Assembly: GCA_951828385.1 (NCBI GenBank)
Contig: OX639973.1
Location: 3,401,200 to 3,465,199 of the forward strand
Reading direction: 5' to 3'
From: an uncultured Poribacteria bacterium
GTDB taxonomy: Bacteria > Poribacteria > WGA-4E > WGA-3G
Length of the DNA: 64,000 nucleotides
Part shown: piece after piece, positions 1 through 64,000 of the stretch
Numbering within the stretch: the first letter of the stretch is position 1
How the letters are laid out: each line of letters starts with the position of its first letter
Position numbers and translations under genes: made by a program
Notes under the pieces: generated by a model
Seen by the model: only the letters and a program-made list of their open reading frames with translations
The model's database searches: none
Told to the model about the DNA's origin: nothing

Positions 1-252
1 CCATATTCTGAAGAAGCCATCCGTACTTTAGCCCAAGTTCTCGCGGGCCCTGAGCGGCATATCTATCACACCGAGAGTTCATCTCAGCAAGGCAAGTTTT
101 ATACGCTGGAGGTTGTCGGTGTAGATATAACGTGCGATTGTCCAGGTTTCACGCACCGTGGCAGTTGCCGACATGTCCGTCCGCTGAAATCTGCTCTTGT
201 TGCGGGGAACCCTTTGCCGAAGGGGTACACGCAAGTTACGCCCGAAAAGTGA
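1..252 (+). CDS. SWIM zinc-finger protein, C-terminal fragment
   Basis: Frame 1 is open from the window edge to TGA at 250-252 and encodes 83 residues, so the start lies upstream of the window. The fragment contains a Cys-x-Cys pair (TCDCPGF), then Cys-x-His (SCRH) about nine residues later. This is the CxCx(n)CxH signature of the SWIM zinc finger, a DNA- or protein-binding module found in bacterial SWI2/SNF2 helicases and in stand-alone proteins. Only the tail is visible, so the full function cannot be read. The sulfatase downstream has its own promoter and is probably a separate transcription unit. Confidence 0.75.
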   Translation, partial: PYSEEAIRTLAQVLAGPERHIYHTESSSQQGKFYTLEVVGVDITCDCPGFTHRGSCRHVRPLKSALVAGNPLPKGYTQVTPEK

Positions 253-379
253 TAGGATTTATAGTAAAGTATAACACGCCTCGCCTTATTTTTAACCTGT
301 TCACCGGAAGTTTTAAAGTTCATTCCATTTTCGATCTTCCCTCCGTTTTAACGGAACTCCTTTCATCCGAATTTTCTGC

Positions 380-408
380 TTGACATCTCTCGGAAAACCC
401 TCTAAAAT
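380..408 (+). promoter_or_regulatory. sigma70-type promoter for the sulfatase gene
   Basis: TTGACA at 380-385 and TAAAAT at 403-408 are separated by exactly 17 bases. A purine-rich ribosome site (AGAGAGGAAA) lies just before the ATG at 447. Nothing else is evident between 253 and 379. Confidence 0.8.
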
Positions 409-446
409 GGAGACAGCCAAATCTAAACAGAGAGGAAAATAGAGAT

Positions 447-1811
447 ATGCCACAAGACTCAAATCAACCAAACGTCATCGTCTTTTTCACCGACCAGCAG
501 CGATGGGATACATCCGGCTTGCACGGGAATCCACTCGACCTGATGCCTAACTTCGATCGGATGGCACAGGGCGGTACACATGTCCGTCGCTCTTTTACAT
601 GCCAGCCCGTTTGCGGTCCCGCACGCTCATGCCTCCAAACCGGATTATACGCAACTCACACAGGATGTTTCCGAAATGGTATTCCGCTATCACCAAACCT
701 CAAGACCCTTGCACACCACTTCGGTGAGTCAGGTTATGCCACCGGATATATCGGTAAGTGGCACCTTTATAGTGGTGGCACTGGACCGGGCCCTGTGCCT
801 GCGGAGCATCGCGGCGGCTACGACTATTGGTTAGCATCCAATACGCTCGAATTCACTTCCGATGCATATCAGACAACGCTTTATGATAATGACAATAAAC
901 CCGTTGATCTCCCCGGCTATCGTGTAGACGCGCTCACCGACGCAGTGATACGCTACGTTGATGGGCATAAAAACGAGCCATTCTATCTCTTCACCTCATA
1001 CATTGAGCCACACCACCAAAACCATTTGGACGACTATCCACCGCCGGACGGGTATCGGGAACGATACACAGGGAAATGGATACCACCAGATCTTGCTGCG
1101 CTCGGTGGATCGACGCACCAGCACTTAGGTGGTTACTACGGTATGGTGAAAAGGTTGGATGAAGCCCTCGGCAGACTTTTAGATGCACTCAAGAGCCTCC
1201 ACCTACTTGATAACACGATTATTCTTTTTACCTCTGATCATGGGTGTCATTTCAAAACCCGTAATGGCGAATATAAACGCTCATGCCATGAAAGTTCTAT
1301 CCGTGTACCGACGGCTTTCCATGGCGGCGATTTCATCGGTGGTGGACAGATTCAAGAACTCGTCAGCCTCGTTGATCTTCCGCCGACGCTTCTTGATGCT
1401 GCAGGTTTGGAAATCCCGGCTGAAATGCAAGGCAGATCTATTATGCCGTTGGTACGCGGGGAAACGGATGACTGGCCAGAAGAGGTTTTCGTCCAAATTA
1501 GCGAGGCACAGGTCGGGCGCGCGGTTCGGACGCAACGTTGGAAATACGGCGTAGATGCTCCGAATAAGAGCGGCGGCAGAGATGCCGGATCAGACCGGTA
1601 TGTGGAACAATACCTTTACGATCTTCAGGCAGATCCATACGAGTTACGGAATCTCGTCGGACTTCAATCGCATGAACCAGTTACAGAGGTCATGCGGGAA
1701 CGGCTCATTCGGCGGATGTTGGAGGTAGGCGAAGAGGCACCAACGGTCGAACCGGCACCTACACAACGGAGCGGACAGCGCAGTGTAACCGAAGCGGAGG
1801 CGCGAAGTTAA
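447..1811 (+). CDS. type I sulfatase (alkaline phosphatase superfamily)
   Basis: The 454-residue product is a formylglycine-dependent sulfatase that should hydrolyse sulfate esters, probably of sulfated polysaccharide or another organic sulfate. The N-terminus carries the strand with metal-binding Asp16 (VFFTDQQRW). The signature CGPAR at residues 56-60 fits C-x-P-x-R, where the Cys is converted to formylglycine. A later TSDHG motif supplies further metal ligands. There is no signal peptide, so it is probably cytoplasmic. No catalytically complete formylglycine-generating enzyme is in the window. A dehydratase of the enolase superfamily follows on the same strand, which suggests desulfation followed by sugar-acid catabolism. 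The substrate cannot be assigned. Confidence 0.93.
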   Translation: MPQDSNQPNVIVFFTDQQRWDTSGLHGNPLDLMPNFDRMAQGGTHVRRSFTCQPVCGPARSCLQTGLYATHTGCFRNGIPLSPNLKTLAHHFGESGYATGYIGKWHLYSGGTGPGPVPAEHRGGYDYWLASNTLEFTSDAYQTTLYDNDNKPVDLPGYRVDALTDAVIRYVDGHKNEPFYLFTSYIEPHHQNHLDDYPPPDGYRERYTGKWIPPDLAALGGSTHQHLGGYYGMVKRLDEALGRLLDALKSLHLLDNTIILFTSDHGCHFKTRNGEYKRSCHESSIRVPTAFHGGDFIGGGQIQELVSLVDLPPTLLDAAGLEIPAEMQGRSIMPLVRGETDDWPEEVFVQISEAQVGRAVRTQRWKYGVDAPNKSGGRDAGSDRYVEQYLYDLQADPYELRNLVGLQSHEPVTEVMRERLIRRMLEVGEEAPTVEPAPTQRSGQRSVTEAEARS

Positions 1812-1829
1812 TGCTCTGAAAAAGAGAAG

Positions 1830-1884
1830 GGAAGACCGGAAGCGTGGAAGGATGGAAGAGCGCGGATCACTTTTCCGGTTTTCC
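1830..1884. repeat. GGAAG-rich imperfect hairpin between sulfatase and dehydratase
   Basis: GGAAGACCGGAAG at 1830-1842 pairs imperfectly with CTTTTCCGGTTTTCC at 1870-1884, and an inner GGATGG pairs with CCATCC. The same kind of GGAAGGTTGGAAG wording recurs at 34684-34738 and around 55815, so this is a dispersed intergenic repeat. It may also attenuate transcription between the two genes. Confidence 0.55.
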
Positions 1885-1918
1885 ATCCGAGAGTCTTTCA
1901 ATTTTGAATGGAGAAAAA

Positions 1919-3064
1919 ATGCAGATTACAGATGTGAAAACGTTGGTCATGGGGACCAGTTGGCGGAACTTAACCTTCGTCAAAGTTGAAACCGATGAAG
2001 GTTTGACGGGCATCAGCGAAGTGCGGATGAACAACCGCACGGATGCGCTTGTTGCCTATATTGACGGTGCGAAGAAGCGGCATGTCATCGGTAGCGACCC
2101 ATTTAACACTGAGGATCTCTACCAACGACTGTTTCGGGATGACTACGGTCGTGCTGGTGAAATCGTTGCGACTGGCATCAGCGTTATTGAAATTGCGTGC
2201 TGGGATATTATCGGCAAAGCATTGAACCAACCGGTCTACCGGTTGCTTGGTGGTGCGTGTCGCGATACGATTAAGGCGTACGCCAATGGTTGGTACCGCG
2301 TGGAGCGCTCTACGGAAGAATTTCATGCTGCAGCGAAAAGGGTGGTTGAAAAAGGGTATCGGGCACTGAAGTTTGATCCGTTTGGTGCAGGCTATTACGA
2401 ACTTTCTTATGAGGAGAAGTTGAAGTCTGTCGGACTCGTTGAAGCGGTGCGTGATGCTGTTGGTCCCGATGTTGAGATACTTGTTGAGATGCACGGTAGA
2501 TTTAGTCCGTATACGGCAATTGAGATTGCCGCCGAATTGGAAAAATTCCAACCGAGTTGGGTTGAGGAACCTGTGCCACCGGATAACATCGCAGCCCTCG
2601 CGAAAGCTGCCGATAAGATTAATCTACCTGTGGCTACGGGTGAACGACTCCATAATAAGTATGAGTATCGTGAGTTGATTAACCTACAAGCAGCAGACAT
2701 ATTACAGCCAGATATTACGCAGACGGGTGGCTTTTTGGAAACCAAGAAAATCGCAGCGATGGGGGATATGTGTTATATGACCGTCGCACCGCATAACGTT
2801 GGTGGACCTGTTTCCACAGCAACAGCCTTGCACTTCGCCGCTTGCACCACAAACTTCAAGATTCAGGAACATTTCAACGATTTCTCTGAAGCGTGGGTTA
2901 AAGAGGCGGCGACGGGATGCCCGGAAGTGATTGACGGTTATTTCAGTCTACCTGATGGACCTGGACTCGGTATGGAACTCAATGAGGATCTTATTGCCGA
3001 GCATCCGTATCGGGAAGGTTCATTCAACCTCTGGGAAGACGATTGGCACAAGCGCGAGTATTAG
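1919..3064 (+). CDS. mandelate racemase/muconate lactonizing family dehydratase (galactonate dehydratase-like)
   Basis: The 381-residue enolase-superfamily enzyme should abstract a proton alpha to a carboxylate, most likely dehydrating a sugar acid. ATG 1919 is chosen over the in-frame ATG at 1844: it follows GGAGA closely, and MQITDVKTLVMG is a typical family N-terminus, whereas 1844 would put repeat sequence into the protein. Visible family landmarks are KFDPFG (KxD-like), EMHGRF, WVEEPVPP and ATGER (acidic metal ligands), DILQPDITQTGG, and the catalytic His in APHNVGGP. That His and the general pattern resemble D-galactonate dehydratases. It lies downstream of the sulfatase, so the pair may degrade a sulfated sugar. 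Confidence 0.9.
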   Translation: MQITDVKTLVMGTSWRNLTFVKVETDEGLTGISEVRMNNRTDALVAYIDGAKKRHVIGSDPFNTEDLYQRLFRDDYGRAGEIVATGISVIEIACWDIIGKALNQPVYRLLGGACRDTIKAYANGWYRVERSTEEFHAAAKRVVEKGYRALKFDPFGAGYYELSYEEKLKSVGLVEAVRDAVGPDVEILVEMHGRFSPYTAIEIAAELEKFQPSWVEEPVPPDNIAALAKAADKINLPVATGERLHNKYEYRELINLQAADILQPDITQTGGFLETKKIAAMGDMCYMTVAPHNVGGPVSTATALHFAACTTNFKIQEHFNDFSEAWVKEAATGCPEVIDGYFSLPDGPGLGMELNEDLIAEHPYREGSFNLWEDDWHKREY

Positions 3065-3088
3065 TCTGAACTATGATTTCTGGGATTA

Positions 3089-3149
3089 CAGGATTTATGT
3101 GATACTGAACGCGGTAAATCAAGGGAATCTGATAATCACATAAATCCTG
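3089..3149. repeat. 15-bp perfect inverted repeat
   Basis: CAGGATTTATGTGAT at 3089-3103 is perfectly inverted at 3135-3149, with a 31-base loop. It lies between the dehydratase stop codon and the next promoter. No U-tract follows, so it looks more like a small palindromic repeat than a canonical terminator. Confidence 0.6.
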
Positions 3150-3181
3150 GTTCTGAGTGATGAGAAATTTGTGTGGAAAAC

Positions 3182-3211
3182 TTGAACTTTGGAAGCATCG
3201 TGTGGTATGCT
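3182..3211 (+). promoter_or_regulatory. promoter for the aspartic-protease/lysA pair
   Basis: TTGAAC at 3182-3187 and TATGCT at 3206-3211 are 18 bases apart, about 90 bases before the ATG at 3298. Confidence 0.55.
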
Positions 3212-3297
3212 TTAATAGGGATGTTGAAAATAAAATATCATCATTTAACACTCGGAAAAGATTTCTTGATTTCGCTGGTCCTATTAGGAGAAAGAAG

Positions 3298-4960
<1,663 letters not shown>

Positions 4961-4967
4961 CCCGTTT

Positions 4968-4989
4968 GGGCAGGTTCCCGTGCCTGCCC
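4968..4989. terminator. hairpin between convergent lysA and hydrolase genes
   Basis: GGGCAGG (4968-4974) pairs with CCTGCCC (4983-4989) across an 8-base loop. It sits in the 36 bases between two convergent stop codons. The flanks lack a strong U-tract. A closely similar GC hairpin ends the rRNA unit at 26548-26569. Confidence 0.6.
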
Positions 4990-4996
4990 TCTATAT

Positions 4997-6013
4997 CTAC
5001 AAACGCTCCTCCAAAAATGCAATCCCGGTTTCCAGATTGATTTCATGTTCACCTTGAAAATGATCGAGGACTAAGCGATCGCGGTGTCCTGATGCCTCAT
5101 AGATTTTCTCTACCTGTTTGAATGCTTGTAACGCATCCGCTTCAATAAAACACATATCGTCAGAACCGATCTGCACCATACATGCCCGTGGTGCTATTAA
5201 TCCTGCTACGTCTGCGATGTCGCCTGCCTTCCGTAGCCCGAACATAAATTGTGAACCACATGTATTCCCACGCCCGCGATCATTCAACGCGTCTATCAAT
5301 GTGCTGAGATAACAGACGATAACCGCTGCTTTCACTCGCCGATCCAAAGCAGAGATGTATGTCGTCATCGTGCCGCCGAAGGAACAGCCCATGCATCCTA
5401 AACGACGACTATCGACTTCAGGTCTCGACTGGAGATAGTCCAAACACCGTTGTCCGTCTGAGATATTAAGTTGCAGGAGTTGGTAGCCGAAGTACCCAAA
5501 TGCGAGATAGGCGATGTTGCATCCGTCACGACCGGGACGGCGTGCCCATTCATCGCGGTCCTTCCGTTCACCGAAGCATCGCCAATCGGGTGCGATCGTT
5601 ACAAATCCGCGCTGTGCCAATTCCACGGCGTACTGTTTCTGATAATCCTCTACGATGCCGACTGCGCCGTCTTTACCGACTCCGTGTCCGTGTGCACACA
5701 AAACCGCTGGTGCCGGGTTTTCTTCGCTTGCACCTTCCGGGATTAAGACGTACGCTGGCATCGAGGAAAATGGATCCGGATTGAAGATAATCTTTTCCCG
5801 TGTGTAGCCATCGTGCTGTGTCCGCTCCAGGGTTTCAACTTCCAAGGGTATTGCTTCTGGCGAAGGCCCCAGGTCTTTACCGAGATTGCGCCGGAATTTC
5901 TTTCGCCACGCTTGCCATTCCGTTTTCGTTATGCCATCGAAATGGAGAGGTGGCGTTGCTTTTAGAAGCTGGGCGACCCCTTGCTCCGTTGTCAAAAAAC
6001 GTTGTGCTGTCAT
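4997..6013 (-). CDS. alpha/beta hydrolase (dienelactone hydrolase/acetyl-xylan-esterase-like)
   Basis: The 338-residue cytoplasmic esterase-like protein has the nucleophile elbow GCSFGG (Ser as nucleophile), an oxyanion-type HGHG segment in LCAHGHGVGKDG, an acidic residue in QIGSDDMCF and a C-terminal His in QGEHEIN. These complete a Ser-Asp-His triad. The order matches large abhydrolases that often sit beside carbohydrate-catabolism genes. The ATG at 6013 follows GGAGG at good spacing, and a strong minus-strand promoter lies at 6082-6110. The substrate cannot be inferred. It is transcribed away from purB and convergent with lysA. Confidence 0.88.
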   Translation of the reverse strand: MTAQRFLTTEQGVAQLLKATPPLHFDGITKTEWQAWRKKFRRNLGKDLGPSPEAIPLEVETLERTQHDGYTREKIIFNPDPFSSMPAYVLIPEGASEENPAPAVLCAHGHGVGKDGAVGIVEDYQKQYAVELAQRGFVTIAPDWRCFGERKDRDEWARRPGRDGCNIAYLAFGYFGYQLLQLNISDGQRCLDYLQSRPEVDSRRLGCMGCSFGGTMTTYISALDRRVKAAVIVCYLSTLIDALNDRGRGNTCGSQFMFGLRKAGDIADVAGLIAPRACMVQIGSDDMCFIEADALQAFKQVEKIYEASGHRDRLVLDHFQGEHEINLETGIAFLEERL

Positions 6014-6081
6014 AATTGTGCCTCCGTTCGCGAGGGATGTAATCCCCGTATTCGCGTATCGTTTAGACTTTTACATCATTA

Positions 6082-6110
6082 TCTATACCGCAAAGGAAAG
6101 AAAAAGTCAA
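6082..6110 (-). promoter_or_regulatory. promoter for the alpha/beta hydrolase
   Basis: On the minus strand TTGACT (6105-6110) is followed after 17 bases by TATAGA (6082-6087). This gives a leader of about 60 bases before the ATG at 6013. Confidence 0.75.
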
Positions 6111-6231
6111 GTTTTATTGAGAAAAGCCACATCGCGAACATGCGGAAATCCGCAGAAATACGCAGAAATACCCAAGCAAAAACACCCCAAGCAAAACACT
6201 CGCTTCTACAACGCTATCAACAACAAAACGC

Positions 6232-6260
6232 TTTACATTCTCTTGGATTTTCGGTATAAT
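6232..6260 (+). promoter_or_regulatory. near-consensus promoter for purB
   Basis: TTTACA at 6232-6237 and TATAAT at 6255-6260 are 17 bases apart. The expected start of transcription (about 6267) lies past an in-frame ATG at 6264, which supports the ATG at 6318 as the real purB start. Upstream, 6138-6200 holds short repeats of AAAT/CGCAGA and CCAAGCAAAA type. Confidence 0.85.
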
Positions 6261-6317
6261 AAGATGAAAACAGAAAATCAGGTGCGGATTTGTCTCCGCC
6301 CTAACGGAGAAACATTT

Positions 6318-7721
6318 ATGGAACTTTACGAAGCCGTCAGTCCACTGGATTTCAGATATTATGGCAGTGATCCCGATTTTATGAAGCGATTGCTGCCTTA
6401 TGTCTCTGAGGCGGGGTACGTTACGTATCAGGCAAAGGTGGAGGCGGCGTTGGTCCGGACTTTAGCAAACTACGAGGTCTGCTCGTCAGCGATTGCCGAT
6501 GAGGTAGAGCAGGCGGTGGATTTGGTAACAGCAGAAGAGGTCTACGAGGAACAGTCGCGAATTCGGCATAATATCCGTTCGTTGGTTAATGTGATCCGGC
6601 GAAAGATTAGCCCGGAAGCACGTCCTTATGTCCATCTGTTCGCCACTTCTGCAGACATCTTGGATACTGCGACTGCCCTGCGGTTCAAAGCACTCACCGA
6701 AAACGTGATTGTTCCTGATTTAATCGCATTGGAACAGCAACTGATTGGATTGGCGCGCGAGCATGCCGAGACAGTACAAATCGGTAGGACACACGGGCAG
6801 CACGCGGAGCCGACAACGTTTGGCTATTCACTGGCACTCTATATCAGCCGTCTCGGCACCCGGATTGAGAAGATTCACGAGGCGGGACAAAACCTCCGTG
6901 GGCAATTCTCAGGTGCGGTTGGTGCGTTTAATGGACTCAGGCTGATTCATGAACATCCAGAACAGATTGAGGCAGATTTCCTGGCATTGCTCGGCTTGAA
7001 GCCATCCGATACACATACATCAACACAGTGTGTCGAACCGGAGTTTATCTCGGATCTGGCATATCAGGTCACAGCAGCGTATACGGTGCTTGCGAACTTC
7101 GCGGATGATATGCGACATCTCTATCGTACCGAAATCGCCGAGGTCGGTAGAAAATACAACCCACAACTGGTAGGCTCATCAACAATGCCGCATAAAGTGA
7201 ATCCAGAGGCGTACGAGAACATCAAAAGCTTATGGAAGGCGTTTGTGCCTCGCATGCAGACTGTTTTTATGGATAGCATCTTAGAGCATCAACGCGACCT
7301 GACGAACTCGGCATCCAGTCGTTTCTTGACAGAACTGTTTACAGCATTTGATTATGCCATCTATAGGCTTCGACGCGCATTGGAGGAAATGGATGTCAAG
7401 GCGGATAACATGCAGCGCAACCTCGCGCTGAGTGCAGAGGACACGATTGCGGAGCCGATCTATCTACTGATGGCGTATTACGGGTTTCCTGATGCGTACG
7501 ATCACACCCGGAAGTTAATCGGACAGGTACATCAGACAGGAAAAAGCCTGACAACGCTGCTGTGGGAAGATGAAATCTTTCGTCCGTTCCTCGACAAACT
7601 AACGGAACCACAGCGTGAGGCACTCCGAGATCCAACGAATTATATTGGTGCCTCGGTAAGGCGGACTCACGCGACGTGTGATGAATGGGAAAAACGGATT
7701 TTTAATTTACCTTGCGGTTAA
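6318..7721 (+). CDS. purB: adenylosuccinate lyase
   Basis: The 467-residue enzyme acts twice in purine synthesis, splitting fumarate from SAICAR and from adenylosuccinate. The fumarase/aspartase superfamily signature SSTMPHKVNPE is at about residues 286-296, and GRTHGQHAEPTTFG carries the conserved His of this family. ATG 6318 is preceded by GGAG at eight bases and follows the promoter at 6232-6260. The last 25 coding bases are the first part of a 111-bp unit duplicated in tandem downstream, so the coding end has been copied into the intergenic region. The gene itself is intact. Confidence 0.94.
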   Translation: MELYEAVSPLDFRYYGSDPDFMKRLLPYVSEAGYVTYQAKVEAALVRTLANYEVCSSAIADEVEQAVDLVTAEEVYEEQSRIRHNIRSLVNVIRRKISPEARPYVHLFATSADILDTATALRFKALTENVIVPDLIALEQQLIGLAREHAETVQIGRTHGQHAEPTTFGYSLALYISRLGTRIEKIHEAGQNLRGQFSGAVGAFNGLRLIHEHPEQIEADFLALLGLKPSDTHTSTQCVEPEFISDLAYQVTAAYTVLANFADDMRHLYRTEIAEVGRKYNPQLVGSSTMPHKVNPEAYENIKSLWKAFVPRMQTVFMDSILEHQRDLTNSASSRFLTELFTAFDYAIYRLRRALEEMDVKADNMQRNLALSAEDTIAEPIYLLMAYYGFPDAYDHTRKLIGQVHQTGKSLTTLLWEDEIFRPFLDKLTEPQREALRDPTNYIGASVRRTHATCDEWEKRIFNLPCG

Positions 7722-7918
7722 ACTTCGTGCGTTTAGACTTTTGTGTGCCTGCCTTAAATCCACACTCCACTTCGCTACGTGCTACGGTCTTGAAACTTTT
7801 TAGAGCAGATTTTTAATTTACCTTGCGGTTAAACTTCGTGCGTTTAGACTTTTGTGTGCCTGCCTTAAATCCACACTCCACTTCGCTACGTGCTACGGTC
7901 TTTGAAACTTTTAGAGCG
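7697..7918. repeat. 111-bp near-perfect tandem duplication over the purB 3' end
   Basis: The sequence starting GATTTTTAATTTACC at 7697 recurs at 7808 with almost perfect identity; the only differences are compensating T insertions and deletions near TCTTGAAAC. Copy one includes the last codons and stop of purB. Copy two runs to the start region of the next gene at 7928. The unit contains a GTGCCTGCCTT run. It looks like a recent slippage or recombination event. Confidence 0.92.
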
Positions 7919-7927
7919 GCGTAAAAA

Positions 7928-9286
7928 ATGTTTGATATTACCTATTTAGGGCGGCGATGTTTCCGTTTCATTAAACGCCATCCACGTATATCTACACTTG
8001 TTAGTTTATTATTCGTCTTCTGTCTGGGTATTTGGGCAGGACGGGTCATTCAGTTTAGCAAAATAACTGACTATTTCCGCTCCTATACCGATCCCGAGAT
8101 GAGCGATGTGACGAAATCAGTTGTGGACGGAATTACGCATCGACAGATATTAGATAACGGTGTGCTGACGAACATCCTTGCCATATCACCAGATGCAGCG
8201 GATATTCGCCCATATCGTGCGTTGAGTGCGGGTATCGGTATGGAATCGTTGATGTCACTTGCACAACGGCACAAGGCACTCGCTGCTATCAATGGCGGTT
8301 TCTTTGAGATGGCAGGTACGTTCCGCGGGGAGTCTGTTGGTGCACTGAAAATTGATGGTGAATGGGTAAGCGAACCGGAACAAGGTAGAGCTGTCATTGG
8401 ATTTAGGACAGTTGATGGGAAAATTGAGTCATACATCGACAGGATCGCCTTACGGCAGGAACTCGTTTTGTCGAGTGGAGAGACATTGGCAATTGATGGT
8501 ATGAATCGGCATCGTGGTCGAAATGAATTGATTATTTACCGTCCACAGTTCCACGCCGTAACATTGACAACGCCTAATGGTGTGGAAGTTGTCGTCCGGA
8601 ATGGTGAAGTAACCGGTATCTACGATAGACAGGGCAGTTCACGCATTCCAGCAGACGGTTATATCCTTTCCGCAAGTGGTAAAAAACATGGAGACTTATT
8701 GGCACACATCAAGGCGGGTGATACTGTCCAGATTCGTGAGACGGTCATCCCAGAACGCGTCGGGGATAGCAATTTATGGGCAAGTTTCGTTCATATTATC
8801 GGCGGCGGTCCGTTGCTATTGCGAGACGGTGTTGCACCTTCCACGCAAGCATACGAGCGTGAAGGGTTTGATCAAGCGTTTCATAGTTTTTGGCATCCGC
8901 GTACGGCAATCGGTAAAAAGGCAGATGGTACGCTCCTCTTTGTAACAATAACAGCAGCAGAGGCGGGTGTTCGACGCGGTGTTATGTTACCCCGGCTTTC
9001 GGAACTGTTTTTGGAATGGGGTGCGACGGATGCGCTTAATCTCGATGGTGGCAATTCCTCAATGCTGATAATTCGAGATGAGATCGTAAGTATCAAACAG
9101 AAAGATTCTACTAAACCTGAATCTAAAGATAGACTACAATCAACTTCTCGTGACAAACGACCGCAGAAAAAGGCTATAGTCCAGAAGAATACAAAACCGG
9201 CGCGTGGCAACCGCAGAATTCGTCCGATGCCACAGCAACAAGGACGCGCAATTGCAGATGCGATCTTGATTTTTTCAAAGCCTTAG
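7928..9286 (+). CDS. membrane-anchored phosphodiester glycosidase family protein (NAGPA-like)
   Basis: The 452-residue product has a membrane segment at about residues 22-42 and then a periplasmic domain. AAINGGFFEM near residue 120 and ALNLDGGNSSML near residue 370 are hallmarks of the NAGPA/phosphodiester glycosidase fold (PF09992 type). That family includes the human uncovering enzyme and bacterial proteins linked to exopolysaccharide or cell-wall glycan metabolism. The last 65 residues are Lys/Arg/Gln-rich and probably disordered. The 111-bp duplication ends about ten bases before the start codon and may have displaced its native leader. The substrate is unknown. Confidence 0.85.
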   Translation: MFDITYLGRRCFRFIKRHPRISTLVSLLFVFCLGIWAGRVIQFSKITDYFRSYTDPEMSDVTKSVVDGITHRQILDNGVLTNILAISPDAADIRPYRALSAGIGMESLMSLAQRHKALAAINGGFFEMAGTFRGESVGALKIDGEWVSEPEQGRAVIGFRTVDGKIESYIDRIALRQELVLSSGETLAIDGMNRHRGRNELIIYRPQFHAVTLTTPNGVEVVVRNGEVTGIYDRQGSSRIPADGYILSASGKKHGDLLAHIKAGDTVQIRETVIPERVGDSNLWASFVHIIGGGPLLLRDGVAPSTQAYEREGFDQAFHSFWHPRTAIGKKADGTLLFVTITAAEAGVRRGVMLPRLSELFLEWGATDALNLDGGNSSMLIIRDEIVSIKQKDSTKPESKDRLQSTSRDKRPQKKAIVQKNTKPARGNRRIRPMPQQQGRAIADAILIFSKP

Positions 9287-9403
9287 GGTATAATATAAGA
9301 GATATTTAGAATTTGAAAAAAATTGAGGCGGTGAGACCACGTCTTTAGTAGGTTGAGCACATCTAACTGCGAACAAATAGATCAGAATAGGAGGAGAAAA
9401 GCC

Positions 9404-10309
9404 GTGTTAAACAACAGCAGCACCTGCAAATCCATCGAAAAAAAATCTATATCTGGCGTAGAACCGAAGTCAGATTTACTGTCGCGACGCTCCTTCTTGA
9501 AGGGCTCCGTTGGGCTTGCGGCCTCTGCGGTCGCTGCAGGTGGGTTAATCCTGCCAGCCCATGCCCAATACGGATTCCGAGAATATATCCCTTACGACGC
9601 GACACGCGATATTCATTACGGCACGCGATACGGAGAGATTGAACACCATTATCCAGAGATGAACCCGACAGGCGAGAAATTCACCTTTGTCCGACTCAAG
9701 TATCCGGGTGGTGATTGGTACACAAATATCGTCAACTATTATCGCTGGCCATCGGACCATAAATTCACTGAGGAACTTCTTGAAAATACGACAATTGATG
9801 TTGACCTTCGCGAGAACCCGCAATACGTTGACATTGATGATGAAGGGCTATTTGCCTATCCGTTCCTCTACATGACAGGCCATCGCGGAATCCGGCTTTC
9901 CACTGAACAGGTGCGTAAACTGCGAGATTATTTTGAGCGTGGTGGTTTCCTCCACGTTGAAGATTGTGACGCACGCCTCAACGGTGGGCGCGGCGGTTTG
10001 CGTCCACATATCTATGAGATGCTGCGGAAAGTATTCCCAGAAAAGAAGCTGGAACCTTTAGAGATGAGCCATCCGATTTATCACACGCTCTATGGACACG
10101 ATGAGTACCTTGGCGGTGATAAACGTATTCCGGGTATCTCCGATCACGATGAAGCAATTATGGACGGTGATCGCGTGATGGTCTACTTCTGCCCGAGTGA
10201 TCTGAATTGTGCGTGGGAAGGTAGACCGTGCAGCCCTGGTGGTGAGGAGCAGAGAGTCTGGGCATTTGAACAAGGGATGAACGTCGTTGCGTACGCCCTC
10301 ACAAGGTAA
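9404..10309 (+). CDS. Tat-exported DUF4159 domain protein
   Basis: The 301-residue protein carries a twin-arginine signal (LSRRSFLKG followed by a hydrophobic stretch and AHA) and then a DUF4159 region (EKFTFVRLKYPGGDWYTN, FLYMTGHRGIRL, GGFLHVEDCDA). DUF4159 folds like a glutamine-amidotransferase/ThuA-type domain, but its biochemical role is not established. GTG 9404 is chosen because GGAGGAGAAAA lies right before it; the alternative TTG at 9353 has no ribosome site. It precedes the SBP-OmpA/VWA cluster by 62 bases. DUF4159 and VWA genes are, from memory, often close in related phyla, so it may belong with that cluster. Confidence 0.85.
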   Translation: MLNNSSTCKSIEKKSISGVEPKSDLLSRRSFLKGSVGLAASAVAAGGLILPAHAQYGFREYIPYDATRDIHYGTRYGEIEHHYPEMNPTGEKFTFVRLKYPGGDWYTNIVNYYRWPSDHKFTEELLENTTIDVDLRENPQYVDIDDEGLFAYPFLYMTGHRGIRLSTEQVRKLRDYFERGGFLHVEDCDARLNGGRGGLRPHIYEMLRKVFPEKKLEPLEMSHPIYHTLYGHDEYLGGDKRIPGISDHDEAIMDGDRVMVYFCPSDLNCAWEGRPCSPGGEEQRVWAFEQGMNVVAYALTR

Positions 10310-10321
10310 ATTTAACAAGTT

Positions 10322-10346
10322 TATCAGTTGTCGTTCTTAACTGATA
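10322..10346. repeat. TATCAGTT hairpin after the DUF4159 gene
   Basis: TATCAGTT (10322-10329) is perfectly inverted as AACTGATA (10339-10346). It is a short member of the ATCAGTT/AACTGAT heptamer family that fills many gaps in this window. Confidence 0.6.
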
Positions 10347-10371
10347 GCTGAAAAGGAACGCGAGGAAAATC

Positions 10372-12252
10372 ATGAAAAGAAATTTTAGGTTGGCTTGCAA
10401 GCAATTTTCAAAATGTACGCTGTTTTGTCTGATGACGCTGCTCATTTTTCTTGTCTTGCATGCGAACGCGCAAGAACGGTTTTCAGAGGCGGTTGGCCCT
10501 GTTACCGTTCAAGAAGTGTCAGCAACCCCACTGGTAGTACCCTATATCACATGGGGTGGCGAAGCAGCACTTTTTCATGCCAACGGTGGGTTGACGACCC
10601 GTCCGGGTACGATTATGGCGGAACTCGGTATGAATCTTAAGTTGGTGCCGGGTGACAACTTTCAGCAGCAGGTACGCGACTATCTCTCAGGCAAATCACC
10701 CTTCCTACGTGGCACCTTCAGAATGATAGCGCAAGCAAGCGAAGCCGTCGGGAAGGATGCTCGTACAAAACCTGTCGTTTTTGGACAGCTGACCTGGTCG
10801 GCAGGTGACCATTTTGTTGGACGTTCTAATATCCGAAAAATTTCTGACCTCCGGGGCAAAAAGATCGCTATCCAAAAGGGTGGGCCGCACGTAGGGATGC
10901 TCTATGACATGTTGAAGACCGCTCGGCTTTCAAAATCAAATGTGGAAATTGTTTGGGTGGATGAATTAACAGGTGCGAATGGACCGGCAGAACGGTTCCG
11001 AAACGACGCTACTATTGGAGGTTGTTTTGTGATAACGCCCGACATGATTGGATTAACAGGCGGCCCTGAGAACACCGGTACCGGTGCTGAAGGTACGGTC
11101 AAAGGCGCGAGCGTTGTCGTTAGCACTGCAACGCTTTCTCGTTCTATTGCAGACGTTTATGCTTGTCGTAAAGATTTCTACGATGCTTACAAACCGTTTG
11201 TTGAACGCTTCTTCGCCGGTTATCTGAAGGGTGCCGAAGAGGTCATAGCACTTAAAAAAGCCTACGAAACGAGTGGCTCTGAAAAATATACGCAGCTGCT
11301 GACAACGATGCAAAACATCTACGGTAAAGAAGTATTACCGACGCTTGAAGAGGACGCACACGGCTTAATCGCGGATTGCACGTTCGTTGGGCAACCCGGA
11401 AATATCGCTTTTTTCAACGATCCGAGTAATACTATTAGCGGCTTTGAAGGCTTCAACAAAGCAGGATTGGATATGGCTGTGAACTGGGGGTTTGTCAGGC
11501 AGCGATATGCGCTGATACCTTCCGATTTAAATTTTAACTCGCCAACCTTTAAGAATCTGCTCACGACAACCGTGACGGCTCCGGCACAGTTGAAACAGAC
11601 CCGCTTCAAAAAAGAGACGGTCCGTGCGGAGATTGAGTCGTTCAACGAAGACGCTGTATTAGACGAAAAGACGCTTATCTCGTTCACCATTCAATTTGAT
11701 GCGAACCAAGACACATTTAGTGATGCGAAGTACCGAGAAGAATTTGACAGGGTAGTTGAATTGGCTTCAAAATACGGGAATGCTGCTATAGCGATTAAAG
11801 GACACAGCGATCCTTCTCGAACCCTGAGCGTATTGGTTAAAACAGGACTTCAAACAGGTATTTTGAAGCGGACGGGTACGCGCGGGAACTACAAGTATTT
11901 TATGGAGGGTAAGCCTTTTAGCTTGGAAAACACCGCGAACTTGATTCGTCTGATTCAACAAAAAAAGTTTGACAATGATAGCAACGTCGAGAGTCCCTAC
12001 CGAGTGATGCGGGCTGCCTTAAAACTCTCCGAGCAGCGTGGACAAGCGGTTAAAGCGTCGATTATCAGCTATGCGCGTCGGAAAAACGCACGTATCGATC
12101 CAGACCAGATTGTGCCAGTAGGTGTCGGAATTAAAGAGCCTGTTATTGCCAAGCCGACGAGTCCGTCTGAAGCCGCAGAAAATCGGCGTGTCGAATTCGC
12201 ACTGATTAAAGTTTCAGCGGAAGCCGTTGCTGTCTCCGATTTTGATTTTTAG
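10372..12252 (+). CDS. solute-binding protein/OmpA-like peptidoglycan-binding fusion
   Basis: The 626-residue secreted protein has a signal peptide ending near HANAQ. A periplasmic binding domain of NMT1/SsuA type follows at roughly residues 45-400; ISDLRGKKIAIQKGGPHVG is the characteristic second-lobe strand. The C-terminal OmpA-like domain spans about 430-620. It keeps Asp in GHSDP (about residue 478) and the Arg pair in AENRRVEF (about 603-608), the residues that grip diaminopimelate in OmpA-type domains. A 60-residue insertion splits that domain. No ABC permease or ATPase is nearby, so it may sense or present a ligand at the cell wall instead of feeding a transporter. It heads the VWA cluster. 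Confidence 0.82.
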   Translation: MKRNFRLACKQFSKCTLFCLMTLLIFLVLHANAQERFSEAVGPVTVQEVSATPLVVPYITWGGEAALFHANGGLTTRPGTIMAELGMNLKLVPGDNFQQQVRDYLSGKSPFLRGTFRMIAQASEAVGKDARTKPVVFGQLTWSAGDHFVGRSNIRKISDLRGKKIAIQKGGPHVGMLYDMLKTARLSKSNVEIVWVDELTGANGPAERFRNDATIGGCFVITPDMIGLTGGPENTGTGAEGTVKGASVVVSTATLSRSIADVYACRKDFYDAYKPFVERFFAGYLKGAEEVIALKKAYETSGSEKYTQLLTTMQNIYGKEVLPTLEEDAHGLIADCTFVGQPGNIAFFNDPSNTISGFEGFNKAGLDMAVNWGFVRQRYALIPSDLNFNSPTFKNLLTTTVTAPAQLKQTRFKKETVRAEIESFNEDAVLDEKTLISFTIQFDANQDTFSDAKYREEFDRVVELASKYGNAAIAIKGHSDPSRTLSVLVKTGLQTGILKRTGTRGNYKYFMEGKPFSLENTANLIRLIQQKKFDNDSNVESPYRVMRAALKLSEQRGQAVKASIISYARRKNARIDPDQIVPVGVGIKEPVIAKPTSPSEAAENRRVEFALIKVSAEAVAVSDFDF

Positions 12253-12366
12253 CGGGAATAGCCGTCAGCCATCAGAAAGAGGAATGTCCGTTGAGCAACC
12301 CGTTTTGCTGACAGTTCGGATGGCTTCTAAAAGTTGACGGTTCCATGACATAGATAGGTACTTTTC

Positions 12367-13305
12367 ATGAAATGTATTATGGCAGCCGGATCCGGCACAC
12401 GATTGATTCTCCTACTGAGTCTGTTCATTTTTGGTGTTCAGATTTGCAGTGCTGACGATGATATTCATAAAGATAACATTGTTGTGATTCTCGATGCCTC
12501 GGGTTCAATGCAGGATAAGTTTAGTGGCGACCGGACGAAATCGAAGATGGAAGCGGCGAAAGCAGCATTACAAGAAGTGCTTTCTAAAGTTCCAGACGAT
12601 ACACAGATCGGATTGCTGGTGTTCAGCGGTGCCAACATCCAGAATGACTGGGTGTACCCATTAGGACCGAAGGACACGCAAAAATTGATAGCAGCCATCC
12701 ATTTACCGCAACCGAGTGGGAACACGCCCTTAGGGAAATATATCCGAATTGGGGCAAACCGCCTCCTTGACCAACGCGAAAAACAGTACAACTACGGAAA
12801 CTATCGGTTGTTAGTTGTCACGGATGGTGAGGCTTCGGATGCTGATAAAGTCAAGTACTACACGCCTGAGATTCTCAATCGCCAGATTCGTATTGATGTT
12901 ATCGGTGTTGATATGAAGACGGATCACATGTTAGCAAAAGTTGTGGATAGCTACCGCAAGGCAGATAATCCGGGAGAGTTAGTGGCAGCGGTGTCGCAGA
13001 TTCTTGCGGAAACCGGCGATACGGGTACAGATGTTGGTGGCGAAGATGCTTTTGAATATATTGCGCCGCTTTCATCGGAAATCGCTGCGGATTTGATTCA
13101 GCGACTCACAACGCCACCGAGTAATACGTCAATCACTGTAAAGCAGGCAGAGGTAACACCGACACGAACGACACCACCGAGAAAGGCTCCGACACCACAG
13201 CAAGGTGATACTGACTTTAGATCGGGGCGAGGCACCGTATGGTTTGTTGTTGTTCTGATTGTATTATCCGTTATCGGTTTCCTGATTTTCAGAAATAGGA
13301 AGTAG
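12367..13305 (+). CDS. membrane-anchored von Willebrand factor A domain protein
   Basis: The 312-residue protein has an N-terminal signal (hydrophobic residues 12-26) and a VWA domain beginning NIVVILDASGSM, where Asp43-Ser45-Ser47 form the metal-ion-dependent adhesion site. TPLG and VVTDGEASD supply further MIDAS loops. A Pro/Thr-rich linker leads to a C-terminal membrane segment (about 289-308) with a positively charged end, so the VWA domain faces the periplasm. VWA domains bind partner proteins through a metal ion. The gene sits between two binding-protein/OmpA fusions; five bases separate it from the next gene. A short ATCAG-type repeat fills 12255-12345 upstream. Confidence 0.88.
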   Translation: MKCIMAAGSGTRLILLLSLFIFGVQICSADDDIHKDNIVVILDASGSMQDKFSGDRTKSKMEAAKAALQEVLSKVPDDTQIGLLVFSGANIQNDWVYPLGPKDTQKLIAAIHLPQPSGNTPLGKYIRIGANRLLDQREKQYNYGNYRLLVVTDGEASDADKVKYYTPEILNRQIRIDVIGVDMKTDHMLAKVVDSYRKADNPGELVAAVSQILAETGDTGTDVGGEDAFEYIAPLSSEIAADLIQRLTTPPSNTSITVKQAEVTPTRTTPPRKAPTPQQGDTDFRSGRGTVWFVVVLIVLSVIGFLIFRNRK

Positions 13306-13310
13306 TAACT

Positions 13311-14906
13311 ATGGACGCTGGCAAGAAAAAACGCATCATCATCATGGTAGCGAGCTGGCTCGTTATTATCGGAGTCATTGGGTTAGTCTATAAGTTCGTT
13401 GTTGAACCGTGGACTCGAGGCGATCTTGTCAAAGAGACGAGCACACAACGTTACGCCCATAACATAAAGATAGCACATGACTCGTTTCCCGGATATGCGA
13501 TACTCCGCTCTCCGGCTGTTCAGAATCTCCTGGACCGTCAAGGGATTAAACTTACATTCGTTGACGATAAAGCCGATTACGTAGGACGCATACGCGCGCT
13601 GAAAAGTGGTAAGGTTCAGATGGCGGTTTTCACGATCGATGCCTACCTTAAGGCGGGCAGTGTTATCGGTGAGTTTCCGGGTTCAATTGTCCTCGTGATT
13701 GATGAATCTAAAGGCGCAGATGCGATTGTTGCGTATAAGCGAGGTGTCCCGCAAATACCGAACTTGAGTAATCCGCGGGCGCGTATCGTGCTGACCCCGG
13801 ATTCGCCGAGTGAAACGCTTGCCCGAATTATGATCAACAAGATGAGCCTACCGAGTTTGCCTTCCTCGTGGGCAGTTGAGACCAACGGTGCTGAAGATGC
13901 CTATAAGAAACTCAAGTCCGCTGATCCAGATGAGCCACACGCTTATGTGATTTGGGAACCTTATGTGACGAAATCCCTTGCGATTGAAGGTGTGCATCTG
14001 CTGTTAGATAGTTCAAAACTCAAGGGTTATATCGTTGATGTGTTAGTGGTTCAGCGCGAATTTTTGGATTCACAACGCGAACTCGTCACGCACGTTGTGC
14101 AAGCGTATCTTCGAGCAAACTACGACTACAATAACCAACCCGATGGGTTAGCCGCCTTGATTCAATCGGATGCGAAACAGTATGGCGACTCGCTCAACCG
14201 AAATGAGACGGATAAGTTAGTCAAGGGAATTGAATGGCGTAACACGGTTGAAAATTATGTGCATTTCGGCGTAATTCCCTCAGCAGAGGCAAAAGGTGCC
14301 GAGAGGCTCGAAGCGATGATCGGTAAAATTACACAGGTGCTGGTGCAGACGAATTCAATCTCTACCGATCCAGTGTCAGGCAATTACGAGCAGCTCTTCT
14401 TTGAGGGCATCTTGCGGTCACTACACCACGATAAGTTCCATCCGGGTATGCTGAACGCAAGCGGTAATGACGGGTTAGACGGTATATTCGTTGGCTCAAC
14501 TCCAATGGAACAGGTTCGAGAAGAGGCATCACTGAATCCGCTTTCAGATGCGAATTGGAATTCGCTCGCGCCTGTGGCAGCGATGAAAGTTGAACCGATC
14601 CAATTCGGGCGCGGGAATGCTCGGATCCTTCCAGGTAGTAAACGCGCGCTGCAAGAACTGGCTGCAAATCTGAAATCGTTCCCACAGTACTACCTCAGAG
14701 TCGTAGGGCACACGCGCCAAGAGGGGGACCCGGCGGCGAATCGGGTTCTTGCCTTACAACGTGCTGAGGCGGCGGCAGCATCTTTGAGAAATTTTGGTAT
14801 TGCAAACCACCGCATCCGTGCCATAGCGAGCAACCAGACCTCCTCGCGAATGCGGGGTGCAGCCGCACAAAGTGTTACATTCGAGCTTCTCGGAAAACCG
14901 TATTGA
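13311..14906 (+). CDS. membrane-anchored solute-binding/OmpA-like fusion, degenerate OmpA site
   Basis: The 531-residue protein starts with an uncleaved-type membrane anchor (about residues 8-29). A periplasmic binding domain follows: IKIAHDSFPGYAIL, a GKVQMAVFTIDAYL segment typical of NMT1/SsuA proteins, and YVIWEPYVTK. An OmpA-like region lies at about 430-531. In contrast to its paralogue at 10372, the expected GHxD is GHTR and the NRRVEI-like Arg pair is replaced near QSVTFEL, so diaminopimelate binding is doubtful. It starts five bases after the VWA stop and overlaps the next gene by four bases, which suggests translational coupling. Predicted role: inner-membrane partner of the secreted paralogue. 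Confidence 0.8.
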   Translation: MDAGKKKRIIIMVASWLVIIGVIGLVYKFVVEPWTRGDLVKETSTQRYAHNIKIAHDSFPGYAILRSPAVQNLLDRQGIKLTFVDDKADYVGRIRALKSGKVQMAVFTIDAYLKAGSVIGEFPGSIVLVIDESKGADAIVAYKRGVPQIPNLSNPRARIVLTPDSPSETLARIMINKMSLPSLPSSWAVETNGAEDAYKKLKSADPDEPHAYVIWEPYVTKSLAIEGVHLLLDSSKLKGYIVDVLVVQREFLDSQRELVTHVVQAYLRANYDYNNQPDGLAALIQSDAKQYGDSLNRNETDKLVKGIEWRNTVENYVHFGVIPSAEAKGAERLEAMIGKITQVLVQTNSISTDPVSGNYEQLFFEGILRSLHHDKFHPGMLNASGNDGLDGIFVGSTPMEQVREEASLNPLSDANWNSLAPVAAMKVEPIQFGRGNARILPGSKRALQELAANLKSFPQYYLRVVGHTRQEGDPAANRVLALQRAEAAAASLRNFGIANHRIRAIASNQTSSRMRGAAAQSVTFELLGKPY

Positions 14907-15694
14907 GGAAGAAATTGATTGATAGGAAATTGTTTCGGAAGAAATTCCTCCTTCACCTTCTTGGCAACTCTTATGTTATCTTCCCTTTTGCCGCGGGATG
15001 CTCTATCGCTTTTGCATCTTGGATATTCAATTTAGAACCGAAGATTCTTTATCTATTCGGAAGTGCGATCCTCAGCATTTTGGTGCCTATCGGGACCCTG
15101 ATTAGTAAGTGGGCAACTGGTACGGACGATATTGCCAAACAGGTTCACAGTGAGATTCTTCAGGAAGTCCAACAGAAACAAGAGGAAGAACTCAACATCC
15201 TACACGAACAACTTGAAGCGGATGGCGATGCTCGCACAGAAACGATGCTTGGAGAACTTCGCGCCTTGCACACATCCTTTCAGGAGGAAGCCGGTGGCGA
15301 TGGTTGGATGGGAACGTTGCCTATTACCGTTAGAGCCGACATTACGAACAAAGTTTCTGAACTCTTTACACAAGCCGTACAGTGTTTGAAGGATACGCTT
15401 AAAATGCACCAAAAATCAACAGGGACGCAATTGGGAACCACGGTCAAAAGCGTGCTTCAACAACACCGGGAACAACAGATTAAAGACGTTCAGCAGACGA
15501 TTGTTCAACTCTCACACCTCTACGCTCGGGTGCTCACACTCAACCCTGAAAGCGATGAGACAGAACTCACACGTCTTCGCACTGAACTCGACGAGAGCCT
15601 CAGTTTTGCGAAACAGGTTGATGCAAAGATACGTGAATTAACACCGCTACATGATAATCCTGATGCCCTTGAAACAAAAAATGAAGGGAATTAA
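14903..15694 (+). CDS. two-TM coiled-coil protein of the VWA/OmpA cluster
   Basis: The 263-residue protein begins at TTG 14903, overlapping the preceding stop by four bases, as expected for coupled translation. Two hydrophobic helices (about 13-40 and 45-63) are followed by a long Glu/Gln/Lys-rich region with coiled-coil character (EILQEVQQKQEEELNILHEQ and onward). With a short N-terminal tail, the coiled coil is probably cytoplasmic. I recognise no family. Its position as last gene of the cluster suggests a cytoplasmic scaffold or coupling factor for the periplasmic VWA and binding-protein domains. The tnpB element begins five bases after its stop codon. Confidence 0.72.
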   Translation: MRKKLIDRKLFRKKFLLHLLGNSYVIFPFAAGCSIAFASWIFNLEPKILYLFGSAILSILVPIGTLISKWATGTDDIAKQVHSEILQEVQQKQEEELNILHEQLEADGDARTETMLGELRALHTSFQEEAGGDGWMGTLPITVRADITNKVSELFTQAVQCLKDTLKMHQKSTGTQLGTTVKSVLQQHREQQIKDVQQTIVQLSHLYARVLTLNPESDETELTRLRTELDESLSFAKQVDAKIRELTPLHDNPDALETKNEGN

Positions 15695-15760
15695 TTAACA
15701 ATCCCAATCCTTTAGGATTGGGTCCAACCCAGTAACACGCGTGCTAAAGTAAAAAAAGAG

Positions 15761-15789
15761 TTGACATTCGGTTAAAAATGTAGTCTAAT
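15761..15789 (+). promoter_or_regulatory. tnpB promoter
   Basis: TTGACA at 15761-15766, a 17-base spacer and TCTAAT at 15784-15789. It lies inside the element, about 105 bases upstream of the tnpB start. Confidence 0.75.
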
Positions 15790-15794
15790 GATAG

Positions 15795-15888
15795 TATCTC
15801 GTAGGAAACCGACATGACAAGCGTAGTTACAAGGAAACCACGTGTCTGCCTCCTACTTGTCAGGGATAAAATGCGAGATACGAGATAT
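15795..15888 (+). promoter_or_regulatory. structured tnpB leader with interleaved inverted repeats
   Basis: TATCTCG (15795-15801) can pair with CGAGATA at 15874-15880 or with a second copy at 15881-15887. GTAGGA (15801-15806) matches TCCTAC (15851-15856), and TGACAAG (15815-15821) matches CTTGTCA (15856-15862). The last two pairs interleave, the topology of a pseudoknot. It may control tnpB translation. Confidence 0.45.
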
Positions 15889-15893
15889 ATCCA

Positions 15894-16970
15894 ATGGCGA
15901 TCAAATCACATAAAATAGCATTAGACACGACAGCCGAGCAGTCTGTATTCTTTTCTAAACAATGCGGTTATTCCCGTTTTGCTTACAACTATGCTTTATC
16001 AGATTACCAAGACGCACCCCGACATTGGGAAGTGCTTAATAACCGTTTTAATAAAGCGAAAAAAGGTATAGATTGGACGAAAGAGTTAGATCAACGTGCT
16101 GCGTTATTTGGTATAAAACACTTGGGTGATGCTATATCCCGGTATAAAAGCGGACAAAATAGATTTCCAAAGAAAAAGAGACGGAGAAACAAACAATCCT
16201 ATAGCACTGATCCTGCTACGACATTCATAGAAGGCAAACGTATTAGATTACCTAAAATCGGGTGGGTGCGAACATTTCAAAAGTTGCGATTTAAAGGTGA
16301 GATTACAAAGGTGACTGTATCAAGAACGGCACACCGTTGGTTCGTCTCTATAACCGTTGACACAGGCACCCCTACTGCTCCACGAGACACACGTGGACTC
16401 CCTGTTATCGGTATAGACGTAGGTATCAACTCACTTGCCACACTTGATACAGGTAAACACTATCCGAATCCAAGACCGCTAAAACGATTTGAGAAAAAAC
16501 TTAAGCGTGAACAACGTTCGTTGAGCAAAAAAGAGTATCTATCAAGTAACTGGTATAAGCAGAAACGCAAGGTGGAACGTATCCACTACAAAATCGCTTG
16601 TATCCGAAATGACGCTCACCATAAAGCGACTACAGAGATCGTCAATATGGCAAGCGTGATTGGAATAGAAACGCTCAAGATTACAAACATGCTTAGGAAC
16701 AAGAACCTTGCCAAAGCGTTATCAGATAGTGCGTTAGGTGGGTTTCTCGCTATGCTCAAATCTAAAGCAGATATACTTGGAATCCCTATCAAAGAAGCCC
16801 CACAGTTCTATGCTTCAAGTAAAACGTGTAGCAGTTGTGGACACAAGAAAGAAAAGTTATTGTTATCAGAACGAGAATATAATTGCGGTGCATGTGGTAT
16901 TTCTATAGATAGAGACCAAAACGCTGCGATAAATCTAAAGCACCTCGCCGTCGGGCTGGCGGAGAGTTAA
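15894..16970 (+). CDS. tnpB: TnpB RNA-guided nuclease
   Basis: TnpB is the transposon-encoded ancestor of Cas12. It cuts DNA next to a short TAM motif using a guide RNA from the element's right end, and helps the element persist after excision. The 358-residue protein has a complete RuvC site: Asp175 in IGIDVGINS, Glu259 in IGIETLKI, and Asp in DRDQNAAINL (339/341). A zinc finger is formed by Cys312, 315, 331 and 334. The N-terminal half has the basic RNA-binding features expected of the family. No frameshift or stop is present, so the nuclease is likely active. Confidence 0.94.
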   Translation: MAIKSHKIALDTTAEQSVFFSKQCGYSRFAYNYALSDYQDAPRHWEVLNNRFNKAKKGIDWTKELDQRAALFGIKHLGDAISRYKSGQNRFPKKKRRRNKQSYSTDPATTFIEGKRIRLPKIGWVRTFQKLRFKGEITKVTVSRTAHRWFVSITVDTGTPTAPRDTRGLPVIGIDVGINSLATLDTGKHYPNPRPLKRFEKKLKREQRSLSKKEYLSSNWYKQKRKVERIHYKIACIRNDAHHKATTEIVNMASVIGIETLKITNMLRNKNLAKALSDSALGGFLAMLKSKADILGIPIKEAPQFYASSKTCSSCGHKKEKLLLSEREYNCGACGISIDRDQNAAINLKHLAVGLAES

Positions 16971-17067
16971 AACGCTTGTGGAGTTTGTGTAAGACCTCGT
17001 TTGGGGGCAGTAAACGTTGAAACAAGAACGGAGGAATCCCACTGCTTTAGCTGTGGGAGGAAGTCAA
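16920..17067 (+). ncRNA. predicted omega/reRNA scaffold of TnpB
   Basis: The element's 3' segment, covering the end of tnpB and the right-end hairpin (17038-17059 with its AGG tail), should be processed into the guide RNA scaffold that ends at TCAA (17064-17067). The host sequence from 17068 would be the guide. The 5' limit is approximate; the call rests on element architecture, not on a covariance match. Confidence 0.55.
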
Positions 17068-17083
17068 GAATAATAAGAGGCAT

Positions 17084-17108
17084 TCAGTTATCAGTTGTCG
17101 GTAAGGTA
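17084..17108. repeat. ATCAGTT heptamer fragment
   Basis: Partial copy of the dispersed repeat (CAGTTATCAGTTGTCGGTAA), starting 16 bases right of the tnpB element. The rest of 17109-17208 shows nothing recognisable apart from being A-rich before the next gene. Confidence 0.5.
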
Positions 17109-17208
17109 TTAAAAAGCCAACCGGCGGAAGATTGAAATTAAGGGAAAACTGAACAGTTCCATAAAATAATAAATATCTTAAAAAAAAGTAGAGAAAAGGA
17201 CGAAATTT

Positions 17209-19005
17209 ATGGCGCGCCACATACGGCATTACGATAACATTCCGAGCAGTTGGGAACCTGTTTTAGAACGTTTAAAGAAATTTGAAGTCCTCACGCAGCA
17301 AATCAATAAAGCCAAAAAGGAACAGGGAACTGATTCAAGCGAAACGCTTAAAACGTTCTATACACAACATGACACATTGATGTCGGATACATGTGCACGC
17401 TCACAGCATGCACCGACACACTGTGATGAAACGGCTTTAGACACCGCATTTATTGAGGCTGTTTGGCTCGCCCTTGACCACTATCCGGCTTTAGTGCATC
17501 ATCCAGAGATTGAAAATTTGGATACCGCTGGTTCTAAAATCTTCACGCTCTTTATACCGGATGCTCCAACAACCCCGGATAAACGAAAAGCCTTAAAAAC
17601 TCAACTCCAACGGACATTCAATTTGAATTCGGAAATAGTGGATAGGCTAACCGAACAATTGTCCATACGGACAAGCCCGCTCCGCCATCGACACCAAATT
17701 ATGAAGAGTTTAGAGACTCGCTTTAATCTGGTATCCGATAACCCGAAACTGGACGCAGATATCTTACAACTTTTTCAGTGTTTATATCCCGGCGCGCCTT
17801 TTGAAACAGGCGAGGTGAAGTTGGTGAAAACTTCCTCCGCGCTCTATTTTTGTCTACCTACTGAACAGCGAGAGGACGCGGAGGATACTAACCCCCTTGG
17901 AAATGAACAGAGCGAAGAGTACACGATACCGCAACGCCCGAAAGTCTATTATGAAAAATTTCTGCGAAAAATTTGGGAGGTTGAACCCTTTGCCCATTTC
18001 CCCATGTTCGGTACCTTCAACGCAAAAGACTTAGATTTAGACTTCCGTCAGAAAATTTCTGCTGATACTGAACTACCTTTGGAATTGGTCACGTCAACAC
18101 TGACGCGTATGATTGGCGTTCTTCCTTTAGCAGAACTTGACAAATATCTAATTCACGATACTTGGGGACATCAGTGGCAGGAAAGTCTCCTCAATTTTGA
18201 GGAACCTTACACCGAATTGACCTTATTCAAACGTCCACTATCCTTAACGGAAACGGCTTCCGTTATGGGGGAGCAGACTTCGTTCGCGGATACATTCGTC
18301 AAAACTGAGGCAGGAACAATAGAACTTGATCCAACCAAGTTACAGCAATTCATTGATGCAGAATTGTACGAACGCGCGATTATCGCCTTTACGCCGATTC
18401 TTGCTGAAATGTTGGCGGATGTTGTGGAATACAAGTTTTTAGAACTATATCCCGAACAGGCACATCTACTGCCGAGTTCCTCTCTACTCAAAGCGTTTCC
18501 GAGCAAATTGGATTTGACACTTGTAGATCTGCATACTTGCTTTGTACACGCCTCCGAAGTCTTCCAAAACTGGGTCACCTCGAAATCAACACAACAGCAA
18601 TTACATAAGGAAATTTGCGAGAAACTTGACATTCCAAATGATGTGACAAAACACAAGGAACTCTCGCAAGTCCTCAACACTGCGGTTGAACTCTGTAAAG
18701 CACAGCTTCACTCCTTTTATCAACCGGAATGGGCGTGGGAACAAACTGAAGAAGGTCACTTGAAACTGAATGCGTTTAGCTTCGCAGCACTGAACTTCCT
18801 CCGAATTCACACTGCCTTTATTCAAACATACAAAGATTTGTCAGAGATTGAGGCACCGTGGGGTTTTAAGGACATCTTGGTATTGGCAATGGGTACTTTT
18901 TTTGAAAGAGACCCACAGCAGAATATATGGCAATTGGATAGTTTTTTAACAGAGGCATTTCTCCCGCGCTGGCAAAAATTGGCCGCTGCGGATTCAAGCA
19001 CTTAA
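17209..19005 (+). CDS. large uncharacterised protein (598 aa)
   Basis: I do not recognise this protein. It has no signal peptide or membrane segment and appears soluble and mostly helical. Conspicuous features are a central IHDTWGHQWQES motif near residue 315 with closely spaced His and Trp, a following FEEPYTEL, and acidic EYTIPQRPKVYYEKF upstream. Such His/Asp/Glu clustering could bind a metal, but that is only a suggestion. It is followed by a good terminator and is convergent with an FAD-dependent oxidoreductase; a pairing in one pathway is possible but unproven. The start is the ATG after an A-rich leader with only a weak GGA ribosome site. Confidence 0.7.
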   Translation: MARHIRHYDNIPSSWEPVLERLKKFEVLTQQINKAKKEQGTDSSETLKTFYTQHDTLMSDTCARSQHAPTHCDETALDTAFIEAVWLALDHYPALVHHPEIENLDTAGSKIFTLFIPDAPTTPDKRKALKTQLQRTFNLNSEIVDRLTEQLSIRTSPLRHRHQIMKSLETRFNLVSDNPKLDADILQLFQCLYPGAPFETGEVKLVKTSSALYFCLPTEQREDAEDTNPLGNEQSEEYTIPQRPKVYYEKFLRKIWEVEPFAHFPMFGTFNAKDLDLDFRQKISADTELPLELVTSTLTRMIGVLPLAELDKYLIHDTWGHQWQESLLNFEEPYTELTLFKRPLSLTETASVMGEQTSFADTFVKTEAGTIELDPTKLQQFIDAELYERAIIAFTPILAEMLADVVEYKFLELYPEQAHLLPSSSLLKAFPSKLDLTLVDLHTCFVHASEVFQNWVTSKSTQQQLHKEICEKLDIPNDVTKHKELSQVLNTAVELCKAQLHSFYQPEWAWEQTEEGHLKLNAFSFAALNFLRIHTAFIQTYKDLSEIEAPWGFKDILVLAMGTFFERDPQQNIWQLDSFLTEAFLPRWQKLAAADSST

Positions 19006-19019
19006 AAGAAGTAATTGAG

Positions 19020-19050
19020 AATTGCCTCTATAGATATAAGAGCAATTTTT
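19020..19050 (+). terminator. terminator of the 598-aa gene
   Basis: ATTGCCTCT pairs with AGAGCAAT (one bulge) and is followed by TTTTT at 19046-19050. It overlaps the stop region of the convergent gene and may serve both. Confidence 0.55.
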
Positions 19051-20284
19051 CGCGAAGGCGTTCATAAGCGAGATTCGCGCCAGCGATGTTGCCGGAAGCC
19101 GGTCCTATTTGGAGCTGCGCTATAGTGCCGGAACAGAATAGATTCTGGATCGGGTGGAGTTGTAAATCGTCATCAAGGCATGGTAAACCTCGGACGAGTG
19201 GGATCTGGTGTTGTGTGATCAATTCCTTTAGAAAACTGTAGCGACGCAGATTGAATTGATACCCTGTCGCCAAGATGACGTGAGAGACTCCCCGAATGAC
19301 ACCTTGCGTTGTTTCAACCTTTAACCCTTTCCTATCCACCGAGACGATGTTACGGATACAAGTTTCAGGATATAGATCAATATTTGGAGCATTTATCAAC
19401 GCCTCCATAATATCAGGCGTAATGCTGCCTTCCCCCGTGTTCTGCTGAATTATCTCGTAACGCCGCCCCAAATCGGTTTCACTTGCAAACTCGGCGAGTG
19501 CCTTGGGACCTAACCACACCGGTGGAAAATCAAACTGTTCTGTCCTCAACTGCTTTCGGGCAATCAGTGCCACACTATGTCCGCGCTCACTGAGGCTTTT
19601 GGCGAGTGTTCCTGCTGTTAATCCGCCCCCAACAATAACAATTCTTGTTGGCGCGGTTCTAAATTCTTTCGACACAGTAAATTGGGATGCGTGTATAACC
19701 CTATCAGGGGCTTGGCGTTGCCACTGCACAAACTCCGGTGGTATGTAAGCGCAATCGTCAGCACCGATGGCGAGGATAACACAACTGCTCCGAAACCCTT
19801 CATTACTCGTTGAAATTAGACGGAATGGAAACGGACCAGCCCCTTTATCCCACCGTAATTTTACCACTTCAAATTGATAATAGACTTGATGTTCGGTTAG
19901 CTCAGCAAGCGCATCATTGCAGAAATCCCAAAAGAGTTGGGTGGAAGGTTGCGCATAAGGGGGTGCCAGTTCACTCATTCGGTTATGGTGTTCTGCGTAT
20001 TCAACGATACCGAGTGCATCGGGGGTAATGTGGTGAACAGCCGGGGAACGGAGAAATGTCATGCCTTGGCGTTTTGTCTTGTCTCGCCATTGCGTGAGAG
20101 GTTGCGGATGCCGATCAAGGATTGCGAGGTGTCTCGCAGCTGTCGGCATTTCGCGGAGCAGTCGCAGTGCAATAGACACGCCGTGTATTCCGCCACCGAC
20201 AATGGTAATGGGGATATTCCGGTGTGCTAAGCAGTCGTCGGTTGTCAGTTGTCGGTTGTCAGTTAAAGAGGAACTCTGTAACAA
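19028..20284 (-). CDS. FAD/NAD(P)-dependent oxidoreductase (lysine/ornithine monooxygenase-like fold)
   Basis: The protein (up to 418 residues) has an N-terminal FAD site ITIVGGGIHGVSIALRL, a second Rossmann motif RIVIVGGGLTAGTLAKSL for NAD(P)H, and the ATGY motif (HVILATGYQFN) typical of N-hydroxylating and Baeyer-Villiger type flavoproteins. This resembles the SidA/IucD/PvdA or FAD_NAD_binding groups. The substrate is unknown. The start is uncertain: TTG 20284 would translate an intergenic heptamer repeat (SLTDNRQLTTD), and no better ATG, GTG or TTG exists before the FAD motif, so the repeat may truly have entered the coding region. Confidence 0.82.
   Translation of the reverse strand: MLQSSSLTDNRQLTTDDCLAHRNIPITIVGGGIHGVSIALRLLREMPTAARHLAILDRHPQPLTQWRDKTKRQGMTFLRSPAVHHITPDALGIVEYAEHHNRMSELAPPYAQPSTQLFWDFCNDALAELTEHQVYYQFEVVKLRWDKGAGPFPFRLISTSNEGFRSSCVILAIGADDCAYIPPEFVQWQRQAPDRVIHASQFTVSKEFRTAPTRIVIVGGGLTAGTLAKSLSERGHSVALIARKQLRTEQFDFPPVWLGPKALAEFASETDLGRRYEIIQQNTGEGSITPDIMEALINAPNIDLYPETCIRNIVSVDRKGLKVETTQGVIRGVSHVILATGYQFNLRRYSFLKELITQHQIPLVRGLPCLDDDLQLHPIQNLFCSGTIAQLQIGPASGNIAGANLAYERLREKLLLYL
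20229..20264. repeat. heptamer repeat overlapping the oxidoreductase start
   Basis: Tandem GTCGGTT/GTCAGTT units, the same family as in the UBact locus gaps, occupy the 5' coding or leader region of the flavoprotein gene. Confidence 0.6.
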
Positions 20285-20335
20285 TTCACCACTTCCTGAA
20301 GTACTCCAAATTTGGGTAGTTGATTAATGAAAAAC

Positions 20336-21160
20336 CTAATCGGTGTTCGGTCCGGGTAGATGGAAGCTTTTAAGAGCGAAGGTCTCTGAAAATAATTCCT
20401 CGGTTGCGCGGTAACGGCTGTATCTATATTGAACGACCCCGATGGAGGGTGCAACCCAATAAATTGCGGGTGGACTAATCAAGAAACTTGACGGCTCCGG
20501 ACTATCCCCGTAGGCCACCTCCTCGTGGACAACATAAGTCGTGTAACTGCCTGCGGGGACGGTGACCTGCACATCTTTCTCAACAACATAACGCGTGACT
20601 TCCACCGGTATACCCGCGGTCTTCTCAAAAACGACCCATTTCTTCCCGACCTTCAATGGAAAATCCCAGAGACGACGCGGTGGAAAATGTTTGTAGTGCT
20701 CTATTGTAATCCCAGTAGGTGGGTCAGGGAGGAAAATGTCAAACGCGGATTCCACTAATGCTTGCGGTGTCTTGAAAAAATAGGTCGCAAAAATTGGCAA
20801 CGGGAATACATCCGCAAATTCGGTGTCAAACCGTAAATAGAAGGCATTTGCGACCAAATGGTCAACAGCCCGATAGTTGAATTGGTCAGGTTCACTGGGA
20901 CTGATTGGACTCACAGTCATCTGCCGATGTGTCGTTCCACCGACATCGCGTGTGCCTTCGACGCGAAGTGTGAATTCCTCGTCGGTGTCAACGTTGATAT
21001 AGGTCCACGCGGACCCTGTATCCGTTGGGAAGTCAATAGCGTGTAAACGTCCAATTGTATTAAGAGGCGGCAGTGAGGTTTCGCCGTGCGGGTCAATTAA
21101 CCCTTCGTCTCCGCAACTACAGAGGAATAGCAAGAGAAATAAATGATAACTTTTCATCAT
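20336..21160 (-). CDS. uncharacterised lipoprotein
   Basis: The 274-residue product starts MMKSYHLFLLLFLCSCGDEG, a short signal with a lipobox ending in Cys, so it is probably outer-membrane or periplasmic. The mature part is beta-rich (TDTGSAWTYINV, EFTLRVEGTRDVGG, VPAGSYTTYVVHEE) and ends without a recognised domain; a fold of the sort used in surface lipoproteins is likely. The start codon overlaps the stop of the upstream metalloprotease gene (ATGATGA), which indicates translational coupling and suggests both act in the same place. The upstream in-frame extension lies inside the protease gene and is not credible. Confidence 0.75.
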   Translation of the reverse strand: MMKSYHLFLLLFLCSCGDEGLIDPHGETSLPPLNTIGRLHAIDFPTDTGSAWTYINVDTDEEFTLRVEGTRDVGGTTHRQMTVSPISPSEPDQFNYRAVDHLVANAFYLRFDTEFADVFPLPIFATYFFKTPQALVESAFDIFLPDPPTGITIEHYKHFPPRRLWDFPLKVGKKWVVFEKTAGIPVEVTRYVVEKDVQVTVPAGSYTTYVVHEEVAYGDSPEPSSFLISPPAIYWVAPSIGVVQYRYSRYRATEELFSETFALKSFHLPGPNTD

Positions 21161-23760
21161 TTCACCACACAGAATTTTCCGGTACTTTGGAAGCCGTTTC
21201 CATCGGTTGCTCGGAAGAAGTACAGTCCGGTGCAGACCATTTCGCCGCGTGTGTTTGTGCAATCCCATTCCGAGGCATTGTCAAGTACCTTAATCAAGTT
21301 CCCTAAAGCGTCGTAGATTTCAACGGTTAAGCCCTTCGGATAGAAAGTCAGATGTCTTCCTTGTTCTGCATAAAGCGGATTCGGTGCGACTGTTACATTT
21401 CGATTCGCACTGTTCGCGACATAGTTGAAGGTTTGTCCTTGCCAGATTCGGGTGCCTGTTACGCCAGCTGGGGTCTGTCCGCGAATCTTATAGAGATAGA
21501 TGCCTGTCGGTGGAAACCCGTTGGTGCGGAGTGTGCCAATCCATTTCGTTTCGGTTTCCTGCGTTAAAAAGACGGTATAACTATCTTTATTAGGACTTTC
21601 GACTGTTAGGTGTGGCGCGCTTTGTAACGGTAGTGTGCTTTGCACTTCAACTTGCCATGCCCCTGTGCCGTGCGGTTGGGTCTGAACAAAGAAGGCAGGG
21701 GCATTACTCGGCGTATCAAACCTTGGGGCAATGCCGTTTGGTGCAATGCTTGGTGTGCCCATAATCCCCATCGCGCTAACAGGCACAACAGCATAATAAT
21801 AATGGGTGTTAGCTGGATCAAAAAATATGCTATTAACAACATCCTGAAAGACAGCCGTGTCTGCAAACCGAGTTTGCGTGATGTCCACACGTCCGACGAT
21901 CTCTATATCATCTTCAGGGATACCGTTGTCATCTCGGTCAGCAGCGGCGAGGACTTCATCGGAGTTTTGGAAAGGTTGTGGAACATCTGCCTCACTTTGC
22001 AGGATATAGCGTTTCCTCACAATTGCCACGTCCCGTATGTCAGTCGAGTTATCGACATCCCACGTCACAATGGGGCCATTACTGCCTTGCGTGACCTGTG
22101 CGTTGGAAAGCGTCCCTATCGGTGGCGCGCCTGCTGTATAACTGACATCCCCCCCGAAAGTCCCACCGGGTATGATAACCTGTTCAACATCCGGATGCAT
22201 ATTAATAAGAATAAGAGCAATCTCCTGAATATCTCCGCCGAAATCTTTGAAAGTCATCTGTGCCTCTTGGGAACGTTGATAGGTGAACGCCTCTTTGACT
22301 TCAGTGGTCCCGTTCCCTTTTCTGACGATAAACTTGGCAGCCCATCCGCGCAACCCGGTAAACGTGTGCCGGTCCAATTCTCTCTGAATTCTTGTTCGGT
22401 CAGTTTGTGTCAGGTTGCTCATATCTATAGGGGCGAGGTCTGCCCCATCAATTTTGATTGCGAATTCTGGCATAATACCTGTAGGTTTGAAGACAATATA
22501 CCTTGACGAGAAATGTTCAGGCATGGACTCCGACGTGAAATCGGTGTGGATTGGATAACTGGTGTGGACATCGTTTGGATGAATAGCAACCGGTGGGAAA
22601 CGATGTGCAAACTTGTAACCAGGCATATCGGTTGCCGTATTGGCGCGGTTGTGTGTGAAATAATTCCATACCGTGAAGGTCTTGAACGCCTCAGCGAGAG
22701 TGGTACCGTTGTCGGTAAAAACATCGTAGAAGTTCCCCATCTCGCGATAACTCCCATCGGTGGTATTTCCATAAAACTGTCGGACAATGTCATATCCGAA
22801 TCGTTCCGCCATATACAATGCCCAGATAACGGAACCGTACTCGTGGTCGCCGATGCGGCTTTCAAGTGAGATGTCTGGTATGAGAAACCAGCGGCGGAGT
22901 TGATGGGTGTAATAGTTATAGGAATCGGTTTCGTTGGGTTCATCGGGATCGGGGAGTGTATCGCCATCGTCGATGCGTCCGCCATCATAAGTCATGACTT
23001 CTATCCAGGTTGCGGATGCTTCCATGAACCATGTCGGCATATAGGCGTTGTAGCCGAACTGGACTCCATGCAGGAATTCGTGTGTACAAGTTGTTTCAAG
23101 ATAACGGATTCCCTCGGCTTTGCCGACGTAATCGTAGATACGGGAATTGATCATGAAGTAGGGGGCGACAGTCAGCGCGGTAGATAAGACGCGTCCTTCA
23201 AACCAATCCGCTGTCGTGATGCCGAGTGCGGGGAAGGTAAAGAGATAGACATCATATTTATGATTGCCGCCGTTCTGCGCTGCCCAGAAGTCGATATAGG
23301 GGACCTTGAATCCCATCAGGTCGATTTGGACGTGGTAGGCGCGTTCCATCGCATCTGCACAGAGGTCCACATAATCAGGCACACCGTTGCGTGGGTGAAA
23401 ATCTTCAAGCGGTGGCGCGTGCGGTCCGACACGCGTGTAATGGAGTCTGAAGTGCGGCGTGTTAAACTTTTCTGGTAATTCTATCTCGCCGAAGAAGCTG
23501 CCGGGGAGTCCGGGCCGTAGGAAAATCGGCTTGAGTTCCTGCCGATACATAGCGGGTAAGTTGTGCCAATTCTTGGCAAGTGTGACAAAACTATCGGTTA
23601 CGCATTCGGTTATTTCGCTTTCGGTGTATCTTGGTTTAAGGTTAGTGAATTTCCGAGCGGTTTGGATTGCGCTCTGGAGTTCAGCATCAGGAGGGAGTCC
23701 GTGTGCTATAGATAAACATGTTATAAAAAGCGCGATAGTAAAGATAAATGAAAATTTCAT
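21157..23760 (-). CDS. secreted HExxH metalloprotease with FlgD-like sorting domain
   Basis: The 867-residue protein has a signal peptide (ending near IAHG) and a zinc-protease motif HEFLH at about residues 226-230. EASATW about 15 residues later probably supplies the third zinc ligand. The arrangement resembles the MXAN_6640 family of putative metalloproteases (recalled, not searched). After the catalytic half come beta-sandwich regions. The end (VEIYDALGNLIKVLD, GLYFFRATDGNG) is the FlgD-like/type IX-like C-terminal domain that guides export to the surface. The same domain type ends the giant LRR protein at 44310, implying a shared export route. Coupled to the lipoprotein downstream. Confidence 0.82.
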   Translation of the reverse strand: MKFSFIFTIALFITCLSIAHGLPPDAELQSAIQTARKFTNLKPRYTESEITECVTDSFVTLAKNWHNLPAMYRQELKPIFLRPGLPGSFFGEIELPEKFNTPHFRLHYTRVGPHAPPLEDFHPRNGVPDYVDLCADAMERAYHVQIDLMGFKVPYIDFWAAQNGGNHKYDVYLFTFPALGITTADWFEGRVLSTALTVAPYFMINSRIYDYVGKAEGIRYLETTCTHEFLHGVQFGYNAYMPTWFMEASATWIEVMTYDGGRIDDGDTLPDPDEPNETDSYNYYTHQLRRWFLIPDISLESRIGDHEYGSVIWALYMAERFGYDIVRQFYGNTTDGSYREMGNFYDVFTDNGTTLAEAFKTFTVWNYFTHNRANTATDMPGYKFAHRFPPVAIHPNDVHTSYPIHTDFTSESMPEHFSSRYIVFKPTGIMPEFAIKIDGADLAPIDMSNLTQTDRTRIQRELDRHTFTGLRGWAAKFIVRKGNGTTEVKEAFTYQRSQEAQMTFKDFGGDIQEIALILINMHPDVEQVIIPGGTFGGDVSYTAGAPPIGTLSNAQVTQGSNGPIVTWDVDNSTDIRDVAIVRKRYILQSEADVPQPFQNSDEVLAAADRDDNGIPEDDIEIVGRVDITQTRFADTAVFQDVVNSIFFDPANTHYYYAVVPVSAMGIMGTPSIAPNGIAPRFDTPSNAPAFFVQTQPHGTGAWQVEVQSTLPLQSAPHLTVESPNKDSYTVFLTQETETKWIGTLRTNGFPPTGIYLYKIRGQTPAGVTGTRIWQGQTFNYVANSANRNVTVAPNPLYAEQGRHLTFYPKGLTVEIYDALGNLIKVLDNASEWDCTNTRGEMVCTGLYFFRATDGNGFQSTGKFCVVK

Positions 23761-23783
23761 ATTTTTTGTTAGTTATCGGTTGC

Positions 23784-24323
23784 TCAAGCGAAATGGGTAG
23801 GTTTTCCATCAAGGCTGACGTGGTTGGTTTCTTTCCAGTACGCCTCTACACCTTCTTCGCCTTTCTTGGTTGCCCATGCGTTTAGTTGTTCTCTTTCACC
23901 AACGTAGTCGTAAAGCGGTACAGCCATTCCGCACGAGGTTTGCACGAGGTCAACGGTGAGATCAAAGATTTGTCTTGCACCTGGCAGTGGCGTGAATAGT
24001 GGGAAGAGTCGCTGCCATTCGGGATCGTCTTTGTGGATAGTCTTTGCGGTGCCGTAGAGTCGGAGAATCAAGGGATTATCCTCAAATGCGGTAAACATCA
24101 GTGTCATGCGCGGATTTTCCTGAACGTGCGCGGCGGTTTCATTTCCGCTTCCGGTCACGTTCAGCCAAGCGACACGGTTTGCATCGAGGACGCGTAAGGA
24201 GTCCATGCCTTTCGGGGATAGGTTGATTCTACTATCGGCTGTCGCGGTTGCAACGAAGAAGACCTTTTGGTCTTCAATGAACTGCTGTAGTTTGGGTGAG
24301 ATTTGCTTGTATAGTTTTGACAT
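23784..24323 (-). CDS. pyridoxamine 5'-phosphate oxidase-family protein
   Basis: The 179-residue flavin-binding split-barrel protein has the family's N-terminal FFVATATADSRINLSPKGMDSLRV and the later MTLMFTAFEDNPLILRLYGTA. Such proteins bind FMN or F420 and act on diverse substrates; this one resembles the short stand-alone group rather than PdxH. It has no signal peptide. It follows the carbohydrate-binding gene by 14 bases on the same strand, so it is likely in the same transcript, though no shared role is apparent. Confidence 0.88.
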   Translation of the reverse strand: MSKLYKQISPKLQQFIEDQKVFFVATATADSRINLSPKGMDSLRVLDANRVAWLNVTGSGNETAAHVQENPRMTLMFTAFEDNPLILRLYGTAKTIHKDDPEWQRLFPLFTPLPGARQIFDLTVDLVQTSCGMAVPLYDYVGEREQLNAWATKKGEEGVEAYWKETNHVSLDGKPTHFA

Positions 24324-24337
24324 GGTATTGATTACCC

Positions 24338-24976
24338 CTAAAACGACTTGAGTGTTGCCCAGATGGTTGCTAATTTATCTGAGGGTTCAACTGCTTGTGG
24401 CTCAGCACCTTTGATGTCGCTTACATATTCGCCTTCGTAGAGGCGGATATGGTCGAGCCAGACATCGACTTTCTCTGCGCCCATGATGATGCCGGCACGC
24501 GTACTCACATCATCTGCTGTCATTTTGAACGTGATGAAGAATTCCTTCCATTCTTCAGTCAAACCGATTTCTTTTTTGGCGTATTCATTCCAGGGATCCC
24601 CTTGATGGAGAATACGCATTACGACATTCCGGGGTTTCTCACTCTTTGCCCACAAATTGTAGGTATAAGTCGTGCCTTTCTCGAGCGTGAAGGGTTGCTG
24701 ATAGAATTGGATGTGCCATAGTGCCCCTGCCTTGCTGATTTTGACATAGGCAGCGTTTTTTCCGGCGATGGGTTCAGCTTTTTTGCCTTCGGTTTGGAAG
24801 AGTGCGGCAGCATCGGCATGCGTCCAATGGTGCCACCCATCAAGTTTGAGATCGAAATCGCCGTTTTTGAGGATATTATCGGGCGGTTTTGCACCATAAG
24901 TGAGCGTGGCAATCCCGCATAACCATATCAATACAAATGGATAAATGTAAGCCGAAACTTCCTTAGTTGTGTTCAT
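24338..24976 (-). CDS. secreted CBM4/9-like carbohydrate-binding protein
   Basis: The 212-residue protein has a signal peptide (hydrophobic YPFVLIWLCGIATLTYGA) and a single jelly-roll domain beginning NILKNGDFDLKLDGWHHW and closing VDVWLDHIRLYEGEY, the usual edge motifs of CBM4/9 modules that bind glycans. No catalytic domain is attached. ATG 24976 is chosen because it yields a clean signal peptide; longer starts run back into the upstream lipoprotein gene. It overlaps that gene by 14 bases, so translation is probably coupled. Confidence 0.78.
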   Translation of the reverse strand: MNTTKEVSAYIYPFVLIWLCGIATLTYGAKPPDNILKNGDFDLKLDGWHHWTHADAAALFQTEGKKAEPIAGKNAAYVKISKAGALWHIQFYQQPFTLEKGTTYTYNLWAKSEKPRNVVMRILHQGDPWNEYAKKEIGLTEEWKEFFITFKMTADDVSTRAGIIMGAEKVDVWLDHIRLYEGEYVSDIKGAEPQAVEPSDKLATIWATLKSF

Positions 24977-25442
24977 CACCTTCACCATCATGCTCGCTGT
25001 CTCCTTCTCTGCTATGTTCTCCGCGTTCACTGCCGCCGCCGTGTTCACCTTCCCCAACTTCAGGATGCGCAGTCCATCCATCAAAATCCGTGCTGGTTGC
25101 GATGAGTTGCACATCCCTTTTTTCATTGGCGGCAAGGTCAGCTGCGGGTGTTGGTCCAAGCTCCTTTCCGTTGGATAAGTGGACTTCAACCCGGACCTGC
25201 TTCAATGTTTCGCTTGTAGTGTTTTCCACAGTCCCGTTGAAGGAGTTGTTCTGTGCGTCGTAAGTCAAGATGAGTCGGGCTCCGTTCCTGACCCGGTCAT
25301 AAGTTTCGTTGAGTGCCAGTTCGGCCCCGGATTCTTCTCCATCCTCACTTTGGGATAGCGTGTTCTTCTTTGAACAACCGATAATAACGATGCCTATTAA
25401 CACAACAACAATCGCGCCGAGAATTACATTGGTCTGATTCAT
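24963..25442 (-). CDS. lipoprotein with Glu/His/Gly-rich tail
   Basis: The 159-residue product has a signal ending in the lipobox GIVIIGC. A conserved globular segment (LALNETYDRVRNGARLILTYD, FNGTVENTTSETLKQVRVEVHL) follows and resembles FxLYD-like beta-sandwich domains. The last 35 residues are rich in Glu, Gly, His and Asp and could bind metal ions. A paralogue with the same domain and a Gly/Glu-rich tail lies just upstream at 25644-26195. It has its own promoter at 25529-25558. Confidence 0.75.
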   Translation of the reverse strand: MNQTNVILGAIVVVLIGIVIIGCSKKNTLSQSEDGEESGAELALNETYDRVRNGARLILTYDAQNNSFNGTVENTTSETLKQVRVEVHLSNGKELGPTPAADLAANEKRDVQLIATSTDFDGWTAHPEVGEGEHGGGSERGEHSREGDSEHDGEGDEHN

Positions 25443-25528
25443 GGGGTGCCTACCTTATTTAAAAATTAATTTTTCGTGTTATAAAGCTTTATTTTTTTTA
25501 CAAGAAAAGACATATCAAAGACAAAGAA

Positions 25529-25558
25529 ATTGTAACGTAAAAAGAGGTGAAGTGTCAA
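25529..25558 (-). promoter_or_regulatory. promoter for the lipoprotein/CBM/PPOX operon
   Basis: On the minus strand TTGACA (25553-25558), 18 bases, TACAAT (25529-25534). It begins right after the U-tract of the upstream terminator. Confidence 0.7.
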
Positions 25559-25591
25559 GGAAAAAGGGAGCAATCGGTATATTGCTCCCTT
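25559..25591 (-). terminator. strong intrinsic terminator of the upstream lipoprotein gene
   Basis: GGGAGCAAT (25566-25574) and ATTGCTCCC (25581-25589), extended by AA/TT, form an 11-bp perfect stem with a 6-base loop. On the minus strand it is followed by TTTTTCC. Confidence 0.85.
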
Positions 25592-25643
25592 GAAGAGGCG
25601 TTCTAACAGAATCCTCGGTTGCATCAATGCTGAAGTGGTTGGC

Positions 25644-26195
25644 TTAATTACCGCCGCCTTCAGCACCTTCACCACCTTCGCCGCCATGTTCACTGCCACC
25701 TTCACCGCCGCCGCCTTCAGCACCTTCACCACCTTCGCCACCGCTCCCAGTGCTGGGCCCGACTTCGGGGTGTGCTACCCACATGTCAAAGGGTTCAGCC
25801 ACTGCCACCAGTTCAATCGGTATTTTTTCACCGGGGGCAAGGTCTCTTGGCGTTGTTGGACCGAGTTCTGGATCCGTTGGATTGGGTCCCTGGCTGTTGA
25901 ATAGGTGAATTTCGACGCGAACTTGCTGTAAAATCGCATTCGTCGTATTTTCAACAGTACCTGTAAAGGTATTGGTGGCTGCATCATACTTCATGATGAG
26001 ACGTGCCCCTTTTCGGGTATGATCATACGTCTCGGCCAGGGTGAGTTGATTTGCCGACTCTTCGTCACTCGCTCCGGCAGCGACTGGATTTTCTCCTGTC
26101 TCAGATGTCTCATCGTCCGTTGCACATCCGGTAATACCGGCTATCAATATCAGCGTAAAAGCGATTGCTGTGAGGATTCTCAAATGGCTATTCAT
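25644..26195 (-). CDS. paralogous lipoprotein with Gly/Glu repeat tail
   Basis: The 183-residue lipoprotein (lipobox LIAGITGC) shares the domain of its neighbour (LTLAETYDHTRKGARLIMKYDAA, FTGTVENTTNAILQQVRVEIHL). It ends in about 40 residues of GGEGAEGGGGEGG-type repeats with few hydrophobic residues. The repeat DNA (GCCGCC/CACCTTC units around 25650-25740) makes length variation by slippage plausible. AAGGG precedes the ATG, and a promoter lies at 26257-26285. The two genes probably arose by tandem duplication, with tails evolving separately. Confidence 0.75.
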   Translation of the reverse strand: MNSHLRILTAIAFTLILIAGITGCATDDETSETGENPVAAGASDEESANQLTLAETYDHTRKGARLIMKYDAATNTFTGTVENTTNAILQQVRVEIHLFNSQGPNPTDPELGPTTPRDLAPGEKIPIELVAVAEPFDMWVAHPEVGPSTGSGGEGGEGAEGGGGEGGSEHGGEGGEGAEGGGN

Positions 26196-26256
26196 GGTAT
26201 GTTCCCTTCTTTTTTCAACTTACGCACATTCTCCGTATTTGTTAACGAAGTTTGAA

Positions 26257-26285
26257 ACTTTACATCAATTTGGTGTGCGTTCCAA
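26257..26285 (-). promoter_or_regulatory. probable promoter of the 25644-26195 lipoprotein gene
   Basis: Minus-strand TTGGAA (26280-26285), 17 bases, TAAAGT (26257-26262). The stretch 26286-26540 holds no gene or repeat that I can support. Confidence 0.5.
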
Positions 26286-26540
26286 TTGTTTGAAAATATA
26301 CGTTGTATGAGGTAATATCATCTATGTGCTAAAGGATAGTGCTGCAATCTTCACCTGATTGCTTTTACCGCTTCAACGATGACTTATTAGGTTTCGTTTA
26401 CATGCCCTTTATAAATCATCTTCTGTGTCAGTTCCAAATCGCTTGTTTCTTAGAGGTTGCAGGTCTGTCGGAGCCATTGGAAAAATCGGACGAGGGGCCC
26501 GGGCGAATCTAAAACTCAGCGAATGGATTGGAGTTGTACG

Positions 26541-26569
26541 CAAAACAGGACAGGCTTAGTGCCTGCCCT
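26541..26569 (-). terminator. terminator of the rRNA unit
   Basis: On the minus strand GGGCAGGC-ACTAA-GCCTGTCC followed by TGTTTTG, 11 bases past the 3' end of 5S rRNA. Confidence 0.75.
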
Positions 26570-26579
26570 GAGAGAGGTT

Positions 26580-26696
26580 TCCCGGCAGCGACCTACTTTC
26601 CCGCGGGGTCGCCCCCGAAGTATCATCAGCGCTGAAGGGCTTAACTACCGTGTTCGGGATGGGTACGGGTGGTGCCCCTTCGCTATAGCCACCGGA
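26580..26696 (-). rRNA. rrf: 5S ribosomal RNA
   Basis: The minus strand reads TCCGGTGGCTATAGCG to GTCGCTGCCGGGA, with the diagnostic inner CCCATCCCGAACACGG and GGAAAGTAGGTCG. The 5' TCCGGTGGC pairs with the 3' GCTGCCGGGA to form helix I; this fixes both ends at 117 bases. It is the last gene of the tRNA-Ala/23S/5S unit. Confidence 0.96.
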
Positions 26697-26712
26697 AAGG
26701 TGTATAAGAATA

Positions 26713-26728
26713 TTTGACAATTGTATAG
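26713..26728 (-). other. 3' arm of the 23S rRNA processing stem
   Basis: This 16-base block is the exact inverse of 29775-29790; the two flank 23S. A second block near 26740 (CGGTAGAAA) also pairs with the 5' flank. Such long flanking stems are RNase III processing sites. Confidence 0.8.
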
Positions 26729-26759
26729 GGGTGAGGGGTCGGTAGAAAGAATAAAGAAG

Positions 26760-29744
<2,985 letters not shown>

Positions 29745-29774
29745 GGTGATATTATTTCTACCGATTTACCCTCT

Positions 29775-29790
29775 CTATACAATTGTCAAA
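29775..29790 (-). other. 5' arm of the 23S rRNA processing stem
   Basis: Minus-strand TTTGACAATTGTATAG pairs exactly with the 26713-26728 arm. A further AT-rich hairpin (CGCCTAT...ATAGGCG, about 29798-29820) separates it from tRNA-Ala and may guide tRNA release. Confidence 0.8.
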
Positions 29791-29820
29791 GAACAACGCC
29801 TATTTTTTTGATATAGGCGA

Positions 29821-29893
29821 TGGAGATGAGCGGAGTTGAACCGCTGACCTTCTGGTTGCAAACCAGATGCTCTCCCAACTGAGCTACACCCCC
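29821..29893 (-). tRNA. tRNA-Ala (TGC)
   Basis: The 73-base minus-strand sequence starts GGGGGTGTAGCTCAG. The anticodon arm CTGGT-TTTGCAA-ACCAG gives anticodon TGC, the T-arm contains GGTTCAACTCC, and the acceptor closes with CATCTCC plus discriminator A. CCA is not encoded. This tRNA usually lies between 16S and 23S; here it is the first gene of the unit. Confidence 0.97.
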
Positions 29894-29909
29894 ATGTGGC
29901 ACGCTTTTA

Positions 29910-29939
29910 AGTATACCACAATCACGATATAAATGTCAA
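29910..29939 (-). promoter_or_regulatory. rRNA promoter P1 (closest to tRNA-Ala)
   Basis: Minus strand: TTGACA (29934-29939), 18-base spacer ending TGTGG, TATACT (29910-29915), with an AT-rich upstream element. Confidence 0.85.
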
Positions 29940-30036
29940 ATTTATCTTCAAAAATCGACCAGGGAGGAGTTGCACCTCACTTTCGGTTTTTTACCGATGC
30001 TCCTAATTTGAGCGACTGATCCATAAGACGTTATTA

Positions 30037-30065
30037 AGTATACCACAAACCCGTATGAATGTCAA
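30037..30065 (-). promoter_or_regulatory. rRNA promoter P2
   Basis: Minus strand: TTGACA (30060-30065), 17-base spacer ending TGTGG, TATACT (30037-30042). The flank AAATAAA before the -35 box matches P3, and P1 is similar. Confidence 0.85.
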
Positions 30066-30130
30066 ATTTATTTTCAAGTTTCAAAGGATTTATAGTATAT
30101 CACCCAAACGACTTCACAACGTAGAGTTTA

Positions 30131-30159
30131 ATGATACCACAAAATCTCGGGAATGTCAA
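30131..30159 (-). promoter_or_regulatory. rRNA promoter P3
   Basis: Minus strand: TTGACA (30154-30159), 17-base spacer ending TGTGG, TATCAT (30131-30136). Third copy of the same promoter cassette. Confidence 0.8.
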
Positions 30160-30214
30160 ATTTATTTTTTCGCTATCCACACCCCCCTTGATCCCGGCCT
30201 TATCAGGGGGCAAA

Positions 30215-30236
30215 AATGTTACACCAGTGTAACATT
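30215..30236. promoter_or_regulatory. 22-bp palindromic operator-like site
   Basis: AATGTTACAC-CA-GTGTAACATT is a perfect 10+10 palindrome, 56 bases upstream of rRNA promoter P3. A half-site, GTGTAACATT, recurs at 30329-30338. This is the layout of a dimeric repressor or activator site. Confidence 0.55.
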
Positions 30237-30361
30237 CGGCATGGATAGGTTATCAGTGTGAACTTAGTCGTTGTAAGGGTTCAGAGACAATTTTTGCTGT
30301 TGCTCTCCGTTGAAAAAAAAAGCGAAAAGTGTAACATTTGGTCAGCATTCAGCAAAACGTA

Positions 30362-33300
30362 TTAATTGCCGCCGAGGGGTTCCTCTTGATTTGTATCTGG
30401 ACGGCTGCCGAGCCAAAGTTTGATGGCAGGGCTGCTGGCTACGATCCGTTGACCGACGGATGCGTTGACAACAATCGTGTATGGCCGCGTCTGCTGCGCA
30501 CCGATGAACGGGTTACGCCGTAACTCATTATTACCAGCCCTGATAATATTTGGTACGAGTGTTAAGGTGGCTTCCGTTTGATTCCTTCGGAGTAAGGTAT
30601 TTTGTCGTCGGAGCCGGACACCAAAGGGCAAACCGACAGCAGTAAGATTCAGATTTTGTCGATTGCCGTTTTGCCGATCAACTTTAACGATAATGTCAAT
30701 CGGTGAATCTGGGGTTACCACGATCTCCTCTAATCCGGTTGACAACATAATAGGTGCGGTCTCTGTAACGCTGACGACAACGTTTTGCCGCCGTACGGTT
30801 TGTTCGTTGTTCTGAATCTGGTAGACTTCAATAGGTGTTGCGGCGCGACGATATTCATTGCCGGCAGCAGTGGTGACGGAGCCGACCACCTGAACAACAC
30901 GCGGTTCAAGTTCAGCATCGGGTGTGGCGGTAAGCGTAATGTATCCTTGTGTTACGCCAGTACCCGAAAGAATTGCGCTCTCGCTGGCAGCGACACCGGG
31001 TGGTAAGTTTTCAACCGAGAGTACTATCGGTTCCGTAAATCCAACACGACGTTGTAGCGTCACATCCAACAAGACAGTCCCACCGCGTCCGATATTGGGA
31101 TTATCAGGTGTTACGGCGATGGCAAAATCAGGCTTTGTTGGACGGATATCTAAGTGGTAAACATAGCCAGCACCGCCGTTTCCAGCAATGTCCTCAACCC
31201 GAACAGCATACTCACCGGGTTGATTGAAGCTGTAATCAATAATAGCGTTGCGTCTGCCGCCAATACCAGCATTATTTGCTAACACCTGCCCGTTCGCATC
31301 AAGGAGGGTGAGAGATGGACTTAGCGGCGAACTCAGGCGTTCTGCAGAGACAGTGAGCGAATATCCCCCTATGTCTGCGAAAAATCCCCACGGTCCATAG
31401 CCATTCGTAACCTTCACAAGAATCTTGTTTCTGCCTTTAGAAACAGGTAACTGAATGACATCATCGGCACGACGCAGTGGACGGTGAATGTATTTGCTGA
31501 AAACAAGCTTGTCGTTGACCCATATCTTGATGGTATCATCAGAACCGAGGGACAAGAGATAGTTCTGATCACGGTCAGATTCGAGGTAGGTCAAGGCGTA
31601 GCCAGTGACATCATCTTCAGGCACGTTAGAGAAGACGTTCTCACCCCTGCGATTGGTTTTATACCACCCAATTTTTCGACCCGCTTTGCCGGTGTACTCC
31701 TTATCAAGATCAATCTCGGTTTCAGGCGGATAGACGGTATCAAACCCTTTTTCATCAACGTTATCAAACGGGAAAATTACCCACCATGGCCCGAGGCTTG
31801 TGCCTTCTGAAATGGTAAACCGGTAATAATCGACCTCACTCGGTTCTGAGATACGTCCACTGATTGCGCCAGGGATTGTGAGGTGTTGTGCGTGTTCGAG
31901 CTGGCGTGCGATGAGTTCACCTAAACGCTGTGCTTCCTGAGCGACGAAAGTGATGATACGGTCGCGTTCAGTCGGTGTAATGTCTGCATTCTCTTTATTC
32001 GTCATGCGTGTAATGGTGCTTGTCCATTCCTCGGCAGAGAGTGCACGATTGCTCGGTGAACGGAGCTCATGGCAGGCACTACACTTTGTTTCAAAAAGGA
32101 TTTCGGATTCAGTGAGTTGTGTTGTAGTACCCTGTGTAGCGGGTTCGTTAGAAGTGGATTGGCGCTCAATATCCTCTTCAACACCTTCAGGGTGCGCGTT
32201 GATAACGAAGGGAAAGATGCCATACGGCGTACGAATCTGTTTGAGTCCGGGTTGATCATCCGCAGTCAACTTGACCTGCCACTCCGTTTCGGGTAGATTT
32301 TCACCGCCAATAACACACTGAATAATATTGGTTTTCGGAGGGGTCGGAGGTCCGTATGAAAGAGAACCTGTTGCCTCTGTTAGGCTTGCACCGTCTGCGG
32401 AAGTCACGCGATCCCGATCATCGTGATGGCGTGCTTCCGTCATTTCTCCATTAGGTGCCGTTCCACCTGCAGGAAACAGATAAGTATTGTAAGGGAGAAC
32501 ACCGCCTGTTAATCGGTAAACGGAATCTGGATTGCCACGATGCAATAGATCTCGAATGCGTAAAAGATAGGGACCGTCGTCAGGCAGCGTTATATCAATG
32601 AGCGGATCAAGGCTGTAGAACCCGTTACTGCGTGCAAGTTCAACACCCTTCGCGTCAAAAACAGAGATCGTTGGATTGAAGAATTGTTGACTGATGTTGT
32701 TAAGGCGGTACGCCTTGACACTAAACACACACCGTTGCCCTTTGGTACCTTCAAATACGTAATAATCTTCGTCGCCACCCGGATTCACAACGCCGTTGAT
32801 AAGGCTTGGTAGTTCAATAGTAGTAGCGGATTCTGGGGTATTATTCGATTCGGTCTCAACGACATCTGGGGTGTGGTTAACCTCAAAGGGCCATGCGGTG
32901 GAGGTGCCGTGCTTGCCGACAATCCGAATTTCGCGAAGCCCGATGGGGGCATCTGGTGCGATAGATAATTCGGCGGTTAATCCAGCACTGGCTCTTGCAG
33001 CTGATGAGAGATAGGCGACAATTTGTGTCTGCGCCTCCGCGCTGATCTCTGCGCCCTTCTCCGTAATCATCCTTTGAACAGTGGCTTTCCACTGTGCTGC
33101 GGTCATTGATCGGTTACTCGGAGAGCGGAGTTCGTGGCACTGCCCACAATTCGCCTCAAAGACGGGTTTATGGGTATCATCAACTTCACCGCCAGCGGGG
33201 TGAAGTTGCGCGGTAATCCCGGATTCTCCTTCAACGATGACTCGGTGTGCACCGTCTAAATCGGAACCCTGGATGGCAACCTCAACAGTTGTTCCGGGTT

Positions 33301-33451
33301 GTCCTCCGGCTGGAAACAGAGAATTGAGTCGCGGGGCACCTTGTGCGAACGTCGGAAGCGTGATAGAAACAAAGAGCAGTACGAAAAGCGTTCGGATTAT
33401 GCTTGCAAGGCTATATTGCTTCGTCAAAAGGGATATAGTATTGGTAAGCAT
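30362..33451 (-). CDS. secreted di-haem c PPC/IPT-domain protein
   Basis: The 1,029-residue exported protein (signal ending near PTFAQG) starts with an IPT/TIG-like module (LNSLFPAGGQPGTTVEVAIQG). It has two c-type haem sites, CGQCH at residues 102-106 and CSACH near 457-461, each followed by ELRSPSNR, so a cytochrome-like module is duplicated. Pre-peptidase C-terminal type beta domains (EDYYVFEGTKGQ, VDYYRFTISEGT) and further beta-sandwich repeats follow. ATG 33451 has GGGAGGG just upstream; the longer TTG start would translate that ribosome site. It is the last gene after DUF1501 and WD40 genes, an arrangement reminiscent of planctomycete cytochrome/DUF1501 operons. It probably acts in periplasmic redox-linked polymer metabolism. 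Confidence 0.8.
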   Translation of the reverse strand: MLTNTISLLTKQYSLASIIRTLFVLLFVSITLPTFAQGAPRLNSLFPAGGQPGTTVEVAIQGSDLDGAHRVIVEGESGITAQLHPAGGEVDDTHKPVFEANCGQCHELRSPSNRSMTAAQWKATVQRMITEKGAEISAEAQTQIVAYLSSAARASAGLTAELSIAPDAPIGLREIRIVGKHGTSTAWPFEVNHTPDVVETESNNTPESATTIELPSLINGVVNPGGDEDYYVFEGTKGQRCVFSVKAYRLNNISQQFFNPTISVFDAKGVELARSNGFYSLDPLIDITLPDDGPYLLRIRDLLHRGNPDSVYRLTGGVLPYNTYLFPAGGTAPNGEMTEARHHDDRDRVTSADGASLTEATGSLSYGPPTPPKTNIIQCVIGGENLPETEWQVKLTADDQPGLKQIRTPYGIFPFVINAHPEGVEEDIERQSTSNEPATQGTTTQLTESEILFETKCSACHELRSPSNRALSAEEWTSTITRMTNKENADITPTERDRIITFVAQEAQRLGELIARQLEHAQHLTIPGAISGRISEPSEVDYYRFTISEGTSLGPWWVIFPFDNVDEKGFDTVYPPETEIDLDKEYTGKAGRKIGWYKTNRRGENVFSNVPEDDVTGYALTYLESDRDQNYLLSLGSDDTIKIWVNDKLVFSKYIHRPLRRADDVIQLPVSKGRNKILVKVTNGYGPWGFFADIGGYSLTVSAERLSSPLSPSLTLLDANGQVLANNAGIGGRRNAIIDYSFNQPGEYAVRVEDIAGNGGAGYVYHLDIRPTKPDFAIAVTPDNPNIGRGGTVLLDVTLQRRVGFTEPIVLSVENLPPGVAASESAILSGTGVTQGYITLTATPDAELEPRVVQVVGSVTTAAGNEYRRAATPIEVYQIQNNEQTVRRQNVVVSVTETAPIMLSTGLEEIVVTPDSPIDIIVKVDRQNGNRQNLNLTAVGLPFGVRLRRQNTLLRRNQTEATLTLVPNIIRAGNNELRRNPFIGAQQTRPYTIVVNASVGQRIVASSPAIKLWLGSRPDTNQEEPLGGN

Positions 33452-33472
33452 CGTGAAAGACCCTCCCAAATT

Positions 33473-33587
33473 AGTTGTCAGTTATCAGTTAAGAGACCTG
33501 TTGTGGAAACTTGTAAATATGTTGTTACTGCCACAAGATGGTAACTGACAACTCTCACTGTGAGACAAACTGATGACTGATACCTAT
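33473..33587. repeat. heptamer repeat hairpin between di-haem and WD40 genes
   Basis: GTTGTCAGTTATCAGTTAAGAG on one side is mirrored by GGTAACTGACAACTCTC and later ACTGATGACTGAT units. Same family as the gaps in the UBact locus. Confidence 0.65.
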
Positions 33588-34670
33588 TTAGAACTCGTGG
33601 GTTAATGCGCGTCTGCGGAGATTCCAGAGCCGTACTTTGCCATCGCGACCGCCCGCGGCGACGAATTCGCCATTCGGGCTGAACTTTACTGCGTAAACAG
33701 CATCGGTCGATTCATCAAAAGTGCTATAACGGTTGCCCGACCGGAGATTCCATATAATCACGGAAGTGTCTGCGCTACCGGACGCAATCATTGCTGTCTG
33801 GTTGTTTGCGCGTCTTGGTAGGACGAGTGCAGCATCAACACTATAAACAGCCCCTTGATGCCCGTTGTATTCACGGACGAGATCCCCCGTCATCTCCAGT
33901 GCCTCTCGCCCCACTGCGATCTCCTCGTCGTCTCCGGCGGGTGTAACGCGCCATGTCCGGACGGTATTATCGGCAGACCCTGAAACTATCACGCCTTCAT
34001 TAACTGAATAGGCGAGACTATAAACAGCATCATCGTTTGCGTCAAAGTTCACCATGACGTTGAAAGTATTAGGGTTCCATACTTTTATGGTTTTATCTTC
34101 ACTACCGGTAACAAAGTAAGTGCCTTGCGGGTGATACAAGGTGCAAAGGACTCTCCCCACGTGTTGGGTAAGCCACTTTGCTTGATTGTAGATTGGTTCT
34201 TCGGTATCCTCAAGGAGCGTTACATCAATGACAGCACTATATTCGTCCATACTGGCGGTGAGCAGTGTTGCGTTATTTGGGCTGAGGGCAATAGACTCAA
34301 TGGTATCACCGTGAACCTCGAAGCTTTTTATGAGTTCTTCAGAGGCGACATCCCAAATTCGTATTTCACCGTTTTGGGCGGGAACACCCCCGCCTGCATA
34401 GAGCCGCAATCCCGACGTTTCTTGATCCTTTGCAGCTGCGAACTTGAGACTCCGAACTTCACCAGCATGCGGTTCATAAGTGTGAATAATGCTTTGTGTC
34501 TCCAGATCCCAGAGTTCAACCCACTGATATTTCCCGACAGCCAGCATTTTGCCATCGGGACTAAATTCAAGTGACCAGATCGGCGACAACGGCTGATCTG
34601 CAAAACCGTACAGTGCAGCCATGCAAGCGAAAATGAAGGTAAAAATGAGATGTGACCAATTCGGGCGCAT
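33588..34670 (-). CDS. exported WD40-repeat beta-propeller protein
   Basis: The 360-residue protein has an N-terminal signal (LIFTFIFACMAALYGFADQ). About seven WD40 blades follow, each ending in a WD-type dipeptide: VELWDL, IRIWDV, IKVWNP, VRTWRV, VIIWNL, VRLWNL. Typical GH/SD turns are GSEDKT, GSADNT, GSADTS and GGRDGK. Such propellers are protein-interaction platforms. ATG 34670 is chosen over an upstream in-frame start because it begins directly at the signal peptide, while the longer form translates a GGAAG repeat. It is the middle gene of the DUF1501-WD40-di-haem operon and may organise the other two in the periplasm. Confidence 0.85.
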   Translation of the reverse strand: MRPNWSHLIFTFIFACMAALYGFADQPLSPIWSLEFSPDGKMLAVGKYQWVELWDLETQSIIHTYEPHAGEVRSLKFAAAKDQETSGLRLYAGGGVPAQNGEIRIWDVASEELIKSFEVHGDTIESIALSPNNATLLTASMDEYSAVIDVTLLEDTEEPIYNQAKWLTQHVGRVLCTLYHPQGTYFVTGSEDKTIKVWNPNTFNVMVNFDANDDAVYSLAYSVNEGVIVSGSADNTVRTWRVTPAGDDEEIAVGREALEMTGDLVREYNGHQGAVYSVDAALVLPRRANNQTAMIASGSADTSVIIWNLRSGNRYSTFDESTDAVYAVKFSPNGEFVAAGGRDGKVRLWNLRRRALTHEF

Positions 34671-34683
34671 AAGCCTAAATATT

Positions 34684-34738
34684 TGGAAGGTTGGAAGATT
34701 GGAAGCGAATACCTTCCATTCTTCCGCGCTTCCATACT
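34684..34738. repeat. GGAAG-rich tandem/hairpin repeat
   Basis: TTGGAAGGTTGGAAGATTGG on the left and CTTCCATTCTTCCGCGCTTCC on the right form an imperfect dyad. It is related to the repeat at 1830-1884. Confidence 0.6.
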
Positions 34739-34769
34739 TCTCCTTTTCGCGTTTACAACACAAAGGATT

Positions 34770-36101
34770 TTAAGCCAAGACCCCACGGATGGGTCTACCG
34801 CCGCGCGAAAGAACAATACGGACCCCATCTGGTGACTCAAGGTGCTGATTATAATCAACACCGAGGGATTGATAGAGTGTCGCTGACAAATCTTCTGGGC
34901 GTACCGGCGTTTCAGCAGGTTCCATTCCAAGCGGATCGGAAGCACCGATGACTTGTCCACCTTGGACACCCCCTCCGGCGAGCATGATCGAGAAGACGCG
35001 GGAATGATGGTCACGTCCAGCATTTCTGTTGATGACGGGTGTTCTGCCGAACTCACCCATAGCGATGACAAGCGTGGTTTCCAATAATCCACGATCACTC
35101 AGATCAGTGATTAAGGTCGCCATTGTCTGATCAAAAGCATTGAGTTTCCCGGGCAGAGATGAGAAAATGTTGTTGTGGTTATCCCATCCACCGTTGCTGA
35201 CTGTGACGAAGTTAACACCTGCTTCAACGAGCCTCCTTGCGAGGAGACAACTTTGTCCGAAGGTGTCGCGTCGATATGCGTCGCGCGTTTTGCCGGGTTC
35301 GGCTTTGAGATCAAACGCAGCGCGGGCATCAGTGGAACTCATCAAGTTATAAGCGGAGGTATAGAAGTTGTCAACCGCTTCCGCAGCTGGGTTGCCTGCC
35401 TCGTATTTTTTGAAGGCAGCATCAACGGCTTGGCGTAAAGAGCGTCGGCGTTCAACACGTTCAAAAGAGACACCTTTAGGGGGTTCCAGGTCGCGTACTT
35501 TGAAGTTATTGCTCGCGGGATTGCCGCCGGGTGAGAAAGGTGCGAGTGATGCGCCTAAGAACCCACCTCCGCCATAAGCGACAGGTGCTGGGACAGAGAT
35601 GTAAGGTGGCAAAGCACTCCGCTGTTCTTTGAGTTTAGAAATAACGGCACCATACCCCGGGACAGCAAAACCCGGTAAGGGTTGATAGCCCGTCATCATA
35701 TAGTGTGTTCCACGCTCATGCGCCGCCTCTGGAGAGGTCATTGAACGGATGATGCAGAGCTTATCGGTCTGTTGTGCAAGTCTGGGGAGATGTTCACTAA
35801 CTTGGATGCCGTTGACATTGGTCGCTATCGGCTTGAAAAGCCCTCGGATTTCCTCAGGAGCCTCCGGTTTAAGGTCCCACATGTCAAGGTGGCTTGGTCC
35901 ACCACCTAACCAAACAAGGATAACGGATGTAGCAGTGCCTTTGTAGGGTGCGCTAACGCTTGCTTCTGCGGTTGCAGCTTGTGCTTTGAGTCGGAAAAAG
36001 TCTGTGAGACTCAAACCGAACAATCCAAGGGCACCGGCTTTTAGAAAGTCCCGACGGTAAAATCCTTCACAATCCGTGTGTATGCATCTGTTTTCAGCCA
36101 T
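34770..36101 (-). CDS. Tat-exported DUF1501 protein
   Basis: The 443-residue protein begins with a twin-arginine signal (YRRDFLKAGALGLFGLS). The DUF1501 domain then runs almost full length: VILVWLGGGPSHLDMWDLKP, AHERGTHYMMTGY, NGGWDNHNNIF, VIAMGEFGRTP and GRDHHSRVFSIMLAGGGVQGG. DUF1501 belongs to the alkaline phosphatase/sulfatase-like superfamily and is abundant in planctomycetes and related bacteria; its substrate is unknown. AAGGAG lies eight bases before the ATG. It is the first gene of the unit that continues with the WD40 and di-haem genes. Confidence 0.9.
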   Translation of the reverse strand: MAENRCIHTDCEGFYRRDFLKAGALGLFGLSLTDFFRLKAQAATAEASVSAPYKGTATSVILVWLGGGPSHLDMWDLKPEAPEEIRGLFKPIATNVNGIQVSEHLPRLAQQTDKLCIIRSMTSPEAAHERGTHYMMTGYQPLPGFAVPGYGAVISKLKEQRSALPPYISVPAPVAYGGGGFLGASLAPFSPGGNPASNNFKVRDLEPPKGVSFERVERRRSLRQAVDAAFKKYEAGNPAAEAVDNFYTSAYNLMSSTDARAAFDLKAEPGKTRDAYRRDTFGQSCLLARRLVEAGVNFVTVSNGGWDNHNNIFSSLPGKLNAFDQTMATLITDLSDRGLLETTLVIAMGEFGRTPVINRNAGRDHHSRVFSIMLAGGGVQGGQVIGASDPLGMEPAETPVRPEDLSATLYQSLGVDYNQHLESPDGVRIVLSRGGRPIRGVLA

Positions 36102-36126
36102 GGTTTTCTCCTTATGCTACGGGAAT

Positions 36127-36257
36127 GGTTTTCAGTACGATTTTTTTTACGAAAAAATCTTTCGGTTATCAGTTATCAGTTAAGAGACGGACAACTTTAT
36201 CAAGTTCCTCTCTTAACCGATAACCAATAATCGACAACCGATGACCGATAACCATTC
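36127..36257. repeat. composite intergenic repeat upstream of DUF1501 / downstream of pafA
   Basis: Contains GATTTTTTTTACGAAAAAATC (36139-36159) and then a dyad: GGTTATCAGTTATCAGTTAAG (36164-36184) faces CTCTTAACCGATAACC and further ACCGATA units (to 36253). Built from 7-bp units. Confidence 0.75.
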
Positions 36258-36279
36258 CTCGTTGCGCGGTAGCTACACA

Positions 36280-37737
36280 TCAATTGCGCAAAGGTCGCTT
36301 CCGTAGCCTTTTTATCCAGCGTTGCGCCTTCGCGATATTGGTGTCAAGTGGTTCTTTCATCTCAAAATATTCTGTATGTCCAGCGTAGATCTGATGCCAA
36401 TCAACGATACAAGGCATCTGATTTTGCGTAAGGGTTCGCATCAGGAAAGACCGAACTTTTGCCCGGGTATCCTGTGGTGCGTTGTCAATAGCATACTCAA
36501 TCTGTTCATCAGTGACAACGCGCTCCATTTGTCCGTGTGCTTGTAGTGCGTAGTATAGCCCGCTTTCTGTATGAATGTTATGATATTCTAAATCTTGACT
36601 TTTGATCCAAGGATCATCCCAATCAAGTTTCTCTTCGGCGATGAAAGTTTCGAGCAACCATTTTTTGGCGGCCCAATCGACACGGGGGATAACACGCTCC
36701 CAATCTTTATCAAGATCATCAAGTATAGATTCCCATGCCGAAAGGATCCATTGGCTTTCTTCGTCGTGTTCAGTGATGAAAGTCTGAACGAAGTTGAGAT
36801 ACTCGCGTTGTAAATCGACAGCGGAAATTGTTTTCCCAGATTTAAGTTCAATTCGCCATTTGAAAGTATTATCACGAGAGACATGTCGAATTGCGTATAC
36901 CGGGTCAGCAAGTTCAAACCCTGGCAGCGGTAGTTTTTCACCGTGCATCTCATAGAACGTCTCAATCGCTGAGAGCAAGAGTGAAGTCGTTCCGACCTTG
37001 AGTGCGGTAGCGTACTCCGACATATTAGAATCCCCGACGAGGAGATGGAGTCGTCGGTATTTTGTGTAATCGCTGAGCGGTTCATCTCTTGTATTGATGA
37101 TAGCACGACTGAACTGAATCCACTCATAAATTTCAGTGACAATATGGTCAGCCCGTTGCGAGATTTGATAATGCTGCGGCTCAGCCAACTCCTGCTGCCC
37201 TTCCAATACATCTTGGGTCCCAAATTCAACCATCTCATCGTAGACCCCGACTCTGCCAGCCCCTGCGTAAATTTGTCGGGTAACAAAGAACGGCATGAGT
37301 GTTGGGATGACTACCCGGTAAAATGGCACCTCTCGGCTGACTTGGAAGTTTTCATGACACCCAAAAGTGGCTCCCGTGAAATGGTCAATATTATTTTTAA
37401 AGAAGGCAGTCGGCAATCCTGTATCCGTAAGGATGTTGTTAATGATGCGTTCAATGGCTTTATCGTAAGCGACAAGATCAAAAAGCGTAGCACACTCCGG
37501 GGTCGCATATTCAAGGTGCCCCATATCAATGTAAAGCCGGCCGCCATTGAACAAGAATCCGCCGTTCCCAGGGGGTTCTCCCCAGTCTCGGTAGTGGATA
37601 TCGCGCAGCCCGAATTCAAGTACATCAAAAACATAGTCACGCACGCGCGCGGCGACACCTTCAGAGGTCCCGCGAATCCGCTCTGTATCTGTCATACATC
37701 CAAATTCAGTTTCAATCCCAAAAACGCGCTTGTTCAT
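36280..37737 (-). CDS. pafA: UBact/Pup-type protein ligase
   Basis: PafA uses ATP to join the C-terminal Glu of the Pup-like modifier to substrate lysines. The 485-residue protein has the glutamine-synthetase-like catalytic start VFGIETEFG, GGRLYIDMGHLEYATPEC, KNNIDHFTGATFGCHENF, INTRDEPLSDYTKYRRLH and GDSNMSEYATALKVGT. It lacks the extra N-terminal Dop-loop block seen in its paralogue at 40001, and its C-terminal domain (VDWHQIY) fits PafA rather than Dop. The start has no Shine-Dalgarno; CTCTTAAAAA directly precedes ATG, exactly as for prcA. It is the last gene of the locus and is probably expressed with it. Confidence 0.9.
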   Translation of the reverse strand: MNKRVFGIETEFGCMTDTERIRGTSEGVAARVRDYVFDVLEFGLRDIHYRDWGEPPGNGGFLFNGGRLYIDMGHLEYATPECATLFDLVAYDKAIERIINNILTDTGLPTAFFKNNIDHFTGATFGCHENFQVSREVPFYRVVIPTLMPFFVTRQIYAGAGRVGVYDEMVEFGTQDVLEGQQELAEPQHYQISQRADHIVTEIYEWIQFSRAIINTRDEPLSDYTKYRRLHLLVGDSNMSEYATALKVGTTSLLLSAIETFYEMHGEKLPLPGFELADPVYAIRHVSRDNTFKWRIELKSGKTISAVDLQREYLNFVQTFITEHDEESQWILSAWESILDDLDKDWERVIPRVDWAAKKWLLETFIAEEKLDWDDPWIKSQDLEYHNIHTESGLYYALQAHGQMERVVTDEQIEYAIDNAPQDTRAKVRSFLMRTLTQNQMPCIVDWHQIYAGHTEYFEMKEPLDTNIAKAQRWIKRLRKRPLRN

Positions 37738-37740
37738 TTT

Positions 37741-37893
37741 TTAAGAGTTACCAGTTATCAGTTAGAGGAAGTTAACAGTTTTCAGTACGATTTTTTCTAC
37801 GAAAAAATCTTTCAGTTTTCAGTTAAGAGACTTTGGAACTATCGAAAATCTCTTGTAACTGATAACTAATAACTGACAACTGATAACTATTCC
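37741..37893. repeat. composite heptamer repeat between prcA and pafA
   Basis: Shows 7-bp periodicity: AACTGAT-AACTAAT-AACTGAC-AACTGAT at 37857-37884, mirrored by ACCAGTTATCAGTTAGAGG (37750-37768). Between them lies GATTTTTTCTACGAAAAAATC (37789-37809). Confidence 0.8.
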
Positions 37894-37901
37894 TCCGATC
37901 C

Positions 37902-38672
37902 CTATTTCAGTGCGGCTTCAATCTCTTGAGAGGTAAGCAGTCGGAATTTATTTGTGCCGTGTTGTGCGGTTTCCAAAACGCCTACTTCAATTTCACCTTC
38001 TTCACGTGCGGTATCAATCACCCCATACATCTGCGTAGTATCTATTTGGGTTTCCTCAGATTCCGTTTCTTCCGACCCGCGTGAACTTAATTCTTTACCG
38101 ATTGCCCAAGTCTCTAACGCCAACCGGAAGGCGGTCGTTAAATCTCTGTCGGTGTCAGTCTTTGCGGCAGTCAGATATTTTTGCATTCCTGTTTCAATGA
38201 CTTCCGTTCCGCCGATAACTGCAAAAGATGGGTCGGTTCGGACAATGCCATCAAAGTTGATGCCAGTGAATTGGTTTTTTCCTGAAGTGCTGCCGAGTTC
38301 AGCGAGCAACATTTTGATGATATAAGCCTCACCGACAATGGACTCAAACGCCTGCTTAAAAGCGGGTGCCAAGGTATAGTTAGTTAACCGGAGTAGATTT
38401 ATATCTTCAGTGGCATTTTGAAAGCCTTGGACGCTGGCGGTGTCGGTAACAAGCATCCGTAAACGTTCAATATCAGCCGGGTGCCCGATTGCGGACAGTG
38501 CGATCCGGTCATGTACCTCAAATATTTTACGTTGCCCTTTACTGACAGTCAAAAGCATCATCCCTGCGTCGTAGGTAACACCTACAACAGGACTGCCTAA
38601 TCGGAGTTCGTCTTCAATGTAATCTCGTCGGTCCTGAATCGCCTCTATCCAGCGATATGGTTCATCTCGCAT
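37902..38672 (-). CDS. prcA: 20S proteasome alpha subunit
   Basis: The 256-residue alpha subunit should form the outer heptameric rings that gate the 20S core. The N-terminus (RWIEAIQDRRDYIEDELRLGSPVVGVTY) and SKGQRKIFEVHDRIALSAIGHPAD are typical of actinobacterial-type PrcA. It has no catalytic Thr, as expected for an alpha subunit. The C-terminal region is acidic. The start shares the same repeat-derived leader as pafA (CTCTTAAAAA before ATG) and no Shine-Dalgarno is visible. It follows prcB by 144 bases of repeat. Confidence 0.92.
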   Translation of the reverse strand: MRDEPYRWIEAIQDRRDYIEDELRLGSPVVGVTYDAGMMLLTVSKGQRKIFEVHDRIALSAIGHPADIERLRMLVTDTASVQGFQNATEDINLLRLTNYTLAPAFKQAFESIVGEAYIIKMLLAELGSTSGKNQFTGINFDGIVRTDPSFAVIGGTEVIETGMQKYLTAAKTDTDRDLTTAFRLALETWAIGKELSSRGSEETESEETQIDTTQMYGVIDTAREEGEIEVGVLETAQHGTNKFRLLTSQEIEAALK

Positions 38673-38673
38673 T

Positions 38674-38815
38674 TTTTAAGAGTCGTCGGTTGTCAGTACG
38701 ATTTTTCTGCGAAAAATCTTTCAGTTGTCGGTAAGATGGTTAATGGTTAATGGTAAGAGGTCTCTTTCCAACAACCAACAACTAACAACTAACAACCATT
38801 CCTCCGATAACCGAA
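38674..38815. repeat. composite heptamer repeat between prcB and prcA
   Basis: AACAACC-AACAACT-AACAACT-AACAACC units at about 38775-38802 face GGTTAATGGTTAATGG and TCGTCGGTTGTCAG units; the GATTTTT/AAAAATC module is at 38700-38718. Confidence 0.8.
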
Positions 38816-38816
38816 A

Positions 38817-39692
38817 CTATTCCTCTGTATTTGGTTGTGCCTCAGCGTACCATGCCGCTAAATCATCATCAGAAACGGTATTAACGCCGATACGTGTTAC
38901 AGTCTTGACAGTCGGAAAAATCTTCACTTTAGCATTGTATCCGCTCGTTGCGGCATCGTACTCACTGGCGATGTCCAAGAGTCTTAAGATCGTCATCGCT
39001 GCTTGCCGTTGGTCCATTTCGTGCAAGGCTGTCTCGCCAAACCGAGACAGATAGCGTAACACACCACGGATCCAGATGGAACCGGAGCCAGTCGTTGCAA
39101 AATCAACGTTCTCAAAATGTGCCCCGAGTGCGTCATAGAAGAAAATCTTTCCACCGTTCCCATTATCGGCAGCATTCAAGTCGTATAGTGCAAAGATCGG
39201 GATAACGCCACCGATGCCTTGGAGTGCCATCGACAAATTCTCTCGGATGAGTCTTGACAACATCCGAAGTTTACCTTCGAGGCTTAACTCTTGGAGCTGG
39301 CTGCGCCGGAAATACTGGAACGAGTGCTCCAATATTCTGGCAATTTCATAAGCGATTGCAGGTGAACCTGAAATAGCAAGTGCAGAATGCCTATCAATTC
39401 GCAAAACTTTCTCGGCTCGATCATAGATGACAGAGGTGCCTGCAGTGGCACGCCTGTCTCCTGCGATCATGACTCCATCTCGGTAAAGCACAGCGACAAC
39501 GGTGGTGCTATGTGCTATTTCAACATCAACTCCGTGTCGTACTACAGTTTCCGGTGGCACCTCTATCTTCGAGGGATAGTTTGCGTGCTTCAAGAGGTTG
39601 AGGAAGTCGCCTTTGTGATTTATTGCGTCCTGCAGCGCAAGTTCTTGGTGTCCTGCGCCACTTAGATTCAGGAAATCACCCTTATCGTGCAT
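38817..39692 (-). CDS. prcB: 20S proteasome beta subunit (catalytic)
   Basis: The 291-residue precursor should self-cleave before Thr63 (AHS/TTVVAV). The catalytic set is intact: Thr63 (T1), Asp79 (D17, AGDRR) and Lys95 (K33, EKVLRID), at the exact spacing of active proteasome subunits, with the GSGS segment later. The 62-residue propeptide is unusual: KGDFLNL occurs twice (residues 4-10 and 27-33). In actinobacteria one such motif occurs near the equivalent place. The ATG overlaps the UBact stop codon by one base (TAATG), so the two are translationally coupled. Confidence 0.95.
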   Translation of the reverse strand: MHDKGDFLNLSGAGHQELALQDAINHKGDFLNLLKHANYPSKIEVPPETVVRHGVDVEIAHSTTVVAVLYRDGVMIAGDRRATAGTSVIYDRAEKVLRIDRHSALAISGSPAIAYEIARILEHSFQYFRRSQLQELSLEGKLRMLSRLIRENLSMALQGIGGVIPIFALYDLNAADNGNGGKIFFYDALGAHFENVDFATTGSGSIWIRGVLRYLSRFGETALHEMDQRQAAMTILRLLDIASEYDAATSGYNAKVKIFPTVKTVTRIGVNTVSDDDLAAWYAEAQPNTEE

Positions 39693-39889
39693 TATTCCCC
39701 CGTTCTTTGGCGGTAACGCCGGGACTGATCTTTGTCAACACGTCGCATGCGCTTGAGCAATTCTTGCGTATCCGGACGGCTGACTTTCTGACGCTTGGGT
39801 CCGTCGTTCTCACCATCGCCATCACCGGGTCCGATGGGTTTTGTATCTCTCTGCTTGCGTTCAAGTTGAGCAATAATATTGGCTGCCAT
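39692..39889 (-). CDS. ubact: UBact, ubiquitin-like protein modifier
   Basis: The 65-residue protein is basic, Gly/Asp-rich in the middle, and has no hydrophobic core, so it is probably disordered like Pup. It ends VDKDQSRRYRQRTGE. The C-terminal R-T-G-E is the hallmark of UBact, the Pup analogue described in Gram-negative phyla. Because it already ends in Glu, no deamidation is needed before conjugation. AAGGAG lies eight bases before ATG. It sits between dop and prcB, the expected place for the modifier, and its stop overlaps the prcB start. Its Gln11 and several Lys residues could serve as conjugation or recognition sites. Confidence 0.93.
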   Translation of the reverse strand: MAANIIAQLERKQRDTKPIGPGDGDGENDGPKRQKVSRPDTQELLKRMRRVDKDQSRRYRQRTGE

Positions 39890-39907
39890 TTCAGTTCTCC
39901 TTTTTAG

Positions 39908-39992
39908 TGGTTATCAATTATCAGTTACAAGAGATTTTCGCGGGCATCGCAACCATTAGTTCTACCCTCTTCAACTGATATCTATATAACGA
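39908..39992. repeat. degenerate heptamer repeat between dop and ubact
   Basis: GGTTATCAATTATCAGTTACAAGAG and CTCTTCAACTGATATC form a dyad, followed by ACGAAAAATCTTT, a remnant of the GATTTTT module. Confidence 0.6.
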
Positions 39993-40000
39993 AAAATCTT

Positions 40001-41515
40001 TTATAAACGCAATTTTTTAATTAATGTTTCAACGGTCGGTGATTCGTCAAGAGCCTCATTATATTGCTGTGCGATGTCTGCTTCGGCGAGTGCGTTGAGG
40101 TTAACTTCTCGGGTGCGTCCATTGACAGTGAAGGTAATGCTATCCCATTGGATCGCTTTTATAGATTCACTGAACCGATCAACAGCGCGCCCGCGGAAGT
40201 AGGCACGTGTGCCAGCAGGCGGGTTATGAAGTGCTGCTTCAATCTGTTCGTCTGTGACGATACGACGCATCGGGATCCCGTAGTAGAGTCCCTCATCCAG
40301 GTCAATGTTATGATATTCTAAATCCAAACTCTGGAGCCATGCGTCGTCCCATGCGACCCCTTCTTCTTCTGCAAAGGTTTCAAGTAACCACTTCTTCGCG
40401 ACCCAATCGAGCCGATCAATGAGAGACATAGGATCTTTCTCAAGAGCGTTAAGCGTCCCTTCCCACTCCGTAAGAACCCAATCGGTTTCAAACGCCCCAC
40501 CATCCCCGAGATGTTTCTGTGCGAGTGCGAGGTACTCGCGCTGATGGTCGATTGCAGACATCGATTTTCCGTCATTGGTCATCACCATCCAGCGATACGT
40601 CTGGTCATGCGACACGGTCTTGATGGTATCAATCGGATTGGCGAGTGCCAGACTGTCTGGAATCCTACGTTGTTCAATCAAGGCAATAACAAGTGCGGTG
40701 GTACCGACTTTGAGTGCTGTCGCGTATTCAGACATATTTGCATCGCCTGCGATCCCGTGGAGTCTCCGGAATTTAGATGCGTCAGCATGCGGTTCGTCGC
40801 GCGTATTGACGATAGGGCGGTTGTGCATGGTATCAACACTTGCCTCAACGTGAAAGAAATCAGCACGCTGGGATAATTGATAGTGCCCCGGTGTTGCGAG
40901 CCCTGCTTCAGTCTCAATGCCGAGTTTCCCTGCGCCTGCAAAGATTTGCCGTGTGATAAAGAACGGCATAATTCCGTGTTTGAGCGTCTCAAAAGGGACT
41001 TCACGCGCCATCAAGTAATTATCGTGGCACCCGTAACTATGCCCATGAAAATCGGTATTATTCTTATACAGTAGCACGCGTTTTCCGAGTTTCTGACTGC
41101 GTGTTTCAGCACACCGGTGAAGGATACGTTCTCCGGCTTTATCGTGTGCGACAAGGTCAAACAGGTTGCTGCATTCAGGTGTAGAATACTCCGGGTGCGC
41201 GTGGTCGTTATAGAGGCGTGCCCCGTTGACGAGAATGTGATCGCTCTTAATTTCGGCAAAAGAGAGTCGCTCTTTTTTATTGCGCTTGCGATCGCGCGCT
41301 TCCTCTTCCTTCTCATCGGGATGATTGGAGAGTGCGTCTGCTCGAAAGCCGCGTTCATCTCGAAACGGGTCTTCACCGCGATAGTCCCACACGGGTCGAA
41401 AATCTTCTTGGCGGTAGCTTTTTACCAACTCAATCGACTGCTTGACGGCATCAATGTGCGCTTCATTTTCGAGTGTGATTCCATATTCAGTTTCAATTCC
41501 AAAGAGTCTTTCCAT
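40001..41515 (-). CDS. dop: Dop-type depupylase (UBact-removing amidase)
   Basis: The 504-residue paralogue of PafA carries Dop-specific features: the N-terminal block VWDYRGEDPFRDERGFRAD (Dop-loop region), NDHAHPEYSTPEC, and the C-terminal TRAYFRGRAVDRF with IQWDSITF. Dop hydrolyses the isopeptide bond between modifier and substrate. In mycobacteria it also deamidates Pup's Gln, but here UBact ends in Glu, so deconjugation is its likely sole role. GIETEYG at residues 6-12 gives the metal/ATP site. No Shine-Dalgarno precedes the ATG; a heptamer repeat adjoins it. Confidence 0.9.
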   Translation of the reverse strand: MERLFGIETEYGITLENEAHIDAVKQSIELVKSYRQEDFRPVWDYRGEDPFRDERGFRADALSNHPDEKEEEARDRKRNKKERLSFAEIKSDHILVNGARLYNDHAHPEYSTPECSNLFDLVAHDKAGERILHRCAETRSQKLGKRVLLYKNNTDFHGHSYGCHDNYLMAREVPFETLKHGIMPFFITRQIFAGAGKLGIETEAGLATPGHYQLSQRADFFHVEASVDTMHNRPIVNTRDEPHADASKFRRLHGIAGDANMSEYATALKVGTTALVIALIEQRRIPDSLALANPIDTIKTVSHDQTYRWMVMTNDGKSMSAIDHQREYLALAQKHLGDGGAFETDWVLTEWEGTLNALEKDPMSLIDRLDWVAKKWLLETFAEEEGVAWDDAWLQSLDLEYHNIDLDEGLYYGIPMRRIVTDEQIEAALHNPPAGTRAYFRGRAVDRFSESIKAIQWDSITFTVNGRTREVNLNALAEADIAQQYNEALDESPTVETLIKKLRL

Positions 41516-41662
41516 TTATTGGTTATTGGTTATAAGTTATAAGTTATAAGTGGTTGGTTAAGAAGGTCACTGTGAACCTTCACAGGAAACCTAAAGCGTT
41601 TAAGAAACCTTTTAACCTACAACCTCTTAACTTATAACCTCTTAACTTACCACCCTCTTCCT
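41516..41662. repeat. tandem repeat dyad between ARC and dop
   Basis: GGTTATTGGTTATAAGTTATAAGTTATAAG on the left is mirrored by ACTTATAACCTCTTAACTTATAACC on the right; a variant heptamer family built from TTATAAG. Confidence 0.7.
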
Positions 41663-41663
41663 C

Positions 41664-43481
41664 CTAAATGACACGCGAGTTAGACGCTTTACGCCGTTCC
41701 CGCTTTTCAGTTTTGAAAGGTGTAACTTTGACGACGTTCGCTGGATCGTAATCAAGGAGTTTGAGCCAGTCTTCGGTTGCCTCGGTCGGCGGGAAGATTT
41801 CACTTTCGCGGAACTCCGCGGCGAGTGCGTCTAATAGATCTGCCCGCGAGATTCCGCCTTCTTTCTCCGGATCCTGAATTGCGCGTTTGAGTGCGGATTC
41901 CTTAGCGCGCTGTACAATTGACTCAATAATAGCACCACTACAGAGATGCCCACGATAAAGAATATCGCGTCTGCCGCTCCTGAGAGAGACTTCAAGAAAT
42001 TTATTGTCCTCGTCCTCCCGAAACATTTCATCAACCACCTGTGCGATCAGGTCTTCGACTGCCTTCTCAGGCGGAATAACTTCGGGTGGCGTTTCGCCTG
42101 CTGTTTCTGTCTCTGCATCAGGGGTTACCTCTGAAGCAATAGGCAGTTCAGGGGTGAAATAGATACGGAATATATCCTTTGCAGCGTCTGCATCTGGACG
42201 GGTCACTTTAATTTTCCTATCAATGCGTCCGGGACGCAGAATGGCAGGATCGATGAGATCTGGACGGTTCGTTGCAAGAATAATAACGACATCTTGTAGA
42301 GACTCAATCCCATCCATCTCAGCACAAAACATTGGCACCAGCGTATTTGAGATGCTATGAGACCTAAGTGCGCGTCGTGTGCCTAATATAGACTCTGCCT
42401 CATCTATAAACACAAAAGCTAACTTGCCATCTTCCTTTTTTTCACGGGCGATTTGAAATATTTCACGGACTTTCCGTTCAGATTCTCCGAGCCACATGTT
42501 TAGAATTTCGGGTCCCTTGATGTGAAGGAAACAGCTTTCAACATCTTCTCCGCTCTCTCTTTGGAGCTGCTGCGTCAAGTTATAGGCAGTTGCCTTACCG
42601 ATGAGTGTCTTTCCACATCCTGGCGGGCCATGGAGCAGGAACCCTTTCGGTGCACTGTATTGGAACCGCGAGAAGAGTTCAGGATGCAGGATAGGGAGTT
42701 CAATCGTATCCTTAATACGTTGGATCGTTTCGTCAAGCCCACCGACTTTAGACCATGGAATGTTTGGTACTGCCTCAAGTGCGTAAGCGTCCGTCTCTTT
42801 GGTAGCGATATGTTCAAGTGCGACCCGGTAGTTGGAGTCAACTCTGACTTCATCGCCAGGTTTCAGTTTGACATCCGTGAGGTCTGCGGAACGTTCAAGG
42901 ATAACAGTTTGCGCGTTAGGTTCTTGCCCAATACGGAGTCTCCCATCTGGTATCACATCGGCTATTTTTGCGATGGGTCCGGCATCATTGTATCCGAGTT
43001 CACCGACGACGACAAAGGCATCGTTCAATAGTACACTGAACCCCTTTTTCAAGGTTTCGGGATCAAGTTCAGTATCAAGGTTCGCGTAGTATTCAGAACC
43101 ACCGACGATGACGCGTGCGATGTCATCTTTCGGCAATCCGAGCAAGGTGCCGATCCGATTCGCGGGTGAAGTGAGTTTTTCGATCTGCGCCTCCATTTCC
43201 GCGTGGATACGGAGTGCTTCCTGCTGAATAGCGTGAATTCGTTCCCGAAACTCACCTTCATCACTCAGAATCGCGCGACGCAGCTCCAGGAGCCATCGGC
43301 GACGGCGGTCCTCCGGCGGTGTCTCAGCAATAAGGTGGTGAATTAGCTGCAACGAATAGCCGGAATTCATCTCCTCTTCTTCAGAGGTGAGTTCTTCTTC
43401 AACTTCTTCGTCATCTTCAGTAAACAGGTCGTATCTGTCGGGGTTTGCACCAGCAGCTTTAGGATTTTTCTTATCGTACAT
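41664..43481 (-). CDS. arc: ARC/Mpa proteasomal AAA+ ATPase
   Basis: ARC/Mpa unfolds tagged proteins and threads them into the 20S core. The 605-residue subunit has an acidic N-terminus, a coiled coil (about residues 70-110) that should bind the modifier, an OB-type domain, and an AAA+ domain with GPPGCGKT (about 283-290) and FIDEAES (about 355-361). An acidic insert (EVTPDAETETAGETPPE) lies in the small AAA subdomain. The C-terminus is SNSRVI; neither the QYL end of mycobacterial Mpa nor an HbYX end is present. GAGGAGA precedes the ATG, and it is the first gene of the locus. Confidence 0.93.
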   Translation of the reverse strand: MYDKKNPKAAGANPDRYDLFTEDDEEVEEELTSEEEEMNSGYSLQLIHHLIAETPPEDRRRRWLLELRRAILSDEGEFRERIHAIQQEALRIHAEMEAQIEKLTSPANRIGTLLGLPKDDIARVIVGGSEYYANLDTELDPETLKKGFSVLLNDAFVVVGELGYNDAGPIAKIADVIPDGRLRIGQEPNAQTVILERSADLTDVKLKPGDEVRVDSNYRVALEHIATKETDAYALEAVPNIPWSKVGGLDETIQRIKDTIELPILHPELFSRFQYSAPKGFLLHGPPGCGKTLIGKATAYNLTQQLQRESGEDVESCFLHIKGPEILNMWLGESERKVREIFQIAREKKEDGKLAFVFIDEAESILGTRRALRSHSISNTLVPMFCAEMDGIESLQDVVIILATNRPDLIDPAILRPGRIDRKIKVTRPDADAAKDIFRIYFTPELPIASEVTPDAETETAGETPPEVIPPEKAVEDLIAQVVDEMFREDEDNKFLEVSLRSGRRDILYRGHLCSGAIIESIVQRAKESALKRAIQDPEKEGGISRADLLDALAAEFRESEIFPPTEATEDWLKLLDYDPANVVKVTPFKTEKRERRKASNSRVI

Positions 43482-43562
43482 GTGAACGTCTCCTCAGGCA
43501 GAAGCGGATGACTTTACGATAGAGTTTACCACACTTTCCACAATTGTGCTAATAATTACTTT

Positions 43563-43595
43563 CCAGCGACACTGCTTTTCGTCTCTGTTCGCTGG
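43563..43595 (-). promoter_or_regulatory. 7-bp inverted repeat in the ARC leader
   Basis: CCAGCGA (43563-43569) and TCGCTGG (43589-43595) frame a 19-base loop upstream of the locus. It may be an mRNA hairpin or a regulator site. Confidence 0.4.
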
Positions 43596-43637
43596 TAAAT
43601 TTTGCCCTAACTGCGGTTTTTCGCGGTAATTTGTAAT

Positions 43638-43667
43638 AGTTTAGCATAAGTTGCAACACAAATGCAA
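43638..43667 (-). promoter_or_regulatory. possible promoter of the UBact-proteasome locus
   Basis: Minus-strand TTGCAT (43662-43667), 18 bases, TAAACT (43638-43643); a weaker TAAACT box lies closer to the gene. This would place the start about 150 bases before ARC. Confidence 0.35.
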
Positions 43668-43699
43668 GAAAAAAAACAACTTTATAGAGAGCCGTTCAA

Positions 43700-43960
43700 T
43701 TTTAAGAAATTATTGGGTTTTATGTCTTTTTTTAGGATCCGGTGCGAAATGCTGCGAAATGCTGCGAAAATTTCTGCGAATTGTTTTAAAACATAACATA
43801 TATTAAGTATTAACACCTGCGAAAAGGACAAGACCAAAGACCTATTTAAGAAATCATTGGGTTTTATGTCTTTTTTTAGGATCCGGTGCGAAATGCTGCG
43901 ACTGAAGAGGTTTTGAAGTCTTCAAGGTTTGCGCGTAAAATCCGGTTGGGTTGATGAAGA
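43700..43960. repeat. two copies of an intergenic repeat containing GGATCCGGTGCG
   Basis: About 55 bases beginning AAGAAATTATTGGG and ending GGTGCGAAATGCTGCGA occur at 43702 and again at 43847. The first copy adds a tandem GCGAAATGCT run. The following GACTGAAGAGGTTTTGAAG segment recurs at 53825. All belong to a dispersed family. Confidence 0.7.
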
Positions 43961-44045
43961 TAAACGGGCAATATAGTAAAGTTTAGAATTAATTGGGCAC
44001 TTTCAAACAGTCTGAATACCTATAACAGGCATTCAGACTGGAAAC

Positions 44046-44246
44046 ACAAACTGGAAGTTTGTGCTACGAATGTGAATTGACTGGCAAAAACTAAAAGTTT
44101 GTGCTACGAATGTGAATTGACTGGCAAAAACTAGAAGTTTGTGCTACGAATGTGAATTGACTGGCAAAAACTAAAAGTTTGTGCTACGAATGTGCACAAA
44201 CTGGAAGTTTGTGCTACGAATGTGATACGAATGTGCTACGAATGTG
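44046..44246. repeat. 40-bp tandem repeat array
   Basis: Units of GTGCTACGAATGTGAATTGA followed by CTGGCAAAAACTAAAAGTTT repeat at 44061, 44101 and 44141, with truncated units at 44181 and 44211 and trailing CTACGAATGTG. Several junctions form the palindrome ACAAACT-GGA-AGTTTGT. There are no unique spacers, so it is not a CRISPR array. Confidence 0.9.
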
Positions 44247-44261
44247 TCTATTTATTTTTAG

Positions 44262-44303
44262 AATTGCCCTACTACGAACGGGGCTGCTTGTAGTAGGGCA
44301 ATT
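44262..44303. terminator. 14-bp stem hairpin after the LRR gene
   Basis: AATTGCCCTACTAC (44262-44275) is perfectly inverted at 44290-44303. It lies six bases beyond the stop of the giant gene. The U-tract is weak on the minus strand. Confidence 0.65.
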
Positions 44304-44309
44304 TTGTGG

Positions 44310-47300
44310 CTATTTGCGTATTAATAGCTTGCGTGTTGCGGTGAAATCGCCTGCTTTGAGGGTGTAGAAATAGACACCTGTTGCGACCTTCTCACCGAAG
44401 GCGTTTCTGCCATCCCAATGGATCGCACGGCTACGATTATGATAGACCCCGGCAGGTTGATGTCCTAACTTCAGTTCCCGCACTACAACGCCCCGTATAT
44501 CGTATATCGTTAGCGTAACTTCGGCAGGTTTGGCGAGCTGATACGGTATCCATGTCTCAGGGTTGAATGGGTTGGGGAAGTTGGTCAAGAGTGCCGTATT
44601 CTCAGGAATTATAGGAGATGTTTCAACCGATGGTGCGGCACCGGCGACATCCGTGATATTGATTGTAACGGTGATCCGATCCAAGCCATCAGAGCTATCA
44701 AAGACCTCGACGACAACGGTGTAAGATGTCTGTTCTTCATAATCCAGGTCTTCACTGGTGCGCAGCTGCCCAGTACTGTAGTCAATACTAAACAGTCTTG
44801 CATCGCTGCCGCCGAAACGATCGGGTGCGAAAATATAGCTCAAGTTATCAGAGGGATCCGCATCTGTAGCAGAGATAGGTTCGCCGATATCTGTGTAGGA
44901 TTCCGTGTTTTCTGCAATAGATCGTGTCGTGCTACCTCCCTCCGTGAACTGGGGCGGGTTGTTGGTAATATTTATGTCTATAGATATAGAATTATCGGCG
45001 TTCTGTATCGCTGTCTCGAGTCTGCGGAGGGGTACGTAATCTGAAATCGGATTGCCCGACAGAGTGAGGTATGTCAGATTTGTCAAACCTTCAAGCGCAG
45101 ATACATCGCTGATGGAATTGCCAGACAGATAGATCTCTGTCAGAGAGGTTATACCTTCAAGCGCGGATATATCGCTGACGAAATTCTCATTCAGATAGAG
45201 TTTTTCCAGTGCGGTCAAATCTGCAAGTGCGGATATATCGCTGATGGAATTGCCAGTCAGAGTGAGGTATGTCAGTGCGGGCAAACCACTGAAATCACCG
45301 GATTTCAGGGATGTGATATCATCATAGGAAAGGGAAAGGTCGGTAATTGCCGTAAGATGTCCCACAGTCACATCGTCAGCATTATCCGCGGTATGCGCCC
45401 TTCTCACAATGGCATCCTGTACCTGTTGCGTGCGTTGATTGACAGGCGTTATGCGTGATTCGTCGACATCCGTGACGTTGATTCTAACGGTAATACGATC
45501 CGTGCCACCGTTGCCATCGGAGACAGAAACCGTGACGGAATAAGACCTCTTCGTTTGATAGTTTAACGGTGCAAGGGTACGGAGTTGCCCAGTGGGGGAA
45601 TCAATATTGAACGAGGCGGCATCCGTGCCCTCCACATCCTTGTCCTCCAGAGTATAGGTCAAAGAATCATTTTCGTTCGCATCCGTTGCGGAGACTGGAT
45701 CACCGATGTCTTTCTCAGATAGGGTGTACTCTGCTACGGAACGTGTTGTGTAGGTGCCTTCGGTGAACAGAGGCGGAATATTAATATCAAGCGTTAGACC
45801 TGGATGGCCTTCAATTGCTGCCAAGAGTTTACGGAGGGGTTCATAATTTGAAATCGGATTGCCCCACAGATAGAGGTATCTCAGTGCGGTCAAACGTTCA
45901 AGTGCGGATATATTGCTGATGGAATTGCCATCCAGATGGAGCTCTGTCAGTGCGGTCAAACCGCTAAGCACCGATATATTGCTGATGGAATTGTCAGACA
46001 GATTGAGGTCTGTCAGTGCGGGCAAACCGCTAAGCACCGATATATTGCTGATGGAATTGTCAGACAGATTGAGGTCTGTCAGTGCGGGCAAACCGCTAAG
46101 CACCGATATATTGCTGATGGAATTGCTAAATAGATTGAGCTCTGTCAGTTTCGTCAAACCGCTAAGTGCGGATATATTGCTGATGGAATTGACAGACAGA
46201 TCGAGGTCTGTCAGTGCGGGCAAACCACTGAAATCACCGGATTTCAGGGATGTGATGCCTTTAGAGCTTAAGTAAAGGTAGTTAATTGCCGCAAGATCTG
46301 TGTATGTCACATCGGCAGCATTATCCACGCGAACCGCCCTCATAATGGCATCCTGTACCTCTTGCGTGCGTCGATCGACAGGCGTTATGCCTGCTTCGTT
46401 GACATCCGTGACGTAGATTCTAACGGCAATACTATCCGTGCCATCGTAGCCATCGGAAACAGAAACGGTGACCGAATAAGACCTCTTCGTTTGATAGTTT
46501 AACGCTGCACTGGTTTGGAGTTGCCCAGTGGCGGGATCAATACTGAACGCGTCCGCATCCGTCCCCTCCAGACTATAGGTCAAATAATCATTGTCCACAT
46601 CCGTTGCGGAGACTGGATCACCGATGTCTTGAGCAGATGGGGTGTACTCTGCTACGGAACGTCTTGTGTCGGTGCCTTCGGTGAACAGAGGCGGAATATT
46701 AATATCAAGCCTTAGACCTGGATGATCTTCAATTGCGTCAATTGCTGCCAAGAGTCTACGGAGGGGTGCGTAATCTGAAATCGGATTGCCCGACAGCTCG
46801 AGGTATGTCAGTGTGGTCAAACCTTCAAGCGCGGATACATTACTGATGGAATTGCCAGACAGATAGAGGTGTTTCAGTGCGGGCAAACCTGCAAGCACGG
46901 ATATATCGCTGATGGAATTCTCAGACAGCTTGAGGTATGTCAGTGTGGTCAACCCTTTAAGCGCGGATATATCGCTGATGGAATTGCCCCACAAATAGAG
47001 GCGTGTCAGTGTGGTCAACCCTTTAAGAGCGGATATATCGCTGATGGAATTCTCATCCAGATCGAGGTATGTCAAGCCGGTCAAACCACTGAAATCACCG
47101 GATTTCAGGGATGTGATGTCTTTATAGCCTAAGTTAAGTCGGGTAATTTCCGCAAGATCTGCGGGTGTCACATCGTCAGCATTATCCACGTAATACACCT
47201 CACGCATAATGGCATCCTGTACCTGTTGCGTGCGTTGATTGACAGCCGTTATGGATCCTTCGTTGACACTCGTGACGTTGATAGTAACGGCAATACTATC

Positions 47301-50300
47301 CGTGCCACCGTAGCCATCGGAAACAGAAACGGTAACGGAATAAGAGGACTTCGTATCATAGTCTAACGCTGCATAGGTCCGGAGTTGTCCGGATGCGCTA
47401 ACGATCCTAAACGATGCCGCATCCGCGCCCTCCAGACTATAGGTAAGTGTATCGTCATCCGCATCTGTCGCAGCCACGGGGGTGCCGATGTTTTGTCCAG
47501 ATGCTGTATTTTCTGCGACCAAACGCGTGGTGCCTCCATCGGTGAAGGAAGGTGCGCGATTTACATCTGTGACGTTGATTGTAACGGTAATACTATCCGT
47601 GCCACCGTTGCCATCGGAAACAGAAACGGTGACCGAATAAGACCTCTTCGTTCGATAGTTTAACGCGACACTGGTGCGGAGTTGCCCAGTGTAGGCATCA
47701 ATACTGAACGCGTCCGCATCCGGGCCCTCCAGAGTATAGGTCAAAAAATAACTGTCCACATCCGTTGCGGAGACTCGATCACCGATGTCTTGACCAGATG
47801 GGGTGTACTCTGCTACGGCACGTGTTGTGTCGGTGCCTTCGGTGAATGCAGGCGGAATATTAATATCAAGTGTTAGACCTTCATGATCTTCAATTGCGTC
47901 AATTGCTGCCAAGAGTCTACGGAGCGGTTCATAATCTGAAATCGGATTGTTCAGCAGATCGAGCGTTGTCAGTGCGGTCAAACCGGCAAGCGCAGATATA
48001 TTACTGATGGAATTGCCATTCAGATGGAGGTATCTCAGTGCGGTCAAACCGGCAAGCGCAGATATATCGCTGAGGGAAGTGTTGTGCAACAGATTGAGCC
48101 GCTCCAATGCGGTCAAACCGGCAAGCGTGGATATATCGCTGATAGAAGTGCCAGCCAGAGAGAGGTTTGTCAGTGCGGTCAAACCGGCAAGCGCGGATAT
48201 ATCGCTGATGGAATTGCCATCCAGATCGAGCTTTGTTAGTTTTGTCAATCCTGCAAGGGCAGATATATCGCCGATGGAATTGCCAGACAGATTGAGCTCT
48301 GTCAGTTTTGTCAATCCTGCAAGGGCGGATATATCGCTGATGGAATTGCCAGACAGATCGAGCTTTGTCAGTTTTGTCAACCCTGCAAGCACAGATATAT
48401 CGCTAATGGAATTGCCCCACAGATAGAGGTATTTCAGTGCGGGCAACCCTGCAAGCGCGGATATATCGCTGATGGAATTGCCCCACAGATTGAGGTTTGT
48501 CAGTGCGGGCAACTCATTAAAATCACCGGATTTCAGTGAGGTGATGCTTTTATCGGAAAGATTAAGGTTGGTAATTGCCGCAAGATGTGCCACAGTCACA
48601 TAGTCGGCATGATTCACGCCTGGCACCGCTGCGACAATCGCATCTTGGATCTGTTGCGTGCGGTGAATGATGGGTTCATAGACATCAGTGACATCGATCG
48701 TGACATCAATGGTGTCTGTGAGTTCACTATCAGAGACAGTGATTGTCACGGTGTAAGAGGTCTTCGTTTCATAGTTTAAGGCTGCACGGGTGCGGAGTTG
48801 CCCGTTGGTGCTAACGATGCTAAATGAGGCAGCATCCGTGCCCGTGAGGGTGTAGGTGAGGGTGGTATTGGCATCCACATCTGTCGCAGTGACTGCCGTG
48901 CCGATTTTTGCGGAAGCCTTGTTCTCTGCTATGGTGCGCGTCGCGGTGGTGGTTGCGAAACTCGGTGCCTCATTGACGTTTGTCACATTGATGGAGACAT
49001 CAATGGTGTCTGTGAGTTCACTATCAGAGACAGTAATCCTCACGGTGTAAGATGTCTTTGTCTCAAAGTCGAGTGCGGCGTTTGTTTGGAGCTGCCCGGT
49101 AGTGCCGCTGATGCTAAAGGAGTCCTTATCGGTGCCACCGAGGGTATAGGTGAGCGTGTCCCCAGTATCCGAATCCGTGGCAGTGATGGCACTGCCGATG
49201 TCTGTGTTAGCGGTAGTGTTCTCCGCGACGGAGCGTGTCGCGGTAGTGCTCGCGAAACTTGGTGCCTCATTGACGTTTGACACATTGATCGTGACGTCGA
49301 TGCTATCACTTCCGCCATTGCCATCAGAAATTTCGACGGTAACCGAATAGGTGGTCTTCGCTTCATAATCCAACGCTGCACTTGTGCGGAGCTGCCCGTT
49401 GGTACTGTTGATGCTAAACGAGGATGCCTCTGTTCCACTAAGTGTATAAGTGAGTGTGTCGTTATCCGCATCTGTGGCGGACACCGCATCACCGATGTTT
49501 TGCCCGGATGCGGTGTTCTCTGCTACGGAACGTCTTGTGTCGGTGCCTTCGGTGAACACAGGCGGAATATTAATATCAAGCGTTAGACCTTGATGATCTT
49601 CAATTCCGTCAATTGCTGCCAAGAGTCTACGGAGCGGTCCATAATTTGAAATCGGATTGCCATCCAGATAGAGGTATGTCAGTGCGGTCAAACCTGAAAG
49701 CGCAGATATATTACTGATGGAATTGCCATTCAGATAGAGCATTGTCAGTGCGGTCAAATCTGCAAGCGTGGATATATCGCTGATGGAATTGCCAGACAGA
49801 TTGAGCTCCTCCAGTGCGGTCAACCCTGCAAGCGCAGATATATCGCTGATGGAATTGCCAGACAGATTGAGCTCCTCCAGTGCGGTCAACTCTTCAAGCG
49901 CAGATATATCGCTGATGGAATTGCCAGACAGATAGAGGTATTTCAGTGCGGTCAACCCTTCAAGCGCAGATATATCGCTGATGGAATTGCCCCACAGATT
50001 GAGCTCCTCCAGTGCGGTCAACTCTTCAAGCGCAGATATATCGCTGATGGAATTGCCCCACAGATTGAGCGTTGTCAGTGCGGTCAACTCTTCAAGGGCG
50101 GATATATCGCTGATGGAATTGCTCTCCAGATAGAGCTCCTCCAGTGCGGGCAACTCATTAAAATCACCGGATTTCAGTGCGGTGATGCTTTGATCGGAAA
50201 GGTTAAGTTGGGTAATTGCCGCAAGATGTGCCACAGTCACATCGTCAGCATTATTGACCCCTGGCACAGCGGCGACAATCGCATCACGCACCTGCTGTGT

Positions 50301-52937
50301 CCGTTCACTGAGCGGCGGATCAATTTCATTTACATTCGTCACATTAATGGTAACGGTAATAATATCCGTGCCGCCATTGCCATCGGAAACAGAGACGGTG
50401 ACGGTATATTCATTCTTTGTTTCATAGTCAAGTGCTGCTTTTGTTTTGAGTTGCCCGTTGGTGCTGTTGATACTAAACGATCCGGCATCCGCGCCACTGA
50501 GCGTGTAGGTCAATGTGTCATCGTCTGGGTCGGTTGCGGAGACGGCACCCCCAATGTTTTGCCCAGAGCCGGTATTTTCTGCCACAGAACGTGTCGCGGT
50601 ACTGCCATCTGTGAAGGAAGGGGCGCGGTTTTCGTCTACATTTGTCACATTGATTGTGACATCAATGGTGTCTGTGAGTTCACTATCAGAGACGGTAATC
50701 CTCACGGTGTAAGAGGTCTTCTTTTCATAATCTAACGCTGCACTTGTGCGGAGTTGCCCGTTGGTGCTGTTGATACTAAACGATGCCGCATCCGTGCCAT
50801 CTAAGGTATACGCGAGCGTGGTATTCGCATCCACATCTGTCGCAGTGAACGGATCCCCGATGTTTGTGTTGGCTCCGGTGTTCTCCGCGATAGAACGGCT
50901 CGCGGTGGTGGTTGCGAAACTCGGTGCCTCATTAACGTTTGTCACATTGATTGTGACATCAATGGTGTCTGTGAGTTCACTATCAGAGACGGTAATCCTC
51001 ACGGTGTAAGAGGTCTTTGTTTCATAATCTAACGCTGCGCTGGTGCGGAGCTGCCCGTTGGTGCTGTCAATACTAAACGATCCGGCATCCGCGCCACTGA
51101 GCGTGTAGGTCAACGTGTCATCGTCTGGGTCGGTTGCAGAGACAGCACTCCCGATATTTTGCCCAGAGCCGGTATTTTCTGCCACAGAACGTGTCGCGGT
51201 ACTGCCATCTGTGAAGGAAGGGGCGCGGTTTTCGTCTACATTTGTGACGTTGATGGTGACATCAATGGTGTCTGTGAGTTCACTATCAGAGACGGTAATC
51301 CTCACGGTGTAAGAGGTCTTTGTTTCATAATCTAACGCTGCAAGGGTGCGGAGCTGCCCGTTGGTGCTGTTGATACTAAACGATGCCGCATCCGCGCCAC
51401 TGAGCGTGTAGGTGAGGGTGGTATTGGCATCCACATCGGTCGCAGCGACTGCCGCGCCGATGTTTGTGCCGGAAGCCGTGTTTTCTGCTATGGTGCGCAC
51501 CGCGCTGCTATCCTCTGTAAAACTGGGGGCCTCATTGACGTTTGTCACATTGATGGTGACATCGATGGTGTCTGTGAGTTCACTATCAGAGACGGCGATT
51601 CTCACCGAATAAGAGGTCTTTGTTTCATAATCTAACGCTGTACGGGTGCGGAGTTGTCCGTTGGTGCTGTTGATACTAAACGATCCGGCATCCGTGCCAT
51701 CTAAGGTATACGCGAGCGTGGTATTCGCATCCACATCTGTCGCAGTGAACGGATCCCCGATGTTTGTGTTGGCTCCGGTGTTCTCCGCGATGGAACGCGT
51801 CGCGGTGGTAGTTGCGAAACTTGGTGCTTCGTTGACGTTGGTGACATTAATTGTGACAGGAATGCTATCGCTACCGCCATTGCCATCAGAGACATCGACG
51901 GTAACCGAATAAGAGTTCTTCGTTTCAAAGTCAAGTGCAGCCCTTGTTCGTAGCTGCCCGTTGGTGTTGACAATGCTGAAGGCTACCGCGTCGGTGCCAC
52001 TGAGGGTACAGGTGAGTGTATCACCATCCACATCCGTTGCATCGATAGGCGTGCCGATGTTTTGCCCAGATGGCGTGTTCTCTGCTATAGTGCGCGTCGC
52101 GCTGGGGCCCTCGGTAAATACGGGTGGTTTGTTACCAATATCAACATCAATATAAATATCAGAACCGGCTGCCTCAATGGCTGCTTTGAGTCTACGGACC
52201 GGTCCGTAATCTGAAATCGGATTGCCCTTCAGATGGAGCCTGGTCAAGTTTGTCAAACCTTCAAGCGGGGATGTATCGCTGATGGAATTGGACTCCAGAA
52301 AGAGGTCTGTCAGGCTTGTCAAGTCTTCGAGTGCGGATATATTGCTGATAGAATTGCCAGTCAACCAGAGATCTGTCAGGCTTGTTAAATTTTCAAGAAC
52401 GGATATATCGCTGATAGCATTGCTAAACAGCCAGAGATTTGTCAGGCTTGTCAAGTCTTCAAGTGCGGATATATCGCTGATAGCGTTGTCATAGAGTTCG
52501 AGCCTTGTCAGGCTTGTCAAGTTTTCAAGGGGAGATATATCGCTGATAGCGTTATCATACAGATAGAGGCGCGTCAGGCTTGTCAAGTCTTTAAGAGCGG
52601 ATATATCGCTGATAGCATTTTCATACAGATAGAGGTTTGTCAGTGCGGTGAGCCCAGAAAAATCGCCGCTTTTCAGTGCCGTAATACTCTTTTTGGAGGC
52701 ATCAAGTCTGGAAATTGCCGCGAGGTGTGCTGCCGTCACATCGGCTGCAGCATTAACGCCGGGCACTGCAGCCACAATCGCGTCCCGTATCTGTGGTGTG
52801 CGTTCACTGAGCGGCGGATTGATTGTCTCTGCCTGTCCCTTGTCCTGTCCATATCCTATGTTATACGGGCCAAAAAGCATTAAGATCATCAGGAGAAAGA
52901 ATACGACGGAACTTTGTTTTGTAATTAACACTTTCAA
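44310..52937 (-). CDS. giant LRR/cadherin surface protein with FlgD-like sorting domain
   Basis: The 2,875-residue protein starts at a TTG with AGGAG seven to eight bases upstream and has a signal peptide (ending near NIGYGQ). Six internalin-like LRR blocks of 22-residue SISDISALxxLTxLxxLxLxxN repeats each begin with an RTQQVQDAIV-type cap. They alternate with runs of 6, 3, 2, 1, 1 and 1 cadherin-like domains (14 in total; motifs FTEG, SVAENTxxGxxIG, ATDxDxDTLTYTL, LDYETKxSYxVTVxVSDGNGG and INVTxVNE). The last 100 residues (FPNPFNPETWIPYQL, LTIYDIRGVVVREL, GVYFYTLKAGDF) form an FlgD-like/type IX-like sorting domain. Likely a calcium-dependent adhesin or interaction protein. Near-identical DNA units make expansion and contraction likely. 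Confidence 0.93.
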   Translation of the reverse strand: MKVLITKQSSVVFFLLMILMLFGPYNIGYGQDKGQAETINPPLSERTPQIRDAIVAAVPGVNAAADVTAAHLAAISRLDASKKSITALKSGDFSGLTALTNLYLYENAISDISALKDLTSLTRLYLYDNAISDISPLENLTSLTRLELYDNAISDISALEDLTSLTNLWLFSNAISDISVLENLTSLTDLWLTGNSISNISALEDLTSLTDLFLESNSISDTSPLEGLTNLTRLHLKGNPISDYGPVRRLKAAIEAAGSDIYIDVDIGNKPPVFTEGPSATRTIAENTPSGQNIGTPIDATDVDGDTLTCTLSGTDAVAFSIVNTNGQLRTRAALDFETKNSYSVTVDVSDGNGGSDSIPVTINVTNVNEAPSFATTTATRSIAENTGANTNIGDPFTATDVDANTTLAYTLDGTDAGSFSINSTNGQLRTRTALDYETKTSYSVRIAVSDSELTDTIDVTINVTNVNEAPSFTEDSSAVRTIAENTASGTNIGAAVAATDVDANTTLTYTLSGADAASFSINSTNGQLRTLAALDYETKTSYTVRITVSDSELTDTIDVTINVTNVDENRAPSFTDGSTATRSVAENTGSGQNIGSAVSATDPDDDTLTYTLSGADAGSFSIDSTNGQLRTSAALDYETKTSYTVRITVSDSELTDTIDVTINVTNVNEAPSFATTTASRSIAENTGANTNIGDPFTATDVDANTTLAYTLDGTDAASFSINSTNGQLRTSAALDYEKKTSYTVRITVSDSELTDTIDVTINVTNVDENRAPSFTDGSTATRSVAENTGSGQNIGGAVSATDPDDDTLTYTLSGADAGSFSINSTNGQLKTKAALDYETKNEYTVTVSVSDGNGGTDIITVTINVTNVNEIDPPLSERTQQVRDAIVAAVPGVNNADDVTVAHLAAITQLNLSDQSITALKSGDFNELPALEELYLESNSISDISALEELTALTTLNLWGNSISDISALEELTALEELNLWGNSISDISALEGLTALKYLYLSGNSISDISALEELTALEELNLSGNSISDISALAGLTALEELNLSGNSISDISTLADLTALTMLYLNGNSISNISALSGLTALTYLYLDGNPISNYGPLRRLLAAIDGIEDHQGLTLDINIPPVFTEGTDTRRSVAENTASGQNIGDAVSATDADNDTLTYTLSGTEASSFSINSTNGQLRTSAALDYEAKTTYSVTVEISDGNGGSDSIDVTINVSNVNEAPSFASTTATRSVAENTTANTDIGSAITATDSDTGDTLTYTLGGTDKDSFSISGTTGQLQTNAALDFETKTSYTVRITVSDSELTDTIDVSINVTNVNEAPSFATTTATRTIAENKASAKIGTAVTATDVDANTTLTYTLTGTDAASFSIVSTNGQLRTRAALNYETKTSYTVTITVSDSELTDTIDVTIDVTDVYEPIIHRTQQIQDAIVAAVPGVNHADYVTVAHLAAITNLNLSDKSITSLKSGDFNELPALTNLNLWGNSISDISALAGLPALKYLYLWGNSISDISVLAGLTKLTKLDLSGNSISDISALAGLTKLTELNLSGNSIGDISALAGLTKLTKLDLDGNSISDISALAGLTALTNLSLAGTSISDISTLAGLTALERLNLLHNTSLSDISALAGLTALRYLHLNGNSISNISALAGLTALTTLDLLNNPISDYEPLRRLLAAIDAIEDHEGLTLDINIPPAFTEGTDTTRAVAEYTPSGQDIGDRVSATDVDSYFLTYTLEGPDADAFSIDAYTGQLRTSVALNYRTKRSYSVTVSVSDGNGGTDSITVTINVTDVNRAPSFTDGGTTRLVAENTASGQNIGTPVAATDADDDTLTYSLEGADAASFRIVSASGQLRTYAALDYDTKSSYSVTVSVSDGYGGTDSIAVTINVTSVNEGSITAVNQRTQQVQDAIMREVYYVDNADDVTPADLAEITRLNLGYKDITSLKSGDFSGLTGLTYLDLDENSISDISALKGLTTLTRLYLWGNSISDISALKGLTTLTYLKLSENSISDISVLAGLPALKHLYLSGNSISNVSALEGLTTLTYLELSGNPISDYAPLRRLLAAIDAIEDHPGLRLDINIPPLFTEGTDTRRSVAEYTPSAQDIGDPVSATDVDNDYLTYSLEGTDADAFSIDPATGQLQTSAALNYQTKRSYSVTVSVSDGYDGTDSIAVRIYVTDVNEAGITPVDRRTQEVQDAIMRAVRVDNAADVTYTDLAAINYLYLSSKGITSLKSGDFSGLPALTDLDLSVNSISNISALSGLTKLTELNLFSNSISNISVLSGLPALTDLNLSDNSISNISVLSGLPALTDLNLSDNSISNISVLSGLTALTELHLDGNSISNISALERLTALRYLYLWGNPISNYEPLRKLLAAIEGHPGLTLDINIPPLFTEGTYTTRSVAEYTLSEKDIGDPVSATDANENDSLTYTLEDKDVEGTDAASFNIDSPTGQLRTLAPLNYQTKRSYSVTVSVSDGNGGTDRITVRINVTDVDESRITPVNQRTQQVQDAIVRRAHTADNADDVTVGHLTAITDLSLSYDDITSLKSGDFSGLPALTYLTLTGNSISDISALADLTALEKLYLNENFVSDISALEGITSLTEIYLSGNSISDVSALEGLTNLTYLTLSGNPISDYVPLRRLETAIQNADNSISIDINITNNPPQFTEGGSTTRSIAENTESYTDIGEPISATDADPSDNLSYIFAPDRFGGSDARLFSIDYSTGQLRTSEDLDYEEQTSYTVVVEVFDSSDGLDRITVTINITDVAGAAPSVETSPIIPENTALLTNFPNPFNPETWIPYQLAKPAEVTLTIYDIRGVVVRELKLGHQPAGVYHNRSRAIHWDGRNAFGEKVATGVYFYTLKAGDFTATRKLLIRK

Positions 52938-53124
52938 TATAAACTCCTATTGTTGTTTCAGGTGTGATTGATCTATTGCGGTAGCTTGTGGGGCAACGCT
53001 GAAAGCCGCTACGCGATGCCTCGTGCCAGATGAAACGCGTGGGCGCGGGAAATCGCGAAGCGGTTAGCACTGCCAATATGATTTTGTGAAGTAAAACACC
53101 CAAAATACTTAATGTAAGTAAAGC

Positions 53125-53134
53125 GGGGGGGGGG
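53125..53134. repeat. G10 homopolymer upstream of the LRR gene
   Basis: Ten consecutive G residues lie about 190 bases upstream of the giant adhesin start, in an otherwise AT-rich intergenic stretch. Such tracts slip easily during replication. Confidence 0.9.
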
Positions 53135-53519
53135 CACTTAGTAATGTGAATTGAAGAAACAGGTAATGCCAAGAAGCACAGCGTACCCATTATCGGACAG
53201 GGCACGCTTTGTATCATTCTCTTTAGCATTGCAGTCTGAATAGATCGGTTGGTCACTTTTAATTTCTTTCCTGTTTCTATGAAATATGGATAAGTATGCG
53301 GTATTTTCTCGGGGTTGTGTGGGGTGTGCAACCTACGGAAAAATACACACTTCTCTGAAAACTCAACTCGCAAATGATAGGGATTGTCCAAACTTTAGTA
53401 TGTTATAATATGACATTTTTATTATTAATCAATATAAACAATTAATGTCTATATGTAACTTAATTATACAATATATGAAGAAAAAAAGCAAATTATATCT
53501 ATAAAAAATCCAGAGCCCT

Positions 53520-53704
53520 TCAATTTTATGAAATTATTGGATTTCACGTCTCTTTTTAAAGGAGCCGGTGCGGTTGGAATGCAGGTCGCAAATGTAAAGC
53601 ATTCTCACTGCGAAGCAAAATTGGGTCTCCGCGTGTGGGCAAATTTGGGTGTGTACACCGCGATGCACATCGCATCTGGGCGTGTACGCCGCAAAAACCG
53701 AACC
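53520..53704. repeat. GGTGCGGTT element with GTACGCCGC interior
   Basis: Starts with a diverged copy of the AAATTATTGG/GGAGCCGGTGCG repeat seen at 43702. It continues through GGAATGCAGGTCGC and GGGCGTGTACGCCGC and ends CAAAAACCGAACC, an inverted match of its start. 53135-53519 is AT-rich with no supported gene. Confidence 0.65.
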
Positions 53705-53750
53705 ATAGGTGTCAATTTAGGGATTTTTTCATTGTATCTTGTAACACCGA

Positions 53751-53829
53751 TATAAACATGCCGCCCCTACGGGGCTTGGGTTTTTGCTCAGACATGCTGC
53801 TATAAACATACCGTCCCCTACGGGACTGA
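53751..53829. repeat. two TATAAACAT-CCCCTACGGGG units
   Basis: TATAAACATGCCGCCCCTAC at 53751 and TATAAACATACCGTCCCCTA at 53801 are 50 bases apart; each contains a short CCCC(T/A)ACGGGG hairpin. Confidence 0.75.
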
Positions 53830-53864
53830 AGAGGTTTTGAAGTCTTCAAGGTTTCCGCGTAGGA

Positions 53865-53960
53865 TCCGGTTCGGTTGGGAATGCAGATCGCATTTGGGCG
53901 TGTACGCCGCGATGCACGTCGCATCTGGGCGTGTACGCCGCAAAAACCGAACCTACCGGA
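53865..53960. repeat. inverted-repeat-bounded element
   Basis: GGTTCGGTT (53868-53876) and AACCGAACC (53945-53953), with outer TCCGG/CCGGA, bound two copies of a CGCAT(T/C)TGGGCGTGTACGCC unit. Related elements lie at 53566-53704 and 62355-62414. Confidence 0.75.
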
Positions 53961-54044
53961 CCTGGGGGCAAAAATGATTAACTTGACTTGCATCGTTGTG
54001 TATGTTAATATTCTCGCAAATAACAGGAGGAGAGGTGAGCGATA

Positions 54045-55811
54045 ATGACGCTAATATCTATGTTTGAAGCCGCGGTTCAGCATTACGGCAACAAACCTGC
54101 TCTGGCACACAAACCGAAAGGCGGCACCTATTTGGACATCTCTTATACCGAACTCGACGCATCGGTGGATGCCTTCAGTAAAGGACTCAATGCACTTGGG
54201 GTGGAAAAGAATGACCGCGTTGCGATTCTCTCCGAGAATCGTCCGGAGTGGGCAATTACGGATTTTGGTAGCCTTAAAGTGGGTGCGGTAACCGTCCCGA
54301 TGTTTTCAACGCTAACCGCAGCACAGGTTGGTTATATCCTGAAAGATTCCGGTGCAAAAATTATTTGTGTATCCACGGAAAAGCAGTTGGAAAAAGTCAG
54401 TGCTATTCGAGATGAGGTACCGACGCTTGAACAGATAATTATCTTCGATACAATTGAAGATGAACCCCCGGAAGGTGTTATCCAATTCGAGACGGTGTGT
54501 GAGCTCGCGGGTGGGGAAAGTGATAGTGCTGTGAGTGAAGATGACATTGCAACGATTATCTATACATCAGGCACAACGGGTCACCCAAAAGGGGTTATGC
54601 TGACGCATGCGAATTTTATTTTTAATTTACAAGCGTGCAAATCGCTGATTGATGTGAGTGAAACAGACGTATTGCTATCGTTTCTGCCGTTATCGCATGT
54701 GTTTGAACGGCTCGGTGGACATTACGTGCCATTGTTCTCAGGTGCAAAGATCGCTTATGCGGAGAGTACATTCACGGTGGCGCAGAACATGAAGGAGGTC
54801 GCGCCGACGGTGATGCTGAGTGTGCCGAGGCTCTACGAAACGATGCATGAGAGGATCTTGCGTGCGGTCCAAGAAGGTTCGTCGCTCAAACAGAAAATTT
54901 TCCACTGGGGTGTCTCCGTCGGTTCAGCAGTGAGTTCCGCAATTCAACAGGGAAGAAAGCCGTCTGCGATTTTGCAATTACAGCAGAACATCGCGAACAA
55001 ACTCGTCTTTGCGAAGTTGAAGGAAGCAACAGGTGGAAGGCTACGATTTTTCGTTTCAGGAGGCGCGGCATTGCCGCAATCCATCGCTGAATTTTTCCAT
55101 GCAGCGGGAATTTTGATTTTGGAAGGCTATGGATTAACGGAGACCTCACCTGTTATCAGTATAAACTATCCGAAAAAGTGGAAGTTCGGAACCGTTGGTC
55201 CACACGTACCTGGTATAGAGGTCCAGATTGCCGAAGACGGTGAGATCCTCACCCGCGGTCCACACGTGATGAAGGGTTACTTCAACAACGATGTCGCGAC
55301 GGCAGAGGTTATTGACGAAGATGGGTGGTTTCACACAGGCGATATCGGTATTATTGACGCAGATGGGTTTGTTAAGATTACCGATCGGAAAAAGAATATC
55401 ATCGTGCTTTCTAACGGTAAGAATGTTGCGCCACAACCGATCGAGAGTGAATTGGTGCGAAGTCCGTTCATCAGCCAGGTTATGGTGATAGGTAGCGAAC
55501 GCAAAAATCTTGCGGCGTTGATTGTCCCGAATTTTGACGCGCTTAAGGCGTGGGCATCTGAGAATGATGTTGCCACGGATGACCTGTCAGCGATGCTCCA
55601 GACGCGCGAGGTGCAACAGCACATCCAAAGCGAAATTCGGAATCATCTGACGGATTTTGCGGATTTTGAGCAGGTGCGACGGTTTACACTCCTCGAAAAG
55701 GAATTTTCGCAGGAAGCTGATGAGATGACCCCGACGCTGAAGTTGAAGCGGAATGTTATTATTGAAAAGTATGGCGATGTGATAGCAGAGATATATCCGG
55801 AGGACGCGTAA
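54045..55811 (+). CDS. long-chain fatty-acid--CoA ligase (AMP-forming)
   Basis: The 588-residue ANL-superfamily enzyme activates fatty acids to acyl-CoA through an acyl-adenylate. Motif A5/P-loop TSGTTGHPKGVMLTHAN is near residue 177, YGLTETSPVISINYP near 364, GWFHTGDIG near 427, and DRKKNIIVLSNGKNVAPQPIE contains the hinge and the start of the C-terminal subdomain. The 16-residue insertion pattern and length suit FadD15-like bacterial ligases. AGGAGGAGAGG lies before the ATG. It is monocistronic as far as visible; the downstream gene points the other way. Confidence 0.93.
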   Translation: MTLISMFEAAVQHYGNKPALAHKPKGGTYLDISYTELDASVDAFSKGLNALGVEKNDRVAILSENRPEWAITDFGSLKVGAVTVPMFSTLTAAQVGYILKDSGAKIICVSTEKQLEKVSAIRDEVPTLEQIIIFDTIEDEPPEGVIQFETVCELAGGESDSAVSEDDIATIIYTSGTTGHPKGVMLTHANFIFNLQACKSLIDVSETDVLLSFLPLSHVFERLGGHYVPLFSGAKIAYAESTFTVAQNMKEVAPTVMLSVPRLYETMHERILRAVQEGSSLKQKIFHWGVSVGSAVSSAIQQGRKPSAILQLQQNIANKLVFAKLKEATGGRLRFFVSGGAALPQSIAEFFHAAGILILEGYGLTETSPVISINYPKKWKFGTVGPHVPGIEVQIAEDGEILTRGPHVMKGYFNNDVATAEVIDEDGWFHTGDIGIIDADGFVKITDRKKNIIVLSNGKNVAPQPIESELVRSPFISQVMVIGSERKNLAALIVPNFDALKAWASENDVATDDLSAMLQTREVQQHIQSEIRNHLTDFADFEQVRRFTLLEKEFSQEADEMTPTLKLKRNVIIEKYGDVIAEIYPEDA

Positions 55812-55838
55812 GGCATGGAAAAGTGGAAGGATGGATGA

Positions 55839-56351
55839 TTAGAGTTCATCAATAGAGACTTCCACGACCTCTTTTTCATCTGCAATAAAATAGCGGTACC
55901 CTGGGAACCTTTCAGCGAGTTTCTTATTCTCGCTACCTCTATGTTTAGCGTAGATATGCGGTTTTGCAAAAGGCGCGTTAAATGGATAATGCACCTGATA
56001 GGTGCGAGTCCCTTTCACAAAGACCAGTGCTTGGGCGACATCATTTTCGTCTAAGTACTTTTGAATAGTCACATCTTTTCCGTAATTTTGATAAGATTTT
56101 GCTGTTGTAGGCATATTAAAAAGAAAAGCAAAGAGAAAAAGACCTATAAGCATTAAACAGAGGGTATTTCGCGCCTGTGCATAAGATAAAGTTTTCCACC
56201 GAGCCGTTATGAATTGCGTACTCAAGGATAACCCGCGGCTTGTTAGTAGAATTAACGCAGGTAAACTTTCGTACACAAAGCGTGGTCCGAAATCTAATTT
56301 ATTGAAAAAATGAAAAAAATGTCCAACGAGCAAATGAAGTGCATACGCTTA
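55839..56351 (-). pseudogene. 3' part of a GT-C glycosyltransferase gene split by an IS
   Basis: Encodes about 165 residues: a membrane segment (NTLCLMLIGLFLFAFLF) after FNKLDFGPRFVYESLPALILL, and a soluble tail ending VVEVSIDEL. GPRFxYExLP is a motif near the C-terminal half of ArnT/PMT-like GT39-type membrane glycosyltransferases. The matching N-terminal half lies beyond the IS3 element at 57557-59009 on the same strand. The two together give a full-size protein, so the insertion has probably destroyed the gene. A TTG at 56333 could restart translation but without the catalytic loop. Confidence 0.8.
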
Positions 56352-56373
56352 TTTAGGCCACAATTTAGCAAAG

Positions 56374-57222
56374 TTAAGACAAGTTTTGTCGTTGAAATTC
56401 GATAGGTGTCAAATATCCTAACGCCGAATGTGGACGTTTCTGATTATACACTTGTTCGATAAAATGTCCGATGCGATCTCTCGCCTCGGTGATGCTTTGA
56501 TAGTCATTGATGTCAACTTCTTCCTCTTTGAGCGTGCGGATGAGTCTTTCAGCATATCCGTTCTCCCAAGGGCATCCGCGACGGGCGACGGAAATCTCAA
56601 TGCCATGTGCTTCGAGCGTGGTAATATAGACCTTTGAAAGATACTGCACGCCTTGATCGGAATGATGAATCTCCGGGACGCTGTGGTCCAATGCCTCTTT
56701 CAGCGGTTTGAGCGTCAGAGATTGGTTCAAGTGCTGACTGAGTTGCCAAGCTCTGATCATCCGGGTGAAAACATCCATGAGCAGGCAGAGATAGATGAAG
56801 CGTCCCTTGAGACGGACGTATGTAATATCGGAAACCCAGACCTGATCCTGATGAGAAACGTCAAGGTTTTCGAGCAGGTTGCTCCAAGGTTTATCCGCCT
56901 GAAGCGATTTTGTGGTTTGACCGGCACGCTTGACGGAGACTAAGAGATTCTTCTCTTTCATCAACCGGGCGACGCGTCGGGTTCCAACGGTGTATCCCTG
57001 ACGCTGTAGCAACTGCGTGATACGCCTATACCCGTATCTCGGATACTGTCCAGCAAGTTTCTCTATTTCTGATCGCAGGACGGCTTCGGACGGATCCTCT
57101 TGGCGGTGATAATAGAAACTACCCCGGTTGACACCGAGGATGCCAGAAATATCTCGCACGGAATGCTCCTTTTGCAATGCCGAAATGAAGCATCGCTTCT
57201 CAGACAACGTTAGTCCAACCAT
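56374..57222 (-). CDS. IS3 transposase OrfB (DDE integrase)
   Basis: The 282-residue protein has an N-terminal HTH_21-like region (VRDISGILGVNRGSFYYH), YPRYGYRRITQLLQRQG, then the rve integrase core with DDE residues: Asp in WVSDITYV, Asp in HHSDQGVQY, and Glu in ENGYAERLIRTLKEEE. It ends LGYLTPIEFQRQNL, typical for the family. It is normally made as an OrfAB fusion by -1 frameshifting on the A8 run at 57231-57238. Confidence 0.95.
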   Translation of the reverse strand: MVGLTLSEKRCFISALQKEHSVRDISGILGVNRGSFYYHRQEDPSEAVLRSEIEKLAGQYPRYGYRRITQLLQRQGYTVGTRRVARLMKEKNLLVSVKRAGQTTKSLQADKPWSNLLENLDVSHQDQVWVSDITYVRLKGRFIYLCLLMDVFTRMIRAWQLSQHLNQSLTLKPLKEALDHSVPEIHHSDQGVQYLSKVYITTLEAHGIEISVARRGCPWENGYAERLIRTLKEEEVDINDYQSITEARDRIGHFIEQVYNQKRPHSALGYLTPIEFQRQNLS

Positions 57223-57494
57223 GTCAATAGTTTTTTTTGGATGTCTAACGCCACGGCCATTCTCCCAACGAGATGCTCAAGGTGAGTGATACGCTTCTCC
57301 GCATCGCTGGACGGTTTATCAGTAGAATCAAACAGCGAGGGGGCTTTTTCAAGAAACTGCTGCTTCCATTTCGAGAGTTGGTCCTCATTGAGATTATGAC
57401 GCCGACACACTTCTGCTTGAGAAGTCGCACCGCTAAGAACCTCCAGAACGAGTTCCGTCTTAAACTCGGAGGTGAATTTTCTTCGTTTGGCCAT
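57210..57494 (-). CDS. IS3 transposase OrfA (HTH)
   Basis: The 94-residue protein starts RRKFTSEFKTELVLEVLSG, the transposase_8/HTH_Tnp_1 motif (SQAEVCRRHNLNEDQLSKWKQQFLEKA). A leucine-zipper-like C-terminal helix follows. It binds the inverted repeats and regulates transposition. It overlaps OrfB by 13 bases, with the slippery A8 just upstream of its stop. Confidence 0.94.
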   Translation of the reverse strand: MAKRRKFTSEFKTELVLEVLSGATSQAEVCRRHNLNEDQLSKWKQQFLEKAPSLFDSTDKPSSDAEKRITHLEHLVGRMAVALDIQKKLLTWLD

Positions 57495-57556
57495 TAGATA
57501 ACTCCTTTCAGTGAGATTGTATTATAGCACAATCTTGTTTTAGGGAGTGGCCTAAA

Positions 57557-59009
57557 AAACCGTAGGCAGTACAAAAGCCCCTATCCATCCCACCAATAAC
57601 CATTCCCAGAATCTCTTTTTTCCATACGCAAGGAAGATACATATAAAGAAAAGGGAAGACATCGGCCACTCAAACAGATAATAGTTCAAGGCATTTAAGT
57701 TGCTAAGCATATACTTAAAACCTTGTGCTACTGTGTGGAACGCGTCGCTCGACGAATCCTGGTGAAAACCCGGATAGTGCTTTTTACCGTACAAGGCAAT
57801 ATATCCGAAAAGCAGCGGGTGCCCCGTCGTCGCATAGTTATACGCGAGGAATGCCAAACACGCGACAAGGATAGGCATTGCCCCTATCAAAATATGCCGA
57901 AGCAGTAATTCTTTCCGCATGACGATTGCTACGATTCCCATCGGCACACAAATCCATGCTGTTGTGTACGGACGGCACAGCAGTGCAATTCCTATACATG
58001 TACCACATACCAATGCTGAAAGGAGCGGACGCTTCTTTTTTACAATCCACACAAAACTGAGAAATGCTAACGTTACGAAAAAGAGAGTAGAGGTATGTGA
58101 AGCAAACTCTGAGGACATAAATAAAAAAAAACTGCTTGTGCACGCTAAAACAGCGGAGAGTTTTGCAGTGTCATCTCCATAAAGTTCCTTGGCAAGTAGA
58201 TAGATACAAACAACTGTCAATGCACCGAGGAGCGGATTGACAAGCCAAGAAATTCTGAAAAGCACGCCTAACGCCAATATTGTGGGATACCCTGGCGGAT
58301 ACATTGTGTACCATTTATCGGAGAGGATGGTATGCGCGACTCCAAAAAATTGGGGTTCGGGCGGAATTGGCGCAGAAAGCATACCGTGTGCAAATAATCG
58401 AGCTTGAAACATGTATATACAACTGTCTATAAATCCTGGCACACCATCGAATATATGCCATGAGATGGAACCGCACATCAGAATACAACCAATAAACGTC
58501 CAAATTAAAAATAAACGCGGGCGAAGGTTGTGCATCCAAAGGAAAAGACGAGGGAGAAATGTATTCAGACGGGAAAACTGCATTCCGATCAAACCTCGAA
58601 AACATAGAACTACGCCAATACTACCAAGAATCAAACTATATGAAAGAAAAAGAAGGTTCTCGTGGTTAAAACGGGCGGCATCAAAGTGTAAATGCAGCGG
58701 CAACACAGAAATAAATAGTAAGATACAAAAAATAGCAAAATGAAAAAGCCGCTGCCCAAACATGCTGATAACCGGCACTATCAGAAGAAAAGTGCAAAAC
58801 AGAAGCACCCCTGCAATTAGATTTGCACCCCAGAGCGGGAAAATAAATGACAGATACGGCGACTCCCGTAAAATCAACAGCACATTGTTATCAAGAACGT
58901 CGTCGAGAATAACAAGATGTTTTGGGACCCGATCCCCAAGCCCCAAAAAAAAGACGGCCCCTAAAAGATAAATACTGGTGCGGCACCAGTGAAGGAGGAT
59001 AGCGCGCAT
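57557..59009 (-). pseudogene. 5' part of a GT-C glycosyltransferase gene split by an IS
   Basis: About 484 residues with some ten membrane segments. An early periplasmic Asp/Glu-bearing loop (FDGVPGFIDSCIYMFQARLF) suits GT-C polyprenyl-phosphate sugar transferases of the ArnT/PMT/DUF-type GT39 group. YTMYPPGYP is another typical loop motif. ATG 59009 is chosen because it starts eight bases after the upstream SUMF1-like gene; a longer start would overlap that gene. Translation runs into the IS and stops at TAG inside the inverted repeat. The C-terminal half is at 55839-56351. Confidence 0.83.
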
Positions 59010-59016
59010 ATCACAC

Positions 59017-59820
59017 CTATTCCGCGCCCTTCGCACACCGGAACCCGTACGTAGCGAGCCGATGAAAAGGTTTGTCGTAGTAGAGGTAATCCGATTCAAA
59101 GTGTCTTCGCAAGGACATCCATCCACCACCGCGAAGGATTTTCTGTGGCCCCGGTTTGGTACCGGTCGGCTCTGGCTCTAACCGAAAATCCTTACCTTCA
59201 TACACATTGGCACACCATTGCCATACGTTTCCTACAAGATCAAAGACTCCCGCGGGGCTGACGTTTTTCTCTCGACTTCCCACGGCGTAAGGCGCAAGCC
59301 GCGCCCGATAATCAATCGCCTCAAAATCAAAATCATTTCCCCAAGGATAACGTTGTTTGGTGTCGCCTTGGCAGGCGAGTGTCCATTCGGCTGCGGTTGG
59401 CAGCCGTGCCCCGCGCCAATTTGCGTAAGCCTCCGCTTCATACCAGCTCACACCGGTCACAGGTAATTTTTTACGATTTAGATATTTCTCATGATACGTT
59501 GATGGCACCCAGAACTCGTATTTCTCAAGGAATTTGCGTCCTTCCGCCGACCAGTACTCCTTCTTTTTGTAACCCGCATCTTCAATAAACTGATTGTATT
59601 GTTGGTATGTCACAAGATGTTTGTCAAGATAGAATGGGGAGACGGTCACTGCTTCTCCAGTGCCGAAAGGGTCTACGGTCCCGCCTGCTATCCTGACCAT
59701 CTCAGTTTGCGTCATCTGTTGCCTCTCTTGTTGTGTCTGTTCGTCGCGCTGTGGCCCAGGGAGCTCACATGCGGTGATAATGCTGCACATCAAAAATAGT
59801 ATCCACGTGGCACGTATCAT
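59017..59820 (-). CDS. SUMF1/FGE-like lipoprotein lacking the catalytic Cys
   Basis: The 267-residue lipoprotein (MCSIITAC lipobox) has a formylglycine-generating-enzyme fold: MVRIAGGTVDPFG, LPVTGVSWYEAEAYANWRGARLPTAAEW, FDLVGNVWQWCANVY, ILRGGGWMSLRR, and YGFRCAKG at the end. True sulfatase-activating enzymes have two catalytic Cys in the stretch before GFRC; here that stretch has none, so it is unlikely to activate the sulfatase at 447. Such proteins often act as surface scaffolds or in cell-envelope complexes. Its start overlaps the preceding DUF1573 gene by four bases. Confidence 0.88.
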   Translation of the reverse strand: MIRATWILFLMCSIITACELPGPQRDEQTQQERQQMTQTEMVRIAGGTVDPFGTGEAVTVSPFYLDKHLVTYQQYNQFIEDAGYKKKEYWSAEGRKFLEKYEFWVPSTYHEKYLNRKKLPVTGVSWYEAEAYANWRGARLPTAAEWTLACQGDTKQRYPWGNDFDFEAIDYRARLAPYAVGSREKNVSPAGVFDLVGNVWQWCANVYEGKDFRLEPEPTGTKPGPQKILRGGGWMSLRRHFESDYLYYDKPFHRLATYGFRCAKGAE

Positions 59821-60839
59821 GGCTTCACCGCCTTCACCGGAATAGCAATCTCTGGCACGTCCGGGTGATCCGTGGCTATCTGAATTGTCCCCTCAACAAA
59901 CCCCGATGATGGACTGTCTGTCTTCGGCGTGATAGAGAGTCCAACCTCATGTACCGTTTGCGGTTCCATCGCAAGGTCCGCAGCTACTGAAAAATTATCT
60001 GCGGATACCTTTTTCAAGGAAAAGGGTAAACTGCTATCTGTCTTGATGTGAATCTTGCGCTGCACGCTTTTTCCTGAGCCATCCAGAATACCCAAGAACA
60101 AGTTCTGCGGTAAAACGATAATCCCGCCTAACACGCGCCCTTGAAATTGAATAGACATTACCAATTCCTTTGAATCGGTGCCAGGGAGTGCTTCTTGTGT
60201 TTGTGCGGAAAGTGTTAGGGACTCACTATATAAACCCACATCGTTCAATGTTAAAACTGCTTCAAACTCCATACTTTCGCCAGCAGGAACGCTCTTTTGA
60301 GGTAGCGTGGCAGTAATGCTCTTGTTACTCACCGTGTGTCCGGTTATCTCAACAGTGTTCTTCAAGTTATTCGTAAGCGTTATCTTTTCGGAGACATTCT
60401 TTCCTTTTTCGAGTTGTCCTAACTTAATTTTCTTGGGATAAGTAAGAGGTGGCACAATGACCCCTGAAACTTCCAACCGCACGATGGGCGCTGCAGGATC
60501 GTCAGTAAAGACAAACACGTTTTGCTGGAATCCACCGACATCCCGTTCAACAGCAACGCGGATTTCACCTTTACCGCCCGGCAAAATTTTACTCGAAGAG
60601 GTATTCGTTGCAACACATCCACAATCCGAATCTATTTTTTCGATGTGCAGGGGTGCCTTGCCTTCATTGAAAAAAGAAAAGGTCGTGACGATCTCTGAAC
60701 CGACAATGAAAGACTTTGGAAATTGATACTTCCGTTCTGGAAAAACTACCTTCGGCTCAAGATGAGAAGTGCAGCCCTGCAACAACGGAATACTACTGCA
60801 CAGTGCAAAAAACATTAGAAACATAGAAACATAATACAC
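59817..60839 (-). CDS. DUF1573 lipoprotein
   Basis: The 340-residue lipoprotein (lipobox LLQGC) has an immunoglobulin-like DUF1573 domain with the characteristic TFSFFNEGKAPLHIEKIDSDCGCVAT and later KGEIRVAVE. Further beta-sandwich domains follow to the end. DUF1573 is common in Bacteroidetes and Planctomycetes, with unknown role. GTG 60839 is chosen because AAGGAG lies seven bases upstream. The stop overlaps the next ATG (ATGA), so it is coupled to the SUMF1-like gene and probably the glycosyltransferase. 60840-61059 shows no gene or clear repeat. Confidence 0.85.
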   Translation of the reverse strand: MYYVSMFLMFFALCSSIPLLQGCTSHLEPKVVFPERKYQFPKSFIVGSEIVTTFSFFNEGKAPLHIEKIDSDCGCVATNTSSSKILPGGKGEIRVAVERDVGGFQQNVFVFTDDPAAPIVRLEVSGVIVPPLTYPKKIKLGQLEKGKNVSEKITLTNNLKNTVEITGHTVSNKSITATLPQKSVPAGESMEFEAVLTLNDVGLYSESLTLSAQTQEALPGTDSKELVMSIQFQGRVLGGIIVLPQNLFLGILDGSGKSVQRKIHIKTDSSLPFSLKKVSADNFSVAADLAMEPQTVHEVGLSITPKTDSPSSGFVEGTIQIATDHPDVPEIAIPVKAVKP

Positions 60840-61059
60840 TTATGAACTCCTTACGCAAGTACGCCTAATGTTCGGTTAAAACCCACAGACTTCGTAATCA
60901 CGGATTTCTGTTCTACTCTCAATAAATTTGTCTTGGAAGCAGCGTCAACAATCCATTTCAAAATCAGAGTTCCCGAGCGATTACTACAACGTCAAAATCA
61001 CGAAAAATCACGGTGAAAAACTATAGAAAAGGAAGTCAATAGGTAAAAAGAGAATCGTT

Positions 61060-62214
61060 TTATTTTTCATTCTCCTTCTGTCTTTCCAGAACTTCCTTTT
61101 CGTGAACTTCGGCGAGAATACGCTTGCGCAGGCTCTTTTCATCTTCCTGAACTTCGCCGCGAATACGTTTGCGCATGCCCTTGTCGTCAGTCAGTTCTGA
61201 CTCATCCCAATCAAAGAAGTTCTCGGGCAGTCCGAGGTTGAAGTCCATCTCTTTTAGTGTTAAAATGGAATGTCGCCGCATAAATCCATCGGCGCGAAAT
61301 TCCTTCTGATCGCGTACTTTTGGCAAAGTCATACTTAATGTTGGAATCCACTCAAAATCGCGATACTCATTCAACAAAACTAACCAATATCCCTCTGTAT
61401 CCACATGAGGCGATTCGCTTCGATGGTAGAACTCCTTTCGAAAAACTTCTGGCAAACCATCTTTGATCCGCACATAAACTTTTATTTTCACGTCGTGAGG
61501 AGTCCGGTGGGTAATGAGATAATGTGGTTCACTTGTGCCATTTTCCAAAAAACGCACCTTACTCTGTATCTCATTCAGTCGGAAGCCAGGCTGAATCTCT
61601 GTTGCCTTAATAACCTCTGCCGGAACATGCTCATTTAACCGTTGCAAGTAACCTATGTGGTTATCATTGCTAAACTGACTCGGGGGAGACCCCATAAGGA
61701 TTTTAGAACGATTAGAGAAAAAATGGTGTTGACCACCGCCACAAAGAAAGCGGAGATGCTCAAGAGAAGGATAGTTTTCAAACAAAAAATTCTCTTCTAA
61801 CCGATAGGCATATCGGATCCAAGGTTCCTTTACATTTCCTGGAAGCTTCTGAAATACAAGATTTGACTCTAGAAAGATGATCCTTTCATCCGAATCCCAA
61901 AAATCCCTATATTTTTTCTCATCTTCAATACGTTTTAAGAGTCTCTTCCGAAGTGCCTCAGGATTTTGACTCTTTGGCACGTTTTCCCTCATTTGTTCTT
62001 CCCACAATGCAATCAACTTCCGTTTCGCTGTCCCGACATCATCAGGATGGGTAGGATACTTTTGATAATATAGAAATTGTATCTCGCCATCCTGAATAAG
62101 GGTTTGGGAAAAGTTCAAAAGTTGAATGAGTGTTTTAGCATCCATTTCGCACGCTCCAGTTCTGGCACCGAATAATAAAATCAATGCCCCAAGCAGGAAA
62201 ACCAGAAATTGCAT
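61060..62214 (-). CDS. uncharacterised exported protein
   Basis: The 384-residue protein has a signal peptide (FLVFLLGALILLFGARTGAC) and no family that I recognise. The mature protein is beta-rich in the middle (WIRYAYRLEENFLFE, YLITHRTPHDVKIKVYVRI, GYWLVLLNEYRDFEWIPTLSM), reminiscent of LolA/outer-membrane lipoprotein-sorting folds. A Lys/Glu-rich helical tail contains two RKRIxxEVxE repeats. AAGGG precedes the ATG. It stands alone between intergenic regions. Confidence 0.72.
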   Translation of the reverse strand: MQFLVFLLGALILLFGARTGACEMDAKTLIQLLNFSQTLIQDGEIQFLYYQKYPTHPDDVGTAKRKLIALWEEQMRENVPKSQNPEALRKRLLKRIEDEKKYRDFWDSDERIIFLESNLVFQKLPGNVKEPWIRYAYRLEENFLFENYPSLEHLRFLCGGGQHHFFSNRSKILMGSPPSQFSNDNHIGYLQRLNEHVPAEVIKATEIQPGFRLNEIQSKVRFLENGTSEPHYLITHRTPHDVKIKVYVRIKDGLPEVFRKEFYHRSESPHVDTEGYWLVLLNEYRDFEWIPTLSMTLPKVRDQKEFRADGFMRRHSILTLKEMDFNLGLPENFFDWDESELTDDKGMRKRIRGEVQEDEKSLRKRILAEVHEKEVLERQKENEK

Positions 62215-62354
62215 AAATTATCCCTTTTTTATTTTAAATACTTAGTCTGTCTAAGATTTCTCATAATTCCGAACCTAATAACTATCAACACAAAACCCCA
62301 GTTTTTCATCGGCTTCGGTGCGGTTGGAAACCCCGTCTAACGTGGATTTGATAG

Positions 62355-62414
62355 TTCGGTGCGGTTAGGAATGCAGATCGCATCTGGGCGAGTACGCCGC
62401 AAAACCGCACCGAA
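62355..62414. repeat. 60-bp palindromic element with 12-bp inverted ends
   Basis: TTCGGTGCGGTT (62355-62366) and AACCGCACCGAA (62403-62414) are perfect inverted ends around GGAATGCAGATCGC and GTACGCCGC segments. It is the cleanest copy of the family at 53566 and 53865. A stray TTCGGTGCGGTTGG also occurs at 62324-62337. Confidence 0.82.
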
Positions 62415-62602
62415 TTGGAGTTCTACCGAGTCCACATTACTATAACCTAAGTTGCCACCCTTTCTGATTCCGAGAATGCCCTTGTGAAAAGGAGGTCTAA
62501 CCCCGATCTATAACTAAAATATCAGAATTAGCCGAAAATTCAATCAAAAACGGAGTTTACATACCTGAAATTTTGTAAGTAACAACTTGTGTTACTATAA
62601 TC

Positions 62603-63034
62603 TCAGTTCATGGCAGTGTTGCTCTTACAAAGCGTAAAACTTTGTTGTGTTAGGTTAGATGTGTCGCGCCTACAGTAAAGACCATCGACGTTTTCATCGA
62701 TCACGCATGGTGCTGTTCCTATTAGTTCCCACTTCGTCTTTGTGTAACAACGCGATCCGTAACTTTCAGTTACACAACCTTCCGATTCAGAATTCATCTT
62801 ATATTCCACGCTGCCTGTGCACTTAGTTGGGTCGGAGGTTTTTGGACATGCGCCAACGACATCATGATCATGTGTACCTTTACAAGTCATATTATATACA
62901 GGTAACCCCCAATCACTACCCTCCGATGACGAACCATTTCCATTGTTTTCATCGGATAAAATACTTGGAGGCACAACAAAAAACGCCATCAGTGCAAAGA
63001 GAACTATGGTGAGATTCAACATTTTTCTGAACAT
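62603..63034 (-). CDS. small secreted Cys-rich protein
   Basis: The 143-residue protein has a signal peptide (NLTIVLFALMAFFVVPP) and eight Cys in the mature part, spread as MTC, GAC, TKC, EGC, SRC, APC, LYC and TLC. Four disulfides are plausible. AGGAG lies before the ATG. No domain is recognised. It lies downstream (on the minus strand) of a CcdA-like thiol-transport protein, which would be fitting for a disulfide-bonded exported protein. Confidence 0.75.
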   Translation of the reverse strand: MFRKMLNLTIVLFALMAFFVVPPSILSDENNGNGSSSEGSDWGLPVYNMTCKGTHDHDVVGACPKTSDPTKCTGSVEYKMNSESEGCVTESYGSRCYTKTKWELIGTAPCVIDENVDGLYCRRDTSNLTQQSFTLCKSNTAMN

Positions 63035-63061
63035 TATTTTCTCCTTCTCATTTGAGAGATA

Positions 63062-63231
63062 AAAATTTGAAACGTTCTGACGCGTCCCTGAATAGGAGCG
63101 TCTTCGTCAACAGTTTCTCAAGTCGTGAAACTTGAGCGTTTTGGCTTGTAACGGTATCAACTACCGTAGCGTGCAGAAAACACATTTCGCCTTTTACATT
63201 CACCGAGCGTCGCTTTAGGCGATTTTCGGTG
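63062..63231. other. hairpin-rich intergenic region
   Basis: Four short hairpins occur in a row: GACGC/GCGTC (near 63079-63102), CTCAAG/CTTGAG (near 63117-63136), ACGGTA/TACCGT (near 63152-63168) and CACCGA/TCGGTG (63201-63231). The last encloses TCGCTTTAGGCGA, with a CTTTAG loop like that of the tnpB element ends. It may be a terminator region or a decayed palindromic transposable element. Confidence 0.4.
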
Positions 63232-63251
63232 TCAAGATTTTTTGGCAGTGG

Positions 63252-64000
63252 CTAAGCGAAAACGCTCAGCACCAACCACGTACCAAGCCCGAAAAGCAGA
63301 ATACCTATCCCGACTTTCACGGCAACGAGGTGCCGCTGTAAAACACCGCCGAGCTGCATGCTTGTCGTGCCCCAATAGACACACCCGAAGACAACCAGCA
63401 GCGGCACAATAAACATCACGTTATACAATAGCAAGTAAGCAATCGCATCCGCGCGCATGCCCTCAATACTCGCTACGAATGTCAGTGTCGGTAGGTAGAC
63501 CTGTCCGGTGCACACCAACTCCAACGCCGAGATAACAAATCCGATGACCAAGGCCCCTGCAATAACGCCGGAGGTGCGCGTGCGTTCTCGGATTACTTTG
63601 TGGATCCTTAGTTTCAAGGCACGAGGTAGCTGTAAGAGTATCTCTTTCGTTTTCCCTTGCTTCGCTTTTACTGCATCGTAGAGACTCAATCCTGCTAATG
63701 CAAAGGTGACAGCAGCGGCGATCAGATAGACGCATTTGGCAACCCCGGAAAACCGGTTGAGATAGTTCATGAACGACAACGTGCCGAGGCCGACCAAGAG
63801 ATACGTCACGAATACAGCCAAGGCGAACGCACCGCCAGCAATGAGCATCTCTTTCCGACCGCGTCCGACGAGGTTCATGTAGGAGATGAAGAATACGATG
63901 GTGGCAAACGCGCAGGGGTTGATGCCATCCAACAACCCCGCGCCGGCGACTGCCAAGGTGCCGAACCCGTGAAAGCGGTTGACAATCTCAGATTCAGCGG
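63252..64000 (-). CDS. CcdA/DsbD-like thiol-disulfide membrane protein, N-terminus beyond window
   Basis: The visible 248 residues hold six or more membrane segments and two Cys in characteristic places: GINPCAFATIVFF and ALELVCTGQVYLPT, the pair that shuttles electrons in CcdA/DsbD-type transporters. The reading frame stays open to 64000 (AESEIVNRFHGFGT before the TTG at 63956), so the real start, possibly with a periplasmic domain, is outside. It should carry reducing power from cytoplasmic thioredoxin to periplasmic thiols, which could support haem-c assembly for the di-haem protein at 30362. Confidence 0.85.
   Translation of the reverse strand, partial: AESEIVNRFHGFGTLAVAGAGLLDGINPCAFATIVFFISYMNLVGRGRKEMLIAGGAFALAVFVTYLLVGLGTLSFMNYLNRFSGVAKCVYLIAAAVTFALAGLSLYDAVKAKQGKTKEILLQLPRALKLRIHKVIRERTRTSGVIAGALVIGFVISALELVCTGQVYLPTLTFVASIEGMRADAIAYLLLYNVMFIVPLLVVFGCVYWGTTSMQLGGVLQRHLVAVKVGIGILLFGLGTWLVLSVFA

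Follow-up and report, generated by a model that had tools for sequence, protein, structure and literature searches.

The stretch of DNA analyzed here (64,000 nucleotides, referred to as the window) comes from a sponge-associated lineage of Candidatus Poribacteria. Four open reading frames, designated A to D, lie on the same strand at the coordinates that an earlier note on this DNA had reported, with a 5-bp gap between B and C and a 4-bp overlap between C and D (Table 1). The domains and anchors described there were likewise recovered: SBP and OmpA matches were obtained by Pfam in A and C and a VWA match in B, and the transmembrane (TM) segments indicated by hydropathy fit. A further gene, J, lies downstream of D.

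Table 1 Cassette genes and their domains in the window
Feature	Positions	Strand	Basis or remark
Gene A, secreted SBP-OmpA fusion (626 aa) with signal peptide, TauA/SsuA-type SBP and OmpA domain with ~65-aa insertion	10372..12252	+	Pfam, hydropathy, AlphaFold
Gene A, SBP (NMT1) Pfam match, residues 152-293	10825..11250	+	
Gene A, split OmpA-like domain, residues ~434-480 and 547-609	11671..12198	+	Invariant D480, R556
Gene B, secreted VWA protein with C-terminal TM	12367..13305	+	Pfam, hydropathy, MIDAS alignment
Gene B, C-terminal TM segment, residues 285-312	13219..13302	+	Hydropathy
Gene C, N-terminally anchored SBP-OmpA protein, distant full-length homologue of A	13311..14906	+	Pfam, profile comparison, hydropathy
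Gene C, OmpA-like domain, residues 426-510	14586..14840	+	GHTR, with Arg for Asp
Gene D, two-TM hairpin and helical/coiled-coil protein	14903..15694	+	Hydropathy, model, locus comparison
Gene J, 598-aa protein of no known family	17209..19005	+	Moves with D, co-occurs with A-C

Gene A was matched by Pfam to an NMT1-type SBP (E 1.4e-6) and to OmpA (E 4e-4), the latter under the Pfam cut-off because approximately 65 residues are inserted within the domain. Matches were also obtained for gene B (VWA, E 4e-13) and gene C (OmpA, E 5e-12; NMT1, E 2e-3), and gene D matched no family in the scan of Pfam-type domains. By hydropathy, A carries a signal peptide, B a signal peptide and a C-terminal TM segment, C one N-terminal TM segment, and D two TM segments. 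A and C are homologous along their whole length (profile E 1e-9). Against three relatives, dN/dS was 0.12-0.13 for J and 0.05-0.11 for A-D, so that A-D are not chance ORFs; they are under strong purifying selection against amino-acid change. The putative start codon of D is TTG, and the overlap of C and D is not general, 80-170 bp separating the two genes in most Poribacteria relatives. Promoter and terminator scans of the window stayed near the shuffled background.

The SBP region of A was modeled by AlphaFold with a pLDDT of ~90, its best PDB matches being TauA, SsuA, and Thi5, and A keeps 50-56% identity in most loci from other phyla. Its residues D480 and R556 are invariant and align with an Asp and an Arg of A. 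baumannii OmpA that contact diaminopimelate. This Asp/Arg pair was found in gene A alone, as gene C has Arg at the Asp position in the window and in all homologues except the two most distant. The tie to peptidoglycan that had been proposed for both OmpA domains is therefore supported for A, which keeps the canonical residues, but not for C. In gene B, the MIDAS residues D43, S45, S47, T120, and D153 follow the pattern DxSxS...T...D and are invariant across phyla (14 sequences).

In order to determine whether the neighborhood is conserved, loci were collected by searching with gene C (44 loci). The order A-B-C(-D) was found in approximately 30 Poribacteria loci and in 11 loci labelled as other phyla, which bears out the expectation of a conserved gene order in the earlier note. 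A-B-C is kept in nearly every locus whose contig permits the test, the exception being one Poribacteria locus that starts at C (G036/L049). The labels of the A-B-C(-D) loci are Poribacteria, Verrucomicrobia, Hydrogenedentota, Desulfobacterota/Proteobacteria, and CSSED10-310, with Uhrbacteria more distantly. Given that these loci come from metagenome bins, any single phylum label may be wrong; several independent labels agree.

The loci from other phyla continue beyond D with E (PspA/IM30-like), F (SBP), G (NitT/TauT-type permease), H (ABC ATPase), and I (AAA ATPase), although I was not found in L055 and several of these contigs stop before it. F resembles TIGR03427, 'putative urea ABC transporter SBP', at E 1e-41 to 1e-43 (below the cut-off). 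Among Poribacteria, G036 carries C-D-E-F-G-H-I, with ureC, E, and F of urease coming next. In G028 and G037 (L087, L088) the cassette is more divergent, its E, C, F, G, H, and I showing 24-43% identity; G028 also carries an A-B pair at 60-72% identity, and the two cassette versions share one contig.

E is a predicted member of the PspA/IM30 family, since one copy lies above the Pfam cut-off (PF04012, 34.4 bits versus 33.9, in G070) and the best eight PDB matches of its profile are all PspA/Vipp1 (E 7e-5 to 8e-4); the copy in L064 scores below the cut-off. I has one Walker A/B pair, located only in the C-terminal half, which is also the half that matches PF00004. Its profile is of the Cdc48/CdvC-type AAA, and no MoxR family was matched in the profile scan. 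No PspB, PspC, or PspF match was found among the cassette proteins scanned. Additional shorter E-like paralogues were observed beside E or elsewhere (L093 3883-4500, L109 4178-4933, L111 6647-8061), which suggests hetero-assemblies. In the window's genome, genes for two WD40-repeat proteins stand immediately upstream of E-I (L085 8797-12866), an arrangement that not all relatives share.

Gene D has TM segments and helices, as a TM-bearing Snf7 would, but its model is weak (pLDDT 62) and matched no known structure, and homology to Snf7 is undetectable. Descent from PspA/Snf7 was considered for D and gained no support, with an hhalign probability of 0.7% for D versus E and no match to PspA or Snf7 by PDB profile, Pfam, or Foldseek. 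The connection between D and E is consequently drawn from genome context only.

The window's genome is a single 6.66-Mb contig in which E and I form a pair at 569.8-572.6 kb, ~2.8 Mb away from the window. Between 7928 and 19005, the window encodes no permease or ATPase alongside an SBP, and a genome-wide query with F and G, H being left out because any ABC ATPase would match, gave neither an F-like SBP nor a G-like permease. An ordinary ABC system was rejected for this lineage on that result. One unlinked NitT/TauT-type SBP and permease is present in the genome and may be a partner in trans. Across 85 Poribacteria genomes, F occurs in a single genome and A in 42, and in another Poribacteria family (G030) A-B-C-D-E-I are contiguous with no F-G-H. 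These counts and this contiguity argue that the transporter-less set of A-D and E-I is stable and no local accident. Loss of the transporter from a full cassette is the simplest candidate history. The statement in the earlier note that no ABC permease or ATPase is present is thus correct for the window, and is matched by the lack of F- and G-like genes in the genome, but it does not extend to the cassette in other phyla. There, A-D run directly into ABC SBP, permease, and ATPase genes, the very arrangement that the earlier note had named as the mark of an ordinary ABC system and as counting against its proposal; the transporter is nonetheless separable and is absent here.

Gene J had no Pfam, NCBIfam, or PDB match. 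Its family has many invariant residues, including LIHDTWGHQWQESLL, and is confined among the 85 Poribacteria genomes to the window's family. D and J follow A-B-C in the window's genus and in g12. In the sister genera g11 and g13, A-B-C lie elsewhere, and D and J are found in the E-I locus in the order D-E-J-I (E confirmed in G051). J belongs with the system as a fifth window gene.

Co-occurrence was compared across these unlinked loci. All 42 genomes with A have I, and A is found in none of the 19 genomes without I. A and J, which are unlinked in g13, are both present in 13 genomes of that genus and both absent from 5 (Fisher p 1e-4, kinship ignored). On the tree of I, the g13 losses of A and J are two separate events, and the label for A changes at least seven times over the starred branches; A and D/J, unlinked in the sister genera, disappeared jointly on at least two occasions with E-I retained. 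Sign tests on independent pairs of the tree, few in number, gave a median p of 0.06, just short of significance. Mismatches in co-occurrence (G014 and G074, plus D in G056 and G064) lie at the end of a contig or belong to bins that are fragmented. Where g13 genomes lacking A were read, the locus comes down to E, accompanied by a shorter second copy resembling it, and I. Genomes of the family from which A-D have disappeared still have E and I, so that E-I also work without this sensor.

A search of the literature for this combination gave one relevant match, Ravi et al. 2024 (PMC11237479). One passage, in its section on Vps4 and classical AAA+ ATPases, states that PspA or a TM-bearing Snf7 together with an AAA ATPase can co-occur with an ABC ATPase, a permease, and PBP/OmpA proteins. 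The AAA of these operons is described as having two domains with the N-terminal one inactive (example OGG56892.1), and membrane remodeling linked to transport is suggested, a reading of related operons similar to the one proposed below. Shared with these operons are the PspA-like E, an AAA protein in which a single domain is predicted to be live, proteins combining SBP and OmpA, and, in relatives, ABC subunits. The system examined here differs in being split over two loci, in lacking an F- or G-like gene in the genome, and in a D without detectable Snf7 homology. As no ABC ATPase and permease are linked in the window, it is a variant rather than a plain member of the type described in that passage. 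The label 'undescribed' in the earlier note was accordingly too strong. What is new, relative to the passage of PMC11237479 in which the operon type was already predicted, is the VWA gene, the paired SBP-OmpA proteins, and J, none of which is mentioned in that passage, together with D as linker, the split locus, the joint losses, and the transporter-less state.

Other known systems share parts with the cassette. A has the SBP fold of NitT/TauT importers (TauABC, SsuABC, and the TIGR03427 type), with TauA as its best match, and relatives carry F-G-H; the SBPs here are fused to OmpA, however, and the genome has no F-like SBP or G-like permease. Classical Psp (PspFABC) and ESCRT-III/Vps4 have in common with the cassette a PspA-family protein potentially able to assemble at the membrane and an adjoining AAA ATPase, whereas here no PspB, PspC, or PspF was matched in the proteins scanned and a module predicted to sense periplasmic solute or the wall is added. 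SBP-type folds serve regulation rather than delivery in CmpC and NrtC of the cyanobacterial bicarbonate and nitrate transporters, where the regulatory SBP-like domain lies in the cytoplasm as a fusion with the ATPase. A has the CmpBCD regulatory domain among its PDB matches, and the comparison is limited to how such a system may work.

We propose, with a probability of roughly 0.5, that A-B-C-D (with J) form the sensor and anchor half of a system whose effector half, E and I, is encoded ~2.8 Mb away, and that periplasmic ligand sensing controls a PspA/AAA membrane machine. The computed support consists of co-conservation across unlinked loci, the domains and predicted topology, the MIDAS of B, the peptidoglycan-contact residues of A, the constraint on the genes, and the absent transporter SBP. 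The envelope system suggested in the earlier note survives in its gene order, peptidoglycan-binding-type domain, and membrane anchors, and is incomplete within the window, as E, I, and J belong to it. In the proposed mechanism, A would bind a small solute in the periplasm while held on peptidoglycan, and C and B, both at the inner membrane, would form a ligand-responsive complex with it. D could pass the state of this complex across the membrane via its two-TM hairpin and cytoplasmic coiled coil, recruiting or releasing the PspA-like E, and I would spend ATP on remodeling E or taking it apart, much as Vps4 acts on ESCRT-III. A solute, or strain in the wall, would thereby lead to a controlled stabilization or reshaping of the inner membrane. 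In other phyla the same machine would additionally carry a NitT/TauT importer. More tentatively, the cassette may be a bacterial ESCRT-like machine (PspA-family protein and AAA) whose gating from outside, by wall-tethered SBPs and a VWA protein with MIDAS, runs through a two-TM coupler, with J replacing the transporter genes in one Poribacteria family to leave a pure sensor-effector system.

The strongest competitor, though an unlikely one, makes the genes an accessory of a NitT/TauT-type ABC importer, with A and C tethered to the wall to concentrate a nitrogenous solute (urea or guanidine-like) for F-G-H and, in this lineage, serving another importer in trans. F-G-H do follow directly in other phyla and in G036, where urease genes stand after I; F resembles TIGR03427, albeit below the cut-off, and the unlinked NitT/TauT-type SBP and permease could supply the importer. 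A literature search on guanidine and urea carboxylase transporters gave nothing useful. However, of the 85 Poribacteria genomes, 84 lack F whereas 42 have A, which is strongly constrained where measured; the unlinked transporter brings its own SBP, and PspA, AAA, VWA, and D are left unexplained. This accessory role and the sensing role may both apply in phyla with F-G-H; the former explains the Poribacteria case poorly.

A-D might instead be a wall-linked sensor or signaling module that stands alone, unrelated to PspA/AAA and gathered with other genes in envelope islands. The distance between A-D and E-I in the window's genome and the persistence of E-I without A-D fit such an arrangement, but the contiguity of A-E and I in G030, the shifting of D and J between both loci, and the joint losses speak against it, and we regard it as improbable. 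A stand-alone system of just four genes was rejected because E-I and J belong with them by context and co-occurrence. Least probable of all is that VWA and AAA work on an envelope protein as a MoxR/VWA-type pair, either as a chaperone or in metal insertion. A VWA protein with an intact MIDAS and an AAA ATPase do co-occur in the cassette, but B is predicted to be periplasmic (from hydropathy only) and I cytoplasmic, placing them in different compartments; I is Cdc48/CdvC-type, and PspA, SBP, and OmpA have no place in pairs of this kind.

The proposed sensor-effector system bears on how PspA/ESCRT-III proteins are switched in bacteria lacking PspBC and on the role of the bacterial AAA partners of PspA. 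The cassette offers defined parts with natural knock-outs, in that some genomes have the sensor module and others lack it, and likewise for the transporter, so that control of a PspA/AAA machine by periplasmic ligand or wall sensing becomes testable. The family-less D and J, from widespread uncultured sponge symbionts, are given a role by association.

Several features of the flanks were also recorded. A gene for an NAGPA-type phosphodiester glycosidase and a Tat-signal DUF4159 gene (window 7928-10309) flank A-B-C in many Poribacteria, the position of the DUF4159 gene varying by genus between upstream of A and downstream of C. Between D and J, an IS200/IS605-type TnpB gene with its flanks occupies 15894-16970 of the window, where the D-J gap of close relatives is usually tens of bases. 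In L021 (9600-9735), a repeat-rich segment of ~130 bp (GTTATCAGTTGTCAG ... ACCGATAACCGATAACCGACAACC) parts C from D, which is not so in the window. A motif similar to this repeat, which is possibly a mobile miniature one, lies at approximately 17087-17104 of the window, just upstream of J.
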